Source: a virus. Taken from it: a stretch of DNA of 41,355 nt. Shown piece after piece: positions 1 to 41,355 of this stretch (positions within the stretch are counted from its first letter, which is position 1; the number at the start of each line of letters is the position of its first letter). The translations under genes and the position numbers were made by a program. Location of the stretch: IMG/VR virus record IMGVR_UViG_3300031825_000030, positions 1 to 41,355 of that record, one strand, 5' to 3'. A model generated the notes under the pieces. That model was not told the DNA's origin. It ran no database searches and worked only from the letters and a program-made list of their open reading frames with translations.

Positions 1-224
1 GGAGCTCGAACGAGCCGCCGACGGCGAAGGAGCTCGCGGACGCTATATCGCGAGCGAAGCTCGTCGCGTCCGGCAAGAAGAACGGGTGCATCATCGTGGT
101 CGAGGAGTTCGAGGAGAAGGGGCAGAAGGGCATCACGGGAATGACGTACTGGCACGGCCTCGGCGTGGACACGAGGGCCCAGGTCATCGCGAGCGTCTCC
201 GGCATGCCGCGCAGCGTGCTCGTG
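1..224. repeat. Left copy of 224-bp terminal direct repeat
   Basis: Bases 1-224 recur at 41132-41355 with one difference (G at 128, T at 41259). This either marks the overlap of a circular assembly or a true terminal redundancy. The repeat lies inside a coding region, so the reading frame continues smoothly from the right end into the left end. The unit length is about 41,131 bp. Confidence 0.95.
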
Positions 225-263
225 ATGCTGCTCATGCAGCACCTTGGCCATGACCACGACTAG
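3..263 (+). CDS. Junction-spanning hypothetical protein, C-terminal part
   Basis: This is the end of the gene that begins at 41071; joined across the repeat it encodes about 107 residues. The N-terminus is rich in Lys and Ala (ATKKAVKVAATKKAGRGG), which suggests nucleic-acid binding or a flexible tail. The rest (KELADAISRAKLVASGKK, then a compact Val/Ile-rich segment, ending LMQHLGHDHD) looks like a small folded domain. I do not recognise a family. It ends at TAG 261-263, one base before the next start, the TAGC-ATG arrangement used repeatedly in this operon. The single mismatch between repeat copies changes Lys to Asn. Confidence 0.75.
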   Translation, partial: SSNEPPTAKELADAISRAKLVASGKKNGCIIVVEEFEEKGQKGITGMTYWHGLGVDTRAQVIASVSGMPRSVLVMLLMQHLGHDHD

Positions 264-264
264 C

Positions 265-1104
265 ATGTTCAACTACATGAACCAGAGCGGCTCAGACCTG
301 CTCTACGGGAAAATCGTCGCGCACGCCGTCATCGGGGTTGCCGCGCTGATAGTGCTGTTCGGCTCGTTCGGCGTCGTGGACGCCGGCGAGCGCGGGGTGA
401 GGGTGCGGCTCGGCAACGCGATAGGCGTCGTCGACCCGGGCGTCTACTTCAAGCTCCCGTTCGTCGAGGGCGTGAACAAGATGAGCGTCCGCACCACGAG
501 CGTCATATACGAGCGGGAGAACCCCCTCGCGTCGGCTTCGTCGGACCTGCAGGACGTGAGCATCGCGTCGGTGACCAACTACCACGTCGACCCGACCAAG
601 GTGGTCGAGCTCTACGTGAAGTACAAGACGCTCGAAGCGTTCGAGGAGAGCGTGATACGCCCGGCGGTGCGCGACACCGTGAAGGCCACGGCCTCGCAGT
701 TCACGGCGGCGGAGCTCGTGACCAAGCGTCCAGAGTTCGCGGACAAGGTCGCGACGACCCTGAACCAGCGGCTCGCGGACACGTACGTGGTCGTGGAGCA
801 GAGCAACATCACGGACCTCCAGTTCAGCGCGTCGTTCAGCAAGGCAATCGAGGCCAAGGTGACTGCGGTGCAGGAGGCCGAGGCCGCGAAGAACACGCTC
901 GAGCGCATCAAGTACGAGGCTCAGCAGACCATAGAGACCGCGAAGGCGACGGCGGAGTCCCAGCGAATCCAGGCCCAGTCGCTCGCGGCCCAGGGCGGGG
1001 AGGACTACGTGGCACTGAAGGCGATAGAGAAGTGGAACGGCGTCCTGCCGGTGCAGATGATACCGGGGTCGAGCGTGCCGTTCGTGAACGTAAACGGACG
1101 CTAG
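265..1104 (+). CDS. SPFH/Band 7 (prohibitin-like) membrane protein
   Basis: This 279-residue protein has one N-terminal membrane segment (about residues 12-35, rich in V, A, L and I). It is followed by the SPFH signature region GERGVRVRLGNAIGVVDPG and YFKLPFVEGV, then a long Ala/Glu coiled coil (EAEAAKNTLERIKYEAQQ) and a short C-terminal tail. This is the normal prohibitin/HflC layout and length. Family members form ring-shaped scaffolds on the inner membrane and often modulate FtsH proteolysis. I chose ATG 265 because it follows the upstream stop directly (TAG-C-ATG); in-frame TTG 244 and ATG 250 would overlap that gene. Two more membrane-associated small genes follow. A role in remodelling the host membrane or in exclusion of other phages is inference. 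Confidence 0.9.
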   Translation: MFNYMNQSGSDLLYGKIVAHAVIGVAALIVLFGSFGVVDAGERGVRVRLGNAIGVVDPGVYFKLPFVEGVNKMSVRTTSVIYERENPLASASSDLQDVSIASVTNYHVDPTKVVELYVKYKTLEAFEESVIRPAVRDTVKATASQFTAAELVTKRPEFADKVATTLNQRLADTYVVVEQSNITDLQFSASFSKAIEAKVTAVQEAEAAKNTLERIKYEAQQTIETAKATAESQRIQAQSLAAQGGEDYVALKAIEKWNGVLPVQMIPGSSVPFVNVNGR

Positions 1105-1105
1105 C

Positions 1106-1312
1106 ATGGCCTTCTTCACGGCAAGGCAGTCCATACGCGCCCGCGTGATGGAGCGGATAGAGTCCCGGATAGCGGACGGGCAGGCGTCGTACGACGACGC
1201 CGCGGAGCTCGAGGACCGCAACCTCGCGGAGGGCGTCAGGGCCCTCGCGGACGCGTGCTCACGCAACAAGGAGACGGCGGCGGAGGACATCGTGCGCAAG
1301 ATTATCGGATGA
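1106..1312 (+). CDS. Small helical hypothetical protein
   Basis: A 68-residue, charged, probably all-helical protein (RVMERIESRIADGQASYDDA, then AELEDRNLAEGVRALADA). It starts one base after the SPFH stop (TAGC-ATG), so the two are translationally linked. No membrane segment and no recognised family. The position between the SPFH gene and the mini-pilin suggests a helper in the same membrane-directed function, but this is only context. Confidence 0.75.
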   Translation: MAFFTARQSIRARVMERIESRIADGQASYDDAAELEDRNLAEGVRALADACSRNKETAAEDIVRKIIG

Positions 1313-1314
1313 GC

Positions 1315-1446
1315 ATGAAGAAAGGCTTCACTCTCATAGAGCTCCTCGTGGTCATCGCGATTGTCGGCATCCTGTCGGCGGTCGTGCTCGGCGCCGTGGG
1401 CAAGGCGAACGAAAAGGCCGGGCAGGAGCAGGTCACAAGGTGGTGA
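1315..1446 (+). CDS. Mini type IV pilin-like protein
   Basis: The 43-residue product is almost only a type IV pilin N-terminus: a short basic leader MKKG, a prepilin cleavage site G^F, the signature FTLIELLVVIAIVGIL with Glu5, and a hydrophobic helix. It ends in a brief polar tail. Normal pilins carry a further 100 or so residues of globular domain, which is absent; the stop is a clean TGA and the next gene begins 28 bases later. The start could also be ATG 1309, overlapping the upstream stop as ATGA, but ATG 1315 gives the usual short leader. Processing by host PilD is expected from the motif. It may be incorporated into, or block, the host pilus assembly machinery (inference). Confidence 0.85.
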   Translation: MKKGFTLIELLVVIAIVGILSAVVLGAVGKANEKAGQEQVTRW

Positions 1447-1473
1447 GATTACAAAAAACAACAGCATAAAACC

Positions 1474-1623
1474 ATGGACACAACAGCAGTAGTGGGAATC
1501 ATCGCGTTCGTGCTGGTCGTGTGGCTTGCTCCCAGTGAGCGCCGCACGGGCAGCGTGTTCTTCAAGCCGGCGGTCGTGCTCGGCACGGGCATCATCGTGG
1601 CGGCGTTCATCCTAGCCTCGTAG
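1474..1623 (+). CDS. Small two-helix membrane protein
   Basis: A 49-residue protein with two hydrophobic segments (VVGIIAFVLVVWLA and VVLGTGIIVAAFILA) separated by a short basic loop (SERRTGSVFFK). The start ATG follows an A-rich leader (ACAAAAAACAACAGCATAAAACC), the style of translation start seen at many other genes here. It stops at TAG directly before the next gene. Function unknown; with its neighbours it forms a membrane-protein cluster. A holin-like or exclusion role is possible but not shown. Confidence 0.75.
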   Translation: MDTTAVVGIIAFVLVVWLAPSERRTGSVFFKPAVVLGTGIIVAAFILAS

Positions 1624-1624
1624 C

Positions 1625-1894
1625 ATGCAGAAGGTCGTATACGAGTGCGACTGGTGCCGCGAGGTCATAGGCGACCAGGCGCACATCACCCTGGTGCTCC
1701 AGACGAACCACCCCGGGACTGGCGTGGCGATTCCGCCGAAGACCGGGCTGGCTGGGCAGAAGGGGGCCTCCGGCTGGAGGACGGTGAAGCTGGACAGGAA
1801 CTTCCTGCACTTCCACTTCGGGTGCGTGGCGTCGTACTTCAGGAACGTGGAGAGGGTCGCGACGGGGAAGGTGAAGAAGGACGGGAAGAAATAG
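1625..1894 (+). CDS. Hypothetical protein with a CxxC zinc-knuckle-like N-terminus
   Basis: An 89-residue protein starting MQKVVYECDWCREVIG, with a CxxC pair near the start and a matching FHFGCVASYF (His/Cys) near residue 68. This arrangement could hold one zinc ion. The C-terminus is Lys-rich (GKVKKDGKK). It follows the previous stop by one base (TAGC-ATG). It is one of several small Cys-rich proteins in this early region. No family recognised. Confidence 0.8.
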   Translation: MQKVVYECDWCREVIGDQAHITLVLQTNHPGTGVAIPPKTGLAGQKGASGWRTVKLDRNFLHFHFGCVASYFRNVERVATGKVKKDGKK

Positions 1895-1926
1895 GTGCGA
1901 TATTAGGTGCGCATAACTAGCGAAAA

Positions 1927-2382
1927 ATGGCGAAGAACTACAACCAGTCGTGCGACAACTGCGGGACCGTGCTGTTCGGGCAGGACAGGGGCGCGTACGT
2001 GAAGAAGGACAACATATTCTTCAACGGGCAGGCGGGCAAGAACATATTCGACCCGGAAACGGGCTGGCACGAGACGGTGTTCTTCACGAAGACGAAGGCC
2101 GAGCAGACGTGCTTCTGCGACACGGGATGCCTCGTGGAGTGGATGCAGATGCAGGAGCAGCTGTACCAGAACAGGAAGCAGGCGCGGCTCCGCGAGGAGG
2201 TTGAGTTCGGCATCACGGGCCAGCGCCCGCTGCGCGAGGACAGGCCGGCGTGGTCGTCGAGCGTCGAGCCGAAGCCGAGGAAGGAGTACGGCAGCGGGCC
2301 TCCCGCCGCCGCCCCGGCCCCCGCGCCGACGGCGCCAGCCCAGAAGCGCATAGAGTACGGCGGGAACATAACCCCGGTATGA
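1927..2382 (+). CDS. Zinc-ribbon-like hypothetical protein
   Basis: The 151-residue product has CDNCG near residue 9 and [13 protein letters not shown] near residue 62, probably a treble-clef or ribbon zinc site. A charged helix follows, then a Pro/Ala-rich linker of low complexity and a short end ([12 protein letters not shown]). Its stop overlaps the next start (ATGA). The upstream gap holds an exact TAGGTGCG direct repeat of unknown meaning. Function unknown; the fold type would suit a nucleic-acid or protein adaptor. Confidence 0.8.
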
Positions 2383-2597
2383 CGCCGCCGCGATGCGAGT
2401 CCTGCGGGAGCTACGTCTGGAACCCGGAGTTCTTCAACTGCGGCATGTGCGGGCCGTGCACGACCGGGGAGTCGGCGGAGCTGTTCCACGAGCTGTGGAT
2501 TCCGCCCCTGCTCGGCGACGTCGACACCGAGGAGAAGCTGCTCGCCCACTGGCAGAGGTGGCACGAGGACGTCTACAAGCCGGCGACGAAAACATGA
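2379..2597 (+). CDS. Small CxxC-pair zinc protein
   Basis: 72 residues: [18 protein letters not shown], then CGMCGPC, an intact two-knuckle zinc ribbon at the N-terminus, then an acidic helical tail ending KPATKT. ATGA overlaps join it to both neighbours (2379-2382 and 2594-2597), so it is translated as part of a tight operon leading into the DHFR gene. No recognised family. Confidence 0.8.
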
Positions 2598-2773
2598 GAA
2601 TAGGAGACAGGGTGAAAAAGACGAAGGGCTCCTCGTGGCACGGCGTCATCGTCGGCTCGTACAGCACCTCGTTGACGCCGGTCGGGTGGTGCGTCGAGAG
2701 CGAGAGGGAGCCCGGGTCGGTGCAGCTATACCCGGAAGCGGCCCTGGAACCGTACGATGGACCGGCTGTCTAA
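2594..2773 (+). CDS. dfrB-like: Type II (R67/DfrB-like) dihydrofolate reductase
   Basis: The 59-residue protein aligns without gaps to the SH3-like core of R67 [40 protein letters not shown]67 active-site residues K32, Q67 and Y69 match K9, Q44 and Y46; I68 is replaced by Leu. The R67 enzyme is a homotetramer with one central pore that reduces dihydrofolate with NADPH. The phage form lacks the flexible N-terminus of R67, which is dispensable there. The genome also encodes a ThyA-family enzyme, whose reaction with dUMP makes dihydrofolate, so recycling of folate is the natural role. It overlaps both neighbours. Activity and trimethoprim insensitivity are inferred from family membership only. 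Confidence 0.9.
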
Positions 2774-3122
2774 GAAGCAGCGCAGCGCGCTGATGTCCCG
2801 CGTACGGTCCGTCTCCGCGATGGAGAAGAGGGCCCGCGCGCTCGCGACGAAGAGGGCCGGGGTCCAGCTGAGGCACCAGCCGAAGGGCGTGCCGGGGAGG
2901 CCGGACTACGCCAACAAGTCGAGGAAGGTCGCGGTGTTCGTGCACGGCTGCTTCTGGCACTCGTGTCCTAGCCATGGGACGCTCCCGGCGTCGAACAGGG
3001 CGTTCTGGCGCGGGAAGTTCGCCCGCAACGCGGAGAGGCACGGGGAGGCAGTCAGGGCGCTCAGGAAGGGCGGCTGGAGGGTCGTCACGGTGTGGGAGCA
3101 CGACGTCCCCGGGGCGCGGTAA
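2757..3122 (+). CDS. vsr-like: Vsr-like very short patch repair endonuclease
   Basis: A 121-residue protein with the Vsr pattern: N-terminal [15 protein letters not shown], then the catalytic GRPDY (D50), [13 protein letters not shown] (residues 61-73, catalytic His and zinc ligands), [16 protein letters not shown] and [11 protein letters not shown]. Vsr enzymes nick 5' of the T in T:G mismatches that arise when 5-methylcytosine deaminates. Length is a little short of the usual 135-155. It starts inside the DHFR gene (17-base overlap). No cytosine methyltransferase is seen nearby, which is the usual partner. Confidence 0.92.
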
Positions 3123-3131
3123 AATAACGAC

Positions 3132-3572
3132 ATGACGAACGCAACGAAGAAGGTGTGCCAGTGCTGCCGGCACGTGTTCAGGCCGCAGTTCTCGGACGAA
3201 GATATGCTCTCCCTGTACTACACGGACGAGCAGCTCGACAGGATGAGGGCGCTCGCTGAGGACTACCCGACGCACGCGCAGATGCCGCAGGTCCCGACGC
3301 AGGAGCTGTGCCTCGACTGCGCCATGAACCCGGGCCTGCGGGTCGAGCACGTGATGTTCGGGCCGCCGAGGTACTTCATAGAGGAGAAGGGCGCGCAGAA
3401 GGCTGCGAAGAGGCCCGACGTCAAGGTGGAGCCGCCCGAGAAGCTCACGTTCCTCGCGATAAGCAGGGGCGCGGACGTCAAGGAGGCGGTCGGCAGGGCG
3501 ATGAGGCTGTACAGGGACGGGAAGATTACCAGCGAGAAAAAGAAGCGGCCGTGGTGGCGCTTCTGGAAATGA
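3132..3572 (+). CDS. Cys-rich hypothetical protein
   Basis: The 146-residue product begins with a zinc site (KVCQCCRHVF, then ELCLDCAM at about residue 58), followed by a charged domain and a strongly basic, aromatic end (KKKRPWWRFWK). The end could touch membranes or nucleic acid. The start ATG follows AAAATAACGAC, the A/C-rich leader type. Function unknown. Confidence 0.8.
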   Translation: MTNATKKVCQCCRHVFRPQFSDEDMLSLYYTDEQLDRMRALAEDYPTHAQMPQVPTQELCLDCAMNPGLRVEHVMFGPPRYFIEEKGAQKAAKRPDVKVEPPEKLTFLAISRGADVKEAVGRAMRLYRDGKITSEKKKRPWWRFWK

Positions 3573-3579
3573 AAACGAC

Positions 3580-3762
3580 ATGACCAAGGACGCGTACGTG
3601 CGTGTGCGGAGGCTCGAGCCGGACGAGAAGGTCGCGAGCACGAGGGTCGTGGCGGAGGGCGTGACGGTGGACTTCGACGCTGGCGGGAAGCCGCTCGGCG
3701 TGGAGGTTCTCGGCGCGTGCATGGTCGAGCTCGACGGGTTCCCGAAGTGGGTGGCCATATGA
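3580..3762 (+). CDS. DUF2283-like small protein
   Basis: A 60-residue protein whose centre, GVTVDFDAGGKPLGVEVLGA, matches the beta-hairpin pattern of DUF2283 proteins (V.vDyD..G.vvGiEil). These are small proteins of unknown function, frequent in phages and in bacterial small-gene clusters. The stop overlaps the next start region (ATGATG at 3759-3764). Confidence 0.7.
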   Translation: MTKDAYVRVRRLEPDEKVASTRVVAEGVTVDFDAGGKPLGVEVLGACMVELDGFPKWVAI

Positions 3763-4118
3763 TGAGGCTCTGGGTGGACGACATACGCCCGGCCCCGGAC
3801 TCCACGTGGGTCGTCGCGAGGACCGTGACCGAGGCGATACGGTACCTGTGGCGCCTGGACTGGGACGAGGTGAGCCTCGACCACGACATCAGCCACTACG
3901 AGGTCCTCGACGAGGCCGACGTCGAGCAGAAGACGTACGCATGCCACGAGTGCTTCTGCGCGGTCGCGTACTACATCGCCGCGAAGCCGTACTCCGACGA
4001 CTTCAGGAAGCCGAAGGTCTACCTGCACACGGCGAACCCGACCGGGGGCGACGAGATGCACTCGATACTCGCGGGCAGCGGCATCCGCGCGGAGAAGCGG
4101 TACACCGGGAGGGACTGA
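3762..4118 (+). CDS. cREC-like (cyclic-phosphate processing receiver) domain protein
   Basis: 118 residues starting MRLWVDDIRPAPDSTWVVAR, with DEVSLDHDISHYE further on. The paired Asp residues in WVDDIRP and SLDHD are the hallmark of the small receiver-like domain described as cREC, linked to RNA repair and nucleotide signalling systems. A middle insertion carries two cysteines (YACHECFC). ATG 3762 is preferred over ATG 3759 because it gives the family start M(R/K)LW(V/L)DD. Biochemical function is not established for such phage copies. Confidence 0.75.
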   Translation: MRLWVDDIRPAPDSTWVVARTVTEAIRYLWRLDWDEVSLDHDISHYEVLDEADVEQKTYACHECFCAVAYYIAAKPYSDDFRKPKVYLHTANPTGGDEMHSILAGSGIRAEKRYTGRD

Positions 4119-4120
4119 GC

Positions 4121-4342
4121 ATGCCGGCAAAGCACCGCAAGATGGCAGCGCTCGCCGCCAGGCTGGTCCAGGAGGGCTGGCGCGTGCAGTACAGGGGCAG
4201 GCACATAGTGTTCTTCCCGGCGAACAAGGAGATGAGGCCCGTGGTCGCGGGCACCACGACGTCCAGCTGGGACGGCGCGACGACGCTCGTCGCGAAGTTC
4301 AGGGCGGCTGGCGCGGACGTGAAGGTCTCGGACGTGCAGTGA
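4121..4342 (+). CDS. HicA-like double-stranded RNA-binding-fold protein
   Basis: A 73-residue basic protein: KMAALAARLVQEGW, then RVQYRGRHIVFFP, then VVAGTTTSSWDGATTLVAKF and RAAGADV. The order helix, GRHIVFFP strand with the key His, Ser/Thr turn and final helix follows the HicA mRNA interferase pattern. No HicB-like antitoxin is obvious beside it; the next gene is a 59-residue protein of another type. It may be a degenerate toxin or an RNA-binding regulator. It starts three bases after the previous stop (TGAGC-ATG). Confidence 0.6.
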   Translation: MPAKHRKMAALAARLVQEGWRVQYRGRHIVFFPANKEMRPVVAGTTTSSWDGATTLVAKFRAAGADVKVSDVQ

Positions 4343-4343
4343 C

Positions 4344-4523
4344 ATGAGCGGACCAAGAATGGCCCCCGTCTCCGGCGCGGCGGTGGTGTGGGTCGAGACC
4401 GGGAGCCTCCACTCGGCGTACGCAACGTACGCGGAGGCGCTCGCCGCAATCAGGGCGATGCCACTCGACGCGCGCCCGGACTTCGACGTCGTCGCGTGCG
4501 AGGTGGCGTTCCCGAGGAAGTAG
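4344..4523 (+). CDS. Small hypothetical protein
   Basis: A 59-residue protein (WVETGSLHSAYATYAEALAA..DFDVVACEVAF) with a beta-alpha-beta look: a strand, a helix built around AYATYAEALAAIRA, then a second strand. It follows the HicA-like gene by one base (TGAC-ATG), so translational coupling is likely. No family recognised. The next 119 bases to 4642 hold no convincing gene. Confidence 0.65.
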   Translation: MSGPRMAPVSGAAVVWVETGSLHSAYATYAEALAAIRAMPLDARPDFDVVACEVAFPRK

Positions 4524-4642
4524 CCGCCTGTGCGAAACTCCGCGGGAGCCACGCGGAAGGGGGTACAATATGCGCAGAGGGGGCATCTACAAGGGCGGGC
4601 AGACCCCGCCGCCCCCGCCACCGTACCTTGAAAGGAGCATCC

Positions 4643-4840
4643 GTGAAGCGAGCACCGAACCCGGTTATACCCGACTACCGCCCGAGGCAGGAGCAGAAGA
4701 ACCCGGAGCCGACCCTCGAGCCGTGCTGCGAGTGCGGCAAGGCAATCGTGGACGGCTACTACGGCCGCTGGGAGGGCGGCGGCGTGTGCAGCAAGACCTG
4801 CGACATCCTCCACATGAGGAAGAAGGAGAACGAGCCATGA
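4643..4840 (+). CDS. Small zinc-binding protein with GTG start
   Basis: A 65-residue protein starting at GTG after AAAGGAGCATCC, one of the few clear Shine-Dalgarno sites in the genome. Its centre LEPCCECGKAIVDGYYGRW and GGVCSKTCDILH carries the Cys pairs of a zinc ribbon. The stop overlaps the next start (CCATGA). Another frame opens at ATG 4570 and would run in frame into the following gene, but its residue content there looks out of frame. Confidence 0.7.
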   Translation: MKRAPNPVIPDYRPRQEQKNPEPTLEPCCECGKAIVDGYYGRWEGGGVCSKTCDILHMRKKENEP

Positions 4841-5049
4841 AGTGCACCCTCTGCCACCTGGGTTTCCATGAGGGGACCACGGTGTACGACATGAGGCAGG
4901 AGGACGGGACACCCAACCACTTCCACGTCTCGTGCTGGTACCAGACCTCTCAGGGGTCCATGGGGTACAACCCCCACCGCGAATGGGTCTACGGACGCGA
5001 GGCAACTCACTACGTCGACCTGTTCGTCTCGCGCAACCAACCCTCCTAG
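4837..5049 (+). CDS. Small zinc-ribbon-like protein
   Basis: 70 residues: MKCTLCHLGFHEGTTVYDMR, then NHFHVSCWYQ, a CxxC plus HxxxC set that can bind one zinc. The rest is aromatic-rich (GYNPHREWVYGREATHYVD). The start overlaps the upstream stop by four bases (ATGA). An in-frame upstream ATG at 4570 is less likely because that extension overlaps the coding frame of the previous zinc protein. Confidence 0.75.
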   Translation: MKCTLCHLGFHEGTTVYDMRQEDGTPNHFHVSCWYQTSQGSMGYNPHREWVYGREATHYVDLFVSRNQPS

Positions 5050-5058
5050 GAGAACGAC

Positions 5059-5403
5059 ATGACACCAGTGTTCAAGGGCATTCTGTGGATAGCGCTCGTC
5101 GTCGGGCTGTGGGGCCTGCTCGCCCCGAAGGCGCGCGCGGAGAGCGAAGAGCGGCTGAACGAGCTGATTTCCGACAAGTACGTCATCTACGTCGGGACGT
5201 GCAACGTCGGCGCAAACGGGGACCTCGTGTTCCCGCCCGCGCCGCCGAAGGTCGCCCTGAAGTGCATCGTCGGAATCGGCCTCGACGACGAGCAGAAGCA
5301 CTACGTCCTGCTCTACGTGAACGACCGGGCCGCGAGGCTCGTGCTGTTCGACAAGGTCGCGGGGACGCAGACGCAGCTCTGGCGCGCGGGCAAGGAGACG
5401 TGA
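5059..5403 (+). CDS. Exported protein with signal peptide
   Basis: 114 residues with a classical signal peptide (MTPVFKGILWIALVVGLWGLL, then a likely cleavage after APKARA). The mature part of about 87 residues is a compact mixed domain with two cysteines (GTCNVG and LKCIVG), which could form a disulphide outside the cytoplasm. It is the last gene of the plus-strand unit, directly ahead of the terminator. No family recognised; a periplasmic or surface role such as exclusion or lysis inhibition is possible. Confidence 0.75.
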   Translation: MTPVFKGILWIALVVGLWGLLAPKARAESEERLNELISDKYVIYVGTCNVGANGDLVFPPAPPKVALKCIVGIGLDDEQKHYVLLYVNDRAARLVLFDKVAGTQTQLWRAGKET

Positions 5404-5416
5404 GAGCGCTCAAACG

Positions 5417-5453
5417 ACAGAGCCGACCCCCGGGCCGACTCTGTTTCATTTCA
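5417..5453 (+). terminator. Intrinsic terminator, end of plus-strand unit
   Basis: ACAGAG (5417-5422) pairs with CTCTGT (5439-5444) around a GC-rich, partly paired loop, followed by TTTCATTTC. It lies 14 bases after the last plus-strand stop codon. Confidence 0.7.
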
Positions 5454-5455
5454 AT

Positions 5456-5484
5456 AGAAAAAGGCCGACCCTCGCAAGGCGGCC
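5456..5484 (-). terminator. Intrinsic terminator, end of minus-strand unit
   Basis: On the minus strand GGCCG (5484-5480) pairs with CGGCC (5467-5463) and is followed by TTTTTCTATT. It sits just beyond the lysozyme stop and back to back with the plus-strand terminator, so the two long units end against each other. Confidence 0.75.
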
Positions 5485-5505
5485 AGTTCCGTGCTCGTGA
5501 TTATA

Positions 5506-5850
5506 TCACGGTCCCCAGCCGGGACGGGATTCCTCCCACGGCCTGAGGCCAGAGTCGTCGTATATCTTCCTCGCGCAGGCGATGTTGTCGTCCTCGTCGT
5601 ACGGGTCGCCCTCGCACTTCGTCCACTTCCACGTCATGTCCAGTATCTGGAACACGCCCTTCGCTGTGGAGTTGGGGTTCTTCGCCCGCGGGTGTATGGG
5701 CGGGCCGCATCCGTTGCCGGATTCGCAGTACGCCACCGTCAGCATGAGGGGCTCGTCCGGGAACGCCGCCAGTATCTTCTCCTCTACCGTTAGCGGGCGG
5801 GGAGGCATTCCTGGGGCGCGCGAACTTGCTGGGGCCGCGAAGAGGAACAT
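5506..5850 (-). CDS. Lysozyme/transglycosylase-like lysis protein
   Basis: The 114 residues from ATG 5850 contain MLTVAYCESGNGCG with the presumed catalytic Glu, then STAKGVFQILDMTW, and a C-terminal segment with CEGDPYDEDDNIACARKIY. This is the pattern of short lytic transglycosylase-like domains (Glu, then G.FQ). ATG 5850 falls inside a hydrophobic stretch: the same frame extends upstream to a typical signal peptide (KTLTALAVFIAAMFLFAAPA) but without a start codon. An ATG at 5906 would provide it if one A were added to the A5 run at 5894-5898. The protein is probably exported and cuts the cell wall during lysis or entry. Confidence 0.8.
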   Translation of the reverse strand: MFLFAAPASSRAPGMPPRPLTVEEKILAAFPDEPLMLTVAYCESGNGCGPPIHPRAKNPNSTAKGVFQILDMTWKWTKCEGDPYDEDDNIACARKIYDDSGLRPWEESRPGWGP

Positions 5851-5913
5851 CGCGGCTATGAATACGGCGAGGGCCGTGAGCGTTTTTATAGGCTTTTTGG
5901 GCTCATAAACGAC

Positions 5914-5943
5914 GTATGGGGCGGGAACGCCCCGCCTCCATAC
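5914..5943. other. Strong inverted repeat in lysozyme leader
   Basis: GTATGG-GGCGGG (5914-5925) pairs with CCCGCC-T-CCATAC (5931-5943). It lies directly downstream of the proposed -10 element at 5944-5949, so it would form at the extreme 5' end of the lysozyme transcript. It may stabilise the message or delay its translation. Confidence 0.6.
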
Positions 5944-5987
5944 ATTTTACCGCCTATTTAAGGCCCCGGAACGGGGCGTGTTGGCAG
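5944..5987 (-). promoter_or_regulatory. Box-type promoter for lysozyme gene
   Basis: On the minus strand CTGCCAACA (5987-5979) lies 29 bases upstream of TAAAAT (5949-5944). The same box and spacing recur at other promoters in this window. A small hairpin (GCCCCG-GAA-CGGGGC, 5963-5977) lies between the two elements. Confidence 0.6.
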
Positions 5988-5988
5988 C

Positions 5989-6171
5989 CTAGCCGAGCGG
6001 CTGGGAGTTCACAGGGATGCCGTACTTCGTGAGCACCGCGACCAGGACCTTGAGGACGACGCCCGTGCCGATGAGGATGAGCGCCACGTTGAGGTCGCTG
6101 GTAATCATCGTGAGGCCAGCGCCGCCGAGGGCAGACGCCATGTCGCCGATTGAGAGTGTGTTGTTGTTCAT
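5989..6171 (-). CDS. Small membrane protein, holin-like
   Basis: 60 residues with a polar N-terminus (MNNNTLSIGDMASALGGAG) and a hydrophobic segment (LNVALILIGTGVVLKVLVAVL) followed by a short tail. One membrane helix, size and position between the peptidase and the lysozyme fit a holin or an accessory lysis protein, but no family signature is visible. The stop is two bases from the promoter box of the lysozyme gene. Confidence 0.65.
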   Translation of the reverse strand: MNNNTLSIGDMASALGGAGLTMITSDLNVALILIGTGVVLKVLVAVLTKYGIPVNSQPLG

Positions 6172-6181
6172 TTTTCATTCG

Positions 6182-7192
6182 CTATGGGTAAAGTTCCGCC
6201 AGCTTGGCCCTCGTCTTCGGGCCGACGGTCCCGACCTGCTCGAACCCGTACTTCGCCTGGAAGGCCATGACGGCCTTCGTGGTCACCGGCCCGTACACGC
6301 CGGTGCTGTCGACGTTCGTCGGGAATAGCCCCTCGTACTTGAGGCAGTTCTGGAGGGAGACGACCGAGCCGTCGTACCGCGGCTTCGGGATGGTCGCCTC
6401 CTCGAACGCGAAGTTTTGGAAGTGTGCGACGAAGAAGTTGCGAGCGTTGAAGAAGTCCTCGGTGATGACGCGCTGCCCGTTCATCGCGGTGCCGAGGCCC
6501 CACGACTCGTCTATGATGAGCGCCTTCTTGCCCTGCCACATGGTGAAGTCCACCGCGGCGAGCGAGTGCTTGAGGGTCGACGGCGCGTAGAGGCTTAGGC
6601 TCGGGTCGAGCACAGTCGGCACGTCGGTCCACTCCGGGTACGTGAAGTAGAACCAGACCATCACCGCCTTGCCGGTCTCCTGGATTATCGAGGCGACGGT
6701 GTCGATGTCGGTCGGGGACACGACTACGTACTTCCCGAGCTTGAACGTTTCGCCGACCTTCTCCATGAAAGGCTTGACGACGACAGCGTCCATCTGGGCG
6801 TCGGTCATCTTCTCGGACGGCGCGAACATTTCAAGTGTTGTGCCCTTCTGTCCGATGGTGAACACGTCCTCGCCGCCCATGCCCGCGGCCGGCCTGTTCG
6901 AGCGGCGCTGGTATATGTGCGACGCGCTGATGTCGACGTACGAGCCGGTGTTGAGCCAGATGTAGACGCCGTACATCTTGCGGAGCGTCTGGGCGACGCA
7001 CGAGCCGGAGCCGTTCTGGTCGAATATGGGGAACTTGCGCCACGCAGACTGGGGCTTCTCGGTCCACGCGACCGGGGCGACCGCAGAGACTATCTCTCCG
7101 AAGCGGTAGTCTCTAGCCTTTTGAGCTTCAGTCCTCGTGTCGATGAGTGCACCTGGGCTCGGGAGCTGTTCGGTGTCGTTGTTCATGTTCAT
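6182..7192 (-). CDS. Papain-like cysteine peptidase with C-terminal peptidoglycan-binding domain
   Basis: The 336-residue protein has a C1-type core: FDQNGSGSCVAQT (oxyanion Gln59, nucleophile Cys65), LKHSLAAVDF (His209) and IIDESWG (Asp228). In classic papain the last motif is NSWG, so Asp replaces Asn. The final 60 or so residues (VVSLQNCLKYEGLFP, GVYGPVTTKAVMAFQAKYGF, VGTVGPKTRAKLAELY) are a PG_binding_1 domain. No signal peptide is seen. It could be a virion-borne or lysis peptidase cutting cell-wall peptides. ATG 7192 (MNMNNDTEQ) follows AAATAACACA; a longer frame reaches upstream into the next gene and is unlikely. Confidence 0.82.
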   Translation of the reverse strand: MNMNNDTEQLPSPGALIDTRTEAQKARDYRFGEIVSAVAPVAWTEKPQSAWRKFPIFDQNGSGSCVAQTLRKMYGVYIWLNTGSYVDISASHIYQRRSNRPAAGMGGEDVFTIGQKGTTLEMFAPSEKMTDAQMDAVVVKPFMEKVGETFKLGKYVVVSPTDIDTVASIIQETGKAVMVWFYFTYPEWTDVPTVLDPSLSLYAPSTLKHSLAAVDFTMWQGKKALIIDESWGLGTAMNGQRVITEDFFNARNFFVAHFQNFAFEEATIPKPRYDGSVVSLQNCLKYEGLFPTNVDSTGVYGPVTTKAVMAFQAKYGFEQVGTVGPKTRAKLAELYP

Positions 7193-7196
7193 TGTG

Positions 7197-8909
7197 TTAT
7201 TTGTAAGTGTTGGTGCCGAAGCCGAGCCCGTCGAGCATCGTGCCGAGTATCGGACCGATGCTGTCTGGGTCCTTCGCAAGCTCGATAGTGTTCGTCACAG
7301 GTATCGGCGCGAGGAGGTCCACCGCCGTGTTCTTGATGCCCTCCACGGACGAGAGGTCCATAGGCTCACCGTCGAAGTTCTCGCCCTTCCTGAGGCCGAG
7401 GACCGTGCGCGGGAACGGGGCGAACTTGTTCTGTAGGAAGTCGCCGAAGACGGACATCGTCGTCGGGCCGGCGTAGCTTCCGCTGTCCAGCTCTGTGACG
7501 CGGCCGCTCGTCGAGCTCTTCGACGACTGGGAAAGCTCGCGGGCGGCGAGGGTTAGGATGCTAGACATGCCGGCGGTCACGTCGACGCGCGTGTTCCCGA
7601 CCTTTATCTTCCCGAAGTTCGAGGACCGGGGGTCGAAGTCGACGGAGTCCGGGTTTATAGCCTTCGCCACGGCGAGACCGGACCCGACGGCGGCGATTGC
7701 CTTCAGCAGGTTCATGCGCGCCCTGCGCTTCAGGAGCGGGTCCATTGCCCTGTCGAACGCGTGGGCCGTGAGGAAGTCGAGGTTGCTCTTGAAGAACCTC
7801 GGCGAGAAGAAGAGGTTGTTGAAGGCCTTCGCGAAGCCCTCCACGCGGCCGAGGTCGCCGCGGCCAGTGAGTGAGTTCACGTAGGTGCCGATGCTCTTGA
7901 GGAGTTCTGGGTCGGAAGTGTCCCTGCCGGCCTTCTCGGCGTGGGCGACAAGCTGGTCCGCGATGTCCGCGCGAAGGCGATACGCCGTCCCCTTGAATGC
8001 CGCCTCGGACGCCTTGAACACCCTGCCAAGCAGTGGGATGCGCTCCGGGAGCGACGTCGGGTAGGCCTCCTCCACGACCCCGAGGTCGAGCTTCATCTTC
8101 CCGTACTTGCCGTTCAGGGCGTTCTTCCGTCCGTACAGCTCCGCCTTGAGCGCGTTGACCACGTCGTCGCTCGTGCCCTTCTGCCCGAGCTGCCTCGCGA
8201 TGAGCCTGAACGAGTTCCCAGCGTTGTTCGCCCACTGAGCCGGGTGCGCAATCATCGCCTTGAAGCCCTGCCGGAAGACGAACGAGTTGTCCATCGAGGC
8301 TTTGATTGACTTCGCAAGACCACCAATGTCAGAGAACTTGCCACCGAGTTCGCGGAGCGGGTCAGCCCTGAGGTCTGCGAGTGTCGACCTGTTCGCATCG
8401 CGCTTGAGCTCGGCCACGTAGTTGTCGAACTCTACGCGAGCGGCTCCTGCGTCTATTCGTTCCGATGCACCGTCAGGAAGACTCTCGTGTACGTTCTTTA
8501 GAGCATCTTGGTAGCTCTTCGAAAGTTGAGAAATGGTCTTCGCCTCGTCCAGAGTGACACCGACGCCGAGCCTCTGGGCGGCGAGGTCCGCGAGGAACTC
8601 TTCCTCCTGGGCTGGGTTCAGGAGCGGTTCCTTCATACGGTTGACCCTCTCTATGAGGTCGCGCTTCGTCTCTGGCTTCATGCCCGTGATGGTCTTGAGC
8701 CACGATACGAGGCCCTTCTGCTGGTCGAGTAGAAGCATCTTGCTCTCGTACAGCGTGTTCACTGAGGTCGCTGTCTTGTCGTCGAGGAACTTCGAGAAAT
8801 AGTCATTTCGCTCCTTTGAGGTCATCTCGGCGAGCTTCGCAGGAGTAATCTCCCCGGACTTGAGTCTCGTCTTGAGGGCCATCGCTGCTTGTTTCGGGAT
8901 ACAAATCAT
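7197..8909 (-). CDS. Large internal virion protein (polyvalent-like)
   Basis: 570 residues, mostly helical and charged, without a signal peptide. The C-terminal third has a hydrophobic stretch (LLKAIAAVGSGLAVAKAI) and the segment NPDSVDFDPRSSNFGKIKVG then VDVTAGMSSILTLAARE, a pattern I associate with the end domains of large polyvalent phage proteins and ejection proteins. It is placed after the tail genes in transcription order and just after the 723-residue gene, as in podoviruses with internal ejection proteins. Exact function unknown. Codon use in the N-terminal third looks less GC-rich than in the rest. Confidence 0.75.
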   Translation of the reverse strand: MICIPKQAAMALKTRLKSGEITPAKLAEMTSKERNDYFSKFLDDKTATSVNTLYESKMLLLDQQKGLVSWLKTITGMKPETKRDLIERVNRMKEPLLNPAQEEEFLADLAAQRLGVGVTLDEAKTISQLSKSYQDALKNVHESLPDGASERIDAGAARVEFDNYVAELKRDANRSTLADLRADPLRELGGKFSDIGGLAKSIKASMDNSFVFRQGFKAMIAHPAQWANNAGNSFRLIARQLGQKGTSDDVVNALKAELYGRKNALNGKYGKMKLDLGVVEEAYPTSLPERIPLLGRVFKASEAAFKGTAYRLRADIADQLVAHAEKAGRDTSDPELLKSIGTYVNSLTGRGDLGRVEGFAKAFNNLFFSPRFFKSNLDFLTAHAFDRAMDPLLKRRARMNLLKAIAAVGSGLAVAKAINPDSVDFDPRSSNFGKIKVGNTRVDVTAGMSSILTLAARELSQSSKSSTSGRVTELDSGSYAGPTTMSVFGDFLQNKFAPFPRTVLGLRKGENFDGEPMDLSSVEGIKNTAVDLLAPIPVTNTIELAKDPDSIGPILGTMLDGLGFGTNTYK

Positions 8910-8918
8910 GTTGTTATG

Positions 8919-11090
8919 TTAGCACGTGAGAGCATCGACGACGGAGTTCCACGTCTCTTTTGCCGTGACCTTTCTGATAGACGCTTTTGCAGCGGCGACC
9001 TCCTTCTTTACATCAGAAGGTTGGCGACGGCGTGTTGCGACCTTTTCACGCTCTTTGGAGATGGCTCTCATCGCTTCGACCGCGTCTGCGGGCTCGTTGT
9101 TGAATCCTGCGGAACCGAGTGTCTGGGCTGCTGTAGAACGCTCCTCTGCTATGGGAGATGAGGCGAGTCGTCTGAGCGTCTCGAAGTCACCCTCCTTCAC
9201 TGCCCGGTTCTTAACCGCGTTGAAGAGCACCTGCGGAGCGACTCCGTCCGGTACTGGAACAGTGCCTGCAGCCATGTCCTTGACGCGAGGGTCGTCCATG
9301 AGACGTGAGACACGGTCTATCTGGTCCGCTTTGTTGATTGACCCTATCTTCGCGAGCTCGGACTCGGGTATCGCCTCGTAGCCTTCCTGGACCAGTTTCC
9401 TGTTGGCCTCCAGGGCCGGCTTCGAGACCGTGACAGCTTGACCCTCCTTCGGTAGCTTGACCTCCACAGTGGCCGTCTTCCGGGGTATGTCCATGGTCAC
9501 CGGTCGCCCAGGACTCGTCGTTATATCGACCCGTGGGGATGCTTTCGGGCTCTTTGGTACGTTTGCACTAGTAGCACGCGGAAGTCTCGCCACGGTCGTT
9601 TCTGCGACCCTGGGTGCAACCTGGGTGGCCTTTAATGCAACCTCCGGTCCTTGTATTGAAATAGGTCGTGGCGTATCGTACGACACGTCGCTTTTTGCAC
9701 GGGAAACGGGTCTCCCTGCCTCGATAACGGGGAGGGTACTTTTAGCTGGGGCGCCGGCCTTTATGACCGGCAGCTCGGACTCCGGGACGTACGGTTCCGG
9801 GACCCTATTGACCGGTACTGGTCGGGCGTTAGAGCGTGTCGCACCCGGCCGCACGTTAGCGTCCTCGACTGGAAGGTCTCTGAAGCGGCGGATGTTCAGA
9901 CCAGCGTTCGCGAGGTCTTCCTCTGGATACAAGCTCACTTTCGCCGTGAACATGCCGTCAGCGTTGACACTGCTCGGGTGTTCGAACTCTATGTAGCGAT
10001 AACCCTCGGAGCGAGCCCTATCAGCCTGCTCACGTATAACGTCGTCGAGAGTCATGGCCGAGTAGTCGATATTCGGGTCCTCCTCAAATACATATGAGGT
10101 GACGTCGTCTGTGACGTTCTTCGACTTCCCGGGCGTCGCGGCAAGTTCTATGACCCTCGGTCTTTTGCCGTTGCCGCCACCGAGTATAGGGTCGTCCGCA
10201 AAAGCTCTTGCCTCGGCCGAGTCGGACGCGACATATGTGATACCGTCCTCGTTTCCTTTTATCTTGTCGAACTCTGCCGAGGTTCCGTGATATACGGTCT
10301 CTGGATTGAGGTCCTGTACTGGAAGCGGTCGCATACGAGTCGCCTCAGCCTCCGCCGCACGAGCAAGGGCAGCCGGTCGGGCAAGTGCAGCACCACCCGC
10401 ACCGAGCACGCCGCCAGCGAGCGCTCCTATACCAGCACCTTTTGTACCTTCGGTCACGATACTTTCGAACGTTGACTCTTTCCGCTGTGCCTCGTCACCA
10501 GCCATATATCCACCAGCACCGATGGCGCCTTCCTTCGCGCCCTGCAGGCCGGCCCGTGTCACCTGCCCGAGGAACGCCTTGCCCGCGACGGGCGGGACCT
10601 TCCCTCCCGTGTATATTGTGGCGGCGTACTTCGCCGTGTCGCCCGCAATCTGCTTCGCGCCGCCGTCGTCGAAGCCCCTCTGCGGCTCTATCGTGCCGGC
10701 GGACCCGCCGAGCATCGAGGGGAAGTCGAGCGGCTTGTACGCCTTCTCCTCGAGCTCCTTGTTGCCCGTGAGCCTGCCGATGCCGGCGACCGCTGCCTGC
10801 TCCGCGCGGACGACCGGCGTGGCGAGCGTCTTCATCGGGTCGTCCACGAGAGCCTTGCCGACGCCCCATAGGACCTTCGGGATTCCCTTCACTGTCTCCA
10901 TCGCGAGGCTCTTCGGGTCGTTCAGCCGCGCGGACTCCGCCCTCGCCTTCTCTTCCTTGGCGCGGAGGCCGGAGATTTTCTGCTCCTCTGCCGTCCGCTT
11001 CTTGAGCCCGCCGAGGAAGCGTGAAGAGCCCTGCACGTTCGGTTGTGCGGTCGTGGTGGCCTTTCCGTTCAGTCCTTGGAGGAAGGCCAT
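8919..11090 (-). CDS. Large internal virion protein with ADP-ribosyltransferase-like domain
   Basis: The 723-residue protein has a charged helical N-terminus, Gly/Ala-rich hydrophobic stretches near residues 150-240 (GAGIGALAGGVLGAGGAALA), then a segment NPETVYHGTSAEFDKI (residues 262-277), GITYVASDSAEARAFADD (283-300) and GYRYIEFEHP. The YHGT, later Tyr and final Glu fit the H-Y-E style ART fold found in polyvalent phage proteins. A long Pro/Val-rich linker and a helical end follow. The likely role is ejection into the host with modification of a host target (inference). Bases around 8270-10500 are visibly poorer in GC than the flanks, which suggests a mosaic gene. Confidence 0.72.
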   Translation of the reverse strand: MAFLQGLNGKATTTAQPNVQGSSRFLGGLKKRTAEEQKISGLRAKEEKARAESARLNDPKSLAMETVKGIPKVLWGVGKALVDDPMKTLATPVVRAEQAAVAGIGRLTGNKELEEKAYKPLDFPSMLGGSAGTIEPQRGFDDGGAKQIAGDTAKYAATIYTGGKVPPVAGKAFLGQVTRAGLQGAKEGAIGAGGYMAGDEAQRKESTFESIVTEGTKGAGIGALAGGVLGAGGAALARPAALARAAEAEATRMRPLPVQDLNPETVYHGTSAEFDKIKGNEDGITYVASDSAEARAFADDPILGGGNGKRPRVIELAATPGKSKNVTDDVTSYVFEEDPNIDYSAMTLDDVIREQADRARSEGYRYIEFEHPSSVNADGMFTAKVSLYPEEDLANAGLNIRRFRDLPVEDANVRPGATRSNARPVPVNRVPEPYVPESELPVIKAGAPAKSTLPVIEAGRPVSRAKSDVSYDTPRPISIQGPEVALKATQVAPRVAETTVARLPRATSANVPKSPKASPRVDITTSPGRPVTMDIPRKTATVEVKLPKEGQAVTVSKPALEANRKLVQEGYEAIPESELAKIGSINKADQIDRVSRLMDDPRVKDMAAGTVPVPDGVAPQVLFNAVKNRAVKEGDFETLRRLASSPIAEERSTAAQTLGSAGFNNEPADAVEAMRAISKEREKVATRRRQPSDVKKEVAAAKASIRKVTAKETWNSVVDALTC

Positions 11091-11094
11091 GGCG

Positions 11095-12369
11095 CTATGC
11101 CGTCGTGCCGGCGATGAGCTTCTTCTCGACCGGCGTGAGTCCGTAGGACTTGTCCGCCATGCCGTCCTTGTCGGTGTAGAGCATCGACCCGAAGAGCTCT
11201 ATGAACTCCTTGCGGGTGATGCCGTACTGAGCGGCCTCCGCGGCGGCCTCCTTGAACGCCTTCGGGGTGATGTACCCGTTCTGGTCCACGGTCGGCGTGC
11301 CGTCCGCCATGGTGTTGCCGGGCGTAAACGCCGCGGCGTACTGCCCGACGTAGTCCTGCTTCGTCGCCTTGTCCGGCTTGTTGGCCGTCCTCGCGAGGCG
11401 CGCCTCCGACTGCTGCCTGAGCGCGTAGTCGAGGCCGTACTGGCGCTTGTCCTCGTCGAACTTGTCCTGAGCGAGCTTGTCCTGGGCGGCCTGCCTCGCG
11501 TCCGTCGCCTCGTCCCTTCCGACCCCGTAGACGTCCTTCGCCGAGGAGAGGGCGCTCTTGATGTACTCCTCGAAAGGTGAGCCGGCTATCGCGAGGTCGG
11601 CGAGCTCCGCGGACGACTTTCGGCTGTTCTCCGAGAGCTGCCCGTTGTAGGACTTGAGGCCCTGCCCGGTGTCGTTCTCGCGGATGCGCGTCTCCTCGTG
11701 CCGGGCGTTGAGCCGGGCGTCCGCGGCGCGCCTGCGGATGTCGTTCAGCGACTCATTCGCGCTCTTCACCTCGTCCGCGCTGTAGAGGCTCGAGAGCATG
11801 TCGGTGTACGCTTTCCTGTAGTCGGTCGTCCCGGTCGAGGAGCCGCTCGTGAAGCCGGAGGGCGCGGAGTACGAGCCGGCGGCCGCCGCGGGGGCTGTCG
11901 CGGGCGCTGCGCTCGTGGAGCCCGTGCTCGTGGCGGTCGACTGGGTCGAAGGCTGTGTCGTCTTGGCTGGCTGCACCGGTGCGGTGTAGGCGGGCGCTGT
12001 GTATGCCGGGGCGTCCGGCCCGTAGACTGGCTTCCCGGTGGCCGCGGACGTCGCGTTCGGCGTGTTCGTTGCCTTAGGAGCGGAGCTCATGCCGCCTGTT
12101 CCTCCGGTGCCGTAGGGGGTGAACGCCCCGCCGACGCCGCTCGGGTACGGCACGTACGCGCCGGGGCCATTAGGCCCCATGGTGCTCCTGCCGCCGACGG
12201 ACGTGCCCGCGGCCCGTATGCTGGTGGTCGCAGCCGAGGGGGACGGCGCGCTGTACCCCGGCGCGTACGGCCCCTGGTACGACGACGGCTTCGCGGCCTG
12301 GGTGCCGGAGATGTTGCCGAAGAGGCCGTTGACGAACTGCTGGAACGAACTAGTGGATTTTGTTGGCAT
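11095..12369 (-). CDS. Ser/Thr/Pro-rich virion protein
   Basis: 424 residues. The first half is low-complexity (Gly, Pro, Ser, Thr, Ala, Tyr repeats such as YGPDAPAYTAPAYTAP). The second half is a charged helical region (DEVKSANESLNDIRRRAADA) ending with a folded part that includes KAFKEAAAEAAQYGITRKEF. Such layouts are common in tail-associated or internal virion proteins that unfold for ejection. No family recognised. Position between the tail adaptor gene and the 723-residue protein supports a virion role. Confidence 0.72.
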   Translation of the reverse strand: MPTKSTSSFQQFVNGLFGNISGTQAAKPSSYQGPYAPGYSAPSPSAATTSIRAAGTSVGGRSTMGPNGPGAYVPYPSGVGGAFTPYGTGGTGGMSSAPKATNTPNATSAATGKPVYGPDAPAYTAPAYTAPVQPAKTTQPSTQSTATSTGSTSAAPATAPAAAAGSYSAPSGFTSGSSTGTTDYRKAYTDMLSSLYSADEVKSANESLNDIRRRAADARLNARHEETRIRENDTGQGLKSYNGQLSENSRKSSAELADLAIAGSPFEEYIKSALSSAKDVYGVGRDEATDARQAAQDKLAQDKFDEDKRQYGLDYALRQQSEARLARTANKPDKATKQDYVGQYAAAFTPGNTMADGTPTVDQNGYITPKAFKEAAAEAAQYGITRKEFIELFGSMLYTDKDGMADKSYGLTPVEKKLIAGTTA

Positions 12370-12379
12370 GTTGGTAATG

Positions 12380-13369
12380 TTATGAGAAACCGCTGGCGTT
12401 CTGGAACGGCTGGTAATACGGCGCGCCCGGGAGGTTCTGCGTCGAACCGGTCGGCGGCACGTAGCCGCCCTCCTCGGTCTCGCCCTCGTTGGCGAGCATC
12501 TGCCCGATGAGGCCGCCGTACTCCTTGTTCTCGCCGAGCTCGTTGCCGCCGTCGTACATGAGCCAGTACATGCGGGCCTTCGAGAGGTCGTCGTTGTCCT
12601 GCCAGTAGAGCGCGGCGGAGCGGTAGATGATGGCCGGCGTGTAGGCCTCCGGGATGACGGAGCACTGCCCGATGGTGTACGCCGCGGTCGCCCCGGAGAT
12701 GCTCGTGCCCTCGTACGGCTTGAGGAGCGTGATGTGCGTAGCGTCGGTCCACCCGCCTATCTCGTACCAGTACCCGTCGCCGCCGTTCGCCGCCGTGGTC
12801 TGCGTGAACTGTATCGAGCGCCCTATCATGTCCTTCGTCCACGTGGTGCCGGACCCGACGACCGCCGTGCCGGCGTTCGCGATGCTGGTGACCGTGCCGG
12901 TCGTGTAGTCGGCTATCGTCATGTCGTTCACCTGGAGCCTGCCGCGGACCGTGATGAGGTTTCCGCTCGTCGCTGGGGTCGGCTGGATGTAGTACTTCTG
13001 GTTCTCCACGTAGGTGAACATCGGGACGTCCGTCGTGCCGAGGCGGTACTGGAGCACCCTCGTCCAGGTCTCGGGGTCGAAGACCATCTCCGGGGTGTAC
13101 ATCGTGTCGGTCGGGAGGCCTGTGGAGCCGGAGAACGTGACGATGCGTATGAGCTTGCGGAAGCCGTTCGGCACCTGGTACCCAGACTGGTTCGCGACGG
13201 TCGCCATGTCCTTCGTCGACTCGAGGAAGCGGAGCTTGCCGCCCTGCAGGTTGCAGATGGCCCGCACGGACGAGTTGATGCGCAGTGTCCCCTGCGTGGT
13301 GTTCGCCGTGGTCGTGTCCTGCGTCACGTTCGTGTATTGGTTGAGGAGCTGCGTGTATGTTTTAAGCAT
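12380..13369 (-). CDS. Head-tail adaptor or tail-tube structural protein
   Basis: 329 residues; N-terminus LKTYTQLLNQYTNVTQDTTT, then strand-rich sequence with many aromatic and Thr residues (WTRVLQYRLGTTDVPMFTYV, KYYIQPTP) and a helical segment near the end (YTPAIIYRSAALYWQDND, LSKARMYWLMYDGGN). This pattern is seen in podovirus adaptor and gatekeeper proteins. Start at ATG 13369 follows ATAACCTCACTACC. Assigned by context and general pattern, not by a specific motif. Confidence 0.65.
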   Translation of the reverse strand: MLKTYTQLLNQYTNVTQDTTTANTTQGTLRINSSVRAICNLQGGKLRFLESTKDMATVANQSGYQVPNGFRKLIRIVTFSGSTGLPTDTMYTPEMVFDPETWTRVLQYRLGTTDVPMFTYVENQKYYIQPTPATSGNLITVRGRLQVNDMTIADYTTGTVTSIANAGTAVVGSGTTWTKDMIGRSIQFTQTTAANGGDGYWYEIGGWTDATHITLLKPYEGTSISGATAAYTIGQCSVIPEAYTPAIIYRSAALYWQDNDDLSKARMYWLMYDGGNELGENKEYGGLIGQMLANEGETEEGGYVPPTGSTQNLPGAPYYQPFQNASGFS

Positions 13370-13387
13370 GGTAGTGAGGTTATTTTA

Positions 13388-15175
13388 TCACGGCGTCGGG
13401 AGCACGTGGCTCGACGGTACGAGCTGCATCTCCTCCAGAGTGACGGTGTAGGAACCCCTCATCTCGACCTTCACCTGGACCCAGTCGGACGGGTCTGTCT
13501 GCTGGAGTGGAATGCCTTTGTACTGAGTCTCGTCCGAATAGGTGACGGTTGTGTCGAGCCTGCGGAAGTTGTCGACGATGACGACCGCGGTGCCGCTGGA
13601 CTTGTTCGGTATCGCCTCGTCGAGGGTGACCGTGTAGACGTTCGTCGCCGGACCTGTGATGGCCGATATGTTCGCGGCCGCCCCGGCGCTCACCTTGTTG
13701 CACACGAATACTTCGTCCCCGACCTGAGCGTTGGCCCACAGCGCGACGTCGGAGGAGTCCGTCGTGAACGTGGTCGTCGACGTGAATGTGACCCCGCGCG
13801 TCGCGCAGAACGGTATGCCGTTTCGTATCTCTTCCTTGACCTTGAAGATTATCTTGTCATCTGCGGTGAAGAGCCCGCGGTACTTCACCCAGAGCTTCTT
13901 AGAGTCGTCTGCGATGTCCGAGGTCTCCGCTCTCGTTGTGACGAACGAACCGCGTCCGGTACCGGTGGTCACGACGGAGCCGAGGGTGTAGTAGTTCGCA
14001 GAGCTGCCGTAGACGCGGGCGCCGAAGAGTATGACGCTTCCGAGCGTCGAGGCTGGGCCGCTCGTGACCGGGTCGACGACGACCTCCGCTATCGCCCCTG
14101 CACCCTCTACGAACAGTGCCTGCCCGAAGTCCTCGCTCGACTGCGAGTAGGATGGGCTGTACTTGTGGTTCAGGCCGGTCAACTCGTCGTACTCCCATAT
14201 CCCGGAGAGCTGGTTCGGGTACAGCTTGCTGTCGTTGTTGTCCACGTTCCCGGATATGAGTATGGTGAGCCGGCCGCCTATCGTCTGCATGCCGCGCTGG
14301 AGCACGGAGCCGGGCGTCGAGGCGCCGGCCCAGTAGGACGGCGGGAGCGTCTTGTATATGGGGAGCTGTGCGACGGTCGAGAAGCCGCCGCCGTTGAACT
14401 TCTGGAGGCGTCCGTCGTTGAGTATGATGAAGAAGTCCGTGTTGCGGAACTCCCCTGAGTACGGCAGGTTCGCGTCGATGTCGTACTTGTTCGTCCACGT
14501 CGGGGACACCTCGTCCCACTCGAAGACCGCCGAGTCGCCCCCGTTCATGTTCCTGCAGCCTATGAGCGTGCGGGCGTAGCTGGAGCGAATCCACTGCACG
14601 CGGTAGTTCGCCGGGAGCGTGAGGGCGACGGTGACCGTGCCGGTCGAGGGGTCCTTCTTCTGCACGAGGTTCCCGTCGCCGCCGAGGAGGTAGTTCGCCG
14701 AGGCCGACGCGCAGAGCGGGTGCGGCACGCCGGCGTTCGTGAAGGCCATCTGCCCGGCCGTCCACGCGCCCGCGGACAGCTTCGACACGTTGTTGGAGAT
14801 TGAGACGTACAGCCCGTCCGTCCAGATGATGCCGTCCGTCGAGGCGAGGGCGAGTGTGGGGGGCGAAGCCGTCGGGTCCACCTCGAACGAGGTAAAGGCG
14901 AAGTTCATGCGCCACACGGAGCCGTTCGTCACCATGTAGTACTTCTCCGCGCCGGTCACTGCCTGGCCGTCGTAGACGATGGAGAGCACGTACTTGAAGG
15001 TCGGCGAGCCGGAGTCGTCCTGCCTCCCGACGTACGCCGCGCGGCGGGACAGCGATATGACGCCCGGCACGTCGAGCGAGACGTTCTGGGTCTGGTACAG
15101 CGAGCCCTGCAGGAAGCCGGTGTTCGGCTGGTTCCACTGCTTGCTCGGGGGGAAGACGATTGGCTGCTTTATCAT
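13388..15175 (-). CDS. Beta-rich tail nozzle or hub protein
   Basis: 595 residues built almost entirely of short strands with repeated aromatic/Gly turns (YVLSIVYDG, VFEWDEVSPTWTNKYD, GRLQKFNGGGFSTVAQ, SGIWEYDELTGLNHKY). This is compatible with a beta-propeller-like body as in podovirus tail nozzles such as P22 gp10. No signal peptide and no enzyme motif. It lies next to the adaptor gene, as in podoviral gene orders. Family assignment is by pattern only. Confidence 0.68.
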   Translation of the reverse strand: MIKQPIVFPPSKQWNQPNTGFLQGSLYQTQNVSLDVPGVISLSRRAAYVGRQDDSGSPTFKYVLSIVYDGQAVTGAEKYYMVTNGSVWRMNFAFTSFEVDPTASPPTLALASTDGIIWTDGLYVSISNNVSKLSAGAWTAGQMAFTNAGVPHPLCASASANYLLGGDGNLVQKKDPSTGTVTVALTLPANYRVQWIRSSYARTLIGCRNMNGGDSAVFEWDEVSPTWTNKYDIDANLPYSGEFRNTDFFIILNDGRLQKFNGGGFSTVAQLPIYKTLPPSYWAGASTPGSVLQRGMQTIGGRLTILISGNVDNNDSKLYPNQLSGIWEYDELTGLNHKYSPSYSQSSEDFGQALFVEGAGAIAEVVVDPVTSGPASTLGSVILFGARVYGSSANYYTLGSVVTTGTGRGSFVTTRAETSDIADDSKKLWVKYRGLFTADDKIIFKVKEEIRNGIPFCATRGVTFTSTTTFTTDSSDVALWANAQVGDEVFVCNKVSAGAAANISAITGPATNVYTVTLDEAIPNKSSGTAVVIVDNFRRLDTTVTYSDETQYKGIPLQQTDPSDWVQVKVEMRGSYTVTLEEMQLVPSSHVLPTP

Positions 15176-15185
15176 GGCATTGAAA

Positions 15186-15572
15186 TTATGTTGCGGTCGT
15201 GACGGCCGTCCACGCGGTCGCCCCGTCCGTGTTTATGTACGCCCTCGTCGACGTCGAGGAGCCCGTGAAGTTCAGGTACAGCGAGCCCTTGGCGGCAGAG
15301 ATTGCCGTGTTCGGGGAGCCGGACCCGTAGTAGACGCCGAAGCCCGGCGTGCCGCCCATGGCGAACGACCTCGGCCCGGGCACGCTGAGGAAGCCGAGGA
15401 TAATCTGCTGGCTCACGAAGTCGAGCGGGTACTTGAGCTGCTGCGAGGACGAGGACGCCGCGGCCGCCTCGAGCGCCTTCACCTGCGCCTGCAGCTGGGC
15501 GATGTCGCGGGCGAACTGCTCCGCGTTCGGGTCTGCCTGCTGCCTCGTGTCGTTTTTCGGGTTCTTTTCCAT
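15186..15572 (-). CDS. Short coiled-coil virion protein with STSTR-NTDGA tip
   Basis: 128 residues: an N-terminal trimeric-looking coiled coil (ARDIAQLQAQVKALEAAAAS), a hydrophobic middle (DFVSQQIILGFLSVPG) and a C-terminal strand module GSLYLNFTGSSTSTRAYINT then DGATAWTAV. The same module ends the 251-residue capsid-region protein at 21311. The module is frequent in phage fibres and decoration proteins. Likely a small fibre or spike. Confidence 0.72.
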   Translation of the reverse strand: MEKNPKNDTRQQADPNAEQFARDIAQLQAQVKALEAAAASSSSQQLKYPLDFVSQQIILGFLSVPGPRSFAMGGTPGFGVYYGSGSPNTAISAAKGSLYLNFTGSSTSTRAYINTDGATAWTAVTTAT

Positions 15573-15576
15573 GGCC

Positions 15577-16065
15577 TTATCGCCTCGTCGGCTTCTCCAC
15601 GCTGTTCTTCTCCATGAAGCGCTCGAGCACGTCCCTCACGCTCCTGAGGATGAAAGCGACCGCGTCGAACTCGTTCTTCTCGGTGCGCGTCTGCACAGCG
15701 TGTATGTTCCCGATGACGGAGTACGCCTGCGAGAGGATGAGCACGGTGATGGCGCTCTGGGCGACGGCGGAGATGTCTATCCCTATGCCCCTCCCTGCCG
15801 CGGCCACCGACGCCGGGACGAGTAGTAGGAGCATCTTCGCCAGGGTGCCGGATGCGAGGCGGGACGAGCGTATGCTCCTCCAGCCGTAGAGGATGCCGGA
15901 CTTCGCGACGCCGGTGACGATGTCCACCACGATGAGGCCGGCGAGTATGCCGACGCTCTCCGGAGCGAGCCCGAGGTACTGCGACGACGCGATGAAGGCC
16001 AGCACGTAGCTGGAGTTCTTCGCCGCGGCCCAGACCGATATTGAGGTTGTTGTGGTCGTTTCCAT
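15577..16065 (-). CDS. Phage holin (Phage_holin_4-like)
   Basis: 162 residues with three or four hydrophobic segments. The pattern GILAGLIVVDIVTGVAKSGI, then SSRLASGTLAKMLLLLVPAS, with DIVTG and the following S..L..G...K, is that of the toxin-secretion/phage lysis holin family. The C-terminus is cytoplasmic and charged (RDVLERFMEKNSVEKPTRR). Holins open the inner membrane at the time of lysis. ATG 16065 (METTTTTS) is preferred to longer frames because it lies directly after the fibre gene. It sits among fibre genes rather than with the lysozyme. Confidence 0.85.
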   Translation of the reverse strand: METTTTTSISVWAAAKNSSYVLAFIASSQYLGLAPESVGILAGLIVVDIVTGVAKSGILYGWRSIRSSRLASGTLAKMLLLLVPASVAAAGRGIGIDISAVAQSAITVLILSQAYSVIGNIHAVQTRTEKNEFDAVAFILRSVRDVLERFMEKNSVEKPTRR

Positions 16066-16073
16066 GGTGGTGT

Positions 16074-16883
16074 TTACATGAACATCAAGAAATTGCCGCT
16101 CGCCGTCGCCGGGACGGAGAGGGTCAAGGTGCCGCTCGTGGTCATCTTTATCCACGTCTCGGAGCCGTTCGTGCCGGTCGTCGACGAGCCGGTGTACGAC
16201 ATCGAGAACTCGGTCGTGGTCACCGCCACGATGACGACGCCTGAGCCGCCGTTGTAGCCGGTCGTGCCGTAGTCGTGGCCTATGCCCGAGCCGCCGCCGC
16301 CGAGGCCGTCGGTGCCGGCACTCGCCGAGCCGCCGCCGCCAGCGCCGCCCGTGCCCACTTCACCCGTCGAGTAGCGCATGCCGGCCCCGCCGCCCGCGTA
16401 CGTCACGGACGAGCCCGTTATCGAGTTCGCAGTGCCGTTGCCACCGTCCCTGCCGGAGCCGGCCGCGCTCGCCCCGCCGCCCCCGCCGCCGGAGTAGCTG
16501 TTCCCGGAGCTGTTCGCGCCGTTGCTGCCCTGGCTCCCGGTACCGCCGGTGCCTGGGAAGTTGTTCGCCGGCCCGCCGGCGCCGCCGCCGGACCCGCCAT
16601 TCGCGCCGTTCGACGTTGCAGATACTGTCCCCTTACCGCCGCCGCCGCCGCCGGTCGCGGTTATCGTGCCGAAGACAGAGTCCGTGCCGTTGCCGCCGTT
16701 CGCGTTGCTCCCCCCGGTGCCGCCGCCGCCGACCGTCACGGTGTAGTTGCCGGCCGTGACGGTGTACGTCGCGTTGTACTGGTAGCCGCCGGCCCCGCCG
16801 CCTCCGCCGCCTCCGCAGTCGCCGCCGGACGTCCCGCCGCCAGCGCCGCCGCCTCCTATCGCAAGTACCTTTGCAGTCGCCAT
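16074..16883 (-). CDS. Glycine-rich tail fibre or adhesin
   Basis: 269 residues, about 40 percent Gly by eye. The start MATAKVLAIGGGGAGGG is followed by repeated poly-Gly runs (GGGGGGG) and short variable loops (YQYNATYTVTAGNYTVTVGG), then a strand-rich end (FSMSYTGSSTTGTNGSETW..LSVPATASGNFL). This matches the glycine-rich sandwich of phage adhesins such as S16 gp38, where loops between polyglycine helices bind the receptor. It neighbours other fibre genes. The variable loops are the likely host-range part (inference). Confidence 0.8.
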   Translation of the reverse strand: MATAKVLAIGGGGAGGGTSGGDCGGGGGGGAGGYQYNATYTVTAGNYTVTVGGGGTGGSNANGGNGTDSVFGTITATGGGGGGKGTVSATSNGANGGSGGGAGGPANNFPGTGGTGSQGSNGANSSGNSYSGGGGGGASAAGSGRDGGNGTANSITGSSVTYAGGGAGMRYSTGEVGTGGAGGGGSASAGTDGLGGGGSGIGHDYGTTGYNGGSGVVIVAVTTTEFSMSYTGSSTTGTNGSETWIKMTTSGTLTLSVPATASGNFLMFM

Positions 16884-16889
16884 ACCGGT

Positions 16890-18515
16890 TTAAGCCTCCT
16901 GGGCGGACGCGACGAGGTCCCACTTGGTGTCCGTCGAGTTGTAGAAGAAGCCGAGGTAGAGGGTCTTCGACAGGACCGTCGTCGTAGGCAGCGCCGTGCC
17001 CATCGCCCTGAACACGGCGTTCCACGTGAGGGCGCGCGCGGTGCCGTTGTCCTTGATTCTTATGACGAGCCTCTCGCCCTGCACCGGCGTGCCGCCCGGG
17101 GCGTTGAAGAGCAGCGCCCCGGCCTGCGCGGTGATGACGAAGATGTCGCAGGTCGAGACGTCGAGCGACGTGCCCGTGTCGGTCGTGTACGAGGACGCGG
17201 AGACTATGCGCGGCTGGTTCCTCTTGTTCGTGATTGTGCTCGTCGACGAGATGGTCGGGACGGTCACGCCCTCGACCGCGACCACGCCGGCGGACACCCT
17301 GGAGAGCGTCGTGTCGGAGGCCGCCCCGAGCTCTATCGTCCCGGTGGTCAGCACGTTGGAGGTGCCGAGGGACAGGGACACGTTCGACGTGAGCAGCGCC
17401 GCCGAGTGCGTCAGCGTCGCGTTGCCCGCGTTCCAGTTGATGACGCCGCCGGACGCGAGGAACAGGTCGGAGAACGCCGTCCCGGAGAGCCCGAGGCCGG
17501 CCCCGTCGTCCGCGTCGGGCACCAGGTTGGTGTTTATCGTCGCGGTCGTGAACGTCGCGGTGGTCGGGGTCGTGGCGCCGACCGTGCCGTTTATGTTGAT
17601 GGACGCCGTGCCGGTGAGGTTGGTCACGGTGCCGGAGGACGGCGTGCCGAGGGCGCCGTCGAGGAGCACCACCGCGCCGGCGGAGCCGGTGTTCACAGCG
17701 AGGGCCGTGGCGACCCCGGTGCCGAGGCCCGAGATGCCGGTCGAGACCGGAAGGCCTGTGCAAGAAGTCAGAACGCCGGCAGAAGGAGTGCCGAGGGCCG
17801 GCGTGGTGAACGACGGGCTCGTTGTCATCGCCACGTTCCCGGAGCCGGAGACGGTGTACTCGCCCAGGACGCCCGCGTTGTCGTAGAGCACTTTGGTCGT
17901 GGTGCCGGCCGCGACTACGGTCGTTCCTACGGAGATGGTGTCCGCTGCAGCGGGGGCCGCCCACTTGACGCCGGTCGCCTGGGTGCTGTCCGCGACGAGC
18001 ATGAAGCCGTTCGACCCGACGCCGAGCTTCGTGAGAGTGGACGCGTCGGACGCCACGAGGACGTCGCCCTTCGTGTACGTCGACTGCCCGGTGCCGCCGT
18101 TAGTGGCCGCGAGAGTTCCCGTGACGCCGGTGGTGAGCGGGAGCCCGGTGCAGTTGGTGAGCGTCCCGGAGGTCGGCGTCCCGAGGACGGGCGTGACGAA
18201 CGTGGGCGAGGTCGCGAGAGCGACGGCGCCTGAGCCGGTCGTGGAGGCCGCCGAGATTGCCGTGCCGTTCCCGGAGAGTATGCCCGTGACGGTCGTGGAG
18301 AGCGTTATTGCGGGCGTCGTGGTGGCCGTGGCCACGGTTCCGGCGAAGCCGTTCGCCGAGACGACGGAGACGGACGTGACGGTGCCCGCCCCGCCGACTG
18401 TCGTCGTGTATATGCGCCCGGTCGCCTCGTCCCCCTCGAGGTTGTAGGTGAGCCCGTCGCTGCCCACGAAGAGCATCGACGTCACGTGGTTCGCGTCCCT
18501 TTTTGCGTCGGCCAT
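16890..18515 (-). CDS. Tail fibre protein with LGTP-type repeats
   Basis: 541 residues, rich in Thr, Gly, Ala and Val. The N-terminus (MADAKRDANHVTSMLFVG, then SDGLTYNLEGDEATG) matches a short module also present in the next upstream gene. The shaft contains three copies of a repeat: VLGTPTSGTLTNCTGLPLTT, ALGTPSAGVLTSCTGLPVST and ALGTPSSGTVTNLTGTAS, plus the common fibre phrase AATNGGTGQSTYTKGDVLVA. The C-terminus is a compact domain (DIFVITAQAGALLFNAPGG..LGFFYNSTDTKWDLV). Likely a trimeric fibre. Confidence 0.82.
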   Translation of the reverse strand: MADAKRDANHVTSMLFVGSDGLTYNLEGDEATGRIYTTTVGGAGTVTSVSVVSANGFAGTVATATTTPAITLSTTVTGILSGNGTAISAASTTGSGAVALATSPTFVTPVLGTPTSGTLTNCTGLPLTTGVTGTLAATNGGTGQSTYTKGDVLVASDASTLTKLGVGSNGFMLVADSTQATGVKWAAPAAADTISVGTTVVAAGTTTKVLYDNAGVLGEYTVSGSGNVAMTTSPSFTTPALGTPSAGVLTSCTGLPVSTGISGLGTGVATALAVNTGSAGAVVLLDGALGTPSSGTVTNLTGTASININGTVGATTPTTATFTTATINTNLVPDADDGAGLGLSGTAFSDLFLASGGVINWNAGNATLTHSAALLTSNVSLSLGTSNVLTTGTIELGAASDTTLSRVSAGVVAVEGVTVPTISSTSTITNKRNQPRIVSASSYTTDTGTSLDVSTCDIFVITAQAGALLFNAPGGTPVQGERLVIRIKDNGTARALTWNAVFRAMGTALPTTTVLSKTLYLGFFYNSTDTKWDLVASAQEA

Positions 18516-18526
18516 GGTGTATAAAA

Positions 18527-18802
18527 TTAGATTGAGTCGATAAGTACCTCCCCGTCCGAGTTCGCCACCCAGGGGTAGGCGAGCCCGTCCTGCCCGACGA
18601 ACAGCGCGCAGTCCACGTAGTTCGCGTCCCTCGCGCCGACCGGCTCCATCGTGAACGAGATGGTCGCGGTCGTCGTGACCTTCATGGAGCCCGTCGCCTC
18701 GTCGACGCCGATGCGCACCTTGTTCGTCCCCTGGACGGTGTCGGTGTTCAGCACGGCCATCTTGCCGGGCACGAAGTTCTGGTCTCGGACTGCGTCGGCC
18801 AT
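18527..18802 (-). CDS. Small virion protein with duplicated RDxNxV module
   Basis: 91 residues. The start MADAVRDQNFVPGKMAVLNT and the later GARDANYVDCALFVGQDGLA are two versions of the same module, which also opens the 541-residue fibre protein (MADAKRDANHVTSMLFVG). The spacing to both neighbours is short. Probably a fibre base or baseplate-like connector made by tandem duplication (inference). Confidence 0.72.
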   Translation of the reverse strand: MADAVRDQNFVPGKMAVLNTDTVQGTNKVRIGVDEATGSMKVTTTATISFTMEPVGARDANYVDCALFVGQDGLAYPWVANSDGEVLIDSI

Positions 18803-18803
18803 G

Positions 18804-19124
18804 CTAGTAGTACACGACCGTGATGTCCTGCGCCGCGACGCCGGTCACGATTGTGAGCCCCGTCGTGAATGCGAGGTCGTAGACGATGGTCGTCGGCTGC
18901 GGGCTCGCCGGCACCGTTATCGTCCCGATGACCGGGGTCGTGTCCGTGACCGCGTCGTCTATCTTCACGGTGCCGGTGGCGACGGGCTTGTTCAGGACGA
19001 TTGCGTGCAGGAAGCCTGCGCCTGTCTTGACGAGCGTCGTGGTTGTCGTCGTGATGTTCGCGTACGAGTAGAACGGTGCGGCCTTGCTGTTCGCGTCGAG
19101 CGGCACGCTGAGTGTGTATGCCAT
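18804..19124 (-). CDS. Small beta-rich virion protein
   Basis: 106 residues, strand-rich and Thr-rich (YSYANITTTTTTLVKTGAG, FLHAIVLNKPVATGTVKIDD, PTTIVYDLAFTTGLTIVTG) with no charge clusters. This profile suits capsid decoration or small tail proteins. It starts after AATAAACGAAC. No family recognised. Confidence 0.7.
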   Translation of the reverse strand: MAYTLSVPLDANSKAAPFYSYANITTTTTTLVKTGAGFLHAIVLNKPVATGTVKIDDAVTDTTPVIGTITVPASPQPTTIVYDLAFTTGLTIVTGVAAQDITVVYY

Positions 19125-19130
19125 GTTCGT

Positions 19131-19664
19131 TTATTTTACCTCCTTCACCTTGCTGGTAAGCTTGTCGACGTAGTCGCGGTCCGCGGCGAGGCGCCTCTCC
19201 GCGTCGGTGAGCTCGAGGGCCCGCTCGTCGAGGGACTTCCTCTCGTTGTCGAGCACCTTCTTCTGCACCGCGAAGGACGTCTTCGCCTCCTCGAGCCGCC
19301 TCTCGCGGTCCTCGACGTTCTTCTCCCAGATGGCCGCCTTCTCGCGGAAGCGCTCCATGACGCCCTTGACCGCGCCGAGCAGGTCGGTCACCCTGCCGGA
19401 CACCGCCCTCGTGTCCGAGGCCAGCGTCGCGACGGCCGCGTAGTTCTCCCTCGCCTGGCGCAGGGTCTCCTCGGACTCGTCCAGGATGCGGTCCACCGCG
19501 GCGGCGGCCTTGCCCTCGCGCTCAACGAGGTACGACGCCTCGAGCCCCTTGATGTCCGCGAGCGCGGTGTGCGCGTCGGACACGAGGATGTTCGTGTCGG
19601 CGAGCGCCTTGAGCGCCGCCATCTTCTCCTGGTCTACCTGGACGAGTTTCGGGTTGTTTTCCAT
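19131..19664 (-). CDS. Coiled-coil protein in virion operon
   Basis: 177 residues, nearly all helical: VDQEKMAALKALADTNILVS, EETLRQARENYAAVATLASD, a long Arg/Glu/Lys coiled coil (NVEDRERRLEEAKTSFAVQK) and a Lys-rich end (KLTSKVKEVK). It could be an assembly chaperone or a tail-associated rod. ATG 19664 (MENNPKLVQ) follows TTACAAGCAACACAACT. The 79 bases to the next gene hold no clear feature. Confidence 0.72.
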   Translation of the reverse strand: MENNPKLVQVDQEKMAALKALADTNILVSDAHTALADIKGLEASYLVEREGKAAAAVDRILDESEETLRQARENYAAVATLASDTRAVSGRVTDLLGAVKGVMERFREKAAIWEKNVEDRERRLEEAKTSFAVQKKVLDNERKSLDERALELTDAERRLAADRDYVDKLTSKVKEVK

Positions 19665-19743
19665 AGTTGTGTTGCTTGTAATCGTTTTCGGCCACGCCGG
19701 TTCCTGCCTCCGGTGAATCTCTGCATGTCGCAGCCCGGGAAGG

Positions 19744-20403
19744 CTACTTGAGCAGCTTCTCCAGCGCCTCCTTGCCGGCGCGCTTGTCGTGCTTGATGCC
19801 TCGCTTCTCCAGCTCGGCGAGCACCTCCTGCTTGTCCTTGAAGACCGGCGACGGGTTCTCTGTCGCCGGCGGGACCGTCGCTGCCGCACCCGCAGCCCCG
19901 GTTTCGAGTCCGACGGTCGCTGGGTCTGCTGCCACGGTTGCTCCCCGGGTCGCCACGGTCTCCGTGGCGGCCTCCGGGGAGGCTCCCTTTACCATTGCTT
20001 CGAGCGCCGCGATGCGCTCGAACAGGCGGTCGGTCTCGGACTGCTTCGCCGGCGCGCCCTCCGAGTACATCTCCTCGATGTAGGAGGCCTTCAGGCTGTC
20101 CAGGGCGGTCTCGTCCCAGATTGCCTTCGTCGGCATCGCGTTGCCCTGCGCGTCGAGTTCAGGCTTGTTGCCCGCCTTCCGGAGGAGCACCTGCTTCGCG
20201 AGGTTCGCCGCGATGCGCCACCCGACGTGGTACGGGAGCATCTTGGTCTCTCCCGCCGCTATCCCGGGCCTGCCGGACGACCCGTTTATCGGCCGTCCGT
20301 CGTACATGCACCCCATCTCCGGGGTGAAGTCGAACGATTCGGGGTTGCGGAAGGACACCACCTTGTAGTCGTTCGCTATGTTCTGCTGAGCGTTGTTTTC
20401 CAT
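19744..20403 (-). CDS. Hypothetical virion-module protein with C-terminal HeH/SAP-like helix pair
   Basis: 219 residues. The N-terminal domain (YKVVSFRNPESFDFTPEMGC, then PYHVGWRIAANLAKQVLLRK) is folded; an Ala/Val/Thr linker follows; the last 30 or so residues (KQEVLAELEKRGIKHDKRAG, ending KEALEKLLK) form two helices of the HeH/LEM/SAP type, often seen at the ends of phage head-completion proteins. Function is not established. Confidence 0.72.
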   Translation of the reverse strand: MENNAQQNIANDYKVVSFRNPESFDFTPEMGCMYDGRPINGSSGRPGIAAGETKMLPYHVGWRIAANLAKQVLLRKAGNKPELDAQGNAMPTKAIWDETALDSLKASYIEEMYSEGAPAKQSETDRLFERIAALEAMVKGASPEAATETVATRGATVAADPATVGLETGAAGAAATVPPATENPSPVFKDKQEVLAELEKRGIKHDKRAGKEALEKLLK

Positions 20404-20423
20404 TGTTGTTTTTCACTTGTAAT

Positions 20424-20500
20424 CGGGGGGCTTGCCTTCCCCCGGCGGTTTCCCGCGTGCTGCCCGCCACGTACGTCTGAGGGGATGAGGTGGCGGGCAG
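20424..20500. other. Two intergenic hairpins
   Basis: CGGGGG (20424-20429) pairs with CCCCCG (20439-20444). Next, an 11-bp perfect stem is formed by 20460-20470 (CTGCCCGCCAC) and 20490-20500 (GTGGCGGGCAG) with a 19-base loop. They fill most of the 112-base gap between two virion genes transcribed on the minus strand. No T-run follows, so attenuation or message processing is more likely than simple termination. Confidence 0.6.
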
Positions 20501-20515
20501 GGAGCGATAAATCGC

Positions 20516-21214
20516 CTACGCGACGAAGTAGCGCACGAGTGCGCCCTGGTCGGCTCCGGCGTTAGCGACGATAGCGTAGCCGAGGCTCTGCTCGTCGAAG
20601 TCGCCCTTTGCCGTTGTGCCTTTCAGCACCTGGCCGGTCGTGTCGTCTCCGGAGACGAAGCTCTCGCCGATGACGAGAACTTCACCTGCCATCGCGCGAC
20701 CGTCTCCGCGGGTGATAATCCAGCCGTAGTCACCTGAGGTGGCCGCGCACTGGAAAGCGCCCTGGGTCTGCTGCACCTTCGAGGTGATGGCCGCGATGAC
20801 CACGTCGGCCATGCTGCGGTAGGTGAGGTCCGAGTCAGCGACCGCGAGCGCCGTCGCGAGCGCAGTCTCAGGGTAGAGAGTGAGCGTGGTGGCGCTGTTG
20901 GTGCGAATCTTGAACGTCTGGCCTACACCGGTGCCGTCGTCGACGACGCCGATTGCATCCTCGTACGCGCCGACCGTGAGGCTGTTCGCCGCGCGGGTGA
21001 GGTACACGATGCGTCCTTGCTGGTCGGTCGAGGAGGACCACAGGTCGGTTGCGACTGCCGCGGAAGGGACGACGATGTTGCCGTTGACGATTGTGGAGCC
21101 GTTCTTGACGAACTTCCACTCGCGTCCGTCCGGCGTCGACGCCACCTGTCCGAGCTTGAACTCGCCGCGGCCCGTGATGGTCTGGTAGACCGACTGGAAC
21201 GAAATCTGGTTCAT
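20516..21214 (-). CDS. Capsid-region virion protein
   Basis: 232 residues, strand-rich: FQSVYQTITGRGEFKLGQV, ATDLWSSSTDQQGRIVYLTR, TFKIRTNSATTLTLYPETAL, and an end QGALVRYFVA. Position two genes after the major capsid gene and its composition suggest a decoration or minor capsid protein. ATG 21214 follows GAAACAACAAC. No family recognised. Confidence 0.72.
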   Translation of the reverse strand: MNQISFQSVYQTITGRGEFKLGQVASTPDGREWKFVKNGSTIVNGNIVVPSAAVATDLWSSSTDQQGRIVYLTRAANSLTVGAYEDAIGVVDDGTGVGQTFKIRTNSATTLTLYPETALATALAVADSDLTYRSMADVVIAAITSKVQQTQGAFQCAATSGDYGWIITRGDGRAMAGEVLVIGESFVSGDDTTGQVLKGTTAKGDFDEQSLGYAIVANAGADQGALVRYFVA

Positions 21215-21310
21215 GTTGTTGTTTCAGCCTCCGCTTCTTAGGCTCGGGCCGTTCGGGACATCGTCCCTTAGGTTGTTATTCCCATGTTGGGCGGTTGGGG
21301 AACCGTGCTC

Positions 21311-22066
21311 CTACGCGCTCGTCGTGAAGGACGCCCAGGTGCCGGCGCCGTCGGTGTTCACGTACATGCGCGTGGACGTGGACGAGCCGCCGGTGTTGAT
21401 GCAGATGGAGCCCTTCGGACGGGTGTGCGTCGGTGCGTCGGACGTCACTTCGATGGTGACACCAGTCGAGTAGAGCGTTATTGGCGCTCCCGCTGCGACT
21501 GCGCCCGCCGTTGCGGGTACTGCGGTGCCGCTCTCGAGGATGATGTCCGCCACGGAGGTCATTCCGCCCGTTGCGGTGATGAGGCCTGTGATGGTCGTCG
21601 CCGGGGTGATGGTCACCGCGCCAGTCGACGTGCCGGCGATTGTGATGGTGCCGGAGCCCTTCGCGTCGATGGTGAGGTTCTCGTTCGTTCCCGAGGAGAT
21701 TGCCGCCACCGCCACGCCGCCAGCCGCCGCGGCCCCCGTGATGGAGATGCCGGTGGCGACGGACGCCGTCGCCGCGTCGACCTTCAGGACCGGGGCCGTC
21801 GCGCCCTGGCGGCCGACCGTGAGGCCGGACGCGCTGGTGGTCGTGATTGTCGTCGCGCCGTTTATCGCCGTGGTGTCGGACGCCGCGTTGCCGAGGGTGG
21901 TGTTCCCCGTGGTCGTGAGGTCCGTGAGCGCCACTGCCGCGATGTTCGTCGTTCCGGTGACCGTGAGGTCGCCCGCCACGTGCATCGGGAGCGCCGTGTA
22001 GATGCCACCGTTGTACTTGATTGCCGGGACGAAGTTCTCGAGCGGGTTGTTGGTTGATACTGCCAT
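21311..22066 (-). CDS. Repetitive virion protein, probable head fibre or decoration protein
   Basis: 251 residues, extremely rich in Thr, Ala, Gly and Ile, with a fibre-like shaft (GDLTVTGTTNIAAVALTDLT, NTTLGNAASDTTAINGAT) and a C-terminal module KGSICINTGGSSTSTRMYVN then TDGAGTWASF. That module recurs at the end of the 128-residue protein at 15186. It is directly downstream of the capsid gene in transcription order. It has one of the few AAAGGA-type ribosome binding sites (AAAAGGACTT-ATG), perhaps because it is made in large amounts. Confidence 0.75.
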   Translation of the reverse strand: MAVSTNNPLENFVPAIKYNGGIYTALPMHVAGDLTVTGTTNIAAVALTDLTTTGNTTLGNAASDTTAINGATTITTTSASGLTVGRQGATAPVLKVDAATASVATGISITGAAAAGGVAVAAISSGTNENLTIDAKGSGTITIAGTSTGAVTITPATTITGLITATGGMTSVADIILESGTAVPATAGAVAAGAPITLYSTGVTIEVTSDAPTHTRPKGSICINTGGSSTSTRMYVNTDGAGTWASFTTSA

Positions 22067-22088
22067 AAGTCCTTTTGGTTATTCTCTC

Positions 22089-22107
22089 CCCCGCGCTCTA
22101 CGCGGGG
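22089..22107. other. Short GC hairpin after capsid gene
   Basis: CCCCGCG (22089-22095) pairs with CGCGGGG (22101-22107) around CTCTA. It lies 14 bases past the capsid stop on the minus strand. There is no T-run, so it may protect the capsid message end or reduce read-through. Confidence 0.55.
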
Positions 22108-22120
22108 TCAAGAGCGACTG

Positions 22121-23188
22121 TTAAGATGCACCCGCAAGCTGGCCCTGGAGGCGAGACTGCGTCGCGACGAAGTTGCCGGCGTAGATGAGGTAGCCGACCT
22201 TCGTGAGCTGGTCGACAGGGCTCATCATCTTGCGGAACTGGAAGCCGCGGGTCGACTTCACGTTGCCCGGGACGCCCGTAGGGGTCGCGTCGGACGTGTT
22301 CTTGAAGTTCGCGGTCATGATGTCCGGGTCCTCGTAGTTGAAGCCCACGAAGCCGAAGCCCTTCGAGTTGAGGAAGAAGAACTTGCCGGAAGGAACCTGC
22401 TCGTCCTTGGCGATTGCCGTGCCGCGGAAGGTGAGGTAGACGAAGCCCTGCGCTCCGCCCTGTCCCGGTGTGTTCGGCATGCCTCCCCACGCGTTCATCT
22501 TCGGGTAGCCCGCCGTCGAGAAGTTTGCCCGGACGTTGGGGGTGAGAAGAGACTCGTAGGTCGACCAGATTGCCTTCGTGGTGAATGCGAGGTCAGGGCT
22601 GTCGGTGCCGATGGTGACCGCGTCGTCCGCCGTCGCAAGCTTCGCGAGCGTGAGCGCGCCGGCCGATGCGAGGTAGTAGCCGCTCCACGCCGTGTACGTG
22701 CTGCGCGAGAGCGAGCCGTAGGTGGCGAAGAGGGTCGAGTCGGACGCCGCGTTCGCCGCCGAGTCCCAGTCGTTCCCCGTGCCGTTGCCGGTCCAGAGGT
22801 TCTGGCCCATGACGTTCATGAGGGACTGCGCCTGCGAGTCGAACTCGGTGTCGAGGAGGTTGACGATTTGCTCGTCGCCCATGTTCGCAGTCGTTTCTGC
22901 GATTGCGACCACGACAGGCTTGTTGGCTGCCTTGAGGTTGAACTCGGCCTGAACGCGAACGTTCTGGCGGTCCGTGTCAAGACGGTCAGCGATGCCCATG
23001 TTGCCACCGTTTGTGGTGTCCTGGTACTTGATTGCGAACTTGTAAGATGTGCCCGAGGTCCACTCCTTCTGCTTGTCCTGCCGTTGGAGGAACGTCATGA
23101 GGCCAGGGGTGCCTGTGGTCACCTGGTCGTAGACGTTCTTGAGGATTTTCTCGCGCGTGGTCGTTGTGACTGCTGCGTTGAATATCAT
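22121..23188 (-). CDS. Major capsid protein
   Basis: 355 residues: MIFNAAVTTTTREKILKNVY, then LMTFLQRQDKQKEWTSGTSY, VRVQAEFNLKAANKPVVVAI, DEQIVNLLDTEFDSQAQSLM, and a beta-rich end with GKFFFLNSKGFGFVGFNYED. Size, the amphipathic N-arm, long central helix pattern and place directly after the scaffold gene are those of an HK97-fold capsid protein. No N-terminal protease region is seen, so maturation cleavage is not predicted. Start at ATG 23188 after GACACAATTACC. Confidence 0.88.
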   Translation of the reverse strand: MIFNAAVTTTTREKILKNVYDQVTTGTPGLMTFLQRQDKQKEWTSGTSYKFAIKYQDTTNGGNMGIADRLDTDRQNVRVQAEFNLKAANKPVVVAIAETTANMGDEQIVNLLDTEFDSQAQSLMNVMGQNLWTGNGTGNDWDSAANAASDSTLFATYGSLSRSTYTAWSGYYLASAGALTLAKLATADDAVTIGTDSPDLAFTTKAIWSTYESLLTPNVRANFSTAGYPKMNAWGGMPNTPGQGGAQGFVYLTFRGTAIAKDEQVPSGKFFFLNSKGFGFVGFNYEDPDIMTANFKNTSDATPTGVPGNVKSTRGFQFRKMMSPVDQLTKVGYLIYAGNFVATQSRLQGQLAGAS

Positions 23189-23233
23189 GGTAATTGTGTC
23201 AAGTCCGATAATGGACCCGGAATGAGGTCGGGA

Positions 23234-23965
23234 CTATTTCCCCTGGGACTTGAGGGCGCGCAGGTAGTCGACCGAGGATGCGAAGTTGTCCGGGTTGAGC
23301 GGTACGCCTGTCGCGCCCGGCTTCGCGGACACTGGGTCCGCGCGGCCGGCTATGTTCTCCTTGGTCATCGTCTGGGCCTTCTTCACCGCCTCGGACATGT
23401 CTCGCATGTTCGCGTGGGCGGTCGTGAGGTCCCTGAACCCGTACTTCACCGCGTGCTGGAACAGCATTCCCTCGTTGACGTTCGGGTCGACGGCCTTCAC
23501 CGCAGCGAGCTGGGCGATGGCGCCGTCCTCAATCGCCTGGCGCTCCGCGGCCTCCCGAGCCTGGCGCTCCGACATTCCTGTCAGGATGCGCGTCTCGATT
23601 TGGGCCGCCAGCTCGTCGTACGTGGGGGGTATGTAGTTCGGGTCCTTGAGGGGGTCTGTCTTCTCCTCTCCGGGGGGTGTCGGGGCCTTGGTCAGTGCGG
23701 CCAAGTCCTGCGACTTGCGGGTGTAGTCGGGGTAGAAGTTCTCCTTCCATTCCCTCGACAGCGTCGCCGCGTCCACCTTTCTGCCGTCCGGGAGCTCGAA
23801 GAGCTCTGGCTCGGCAACGGCTGGTGCTTCCGTCGAAGTTTCTGCGGTCGGTTCCGCCGGAGTCTCCGTTCCGTCTTCCGGTGCCGCCTCGCTTGGCGCG
23901 GCTTCCGCTTCTTCGAGCGGGGTCGCCTCGCTGGGAGACGCATCGAGCGTAGATTCTGGGTCCAT
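23234..23965 (-). CDS. Scaffolding protein
   Basis: 243 residues with a very acidic, Pro/Glu/Ala/Thr-rich N-terminus, then FELPDGRKVDAATLSREWKE and a helical coiled-coil half (AREAAERQAIEDGAIAQLAA), ending with a Lys-rich tail (SVDYLRALKSQGK). Acidic start, helical core and basic end just before the capsid gene are typical of phage scaffolds; the basic helix usually contacts the capsid protein. Confidence 0.85.
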   Translation of the reverse strand: MDPESTLDASPSEATPLEEAEAAPSEAAPEDGTETPAEPTAETSTEAPAVAEPELFELPDGRKVDAATLSREWKENFYPDYTRKSQDLAALTKAPTPPGEEKTDPLKDPNYIPPTYDELAAQIETRILTGMSERQAREAAERQAIEDGAIAQLAAVKAVDPNVNEGMLFQHAVKYGFRDLTTAHANMRDMSEAVKKAQTMTKENIAGRADPVSAKPGATGVPLNPDNFASSVDYLRALKSQGK

Positions 23966-24043
23966 TGTTGTTCTTGACTGCCCCCTCGCGACTTGGCCGG
24001 CGTGCGGCTGAGGCGAGTTGCTTGGTCACGTTAGCTAGTACCT

Positions 24044-24090
24044 AGTTTACCGACTTTGCGGTCGGCCGGGAACCCCCGGCGCGTTGGCAT
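24044..24090 (-). promoter_or_regulatory. Box-type promoter ahead of scaffold and capsid genes
   Basis: On the minus strand ATGCCAACG (24090-24082) lies 32 bases upstream of TAAACT (24049-24044). The box is one base off the consensus at each end. It is in the 124-base gap before the scaffold gene. Confidence 0.5.
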
Positions 24091-24281
24091 CAGCCCTCCT
24101 TGAAGGCCTTCACGGTGCCCTTCAGCGGGTTTATTCCGCCGTAGTGCGGCATCTTGCCCTCCTTCAGGTCGGCCTGCCCCTGGTCGACGTTCTTGCGGAT
24201 GTTCTTCCCCACCGCCTGGAGCTTCCGCTCCGCCGTCTTCTTGAACCCTATCATCTCGTTCATCCTGTCGGTCATTCTCAT
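24090..24281 (-). CDS. Small basic helical protein
   Basis: 63 residues, Lys-rich (MRMTDRMNEMIGFKKTAERK, then NVDQGQADLKEGKMPHYGG, LKGTVKAFKEG). Its start overlaps the portal stop by four bases. It lies between portal and scaffold, where phages often keep small head-assembly factors. No family recognised. Confidence 0.72.
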   Translation of the reverse strand: MRMTDRMNEMIGFKKTAERKLQAVGKNIRKNVDQGQADLKEGKMPHYGGINPLKGTVKAFKEG

Positions 24282-26320
24282 GGCGTTGGTTTCTTAGCTG
24301 ATGCGTCCTTCACGCGGAGCTGGTGCTCCTGGTCCTGCTTGCCCTTCGCCGCGTCCGCCTGCTTCTCGGCCATCGCGACCTGCGGGTCGAGCTGTATGCC
24401 GGCCTTCGCGGCGAGCTCTATCTGCCCGTCGAGCGGAAGGTCCTTGAAGTTGATGGACGTCTTCGGCTCCTCGCCCTTCGCCGGCGGGGCTATCTGCGCG
24501 AGCTCCTCAGGCGTGAAGCCGACGGCAGCGGCCGGGTTCATCTGGTAGGCGACGGCGTTCTTCGCCATGTCCTTGGGGTCGTCGTACTGGGCAATCTTCA
24601 GGTAGTCGACCGGGGAGATGACGCCGTCCTTGACGTCGTTCTGGGCCTGCTCGAACTTGAACTCGTCGTCCACGGGGAGCGTCTTGCCCGGGATGACGAT
24701 GACCTCCTGCCCGTCCTCGAAGTCGTCCTGGATTATCTCCATCTCCTCCTGGTCGCCCTCCTCGCCCTGCCACTTGGCGCTCCTGTACTCGGTGTAGCGG
24801 CTCTTCGAGAGCTGCATCGCCCAGCCGTACATCTCGCCGTACGTGTAGTCCACGACCTGCACGAGCTCGTTGAGGCGGAGGTAGGACTGCTGGATGAGGG
24901 CGAGCCTCCCGGCCTTGGTCTCCTGGCCCTGGCGCTCGCCGCGGAACGCCGAGGTGGCCGCCATGATGCTGTCAATCTCCGTGCGGGAGTCAATCATGTC
25001 GTCGAACACCATCTGCGGGAGGGCCGCGCCGGTCTCGCGGGTCACGCCGTCCTTCACGCCCTTGCCCCAGACGATGCCCTTGGTCTGGAACCGGATGCGC
25101 TGCGCGTCGGACTTCGGCATCACGCCCGCGTCCACCTTGAGGATGCCGTTCGACATCTCGCAGTTCTCGTCGATGTCCATCTTGCGCTTGTCCACGCCCC
25201 TCTGGAGGCTGGAGGCGAGCTGAATCATGTCCGTGCGGCCGACGGGGCTGTTCTCGTTGTTGAAGACCGTGGCGAAGATGTACGGCTTCCGCGGGCTGTC
25301 GAAGTAGTTGAAGTAGTACGGTGTGTACTCGACCGGCGCCTGGGCCGGGGCCGCTTGGACCTCTGGTGTAGCCTCCGGCACGGATGGGTCCATCTCGCCC
25401 GCCTCGGCCGCGGTCGTCTCCTCCTGCCCCTCGGCGGTGGACGTCTCTGCAGCCTCCTGGGCAGCCATCGCCGCGCGCCTGTTGTCCTGGTCGAGCTTTA
25501 TCGGCTGCATGTACTGGCGCCTCGCCTCCCCGGTGAGCGTCGCGAGCTGGTCGCGCTCCTCCTGGGTGAGCAGGATGCCCTTCCAGTCCCAGTACGGGTT
25601 CTTTATCTTGCCCAGGATGATGTTGTCGAGCTTGAACACGACGTGGTCGAGCACCCACGCCTCCTTGTACTTGACGTCCGGGTTCCTCACGTACAGCTCG
25701 CGCTCGCCGTCCTCGCCGTCCGCGAAGCCGAACTTCTTCATGAGCTCCGCCTTCTTGTCCGGGAAGCGCTCGACGACTGAGCAGAGGTTGTCCTCTATCT
25801 CCTCGATGCCGAACTCGGAGTCCTGCTCCTTGGTGGAGTACTTGCCGAAGCGCACGTTGCGCGGGTCGATTGCGCGGAAGTCGAAGTCGTCGATGACCGG
25901 GTTCCAGAAGGCCTTCACGACGTAGAGGCGGCCGAAGTACAGGTTGCGGAGCGCCTTGCGGCTGGTCTCCTTGACGTTCCTGTCGACGAGCTTCTTCTTC
26001 ATGAACTTCTCGAGGCCGCGGGCGAAGTCCTGCGTCTCCTGCCCGGAGCGGCCCGGGAGGATGTTGATGCCCGGCGGGTTCGCGATGAGAGAGTTGATGA
26101 CCGCCTCCATGTTCACGAAGATGCGGTTCGCCTGCACGACCCACGGCTTGCGCGTGTACGGCACAGCGTCGAGCCACGAGCCCTTGTTGGAGTACACCGC
26201 CACGTTCTGCTCGTACGTGCTCTTGACGACGTCCCACAGCTCGTCGGAGGACGCCCAGCGGTTGTCGATGAGCTTCGACAGCTCGTCGTCCTTCATCTGG
26301 TTGATGTCGATTTGTGCCAT
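24278..26320 (-). CDS. Portal protein
   Basis: 680 residues, in the size range of large podoviral portals such as P22 gp1. Features: KPWVVQANRIFVNMEAVINS and ANPPGINILPG near the N-terminus (portal wing), YFGRLYVVKAFWNPVIDDFD, then FRAIDPRNVRFGKYS, a central helix region with GERQGQETKAGRLALIQQSY, and a long Gln/Ala/Lys-rich helical end like a portal barrel. The gene order terminase, small protein, portal, scaffold, capsid supports it. ATG 26320 (MAQIDINQMK) is the start; an upstream extension has no support. Confidence 0.88.
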   Translation of the reverse strand: MAQIDINQMKDDELSKLIDNRWASSDELWDVVKSTYEQNVAVYSNKGSWLDAVPYTRKPWVVQANRIFVNMEAVINSLIANPPGINILPGRSGQETQDFARGLEKFMKKKLVDRNVKETSRKALRNLYFGRLYVVKAFWNPVIDDFDFRAIDPRNVRFGKYSTKEQDSEFGIEEIEDNLCSVVERFPDKKAELMKKFGFADGEDGERELYVRNPDVKYKEAWVLDHVVFKLDNIILGKIKNPYWDWKGILLTQEERDQLATLTGEARRQYMQPIKLDQDNRRAAMAAQEAAETSTAEGQEETTAAEAGEMDPSVPEATPEVQAAPAQAPVEYTPYYFNYFDSPRKPYIFATVFNNENSPVGRTDMIQLASSLQRGVDKRKMDIDENCEMSNGILKVDAGVMPKSDAQRIRFQTKGIVWGKGVKDGVTRETGAALPQMVFDDMIDSRTEIDSIMAATSAFRGERQGQETKAGRLALIQQSYLRLNELVQVVDYTYGEMYGWAMQLSKSRYTEYRSAKWQGEEGDQEEMEIIQDDFEDGQEVIVIPGKTLPVDDEFKFEQAQNDVKDGVISPVDYLKIAQYDDPKDMAKNAVAYQMNPAAAVGFTPEELAQIAPPAKGEEPKTSINFKDLPLDGQIELAAKAGIQLDPQVAMAEKQADAAKGKQDQEHQLRVKDASAKKPTP

Positions 26321-26398
26321 GGGTTGTTTTGGGTATTGAAAAAGGCGAAGAACCCATATGGGTCCCCCGCCGAATGTCCGGTTTGGGCTAACATGCAT

Positions 26399-26444
26399 AC
26401 TATACCACGCTTTGCGCGCGGTTTCCGCAACAGGGTGTTAGCAA
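26399..26444 (-). promoter_or_regulatory. Box-type promoter ahead of portal gene
   Basis: On the minus strand TTGCTAACA (26444-26436) is followed after 31 bases by TATAGT (26404-26399). The 124-base gap between the 65-residue gene and the portal start contains this element only. Confidence 0.65.
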
Positions 26445-26642
26445 CTATTCCCCGCGCCTCCAGGCGACCTCCTCCTTGACGACGTTCTGGAGCATGCCGT
26501 GGGCGAAGTTGAGCGTCACCTTGCCCCAGCCGACGGACAGCGCGTCCGCCTCCTGCATCGCGGAGAAGACCTCGTAGTGCTCCTGGAATACGAGGAACTG
26601 CTTGGCTTCCGCGTCCAGCACGTAGATGGGTATCTTATCCAT
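26445..26642 (-). CDS. Small hypothetical protein
   Basis: 65 residues (MDKIPIYVLDAEAKQFLVFQ, then EHYEVFSAMQEADALSVGW) with mixed strands and one helix. It starts inside the last eight bases of the large terminase gene, so it is translationally coupled to it. No family recognised; a packaging accessory is possible. Confidence 0.75.
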   Translation of the reverse strand: MDKIPIYVLDAEAKQFLVFQEHYEVFSAMQEADALSVGWGKVTLNFAHGMLQNVVKEEVAWRRGE

Positions 26643-28242
26643 AGCGGGCGTCGCTCTCTGCCGTCCCTCCCCTGTTCGCCTCCCGGAAGAGCTCCGATGG
26701 GTCGTACGTGTTGTCCGCCCCGATGGCGTGGGCGGGCTCCCCGGCCCCGAGCGTCCCGAAGAACGCACCGTCGCCCCCGCCGGTCGTCGCGAGCCACGCG
26801 TACAGCGACGCGAACACGTAGTGGTCCACGCCCGTGGTCGATGCCCAGATATACCTCTCGATGCCCTTGTTGTTCGTCACCTTCTCGCGGCGGAGCGTCT
26901 CGAAGTGCCTGATGAAGTCGCCGAAGTCCCGGTCCGCCGGCGCCGCGATGAGCCACTTCGCCTCAATCATCTCCGTGAGCATGAGGTCTATCACGCGGTC
27001 GCGGTGCGAATACACGATGCCGGTCCGCTCGCCCTCGCCGCGCCACACGACCGTCTGCGGGTTGTTCGCGTTCTCCTGGAAGAAGGACATCTCCATGAAC
27101 GGGTACGTGTCCACGTAGTGCTTCGCCGCAGTGTTGTCCGGCATCGCGTCTATCACGCCGGCTTGCGGCTTCCACGTCGCGATGATGGAGTCGAGGTCCT
27201 CCCACTTGGTGAACCTGCCTATCTTCACGATGCCCGCGTGCGTCCTCACGACGTAGTGCTTCATGTTGCCGACGTCCACGCCGAGGAACCTCGGCCCCGT
27301 GTCCACCTCGGCGAAGCGCGGCGTCCAGATGTCGAGTATCGTTGACTTCGACACCTGCAGGTCACCAGGCGTGTACGGCAGGCCGAGCACGAAGTTGGCG
27401 AAGTAGCCCGGGTCCCCCTTCGAGTCGTCGATGATTTCCTTGACCGTGATGTCCGGGCACATGAGGTGCGAGATGCGGTACCCGTGGATGTCGGAGCCGG
27501 GGTTCTGCGGCACATACCTCCCCTTCCGGCGCATGTCGTCGGTGATGCGCGCCCTGCACGAGCGGCACTGGTAGTAGCCGCCCTCCATGTTCACGCTGTC
27601 CGGCCACACGAGGTCCTGGTCCTGCTTGCACGCGCCGCACGTGATTGTCCAGAGCCTCTGGTCGGACTGCTGCCACGCGAGGTCGAGCTCGTCGCGCTCC
27701 GGGCCGGGGTTGGAGAACAGCCACCTCCCCTTGTACGGGCTCGCCTTCGTGCGGGACTTGTACGTCTCTATCGCGCCCTGGTCGGAGCGGGACACCTCGT
27801 CGTGCACGAGGACGTCCGCCGACGTGGATATCGCGGCGGTCTTGGACACGGTGCCCTTGAAGAACACGAAGCGGCCGTTCAGCTCCTTGCGGTCGATGTT
27901 GTCCGCCTCCATGCCCCTGAACTCCTGCAGGTTAGCCTGGACTATCTTGTTGAACTTCGACGCGACGAACTCGTTCACGTCGCTGTCGGTCGGCATCGTG
28001 TAGATGACGTTGAAGCGGAGGTGCTTCACGGCGAACAGGGTCTTGAGCGAGAACGTGACGCTCTTCCCGACCTGCGCGCAGGCCATCACCGCCTGCCTCG
28101 GGTGGAAGTCGGTGAGTATGTCGAGGAGGAACGGCCGGTTGTGCCAGTCGAACGGCTCGCCCTTCTCGGACACGATGCCCTCCTCGGTGAGCCATTGGAG
28201 GATGGAGAAGTGCTGCTTCTGCGCCGCGGGTGCCTTAGCCAT
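26635..28242 (-). CDS. Terminase large subunit, GpA family
   Basis: 535 residues. Walker A-like ACAQVGKS (54-61), Walker B ADVLVHDE (142-149), the family phrase SDQRLWTITCGACKQDQDLVW with a four-Cys zinc site (C202, C205, C226, C229), and a nuclease domain beginning FLGVDVGN (Asp323) with later acidic residues. These are the marks of lambda GpA-type packaging ATPase-nucleases. It cuts the concatemer and pumps DNA through the portal. It is overlapped at both ends by small genes. Confidence 0.95.
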   Translation of the reverse strand: MAKAPAAQKQHFSILQWLTEEGIVSEKGEPFDWHNRPFLLDILTDFHPRQAVMACAQVGKSVTFSLKTLFAVKHLRFNVIYTMPTDSDVNEFVASKFNKIVQANLQEFRGMEADNIDRKELNGRFVFFKGTVSKTAAISTSADVLVHDEVSRSDQGAIETYKSRTKASPYKGRWLFSNPGPERDELDLAWQQSDQRLWTITCGACKQDQDLVWPDSVNMEGGYYQCRSCRARITDDMRRKGRYVPQNPGSDIHGYRISHLMCPDITVKEIIDDSKGDPGYFANFVLGLPYTPGDLQVSKSTILDIWTPRFAEVDTGPRFLGVDVGNMKHYVVRTHAGIVKIGRFTKWEDLDSIIATWKPQAGVIDAMPDNTAAKHYVDTYPFMEMSFFQENANNPQTVVWRGEGERTGIVYSHRDRVIDLMLTEMIEAKWLIAAPADRDFGDFIRHFETLRREKVTNNKGIERYIWASTTGVDHYVFASLYAWLATTGGGDGAFFGTLGAGEPAHAIGADNTYDPSELFREANRGGTAESDARYG

Positions 28243-28522
28243 AGGACGCCTTGCGCTTCCTGAACGTGTGCGTGAACAGCTCCCCGCCGACCTTCGTCCA
28301 CTTCGGGTACTCGACGACGAGGTACCACGCGCCCATCATCCCGTTGTTCTTGTGGGAGCAGACCTCGTCCATGCCATCGCGGGTGAAGGCGAGCGACGTC
28401 GGGCTCATCGGCTTCCGGTCGACTTCCCAGTCTCCGCTGTCGAGAGTGAACCAGTCGTTGCACCACTGCGAGACGGAGAACACCTTTCCCTTGTTCCTGC
28501 CCCTGAGTACGAGTACGTTCAT
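28235..28522 (-). CDS. Hypothetical protein between GroEL and terminase
   Basis: 95 residues (MNVLVLRGRNKGKVFSVSQW, then DWFTLDSGDWEVDRKPMSP, WYLVVEYPKWTKVGGELFTH), strand-rich with several Trp. It overlaps the terminase start by eight bases and begins two bases after the GroEL stop. No family recognised. Confidence 0.75.
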   Translation of the reverse strand: MNVLVLRGRNKGKVFSVSQWCNDWFTLDSGDWEVDRKPMSPTSLAFTRDGMDEVCSHKNNGMMGAWYLVVEYPKWTKVGGELFTHTFRKRKASYG

Positions 28523-28524
28523 GC

Positions 28525-30057
28525 CTACAGAGCTGTCTCGTTGCTTATGTCCTCCGCCTCGGTTATCGCGGTCTCGAACCCGACGAGCTGCTTCGCCATG
28601 GCGACCGCGGACTCGAGCGCCGTGCGCACGACCTTGTGCGGGTCGACGATGCCGGCCTCGAGCATGTTGACCTGCCTGCCGCTCTTGAAGTCTATCCCGA
28701 CGCCCCTGCCCGTCTCCGGGAAGTCGTGGAAGCCCGAGTTCTTCGCCATCTGCGCGAGCGGCGCGGCGAGCGCCTTGTAGAACATCGGGTCGCCCACCAG
28801 GCTGGATATCTCGTTGAGCGCGACGCCGCCGCCCGGGACGATGCCCTCCTGCACCGCGGCCTGGGTCGAGGCGATGGCGTTGTCGAACTTGTACTTCATG
28901 GCGTTGTACTCCGTGTCCGTGTACGCGCCGACGCGGATGACGCCGATGCCGCCGGTGAGCGCCGCGATGCGGTCCCTCAGCTGCGCGGAGCCGTACTCGC
29001 TCGTCGAGTCCGCGAGCTTGTTCTCGAGCTCCTTCGCCCTCGCCGTAGGGTCCCCCTTCCCGCCTATCACGGTCGTGGTGTCCCTGGTGACGATTATCTT
29101 CTCGGCCCTGCCGCACAGGAGCCTGGTCGCCTCGTCGAGCCGCATGCCCATCTCCTCGGATATGACGGTCGCGCCTGTGATGGCCGCGAGGTCGAAGAGG
29201 AAGTCCCTCGCCGGGCTCGCCTGGTACGGGTTCTGCACGCAGGCGATGTGGGCGATGCCGGACACGGCGTTCTTTGCGAGCGTGCCGAGCGCCACGGAGT
29301 TGACGTCGGTCGCCACGATGAGTATCGAGTTGCCCGTGCCTATCGAGTTCAGGAGCCCGACAATCTGTTCGTTGGTCGAGACGGTCCTGTCCACGAGCAC
29401 CACGTACGCGTCCTCGAGCACGGTCTGGGCGTTCTCGTGGTCGTTTATGAAGAACGGGCTGATGAGGCCCTTCGGGAAGCGCATGCCCTTGACCACCTCG
29501 TGCGAGCAGCCGAGCTTCGCGCCCTTCTCGACAGTTATCGCGCCGGTCGGGCCGACCTCGCGGATGACCTCGGCGATGAGGCCCGCCACGCCCTTGTCGA
29601 GGCTGGACACCTCGGCGATGCGCTCGAGGTCGCCGTCCTCCACCGGGACGGACATGTCCTTGAGGTGTGCCCTCGCCTCCTCGAGCCCCCTGTCGAGGCG
29701 CTCCTTGACGAGGCGCACCTTCGACGGGTCGCCCCCGACCTCCGCGACGGCCTCGTTGGCCAGCGCCCGGGTGAGCACGGTCGTCGTGGCGGTGCCGTCG
29801 CCGCCCTGGTCCGAGCTCCGCGTCGCGCCCTTCTTGAGGAGCAGCAGGCCCATGTTCTCGTGCCTGTCGGCGAACTGCAGGTTCCTGAGCACGGTCACGC
29901 CGTCGTCCGCGACTATCGGGTCGAGGCCCGGGAACTCTATGAGCGCGGTGAGGCCGACCGGCCCGAGCGTCGGGGCGACCGCGTCGGCCGCCTTGTTCAC
30001 GCCGGCGAGCACCTTCCCCCTCGCCTCCTCCCCCTGGGTTATCCTCTTGTTCTTCAT
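28525..30057 (-). CDS. groEL: GroEL-type chaperonin
   Basis: 510 residues covering equatorial, intermediate and apical domains. ATP-site residues are conserved at the same numbers as in E. coli: D52 (in ADDGVTV) and D87 (in GGDGTATTTVL); the catalytic Asp398 equivalent is in FDNAIASTQAAVQEGIVP, before GGGVAL. The C-terminal Gly/Met tail of bacterial GroEL is absent (ends ISNETAL), and the protein is about 38 residues shorter. Chaperonins fold proteins in an ATP-driven cage; here it lies between terminase genes and GroES, so virion proteins are the likely clients. The start at ATG 30057 overlaps the GroES stop by four bases. It is clearly divergent in the apical domain. Confidence 0.97.
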   Translation of the reverse strand: MKNKRITQGEEARGKVLAGVNKAADAVAPTLGPVGLTALIEFPGLDPIVADDGVTVLRNLQFADRHENMGLLLLKKGATRSSDQGGDGTATTTVLTRALANEAVAEVGGDPSKVRLVKERLDRGLEEARAHLKDMSVPVEDGDLERIAEVSSLDKGVAGLIAEVIREVGPTGAITVEKGAKLGCSHEVVKGMRFPKGLISPFFINDHENAQTVLEDAYVVLVDRTVSTNEQIVGLLNSIGTGNSILIVATDVNSVALGTLAKNAVSGIAHIACVQNPYQASPARDFLFDLAAITGATVISEEMGMRLDEATRLLCGRAEKIIVTRDTTTVIGGKGDPTARAKELENKLADSTSEYGSAQLRDRIAALTGGIGVIRVGAYTDTEYNAMKYKFDNAIASTQAAVQEGIVPGGGVALNEISSLVGDPMFYKALAAPLAQMAKNSGFHDFPETGRGVGIDFKSGRQVNMLEAGIVDPHKVVRTALESAVAMAKQLVGFETAITEAEDISNETAL

Positions 30058-30356
30058 AGGACCGCGATGATGTCCGGTATCGCCACGACCTTCATGTCCT
30101 TCCCCTCGACCTTCATCTCCTGCGTGTCGGGAGACCACTTTGCGAACACGACGACGTTCCCGACCGCGAGGTCGCTCTGCCTGTCGCCCTCCGTGTACGT
30201 GACCGCCGTGGTCCCGAAGCTCCTCTGGAGCGGCTCGCCGACCATGACGATTCTGCCCTTCGACACGAAGTCGTCCATCACGTCGACGGTCTCGAAGCCC
30301 GCGCCCCTCTCCTTCTCCACCCGCTCGACCAGCACCCTGTCTCCGATTATCTTCAT
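30054..30356 (-). CDS. groES: GroES-type co-chaperonin
   Basis: 100 residues: MKIIGDRVLVERVEKE, a mobile-loop region (GAGFETVDVMDDFVSKGRIV), then VGNVVVFAKWSPD and the terminal strand KVVAIPDIIAVL. This is the Cpn10 fold pattern with the usual length. It normally caps the GroEL ring. The mobile loop differs from the GGI(V/L)L type of bacterial GroES, suggesting co-adaptation with the phage GroEL rather than the host one (inference). Overlaps both neighbours by ATGA. Confidence 0.93.
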   Translation of the reverse strand: MKIIGDRVLVERVEKERGAGFETVDVMDDFVSKGRIVMVGEPLQRSFGTTAVTYTEGDRQSDLAVGNVVVFAKWSPDTQEMKVEGKDMKVVAIPDIIAVL

Positions 30357-30802
30357 GCGTTTCTTTGCTTATACCCGTATAGTAATTGGAACCCCGTCTC
30401 GTGCGGCTGGATGATGTCCGCCGCGTGCTCCCCCGTGTCCCTCCGGCACTTCCTGCTGAGGCGGAAGTAAGGGTCGCGCCACTTGTCGACCGCGAGCCGG
30501 ATGCACCAGTGGCCGGCCGGGCACTTGGTCCTGTAGAACGCTATCCGCGACGACGGGTCCTCCCAGTCCCGCTCCACCTCCCTGATGGTCTCCGCGGCGA
30601 AGTCCCTCCCGCACTTCCTGCACCAGAACGGGAGCGTCTCCCTCGGCTTCGTGGACGCAAGCTCCTTCTCCCTCTCCGCTCTGACGGCCTCGTGGTCGCG
30701 GGCGAGCTGTCGGTCCTTCGCCCGCCTGTCCTGCTGCTCTATGAGGTCGCGGATGTGATGGTGATACTCGACGTCCGGCCTCGGCTCGTGTTCGTACCTC
30801 AT
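30353..30802 (-). CDS. Zinc-ribbon hypothetical protein
   Basis: 149 residues. A charged, His-rich start (MRYEHEPRPDVEYHHHIRDL) leads to a coiled region and then WCRKCGRDFAAETIREVERD with a second Cys/His group CPAGHWCIRL, giving a probable zinc site. The end is basic (RKCRRDTGEHAADIIQPHE). ATG 30802 is chosen because it overlaps the stop of the small membrane gene (ATGA). Function unknown. Confidence 0.75.
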   Translation of the reverse strand: MRYEHEPRPDVEYHHHIRDLIEQQDRRAKDRQLARDHEAVRAEREKELASTKPRETLPFWCRKCGRDFAAETIREVERDWEDPSSRIAFYRTKCPAGHWCIRLAVDKWRDPYFRLSRKCRRDTGEHAADIIQPHETGFQLLYGYKQRNA

Positions 30803-30927
30803 TCCGGGTTCTTGGGCATCAGGACGAACAGCACGAACAGCAGCGACCACCACGGGTAGCCGGAGACGATGCACGCGAGCATGGCCCCGAGGGCCGCGAT
30901 GTTCTGCAGGGTGGCGCTCCAGTTCAT
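30799..30927 (-). CDS. Very small membrane protein
   Basis: 42 residues: MNWSATLQNIAALGAMLACI, then VSGYPWWSLLFVLFVLMPKN. Two hydrophobic helices with a short turn. It is linked to its downstream neighbour by an ATGA overlap. Unknown function. Confidence 0.68.
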   Translation of the reverse strand: MNWSATLQNIAALGAMLACIVSGYPWWSLLFVLFVLMPKNPE

Positions 30928-30928
30928 G

Positions 30929-31102
30929 TCAATCGTGCGCCATGTTGCACCTGTCGCAGCGGTCCACGTCGTCGACGAACGAGTAGTGGAGCCTCTCCCC
31001 GCAGCACCTGCTCCTCCTGAACGGCGCCGAGACCGCGCGGACTGTTATGTACGCCGAGCCGACCACGACGAACAAGAGAACCCAGAATACGAAGCTGTTC
31101 AT
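30929..31102 (-). CDS. Small membrane-anchored zinc-finger-like protein
   Basis: 57 residues: one N-terminal membrane helix (MNSFVFWVLLFVVVGSAYIT), a basic patch (PFRRSR) and a Cys pair set CCGERLHYSFVDDVDRC with CNMAH. The start follows CTATAACAACACAC. Its stop is one base before the next start (TGAC-ATG). Unknown function. Confidence 0.68.
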   Translation of the reverse strand: MNSFVFWVLLFVVVGSAYITVRAVSAPFRRSRCCGERLHYSFVDDVDRCDRCNMAHD

Positions 31103-31112
31103 GTGTGTGTTG

Positions 31113-31337
31113 TTATAGGCCCCTGATTCGGTCGAGCCACGCCTTCATACCGCTGTCCTCAGCCTCCTGCTCCTCGAAGTCCTGCTGCGTGGCCTCGGGG
31201 AAGAACGCCCCGACCACCTCCCGGTCGTCCTCGTCTCTCACTGTCTCGACGACCGCCTCCGGGGCCTGGAGCAGGAACTCAAGCTTGTCCGGGTCCTTGC
31301 GCGACAGCCGCCACATCCTCTGCAGCCTCTTCAGCAT
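31113..31337 (-). CDS. Small acidic hypothetical protein
   Basis: 74 residues, basic start (MLKRLQRMWRLSRKDPDKLE) and acidic end (FEEQEAEDSGMKAWLDRIRG). Its first 59 bases overlap the 3' end of the putative small terminase gene in another frame. No family recognised. Confidence 0.7.
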   Translation of the reverse strand: MLKRLQRMWRLSRKDPDKLEFLLQAPEAVVETVRDEDDREVVGAFFPEATQQDFEEQEAEDSGMKAWLDRIRGL

Positions 31338-31761
31338 GGTGGTCTCCGGTTAGCCTCTCCCTGATAATCGTCTCGATGCGGCGCACCTCGTCCTGGGTCT
31401 CCTTGGAGAATATGAAGTTGTACGTCGCCCCTGGGTTCTGGTCCCTCGGCGGCTCCGCGGTCTTGAAGCCCGCTCTGTCCAGAACGTCCTTCGCCGCGAC
31501 GAGCGAGACCATCCCGCTCTTCCTGTTCCTTGCGTGGCCCATGACGATTTCGGCCGCCTCCCCGGCAACCGACTCCAGATATGCCCTCACGCCAGGCTTC
31601 GCTAGCACTTCGCTGGCAATCGAACGAGCTGAAGCGGGATTGGACGTATTGTACACAATGAGCGCCGCCTCCTGCCCGGACACCCCGACCAGCGTCAGGT
31701 CTGCCAGCTTCTTCTCGTTCTCCGTGAGGCCTGTCTTCTTATCCTTTGCTCTCTTCGCCAT
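31279..31761 (-). CDS. Putative terminase small subunit
   Basis: 160 residues: basic start (MAKRAKDKKTGLTENEKKLA), a helix-turn-helix-like region (QEAALIVYNTSNPASARSIA, SEVLAKPGVRAYLE), a long charged helical part (ETQDEVRRIETIIRERL) and an acidic end. A DNA-binding head, oligomerising helices and position upstream of the packaging genes are typical of TerS. The assignment is by pattern and context. Confidence 0.68.
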   Translation of the reverse strand: MAKRAKDKKTGLTENEKKLADLTLVGVSGQEAALIVYNTSNPASARSIASEVLAKPGVRAYLESVAGEAAEIVMGHARNRKSGMVSLVAAKDVLDRAGFKTAEPPRDQNPGATYNFIFSKETQDEVRRIETIIRERLTGDHHAEEAAEDVAAVAQGPGQA

Positions 31762-31966
31762 TCTGCTCTGCGCCCGCTTCTGCTTTTGGGCTCTCCACGA
31801 CCTTGAAGAACCTCGCCTGGCAGTCTATCGTCCCCCCGTCCGTGATGAACGGCACCGCGTTCAGCGCGACCCCGTGAACCTTCTTGAACTCCTCGAACGC
31901 CCCCACGACCTCCTTCGCCTCCTCGTCCGTCAGGACCCTGAGCTTCGGCAGTGCCTCTTGTTCCAT
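31739..31966 (-). CDS. Small hypothetical protein
   Basis: 75 residues (MEQEALPKLRVLTDEEAKEV, then VGAFEEFKKVHGVALNAVPF), acidic and helical, with an acidic tail. The 23-base overlap with the next gene makes the operon tight. It is the first gene after the promoter at 32000-32055. Confidence 0.72.
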   Translation of the reverse strand: MEQEALPKLRVLTDEEAKEVVGAFEEFKKVHGVALNAVPFITDGGTIDCQARFFKVVESPKAEAGAEQNGEESKG

Positions 31967-31999
31967 GTCTTTGTCAGCTTAATGGTTGCTAATGCACGA

Positions 32000-32055
32000 A
32001 TTGTAGCGCGCTTTCCTTGAAAATATGTTGGCAAACCTGTTGGCAGTGTTAGCAA
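32000..32055 (-). promoter_or_regulatory. Triple-box promoter downstream of tRNA-Gln
   Basis: Three copies of the box sit in a row on the minus strand: TTGCTAACA (32055-32047), CTGCCAACA (32046-32038) and TTGCCAACA (32034-32026). TACAAT (32005-32000) lies 41, 32 and 20 bases downstream of these. It would drive the terminase, GroES and GroEL operon. Confidence 0.68.
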
Positions 32056-32059
32056 CTTG

Positions 32060-32133
32060 CTGGGTCGGTAGGACTCGAACCCACAGACTCCTGGTCCAGA
32101 GCCAGGCGTTTCTACCGTAGAAACTACGACCCA
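32060..32133 (-). tRNA. tRNA-Gln (CUG)
   Basis: Full cloverleaf: acceptor TGGGTCG (32133-32127) pairs perfectly with CGACCCA; D-arm GTTT..AAAC; anticodon stem CCTGG/CCAGG with loop CTCTGGA giving anticodon CTG; T-arm GTGGG-TTCGAGT-CCTAC. Discriminator base G73, as in tRNA-Gln. CCA is not encoded. CAG is the dominant Gln codon in the phage genes. The 5' end overlaps the upstream coding gene by ten bases. Confidence 0.92.
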
Positions 32134-32525
32134 CCGTCGAACTTCTCCCTTTCCCTCTCGAAAAGCCACCGGAGCGCGTCCGAGGCTACGTGCGCGTCCG
32201 ACTGGTCCCTGTAGGCGTTCCCGGCCCTCCTCCTTATGGTCTCTGTGTCCGTCTTGAAAGACTGGAACACCTTGAAGGCTCCGTCCGGGCTAGCTACGAA
32301 GTACTGGCCGCTCGGGTCCTCCCTGTCAGGGAACCTCTTCTTGTTCCAGGCCGCGAAGGCCTTCCCGACCCTCCTGGCTGCCGCCTCTGTCGGGAGCGTG
32401 CCGACGCTCGCCGCCATCCTCTGGGAGTACGAGTCGCTGTTGTACGAGTTCCCTATGGGCTCCATCCAGACCGTGAGTGTCCAGAACTTGCCCGTCTCCT
32501 TCATGTGCTGCTCAGTCCTGGTCAT
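32124..32525 (-). CDS. Hypothetical protein ending inside tRNA-Gln
   Basis: 133 residues: MTRTEQHMKETGKFWTLTVW, then SDSYSQRMAASVGTLPTEAA, AWNKKRFPDREDP, GAFKVFQSFKTDTET and a basic helical end. Its stop (TAG 32126-32124) lies in the tRNA-Gln acceptor stem, so processing of the tRNA would remove the last codons from the message. No family recognised. Confidence 0.72.
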   Translation of the reverse strand: MTRTEQHMKETGKFWTLTVWMEPIGNSYNSDSYSQRMAASVGTLPTEAAARRVGKAFAAWNKKRFPDREDPSGQYFVASPDGAFKVFQSFKTDTETIRRRAGNAYRDQSDAHVASDALRWLFEREREKFDGGS

Positions 32526-32652
32526 GCCTTCTCGCCTCCTCCTGCGCCCTGAACTTCTGGTTGCCGGCGCCGAAGTGCCTGCGTTGGCCGCAGCATATCC
32601 CGCAGGCGCTCGACCTGGATGACCTCGGGCTGTGTCTCTTGAACTTCGTCAT
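32512..32652 (-). CDS. Very small basic Cys-containing protein
   Basis: 46 residues: MTKFKRHSPRSSRSSACGIC, then CGQRRHFGAGNQKF and a charged end. The CGICC plus His pattern may bind zinc. The ATG comes one base after the tRNA-Met discriminator, so RNase Z or exonuclease trimming of the tRNA would leave a nearly leaderless message. Overlaps the next gene by 14 bases. Confidence 0.55.
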   Translation of the reverse strand: MTKFKRHSPRSSRSSACGICCGQRRHFGAGNQKFRAQEEARRHDQD

Positions 32653-32653
32653 G

Positions 32654-32724
32654 TTGCGCGGGCCGGGGTCGAACCGGCTTGTCGAGCTTATGGGGCTCGC
32701 GACCGTCCGTTGGTCCACCGCGCG
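32654..32724 (-). tRNA. tRNA-Met (CAU), initiator-like
   Basis: 71-nt cloverleaf: acceptor CGCGCGG with CCGCGCA, leaving a C1-A72 mismatch as in bacterial initiator tRNA; D-arm GACC-AACGGAC-GGTC; anticodon stem CGAGC/GCTCG with loop CCCATAA; four-base variable loop; T-arm GCCGG-TTCGACC-CCGGC; discriminator A. Two oddities: base 33 is C instead of U, and the anticodon stem lacks the GGG:CCC pairs of initiator tRNA. CCA is not encoded. A CAU anticodon could also be modified to read AUA (tRNA-Ile2), and ATA is common in this genome. Confidence 0.83.
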
Positions 32725-32729
32725 ATTTC

Positions 32730-32998
32730 GTTCCGTCGGGACGGTGTAGGGAGCCGCGAGGACTAGAATAATCCTGCACGCGCCCACAGCTTTCGCTTGA
32801 GGAGTCCAGGGTCGCGCTGCAGCACATCCCTGGAGGGCCACGCGTCGGTTTCTATCCCGCGGCGCTCCCTGTTGTCTTCCCCCTACACTGTTCCGACGGT
32901 CACGAGGGTCTGCATTCCTGCGTCGCAGGCGCGGTCACCGGACCGCCTTTTCCCTCGTTGGCTAGTCTTGAAGACAGAGCCTCGTCACCGCCGCACTG
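32730..32998 (-). ncRNA. Structured RNA of unknown class, upstream of tRNA-Met
   Basis: No open reading frame fits, but nearly every segment pairs. CCGTCGG (32733-32739) with CCGACGG (32893-32899) and GTGTAGGG (32744-32751) with CCCTACAC (32881-32888) form a long-range helix around a 4x4 internal loop. Inside are 32749-32760 with 32856-32869, ACGC/GCCC with GGGC/GCGT (32778-32785, 32835-32845), TCCAGGG/CCCTGGA (32805-32834) and a GAAA tetraloop (32788-32797). A second domain is closed by ACGAGGG/CCCTCGT (32902-32908, 32952-32958) with two inner hairpins (32917-32929, 32931-32946). A further hairpin is at 32960-32981. The GTGTAGGG and GGGAGC pairings compete for three bases. It begins just after TATAAT (33008-33003) and ends at the tRNA 5' end, where RNase P would release it. 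It does not match tmRNA or RNase P signatures I know. Confidence 0.7.
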
Positions 32999-33002
32999 AT
33001 AC

Positions 33003-33056
33003 ATTATACCGCGCGGAATCGGCGAAAACGAGGCCAAAAAACGAATGTGTTAGCAG
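33003..33056 (-). promoter_or_regulatory. Box-type promoter for structured RNA and tRNAs
   Basis: A perfect TATAAT (33008-33003) on the minus strand, with CTGCTAACA (33056-33048) 39 bases upstream. That is about one helical turn farther than the usual 30. Transcription would start around 32996, at the 5' end of the structured RNA. Confidence 0.7.
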
Positions 33057-33107
33057 CCAAACGGAGCATATAAATGCTGCCTTTTTCAGCCTTTTCCGAC
33101 ACGAAGG

Positions 33108-33140
33108 AGAATAGAGAAAGGCCCGGGGAAATCCCGGGCC
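33108..33140 (-). terminator. Intrinsic terminator after small basic gene
   Basis: An eight-base perfect stem GGCCCGGG/CCCGGGCC (33140-33133 with 33127-33120) with an ATTTC loop, followed on the minus strand by TTTCTCTATTC. It follows the stop codon of the 50-residue gene by six bases, so the transcript from the nuclease genes ends before the RNA/tRNA promoter. Confidence 0.85.
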
Positions 33141-33146
33141 CTTCTC

Positions 33147-33299
33147 TTACCTGAACCTTCGCTTCTCCCCTGCGTACGGTCCTTGCGGAACGCGGTTGTA
33201 CCCGCCCTTCGGGTAGTCCTTCCGCTTCCGCCTTTCCGCGTACGCCGCGCGCTTCTTGTCGTGGGAGTAGCTGTTGGCTCTGTATGGGTTGTGGGCCAT
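33147..33299 (-). CDS. Small basic protein
   Basis: 50 residues, rich in Arg, Lys and Tyr (MAHNPYRANSYSHDKKRAAY, then AERRKRKDYPKGGYNRVPQG, ending PYAGEKRRFR). The strong charge suggests RNA or DNA binding. It is directly followed by the terminator at 33108-33140, which supports a real gene end. Two other minus-strand frames here look out of phase. Confidence 0.65.
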   Translation of the reverse strand: MAHNPYRANSYSHDKKRAAYAERRKRKDYPKGGYNRVPQGPYAGEKRRFR

Positions 33300-33316
33300 A
33301 GCAAGCATGCTTGAGC

Positions 33317-33336
33317 CTCACCTCTAAGCGGGTGAG
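33317..33336. other. Intergenic hairpin between RusA and small basic gene
   Basis: CTCACC (33317-33322) pairs with GGTGAG (33331-33336) around an eight-base loop. No T-run follows. It may modulate expression of the small basic protein. Confidence 0.45.
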
Positions 33337-33367
33337 CCCTACATACCTCCTAGCTGTGTTCGGTTGT

Positions 33368-33718
33368 TCATGTTCGTATTGTATCGCACGTTAGGGTCAG
33401 CCCCTCGTCCCCTTTATGGTAGCTCTTCGTGACGCGCAGGTCGGTTATCTGGCCGTCGTCCTCCCACAGGATGCCTGTCATCGCGTCGAGCAGGCTCTTG
33501 ATGTTGTCCACGTCGTGGTTCCTCCTCGTGCCCCACCTGAGGTGCACCTCGACGCGCAGGTCGCCCTCGAGCGGCTTCCCCCTGTACTGGGACATCGCCT
33601 CCCAGGCCATCTCCTCCTTTTTCTGCTTCGGGCCGGAGTCCACGTACCTGCGAGAGCCGAATCCCTTGTACAGGGAGTTCGTCGTGGGCGGCATCGTCGT
33701 CAGCGAAATAGTGACCAT
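33368..33718 (-). CDS. rusA-like: RusA-type Holliday junction resolvase
   Basis: 116 residues: SLTTMPPTTNSLYKGF at the start and the catalytic core RRNHDVDNIKSLLDAMTG (D69, D71) followed by LWEDDGQITDLRVTKSY (D88). These match E. coli RusA D70, D72 and D91 and their spacing. RusA dimers cut four-way junctions at CC sites, here likely resolving replication or recombination branches before packaging. ATG 33718 is chosen because it overlaps the upstream HNH stop; the longer frame upstream is another gene's shadow. Confidence 0.92.
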   Translation of the reverse strand: MVTISLTTMPPTTNSLYKGFGSRRYVDSGPKQKKEEMAWEAMSQYRGKPLEGDLRVEVHLRWGTRRNHDVDNIKSLLDAMTGILWEDDGQITDLRVTKSYHKGDEGLTLTCDTIRT

Positions 33719-33984
33719 TTTCTTCGTGGGTACTTTGCGAGGTCCTCGTCGGTTGCCCTCGCTATCGAAATGCGCTCGTTCTCCCTCTTGTCGAGGCCCT
33801 CCCCGAGGTGGTGGTGCCAGCAGAGCGGGATTATCGCCCACACCTCGTTTATCTGCCTTCCCGCGTAAATCCACACATGCTCCCACGTGATTCTGCCGCT
33901 GCACTCGTGGTCGGCCCTCGCGCAGGCCTTGTAGTACGGGTCGGCCGCCATGGCCTCCCGCATCTTCGGCGGTATCGGCCTCAT
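33700..33984 (-). CDS. HNH nuclease-like protein
   Basis: 94 residues: PYYKACARADHECSGRITWE, then HVWIYAGRQINEVWAIIPLC with WHHHLGEG. The Cys set, the WEHV histidine, the Asn in INEVW and the final HHH match the HNH beta-beta-alpha metal site. The rest is a basic helical tail (DLAKYPRRKWSLFR). It overlaps RusA by 19 bases, so both may act together in DNA processing. Not next to the terminase, so a packaging HNH role is less clear. Confidence 0.8.
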   Translation of the reverse strand: MRPIPPKMREAMAADPYYKACARADHECSGRITWEHVWIYAGRQINEVWAIIPLCWHHHLGEGLDKRENERISIARATDEDLAKYPRRKWSLFR

Positions 33985-34343
33985 TCTTTTTCGACCTTGA
34001 GCCTTCCCCAGAATATGCGGTTCCACCTTTCGTTCCGCGACGGCGCGGGACCAGCGTCCTGCGGCCACGGTCGCGCGGTCTCGGACTCCAGTATGCTCTT
34101 GAACGCGTACAGGTCCTGGACGCTTATGTGCGAGAGCATGAAGCCCATGCGCGCGGGGACAATCGGTCCCTTGAAGTCGACGGCCCTTTCTATGAAATAG
34201 CGAAGGAGCTCCGAGCGTTCGGATGCCGGCTTTCCTTTCTTTGTCAACGTTCTTTTCGTGCCGAAGAGGTCGGTGATTGTCGGGAGCGATGATGAGATTG
34301 GTCTTGCTTCTGGTTCTTTTGTCTCTGTGTATGGGTTCTGCAT
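33981..34343 (-). CDS. Hypothetical protein, first gene of minus-strand unit
   Basis: 120 residues: polar start (MQNPYTETKEPEARPISSSL), then TDLFGTKRTLTKKGKPASER, SELLRYFIERAVDFKG, RMGFMLSHISVQDLYAFKSI and a basic end. The helical core could be DNA-binding. It overlaps the HNH gene by ATGA. No family recognised. Confidence 0.75.
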   Translation of the reverse strand: MQNPYTETKEPEARPISSSLPTITDLFGTKRTLTKKGKPASERSELLRYFIERAVDFKGPIVPARMGFMLSHISVQDLYAFKSILESETARPWPQDAGPAPSRNERWNRIFWGRLKVEKE

Positions 34344-34583
34344 AGTGTTTGGTCCGGGACCTGCTTCTTCGGAAGACTTCGAGTTGCGCCCCCCTCCCCC
34401 GAAACCCGCGAGGATTTCTGGTTCGGAAGACGCAGCTTCTCCGGTGAGACTCGGCCCTGTTGTTCAGCATGGGCAGCTTGCGCGGGACCCGGTACTTGTT
34501 TCCACTCGCGTCCGGGATTGTCCCCCCTACGAGCTGTCCCCTCAGGAACGTCTGCTCATTTTACGCCGGCCAGCCCCGGTCCG
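34344..34583. other. Divergent intergenic region
   Basis: About 240 bases between the minus unit and the plus-strand promoter at 34584. I find no convincing gene: minus-strand frames here lack a plausible start and are Arg/Ser-rich. There are C-runs (CCCCCCTCCCCC around 34390, CCCCCC around 34523). No minus-strand promoter box is visible, though one is expected. A replication origin is possible in such a divergent spot, but no iterons are seen. Confidence 0.5.
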
Positions 34584-34628
34584 CTGCCAACACCTGTTGA
34601 TAAGTAGCTACGGTTTATACTGTAATAT
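34584..34628 (+). promoter_or_regulatory. Box-type promoter, start of plus-strand unit
   Basis: CTGCCAACA (34584-34592) is followed after 30 bases by TAATAT (34623-34628); TATACT (34616-34621) is an alternative -10 at 23 bases. It drives the HNH gene at 34637, whose ATG is only eight bases after the -10, so that message would be nearly leaderless if TAATAT is used. Confidence 0.6.
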
Positions 34629-34636
34629 AAACTGGT

Positions 34637-34966
34637 ATGAAAAAAGAAAACCGCAACGAGTACCAGAGAAATTACAATCGCCGCATGCGCCTAGAATGCC
34701 TCATTGCATATTCTGGGCCTGAACCTTTTTGTGCTTGTTGTGGTGAAAAGGCTCTTCCGTTCCTTTCTTTGGACCATATTTATGGCCGGCCGAAAAATGA
34801 ACAGCACAACACTGCCAACATATACTACCAACTCAGAAATAAAGGTTTTCCACCGGGTTATCAAGTTTTATGTCATAACTGCAATCAAGCAAAGGGTCGC
34901 AGTGACCGTTGTCCTGTCCACGCTGCCAACACCCCTTCTCCCGCTATCGTACAGTATGCTATATAA
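34637..34966 (+). CDS. HNH endonuclease, AT-rich insert
   Basis: 109 residues: MKKENRNEYQRNYNRRMRLE, then FCACCGEKALPFLSLDHIYG (Cys pair plus DH), NIYYQLRNKGFPPGYQVLCH and NCNQAKGRSDRC. This is a zinc-supported HNH of the type found as free-standing homing-like genes. The gene is clearly poorer in GC than its neighbours, which suggests recent arrival. Its 3' end carries the box and -10 of the next promoter. Confidence 0.88.
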   Translation: MKKENRNEYQRNYNRRMRLECLIAYSGPEPFCACCGEKALPFLSLDHIYGRPKNEQHNTANIYYQLRNKGFPPGYQVLCHNCNQAKGRSDRCPVHAANTPSPAIVQYAI

Positions 34967-34967
34967 T
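34923..34967 (+). promoter_or_regulatory. Box-type promoter at end of HNH gene
   Basis: CTGCCAACA (34923-34931), then 30 bases, then TATAAT (34962-34967). The -10 overlaps the stop codon of the HNH gene, and the next gene starts eight bases later at ATG 34975. Confidence 0.75.
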
Positions 34968-34974
34968 GTACAAC

Positions 34975-35268
34975 ATGAAACACAATTGGAGAAAAGGGGA
35001 GATAGCGAAAGTCCTCGAGGCGAACCCTGAGGCATACAAGGTGGCGAACAAGTACAAGGTCCTGCGGGCGATACTGAGGCGGAGGTACCCGGCGCTCGTG
35101 GAACTCGACCAGCAGACGCTCCTGGACGTGATATTCGACGCGGTGAACGGGAACCGGGACTGGCAGATGCTCACGGAGGGCCACGACGAGGACGAGAAGA
35201 GGAGACTCGAGCAGGAGTGGAAGATGGGCGAGGGCTACCACGACTTCCCTCCCGCTGCTAACAGGTAG
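34975..35268 (+). CDS. Helical hypothetical protein
   Basis: 97 residues: KHNWRKGEIAKVLEANPEAY, KVANKYKVLRAILRRRYPAL, then VELDQQTLLDVIFDAVNGNR and an acidic end (EGHDEDEKRRLEQEWKMGEG). All-helical with a basic first half, compatible with DNA binding. The start ATG 34975 follows GTACAAC. The last codons (PPAANR) also contain the next promoter box. Confidence 0.75.
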   Translation: MKHNWRKGEIAKVLEANPEAYKVANKYKVLRAILRRRYPALVELDQQTLLDVIFDAVNGNRDWQMLTEGHDEDEKRRLEQEWKMGEGYHDFPPAANR

Positions 35269-35300
35269 GGACGGGGCGCGCGCACGAGACGCCGTATAAT
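35255..35300 (+). promoter_or_regulatory. Box-type promoter ahead of regulator and nucleotide genes
   Basis: CTGCTAACA (35255-35263), then 31 bases, then TATAAT (35295-35300). It lies across the stop of the 97-residue gene and serves the gene at 35341, leaving a short A/C-rich leader with GCAACAACAAATG. Confidence 0.75.
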
Positions 35301-35340
35301 GTACAGATTAGCAGATAACCCTCGCAACAACAAATGAAAA

Positions 35341-35577
35341 ATGGAACGTGAACAGATAGAGCCCAGCCGATACTACAGCGTCCGGCAGGTGGCGGCGATG
35401 AAGGTGCTCCCGTGGCGGTCGGCGATGACGATAGCGGCAATCCTCAAGGAGGACAAGTGGAACGCGATATTCCAGCCGATGGTCGACCAGAAGAAGAACG
35501 CGGTGCGGATGCACGTGAAGGGCGAGAACATCATCAAGTTCCTCAAGATGGTGGAGGGCGGGGAGCTTAGCAAGTAA
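35341..35577 (+). CDS. Putative DNA-binding protein (excisionase-like size)
   Basis: 78 residues: EPSRYYSVRQVAAMKVLPWR, SAMTIAAILKEDKWNAIFQP, then MHVKGENIIKFLKMVEGG. The YYSVRQVAAM start followed by a second helix resembles MerR/excisionase-type winged helices, and GENIIKFLK could be the wing-proximal helix. No integrase is present in the window, so a regulator is more likely than an excisionase. Confidence 0.62.
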   Translation: MEREQIEPSRYYSVRQVAAMKVLPWRSAMTIAAILKEDKWNAIFQPMVDQKKNAVRMHVKGENIIKFLKMVEGGELSK

Positions 35578-35587
35578 ACAACAACGC

Positions 35588-35788
35588 ATGAAAAAAGAAA
35601 TGCACCCAACGACGATGGCGACCTACAGCGTCATCGTCAAGAACTTCAGGAAGGGCGAGGTGCTCTCCTACGAGAGCATCGGCAAGAAGCTCAAGGCCAG
35701 CCGCGAGTGCGCGAGGCGTCACGCCCACATTCTCGCGTCGAAGAGACTCGTCAGCATCAAGGGCGGCCACATCGTGGGCGTCAAGTAG
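35588..35788 (+). CDS. Small winged-helix regulator
   Basis: 66 residues: MKKEMHPTTMATYSVIVKNF, then RKGEVLSYESIGKKLKASRE, CARRHAHILASKRLVSIKGG, ending HIVGVK. The layout helix, helix-turn-helix (SYESIGKKLKASRECARRH) and a beta wing is that of small wHTH repressors. It follows AAACAACAACGC. It probably controls the early unit or the box-type promoters (inference). Confidence 0.75.
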   Translation: MKKEMHPTTMATYSVIVKNFRKGEVLSYESIGKKLKASRECARRHAHILASKRLVSIKGGHIVGVK

Positions 35789-35789
35789 C

Positions 35790-36200
35790 ATGCGGGTACG
35801 AGTATCGGAGGGCGGCACGATGCCGACGAAGGGCCACGAGGGCGACGCCGGCTGGGACCTCTACACACCGGTCGACTTCACTGTGCCGGCGAAGGGCTTC
35901 TCGGACCGCATCAACCTGCTCGTCGGTTTCGAGATACCGCGCGGGTACGTCGGTTTCGTCATGGAGCGGTCGAGCCAGGGCAAGAAGGGTCTGAGCTCCA
36001 CTGGTCCGGTCGTGGACCACGGCTACACTGGGGACGTCCACGCGACGCTCACGAACTCGAGCGACGAGGACGTGGTCTACTCTAAGGGCGACCGCGTCGC
36101 GCAGCTCGTGGTGCTGCCGGTGTTCACGGAGGGGCTCGAGCTTTCAAGCGTGCTGGAAGGCGAACGGGGGGACAACGGCCATGGCTCGACAGGTGCTTGA
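35790..36200 (+). CDS. dut: dUTPase
   Basis: 136 residues with the five trimeric dUTPase motifs: DAGWDLYT (19-26), ERSSQGKKGLSSTG (59-72), PVVDHGYTGDV with D76 and Y79, KGDRVAQLVVLP (99-110) and ERGDNGHGSTG (125-135). It converts dUTP to dUMP, preventing uracil in DNA and supplying the ThyA-like enzyme. Motif II is unusual (Ser-Gln-Gly instead of the common SGLA). Motif III with D-x-G-Y argues against a dCTP deaminase. Overlaps the deaminase gene by 20 bases. Confidence 0.92.
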   Translation: MRVRVSEGGTMPTKGHEGDAGWDLYTPVDFTVPAKGFSDRINLLVGFEIPRGYVGFVMERSSQGKKGLSSTGPVVDHGYTGDVHATLTNSSDEDVVYSKGDRVAQLVVLPVFTEGLELSSVLEGERGDNGHGSTGA

Positions 36201-36609
36201 CCTCCGCGCCCGGCCGACGATGGTCGACATCTGGATGGCGACGGCGCGCCACCTCGCCCAGCGGTCGCAGTGCCAGCGCCTCGGCGTCGGCTGCGTCGTC
36301 ACGGACAAGTCGATGCGCCGGGTGCTCGGGAACGGGTACAACGGCCTCGCGGCGGGCTCGGTGATGAAGTGCGAGGGGACGGACCCCTGCTGCCTCCACG
36401 CCGAGGTGAACGCGCTCATCGCGTCCGGCTCGATGGAGAAGGACAAGGTGATGTTCGTCACGGTCACGCCGTGCAAGAAGTGCTCGATGATGATTGTGAA
36501 CAGCGGGTTCTCACGCGTCGTGTACGAGCACGGGCACGAGAAGTCGTCGGAGGGCGCGGTCGTCCTGGTCGAGGCGGGAATATTACTAGAAAAATACAAC
36601 GGCTCATGA
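36181..36609 (+). CDS. Deoxycytidylate deaminase
   Basis: 142 residues: MVDIWMATARHLAQRSQCQR, LGVGCVVTDKS, the NGYNG motif (51-55), CLHAEVNALI with zinc ligand His73 and catalytic Glu75, and TPCKKC (C98, C101). These are the marks of dCMP deaminase (dCMP to dUMP). It sits between dUTPase and the dNMP kinase and overlaps both. It would feed dUMP to the ThyA-like enzyme, or compete with it for dCMP if that enzyme uses dCMP. Confidence 0.93.
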   Translation: MARQVLDLRARPTMVDIWMATARHLAQRSQCQRLGVGCVVTDKSMRRVLGNGYNGLAAGSVMKCEGTDPCCLHAEVNALIASGSMEKDKVMFVTVTPCKKCSMMIVNSGFSRVVYEHGHEKSSEGAVVLVEAGILLEKYNGS

Positions 36610-37094
36610 GCAAGCTCATCATCATAGAGGGGCTCGACAAGACCGGCAAGAGCACGCTCGCGCGCTTCCTGTCGGAGAAGACGGGCATGCCCATCAAGAA
36701 GTTCAGCGCGCCGAAGGAGGGCGAGAAGCCGTTCAACGAGTACGGAGCGTTCCTCCTCGACGGGGAGGGCGGCATTGTGGACCGCTTCCACCTGTCGGAG
36801 ATGGCCTACGGGCCGGTGTTCCGCGGCGGGAGCTCCATAGACGAGAATAGACAGGCGCTGCTGGAGTGCCTTGCAGTGTGCTCCGGCTGCGTCGGCGTAT
36901 ACTGCGAGGCGGAGAAGGAGGTGCTGGCGAAGAGGTTCGAGGAGGACAAGGAGGACTTCGTGAAGCCGGAGCAGATAGAGGCGGTTCAGCAGGGGTTCGA
37001 GAAGGCGTTGGCGACGAGCCGCATCCCGTGGCTCCGCTACAAGGTAGGCGACGACATGGAGGCGATATATGAGCAGGTACGACGAGCAGTATAG
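36606..37094 (+). CDS. Thymidylate kinase-like dNMP kinase
   Basis: 162 residues: P-loop EGLDKTGKST (8-17) after a hydrophobic strand, then IVDRFHLSEMAYGPV, which matches the DR(Y/F/H) base-binding motif of TMP kinases. It is shorter than the usual 205 or so residues and has a short lid (KRFEEDKEDF). It should phosphorylate dTMP or a related deoxynucleotide made by the next gene. Starts within the deaminase stop (ATGA). Confidence 0.85.
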   Translation: MSKLIIIEGLDKTGKSTLARFLSEKTGMPIKKFSAPKEGEKPFNEYGAFLLDGEGGIVDRFHLSEMAYGPVFRGGSSIDENRQALLECLAVCSGCVGVYCEAEKEVLAKRFEEDKEDFVKPEQIEAVQQGFEKALATSRIPWLRYKVGDDMEAIYEQVRRAV

Positions 37095-37887
37095 GCAGGC
37101 ACTCGGGCTGGTGCTAGACCAGCCAGCGGAGCTCAACATGAGGACGGGGAAGGCGGTGAGGGCCTACGCGGGCCTCAGCATGCGCATCGACCTGGAGGAC
37201 GACGGCTTCCCGCTGCTCTCCCTCAGGAAGATGCCGATGTCGTTCGTGCCGGAGGTCATGTGGATTCTCTCCGGGACGAAGGACGCGAAATGGCTGTCCG
37301 CGCACACGAAGATATGGGACGCCTTCAAGGACGAGGACGGCTCCATAGGCGTGGCGTACGGCTACCGCATCCGGCAGTCGTTCGGCGTGGACCAGCTCGA
37401 CGAGGTGGTGCGCAAGCTGGACGAGGACCCGAGCACGAGGCACGGCGTCGTCCAGATATGGGACGCGTCCGAGGACCTCACAATCCCGAGGAAGAACATC
37501 CCGTGCCCCGTGATGTTCACGGTAGGGCTGATACGGGGGAGGCTGAACCTCCACCTCGTGATACGCTCGAACGACATGGTGCTCGGGCACCCGACGGACG
37601 TCGCCGGCTTCGCGCTCCTGGCGCACATGCTGGCGCAGCGCCTCGGGGCGGTGCCCGGCGTGATGACCGTGTCAATCTCGAACGCCCACGTGTACGAGGA
37701 CCAGGTGCCGTTCGCGGAGGAGATGTGCCGCAGGGAGTCCCGAACGGACGAGGTGCGCCTCAGCCTGCCGGGCAGCTCCTACTCGAGGGCGTGCAGCCTC
37801 GACGGCGAGCTCCTGGGCGAAATCAAGGCCGGGGTGCACGGCTACAGGCCCGGGGAGGCCATGAAGGGAATCCCCATTGCTCTTTAG
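37069..37887 (+). CDS. thyA-like: Thymidylate synthase family enzyme, possible dCMP (hydroxy)methylase
   Basis: 272 residues; numbering happens to agree with E. coli ThyA at the active site. Nucleophile Cys146 is in KNIPCPVMFT, phosphate-binding Arg166 and Asp169 in RSNDMVLG, E62 in PEVMWILSG, AHVY near residue 206, and the C-terminal IPIAL replaces PVAI. The key point is Asp177 in GHPTDVAGFALL: ThyA has Asn177, which selects dUMP, while T4 dCMP hydroxymethylase has Asp at this place. The His after the catalytic Cys is Pro. So the enzyme may methylate or hydroxymethylate dCMP instead of making dTMP. It overlaps the kinase by 26 bases. Specificity cannot be settled from sequence. Confidence 0.9.
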   Translation: MSRYDEQYRQALGLVLDQPAELNMRTGKAVRAYAGLSMRIDLEDDGFPLLSLRKMPMSFVPEVMWILSGTKDAKWLSAHTKIWDAFKDEDGSIGVAYGYRIRQSFGVDQLDEVVRKLDEDPSTRHGVVQIWDASEDLTIPRKNIPCPVMFTVGLIRGRLNLHLVIRSNDMVLGHPTDVAGFALLAHMLAQRLGAVPGVMTVSISNAHVYEDQVPFAEEMCRRESRTDEVRLSLPGSSYSRACSLDGELLGEIKAGVHGYRPGEAMKGIPIAL

Positions 37888-37892
37888 GGCGC

Positions 37893-37931
37893 GCCCAACG
37901 GTTCCGAAACGGACCCGTGGGGCTTTCTTTT
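37893..37931 (+). terminator. Intrinsic terminator after ThyA-like gene
   Basis: GCCCAACGG (37893-37901) pairs with CCGTGGGGC (37915-37923) with one A-G mismatch, followed by TTTCTTTT. It ends the nucleotide-metabolism transcript six bases past the stop. Confidence 0.8.
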
Positions 37932-37992
37932 GCCGAGGGCATATGGTTCGGCAGCCCCCGCGCGGCACGGGGCAATTTATCAGCTTGTGATT

Positions 37993-38325
37993 ATGGCCAT
38001 GGACGAAGTTAGAGCACAACAACGAGCTCGTCGTAAAGCTGCCCAAGACAGGGCCAACAAAAAATACTTCAAGAAGCACCAGGCCGGCTATCACGAGCTT
38101 ATGGACCGGCTGAAGAATGCGCCGTGCATGGATTGCGGAAAAAAGTACCCGCCGTACGTGATGGATTTCGACCATCGGCCGGGTGAAGAAAAACTTGCCC
38201 CTGTTTCCCGTCTCTTGCTCAAGGGCGTGGAAGCCCTGCTGTCTGAAGTAGCAAAATGCGACCTCGTGTGCGCCAACTGCCACCGTGTCAGAACATATAC
38301 GAGGCAGAAAAACGTGTCAAAATAA
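37993..38325 (+). CDS. HNH endonuclease
   Basis: 110 residues: basic start (RAQQRARRKAAQDRANKKYF), then APCMDCGKKYPPYVMDFDHR with CxxC and DH, and KCDLVCANCHRVRTYTRQKN. Zinc-HNH layout like that at 34637. It lies between a terminator and a box-type promoter and is somewhat poorer in GC than the neighbours, so it looks like an inserted free-standing nuclease. ATG 37993 is preferred; ATG 37999 is possible. Confidence 0.85.
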   Translation: MAMDEVRAQQRARRKAAQDRANKKYFKKHQAGYHELMDRLKNAPCMDCGKKYPPYVMDFDHRPGEEKLAPVSRLLLKGVEALLSEVAKCDLVCANCHRVRTYTRQKNVSK

Positions 38326-38327
38326 AG

Positions 38328-38361
38328 CTGCCAACATACCGTGTTTTGGCCTATGTACAAT
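38328..38361 (+). promoter_or_regulatory. Box-type promoter for late plus-strand genes
   Basis: CTGCCAACA (38328-38336) with TACAAT (38356-38361) 19 bases downstream, about one helical turn closer than usual; TAACAT at 38377-38382 lies 40 bases away. This is the only strong candidate upstream of the nuclease and SSB-like genes and the junction genes. Confidence 0.55.
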
Positions 38362-38418
38362 ACGCACAGGTCATGATAACATGAATATCAGTGCGATGAA
38401 TAAATAAATACATAAACC

Positions 38419-38550
38419 ATGGACAAAACAATCGTGCGGGGAGTCGTGAATCCGGTGACGGTGTTCGGGAACGACGAAGTCGAGGAGACTGTGGACGAGG
38501 AGTTCCTCTCCGAGCTCTCGCTGTTGGAAGCTTCAGCCGTTTTCGCATGA
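38419..38550 (+). CDS. Very small acidic protein
   Basis: 43 residues: MDKTIVRGVVNPVTVFGNDE, then VEETVDEEFLSELSLLEASA. Acidic second half. It is joined by ATGA to the next gene and preceded by an AT-rich leader (AATAAATAAATACATAAACC). Unknown function. Confidence 0.65.
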   Translation: MDKTIVRGVVNPVTVFGNDEVEETVDEEFLSELSLLEASAVFA

Positions 38551-38867
38551 GCGTCCTCATGACGGAGGTGCGCAGGGCGATGGGCGACGAGACGAAGGCC
38601 CAGTTCGGCGCGGTGGCCAACGTCGAGGCGGAGTTCCACGGCGAGACCCTCCGCGTCCACACGAACGAGGAGAACCCGTGGGACCAGATGAAGGTCGAGC
38701 TGCACCTCAAGACGAACATATACGGCGACGAGGTCGACGGCTACTACATCAGCTACTCGTCGATGTGGCAGAGCGCGAGGGCGGCGGACACGATGAGCGT
38801 GCTGCTCGGCGGCGTCGCGGCAATCGCGAAGAAGCTGGAGGCGATGGGCGTGCCGGTAAAAAGTTGA
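38547..38867 (+). CDS. Hypothetical protein
   Basis: 106 residues: MSVLMTEVRRAMGDETKAQF, GAVANVEAEFHGETLRVHT, then VELHLKTNIYGDEVDGYYIS and a helical end (MSVLLGGVAAIAKKLEAMGV). Alternating helix and strands, no recognised motif. Coupled to both neighbours. Confidence 0.75.
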   Translation: MSVLMTEVRRAMGDETKAQFGAVANVEAEFHGETLRVHTNEENPWDQMKVELHLKTNIYGDEVDGYYISYSSMWQSARAADTMSVLLGGVAAIAKKLEAMGVPVKS

Positions 38868-38868
38868 C

Positions 38869-39054
38869 ATGGCGCACTTCCTCATCACGGCGAACGTCAG
38901 GAAGATGGGCAAGTCCTACAACACGGACATGCCCGAGCAGCGGGTCGAGGCGACGAGCCTCCACGCGGCGGTCGGAAAGGCGGCGCGGGCGGTGCACGGC
39001 TCCCTCAAGGGGCAGAGATTAGAAAAGATGACGATAATCGCAACACGGCTATGA
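38869..39054 (+). CDS. Small hypothetical protein
   Basis: 61 residues: MAHFLITANVRKMGKSYNTD, then VEATSLHAAVGKAARAVHGS and EKMTIIATRL. Two strands flanking a helix, ferredoxin-like in outline. Starts one base after the previous stop. No family recognised. Confidence 0.72.
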   Translation: MAHFLITANVRKMGKSYNTDMPEQRVEATSLHAAVGKAARAVHGSLKGQRLEKMTIIATRL

Positions 39055-39167
39055 ACAACTTGCCACCGGATTTTCAGGGGGAGGACGAGAGGGACCACGA
39101 GGCAATCGAGCGGCGCGACGACGAGCGCGCGAACGAGGATAACGGCGTAGAGCCCGAGACGATATGA
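39051..39167 (+). CDS. Very small acidic protein
   Basis: 38 residues, highly charged (QGEDERDHEAIERRDDERAN). Joined by ATGA on both sides to the neighbouring genes. It may be a DNA mimic or simply a translational linker; nothing specific can be said. Confidence 0.6.
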   Translation: MNNLPPDFQGEDERDHEAIERRDDERANEDNGVEPETI

Positions 39168-39985
39168 CCGCGACAAGGGAGCAGGGCTTCTTCTTCGACG
39201 AGGTCAAGCACAAGTACTACCTCGACGGCAGGCTGATGACGGGCGTCACGACGTGCCTCGGGGTGCTCGCGAAGCCGGCGCTCATACAGTGGGCCGCGAA
39301 CCTCGGGACCGCGAAGGCGTTTGAGCTGGCGAACACGCTCGACGAGAAGCGCCTCGTGGAGCTGGCCGGGGCGATACGGGCAGCGGAGGAGAAGTTCGGC
39401 AAGATAAACGCGGGGGCGTGCGAGTGGATTGAGTCGCAGTTCCCGGAGTTCCGCGAGGCGCGCTGCGCGCACACCGCGAAGAAGGAGGCGGCGGGCAAGC
39501 ACGGCACCGACACCCACGCGATGGTGGAGAGCTACGTGAACCACTGCATCGCGAACGGCGGGTCGCCCGTGGACCTGGAGGTCGAGGAGATTGTGCAGCC
39601 GTTCGTGAAGTGGTCGGTCGAGAACGTGGACAAGTTCCTGTTCGCCGAGCGGCCCATGCACGACAAGGAGCTGTTCTTCGCGGGCACGGCGGACTTCGGC
39701 TACGTGGGCAAGGACGGCCGCAGGTACATCGGCGACTTCAAGACGTCGTCCGGCATCTACGGCATCGACTACTGGCTCCAGGTCTCGGCGTACCGCCACC
39801 TCGCGGAGTGCGAGGGGGACGCTCCGTACGACGGCATGACCGTCGTGCGGATAGGGAAGGACGACGGGAAGTTCGAGGCGCACAGCCTCTACGAGTACGA
39901 GTCCTACCGCGACGTGTTCCTGTCCTGCGTTCGGATATACCGCATGCAGCAGGGGCACGCGGGCATGACGGTGAAGGCTTACTAA
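39164..39985 (+). CDS. PD-(D/E)XK nuclease, RecB/Cas4-like exonuclease
   Basis: 273 residues with the PDDEXK core: GTDTHAMVESYV (H118), LFFAGTADFGYVGKDG (D177), YIGDFKTSSG (D191, K193) and YWLQVSAYRHL (Q206, motif IV). This pattern is common in phage exonucleases that act with a recombinase or in replication. The N-terminus (FFFDEVKHKYYLDGRLMTG) is the usual start of this group. The SSB-like gene follows at once, suggesting a pair for recombination-based replication. No four-Cys iron-sulphur motif is seen. Confidence 0.9.
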   Translation: MTATREQGFFFDEVKHKYYLDGRLMTGVTTCLGVLAKPALIQWAANLGTAKAFELANTLDEKRLVELAGAIRAAEEKFGKINAGACEWIESQFPEFREARCAHTAKKEAAGKHGTDTHAMVESYVNHCIANGGSPVDLEVEEIVQPFVKWSVENVDKFLFAERPMHDKELFFAGTADFGYVGKDGRRYIGDFKTSSGIYGIDYWLQVSAYRHLAECEGDAPYDGMTVVRIGKDDGKFEAHSLYEYESYRDVFLSCVRIYRMQQGHAGMTVKAY

Positions 39986-40005
39986 CAGAATAACGAAACA
40001 ACAAC

Positions 40006-40509
40006 ATGCTGTACCAGAAATCATCGGGCACGGGCGGCCCGTGGCTCGACAAGTCGACGGTCTACAACGGGCAGAAGTTCGCAATCCTCACGGAGGCGAA
40101 GCCCATCGAGGAGATTTACAAGGGCGAGACGAACATCCGCAACACCGTCAAGGTGAAGGTGGAAGGCGGGGCTGAGCCGCTCAACTACGACCTCAACAAG
40201 CCGACCATCGCTGGCCTCATCGACGCGTTCGGCGAGGACAGCCGCGCGTGGATTGGCAAGGTGCTGAGGGCCCACACCGAGAAGGTCCGCGTGGCGGGCC
40301 GGGCCGGCATCATGGTGATTCTCTACCCTGAGGGCTTCAAGGTGCAGGACGACGACAACGGCTACGCGGTCGTCGTGCCCGAGAACACCCCGGAGCCGTC
40401 GAAGAACTCGGCGCCGGCGGCACAGGCGGCGCCCGCGGCGGGCCCGACGATAGCCGGCACGTCGGTCCCGTACCCGGACGAGATAAACCCGGAGGACATT
40501 CCGTTCTAA
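40006..40509 (+). CDS. Putative single-stranded DNA-binding protein
   Basis: 167 residues. The N-terminal domain is strand-rich (NTVKVKVEGGAEPLNYDLN, then AWIGKVLRAHTEKVRVAGRA, GIMVILYPEGFKVQDDDNGY), an Ala/Pro-rich linker follows, and the end is EINPEDIPF. An acidic DIPF tip after a flexible linker is the hallmark of SSB proteins and recruits repair and replication partners. The head domain is not a classical OB-fold by eye. The leader GAAACAACAAC is a typical start here. Confidence 0.72.
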   Translation: MLYQKSSGTGGPWLDKSTVYNGQKFAILTEAKPIEEIYKGETNIRNTVKVKVEGGAEPLNYDLNKPTIAGLIDAFGEDSRAWIGKVLRAHTEKVRVAGRAGIMVILYPEGFKVQDDDNGYAVVVPENTPEPSKNSAPAAQAAPAAGPTIAGTSVPYPDEINPEDIPF

Positions 40510-40510
40510 C

Positions 40511-40699
40511 ATGATTTCCGTCAAGGGACACATCAGGGTGCTCCGCGCCGGGAAGGCCCCGCTCGACCTCACGGAGTACGTCGAGGGCCGCGGCTTCGAG
40601 GAGATGACGTACGCCTCGTGGGAGGACTTCGTGGCGGAGATGAAGAGGCGCGAGGACGACGCGCTCTCGTACGAGGGCGAGGTCAAGGTCTCTGCGTAG
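40511..40699 (+). CDS. Small hypothetical protein
   Basis: 62 residues: MISVKGHIRVLRAGKAPLDL, then ASWEDFVAEMKRREDDALSY. Begins one base after the SSB-like stop (TAAC-ATG), so the two are coupled. No recognised family. Confidence 0.72.
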   Translation: MISVKGHIRVLRAGKAPLDLTEYVEGRGFEEMTYASWEDFVAEMKRREDDALSYEGEVKVSA

Positions 40700-40701
40700 C
40701 C

Positions 40702-41052
40702 ATGGAGGAGTCTACGGTGGCGAGCATCATGGACAAGCTGGCCGAGTGGGCCGCCGAGAAGCGGTCCATAGGGCCGAACGTCTGGATGGACGCGGCGTCG
40801 AAGCTCAACGTGCTCCTGCAGGGCGAGGTGGAGAAGCACATCGACCAGAAGCTCGCGGTCGCGAAGCTCCGGGCCGCCTTCATGGCGGACGGCGACACTG
40901 CGGCGGCCGCGAAGGCGAAGGTGGAGGCGATGGACGAGTGGGCGGTGCTGCAGAAGCAGGGAGCCCTCATAGAGAGGGCCCTGGAGGCGATACTCCTCGC
41001 CAAGAAGAACGCTACGCTGGCCTCGGAGATGATGAGGCACCAGCTCAACTAA
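40702..41052 (+). CDS. Helical hypothetical protein
   Basis: 116 residues, nearly all helix: MEESTVASIMDKLAEWAAEK, SIGPNVWMDAASKLNVLLQG, EVEKHIDQKLAVAKLRAAFM, KAKVEAMDEWAVLQKQGALI, ending MMRHQLN. Could be a small replication or recombination accessory given its place after the SSB-like gene. No motif recognised. Confidence 0.75.
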   Translation: MEESTVASIMDKLAEWAAEKRSIGPNVWMDAASKLNVLLQGEVEKHIDQKLAVAKLRAAFMADGDTAAAAKAKVEAMDEWAVLQKQGALIERALEAILLAKKNATLASEMMRHQLN

Positions 41053-41070
41053 CAGATAACAACAACACAC

Positions 41071-41355
41071 ATGGCAACGAAGAAGGCAGTCAAGGTCGCG
41101 GCGACGAAGAAGGCCGGCAGGGGCGGGGAACGGAGCTCGAACGAGCCGCCGACGGCGAAGGAGCTCGCGGACGCTATATCGCGAGCGAAGCTCGTCGCGT
41201 CCGGCAAGAAGAACGGGTGCATCATCGTGGTCGAGGAGTTCGAGGAGAAGGGGCAGAATGGCATCACGGGAATGACGTACTGGCACGGCCTCGGCGTGGA
41301 CACGAGGGCCCAGGTCATCGCGAGCGTCTCCGGCATGCCGCGCAGCGTGCTCGTG
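41071..41355 (+). CDS. Junction-spanning hypothetical protein, N-terminal part
   Basis: Start of the roughly 107-residue protein that ends at 263. ATG 41071 follows CAGATAACAACAACACAC. The Lys/Ala-rich N-terminus is described with the other half. The frame is open across the window end, and the repeat lets it continue. Confidence 0.78.
   Translation, partial: MATKKAVKVAATKKAGRGGERSSNEPPTAKELADAISRAKLVASGKKNGCIIVVEEFEEKGQNGITGMTYWHGLGVDTRAQVIASVSGMPRSVLV
41132..41355. repeat. Right copy of 224-bp terminal direct repeat
   Basis: Matches 1-224 with a single difference at 41259 (T here, G at 128). Confidence 0.95.

Follow-up and report, generated by a model that had tools for sequence, protein, structure and literature searches.

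We identified, in a 41,355-base record of an uncultured virus (the window, i.e., the whole stretch of DNA that was analysed), a structured RNA of approximately 275 nt that is encoded on the minus strand from 33,000 to 32,725 (predicted ends) and has a tRNA-Met as its 3' neighbour. To judge by the comparison of related phages, this RNA almost certainly has a job, because nearly half of its letters have changed without loss of the four-armed shape. On balance, we lean slightly towards a new noncoding-RNA family of phages, with its own promoter and accompanied by tRNA-Met; the RNA would be processed from the tRNA precursor and is predicted to act in trans. It is the family that is new; its kind, the phage structured RNA beside tRNA genes, is already known.

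The minus strand also carries the genes for the portal, the major head protein, TerL, and GroEL. Upstream of the RNA, an operon whose last gene encodes a RusA resolvase ends in a strong terminator, followed by the TATAAT element and by a cassette in the order promoter, RNA, tRNA-Met, small ORF, and tRNA-Gln, with gene X next (Table 1). The predicted RNA start is 5 nt past the TATAAT. The TATAAT and the junction with the tRNA-Met had been pointed out in the preliminary description and are present, all on the minus strand. The cut expected of RNase P (32725/32724) coincides with the predicted 3' end of the RNA. The window ORFs that overlap the RNA have no match in the syntenic relatives. A terminator or attenuator hairpin with a U-run before the tRNA was sought on the minus strand between 33003 and 32725 and not found, and an intrinsic attenuator or riboswitch leader was discarded for that reason.

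Relatives were found by a TerL scan of IMG/VR, their TerL being 83-84% identical. Three of them (L005, L006, and L026) have, at the same site, the promoter, the RNA, the tRNA-Met (decayed in L026), the small ORF, and the tRNA-Gln, with gene X, a probable TerS, GroEL, and TerL downstream of the cassette. In a fourth (L003), the promoter and the first domain of the RNA are followed directly by gene X and TerS, without the second domain or the tRNAs; the record of this phage is a 21-kb fragment, and the absence of domain 2 refers to this site.

Table 1. Features of the RNA cassette and its surroundings in the window.
Feature	Position	Strand	Remarks
Intrinsic terminator	33113..33147	-	15 pairs (10 G-C); closes the upstream operon, just 5' of the RNA promoter
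GCTAACAC box, possible activator site	33047..33054	-	38 bp upstream of the -10 element; tentative
-10 element TATAAT	33003..33008	-	RNA helix begins 5-6 nt downstream in 5/5 phages
Domain 1, strand A AGTGCGGCGGTGACGAGGC	32979..32997	-	RNA 5' end; partner of C (14/17 pairs, 5 double changes against L006)
Domain 1, strand B CCAACGAGGG	32952..32961	-	Near-copy of A; can pair with C instead
Domain 1, strand C ACCCTCGTGACCGTCGGAAC	32890..32909	-	Partner is A or B; overlaps the base of P1
Domain 2, P1 5' strand	32879..32899	-	13 P1 pairs common to relatives, 6 compensatory
Domain 2, GACAAC linker	32871..32876	-	Invariant; between P1 and arm a
Domain 2, arm a	32834..32870	-	8-nt loop GATAGAAA at 32856-32849; consensus RRUARRAA across relatives
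Domain 2, arm b	32806..32833	-	Ends in the invariant palindrome CTGCAG, 32822-32817
Domain 2, arm c	32783..32804	-	Invariant apex AAGCGAAAGCT, GAAA tetraloop
Domain 2, arm d	32755..32780	-	Separate predictions in window and L006; register one base apart
Domain 2, P1 3' strand	32733..32753	-	From the fold and the pairs common to relatives
tRNA-Met (CAU)	32653..32724	-	ARAGORN; Rfam tRNA 42.9 bits; directly 3' of the RNA
tRNA-Gln (CTG)	32059..32133	-	Final part of the cassette
Gene X, 75 aa	31739..31966	-	First gene past the cassette; directly after domain 1 in L003
Probable small terminase subunit (TerS)	31279..31761	-	Weak Terminase_2 match

Some observations on the surrounding genes can be set beside this layout. 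The window holds exactly three copies of GCTAACAC, all on the minus strand (33047-33054, 32046-32053, and 26435-26442); each has a -10-like site 30-40 bp downstream, and the three precede the RNA, gene X, and the portal gene. Three matches were reached in 2 of 100 shuffles, and the motif may be a late-activator box; the copy before the RNA promoter is not kept in L006 or L003, so the activator site there is tentative. Immediately after the promoter-like site of the portal operon comes a strong terminator hairpin (26344-26442, minus strand; conserved at approximately 11780-11890 in L003 and L026), an attenuator-like leader that recalls lambda PR'-tR'. The phage-encoded GroEL gene (28525-30138, minus strand) lies directly upstream of TerL, as it does in the relatives. 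The tRNA-Met of the window has C33 in place of U33 and a C1xA72 mismatch, the latter being a feature of bacterial initiator tRNAs.

The minus strand of the RNA region (274 nt) folds at -125.2 kcal/mol, against -105.8 ± 5.1 kcal/mol for 200 dinucleotide shuffles, none of which was as low (z = -3.79), and the homologue in L006 gives a z of -7.60. In the window this signal comes mostly from domain 2 (z about -5.2), domain 1 alone being weak (z about -1.1). Domain 2 comprises approximately 170 nt arranged as a closing helix P1, the GACAAC linker, and arms a-d, and its conserved apical and linker motifs read, in RNA letters, GACAAC, the RRUARRAA loop, CUGCAG, and AAGCGAAAGCU. The long helix described earlier (32899-32881 with 32751-32733) is part of the minimum-energy fold, and the inner domain that it encloses has the GAAA arm at 32804-32783, with four arms instead of the three helices initially drawn. 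Both strands of domain 2 fold about equally well in the window; z is -8.7 for the sense versus -3.2 for the antisense strand in L006, and -7.6 versus -2.8 in L026. This strand bias, together with the 7-9 G-U pairs of the domain, argues for an RNA rather than a DNA element.

Further arguments come from the comparison with L006, whose RNA is 52% identical in sequence to that of the window. First, the two sequences, folded separately, give the same architecture for domain 2, with 36 pairs in common, where 200 randomisations of the changed positions gave a mean of 6.7 and a maximum of 22. Second, the window structure imposed on L006 yields 47 standard pairs out of 56 (35.1 expected) and 18 double changes (9.4 expected), values as high being found in 0 of 5000 trials. 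Third, the 40 consensus pairs are 99.4% paired, with 16 compensatory changes against 0-2 in sliding controls, a count that is biased upward because the pairs were picked from both folds, which makes the imposed-structure test the fairer one. The covariation rests on few events, since the five phages amount effectively to two or three independent lineages. The preliminary description had proposed a stable phage RNA of unknown class, and this fits what was found: a folding advantage over shuffled controls, compensatory change in relatives at 16-18 pairs of domain 2, and no match to an Rfam class, common or otherwise.

Domain 1, of approximately 100 nt, begins at the predicted 5' end of the transcript in all five phages and is closed by ACGAGGG/CCCTCGT, as had been described. 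The core common to its strands A and B is AUGGGG in L006 and ACGAGG in the window, and strand C matches it in each, passing from CCCCCA to CCCUCG. The A:C helix keeps 14 of its 17 pairs with five double changes (p about 0.02) and B:C keeps six of six with two (p about 0.2, which alone is not significant). The calculated minimum is A:C in the four relatives L003, L005, L006, and L026; in the full-length RNA of the window, the overlap of C with the base of P1 shifts the preference to B:C (0.71, against 0.29 for A:C). Folding of the growing chain predicts that B:C forms first and A:C afterwards. Since A and B both pair with C and change together with it, domain 1 is probably bistable, and its standing as a conserved bistable element is moderately supported. 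That the RNA may switch had been suggested before, on the grounds of a competition between GTGTAGGG and GGGAGC; this pair was dropped, the GGGAGC position reading AAGAAU in L006, and the suggestion survives in the different, conserved competition within domain 1.

One may ask whether domain 1 is itself the active element, i.e., a cis-acting antiterminator that works as nascent RNA, like put of HK022. RNA polymerase would be loaded with it at the tRNA-TerS-TerL promoter and would read through the terminators further on; domain 2 would be an accessory. We consider this rather unlikely, although it is the main rival. In HK022, putL lies just downstream of PL, and putRNAs are approximately 70 nt long with two stem-loops (PMC9378689). 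The locus resembles this arrangement in that the predicted phage transcript opens, just past its promoter, with a structured RNA in five of five phages, and this RNA precedes a long operon with terminators, including a strong one approximately 6.6 kb downstream, in the gap between TerL and portal (26371-26344), whose position is kept in L003 and L026. It is also favoured by L003, which keeps domain 1 immediately ahead of gene X and TerS but has neither domain 2 nor the tRNAs there, and the fact that domain 1 remains there as a 5' leader counts against action in trans. Cleavage by RNase P would not abolish a put-like action, because put antitermination works at 10 kb or more and needs no tethering (PMC9378689). 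However, 1) domain 1 is set apart from put by its length and by its architecture, with the A/B/C exchange, and matches no known RNA family; 2) the window RNA adds a second domain of 170 nt and a tRNA; 3) gene X has, in the window, its own promoter-like site (TACAAT) past the cassette, and the portal operon also has one; and 4) this reading offers no explanation for domain 2, which is the best conserved part.

The history of the cassette bears on the remaining explanations. L006 and L026 are 90.6% identical in the cassette and 72-76% in its flanks, and L003 shares 93% identity with L026 from TerS on, with a different cassette. Because the identities of cassette and flanks disagree in both pairs, the simplest explanation is an exchange en bloc, by which promoter, RNA, and tRNA would move between phages as a unit. 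Within the cassettes of L006 and L026, identity is 96.6% in domain 2, 89.5% in tRNA-Met, 86.3% in tRNA-Gln, and 83.3% in the ORF. The tRNA-Met 3' of the RNA is canonical in the window, has an aberrant T-loop in L006 (L006:2216-2291), and has a decayed T-arm and a lost cloverleaf in L026 (L026:6118-6199), where the RNA is retained. Since domain 2 is better conserved than the tRNA-Met and is kept where the tRNA decayed, the RNA is not merely a tRNA leader. This makes it improbable that the structure has no independent action and only serves the tRNA-Met precursor or the 5' end of the late mRNA, through protection or processing, as a 5' stabiliser or an RNase P leader: P1 does stop a few bases before the tRNA, and helix A does hold the 5' end of the RNA, but the conserved loops and the linker exceed what a protective stem requires. 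Very improbable indeed is a role in packaging, as a pRNA-like molecule or, at the DNA level, as a pac/cos site close to the small terminase gene: the RNA lies at a module border, approximately 1 kb upstream of the probable TerS, but L003, in its 21-kb record, keeps domain 1 and has no domain 2 at the site despite being 93% identical to L026 across the packaging genes (which disfavours, for domain 2, the packaging-RNA option first raised), the G-U pairs and the strand bias indicate RNA and not DNA, and there is no Rfam match to pRNA.

Searches for further members returned the same few phages. At both gathering and relaxed thresholds, Rfam gave only tRNAs and nothing else meaningful across the RNA, and no covariance-model match to GOLLD, ROOL, or another Rfam class was obtained. 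BLAST of the RNA against 50,697 phages gave no real match, and no cultured phage with the RNA was found in the collections searched. Motif scans of IMG/VR recovered only L003, L005, L006, and L026, the other hits having a different fold or a near-chance score with the covariance model. This model added no members among the TerL/GroEL relatives, and a scan with a neighbouring protein added no genomes. When 84,980 genomes were scanned for TerL, two MAG contigs came back, with the RNA absent from both; one TerL relative (61%) is located in a MAG of approximately 1.2 Mb, and the RNA was not found in 380 genomes of one phylum. The relatives have other folded gaps (in L047, in L041, and at 5090-5469 of L003), which proved to be unrelated or repeat-based. 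In L047, a more distant relative, a two-domain noncoding stretch lies approximately 3 kb upstream of GroEL (L047:6864-7141; z = -7.6); it has a strong fold and no match in Rfam, and BLAST showed no similarity between it and the window RNA.

Several known phage RNAs invite comparison. The stable RNAs C and D of T4 are noncoding and co-transcribed with phage tRNAs, as is predicted for the window RNA; the likeness lies in this arrangement, the phages being unrelated. The pRNA of phi29 is likewise a structured RNA of a phage, which has a junction and makes loop-loop contacts. In contrast to it, the window phage has a probable TerS with its TerL, and L003 has no domain 2 at the site; a covariance-model match to a phi29-type packaging RNA was also absent. 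The best reading, by analogy, is that the window RNA is of the same general kind as GOLLD and ROOL, ornate RNAs of phages and prophages that are multi-branched and often near tRNA genes, as the window RNA is directly before a tRNA-Met and then a tRNA-Gln. GOLLD env-38 is located downstream of tRNA-Met, and GOLLD and OLE carry palindromic kissing loops (PMC12286853), with which the invariant palindromic CUGCAG loop may be compared. For the homo-oligomeric, RNA-only cage of GOLLD and ROOL, this loop is the feature of the window RNA that would correspond. The window RNA differs in its size (approximately 275 nt, against several hundred to over 800 nt), in its position upstream of the tRNA, and in its probably bistable 5' domain, and it has no Rfam-level similarity to them.

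For a trans-acting RNA of this type, the process might involve 1) the production of RNA and tRNA-Met together from the RNA's own promoter; 2) the formation of B:C in domain 1, followed by strand displacement towards A:C, which would make a two-state 5' module; 3) cleavage at the tRNA 5' end, which would free a stable RNA with both ends in helices; 4) action of the freed RNA in trans, in the late phase, as a scaffold or ribonucleoprotein; and 5) possibly dimers, which the conserved palindrome of the CUGCAG loop suggests. More tentatively, the RNA could represent a new functional class: a mobile late-phage RNA that self-associates via CUGCAG, alternates between two 5' structures, and acts on a host machine, whether polymerase, ribosome, or defence system.

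Large structured phage RNAs beside tRNA genes, such as GOLLD and ROOL, are known yet unexplained. The RNA described here has a size (approximately 275 nt) that suits chemical probing and structure work, clear predicted 5' and 3' ends, and conserved loops that lend themselves to mutation; in L003, which has domain 1 only, nature also provides half of it. These traits would make the function of such RNAs directly testable. The triple covariation of strands A, B, and C would likewise offer a clean test case for conserved co-transcriptional strand exchange.
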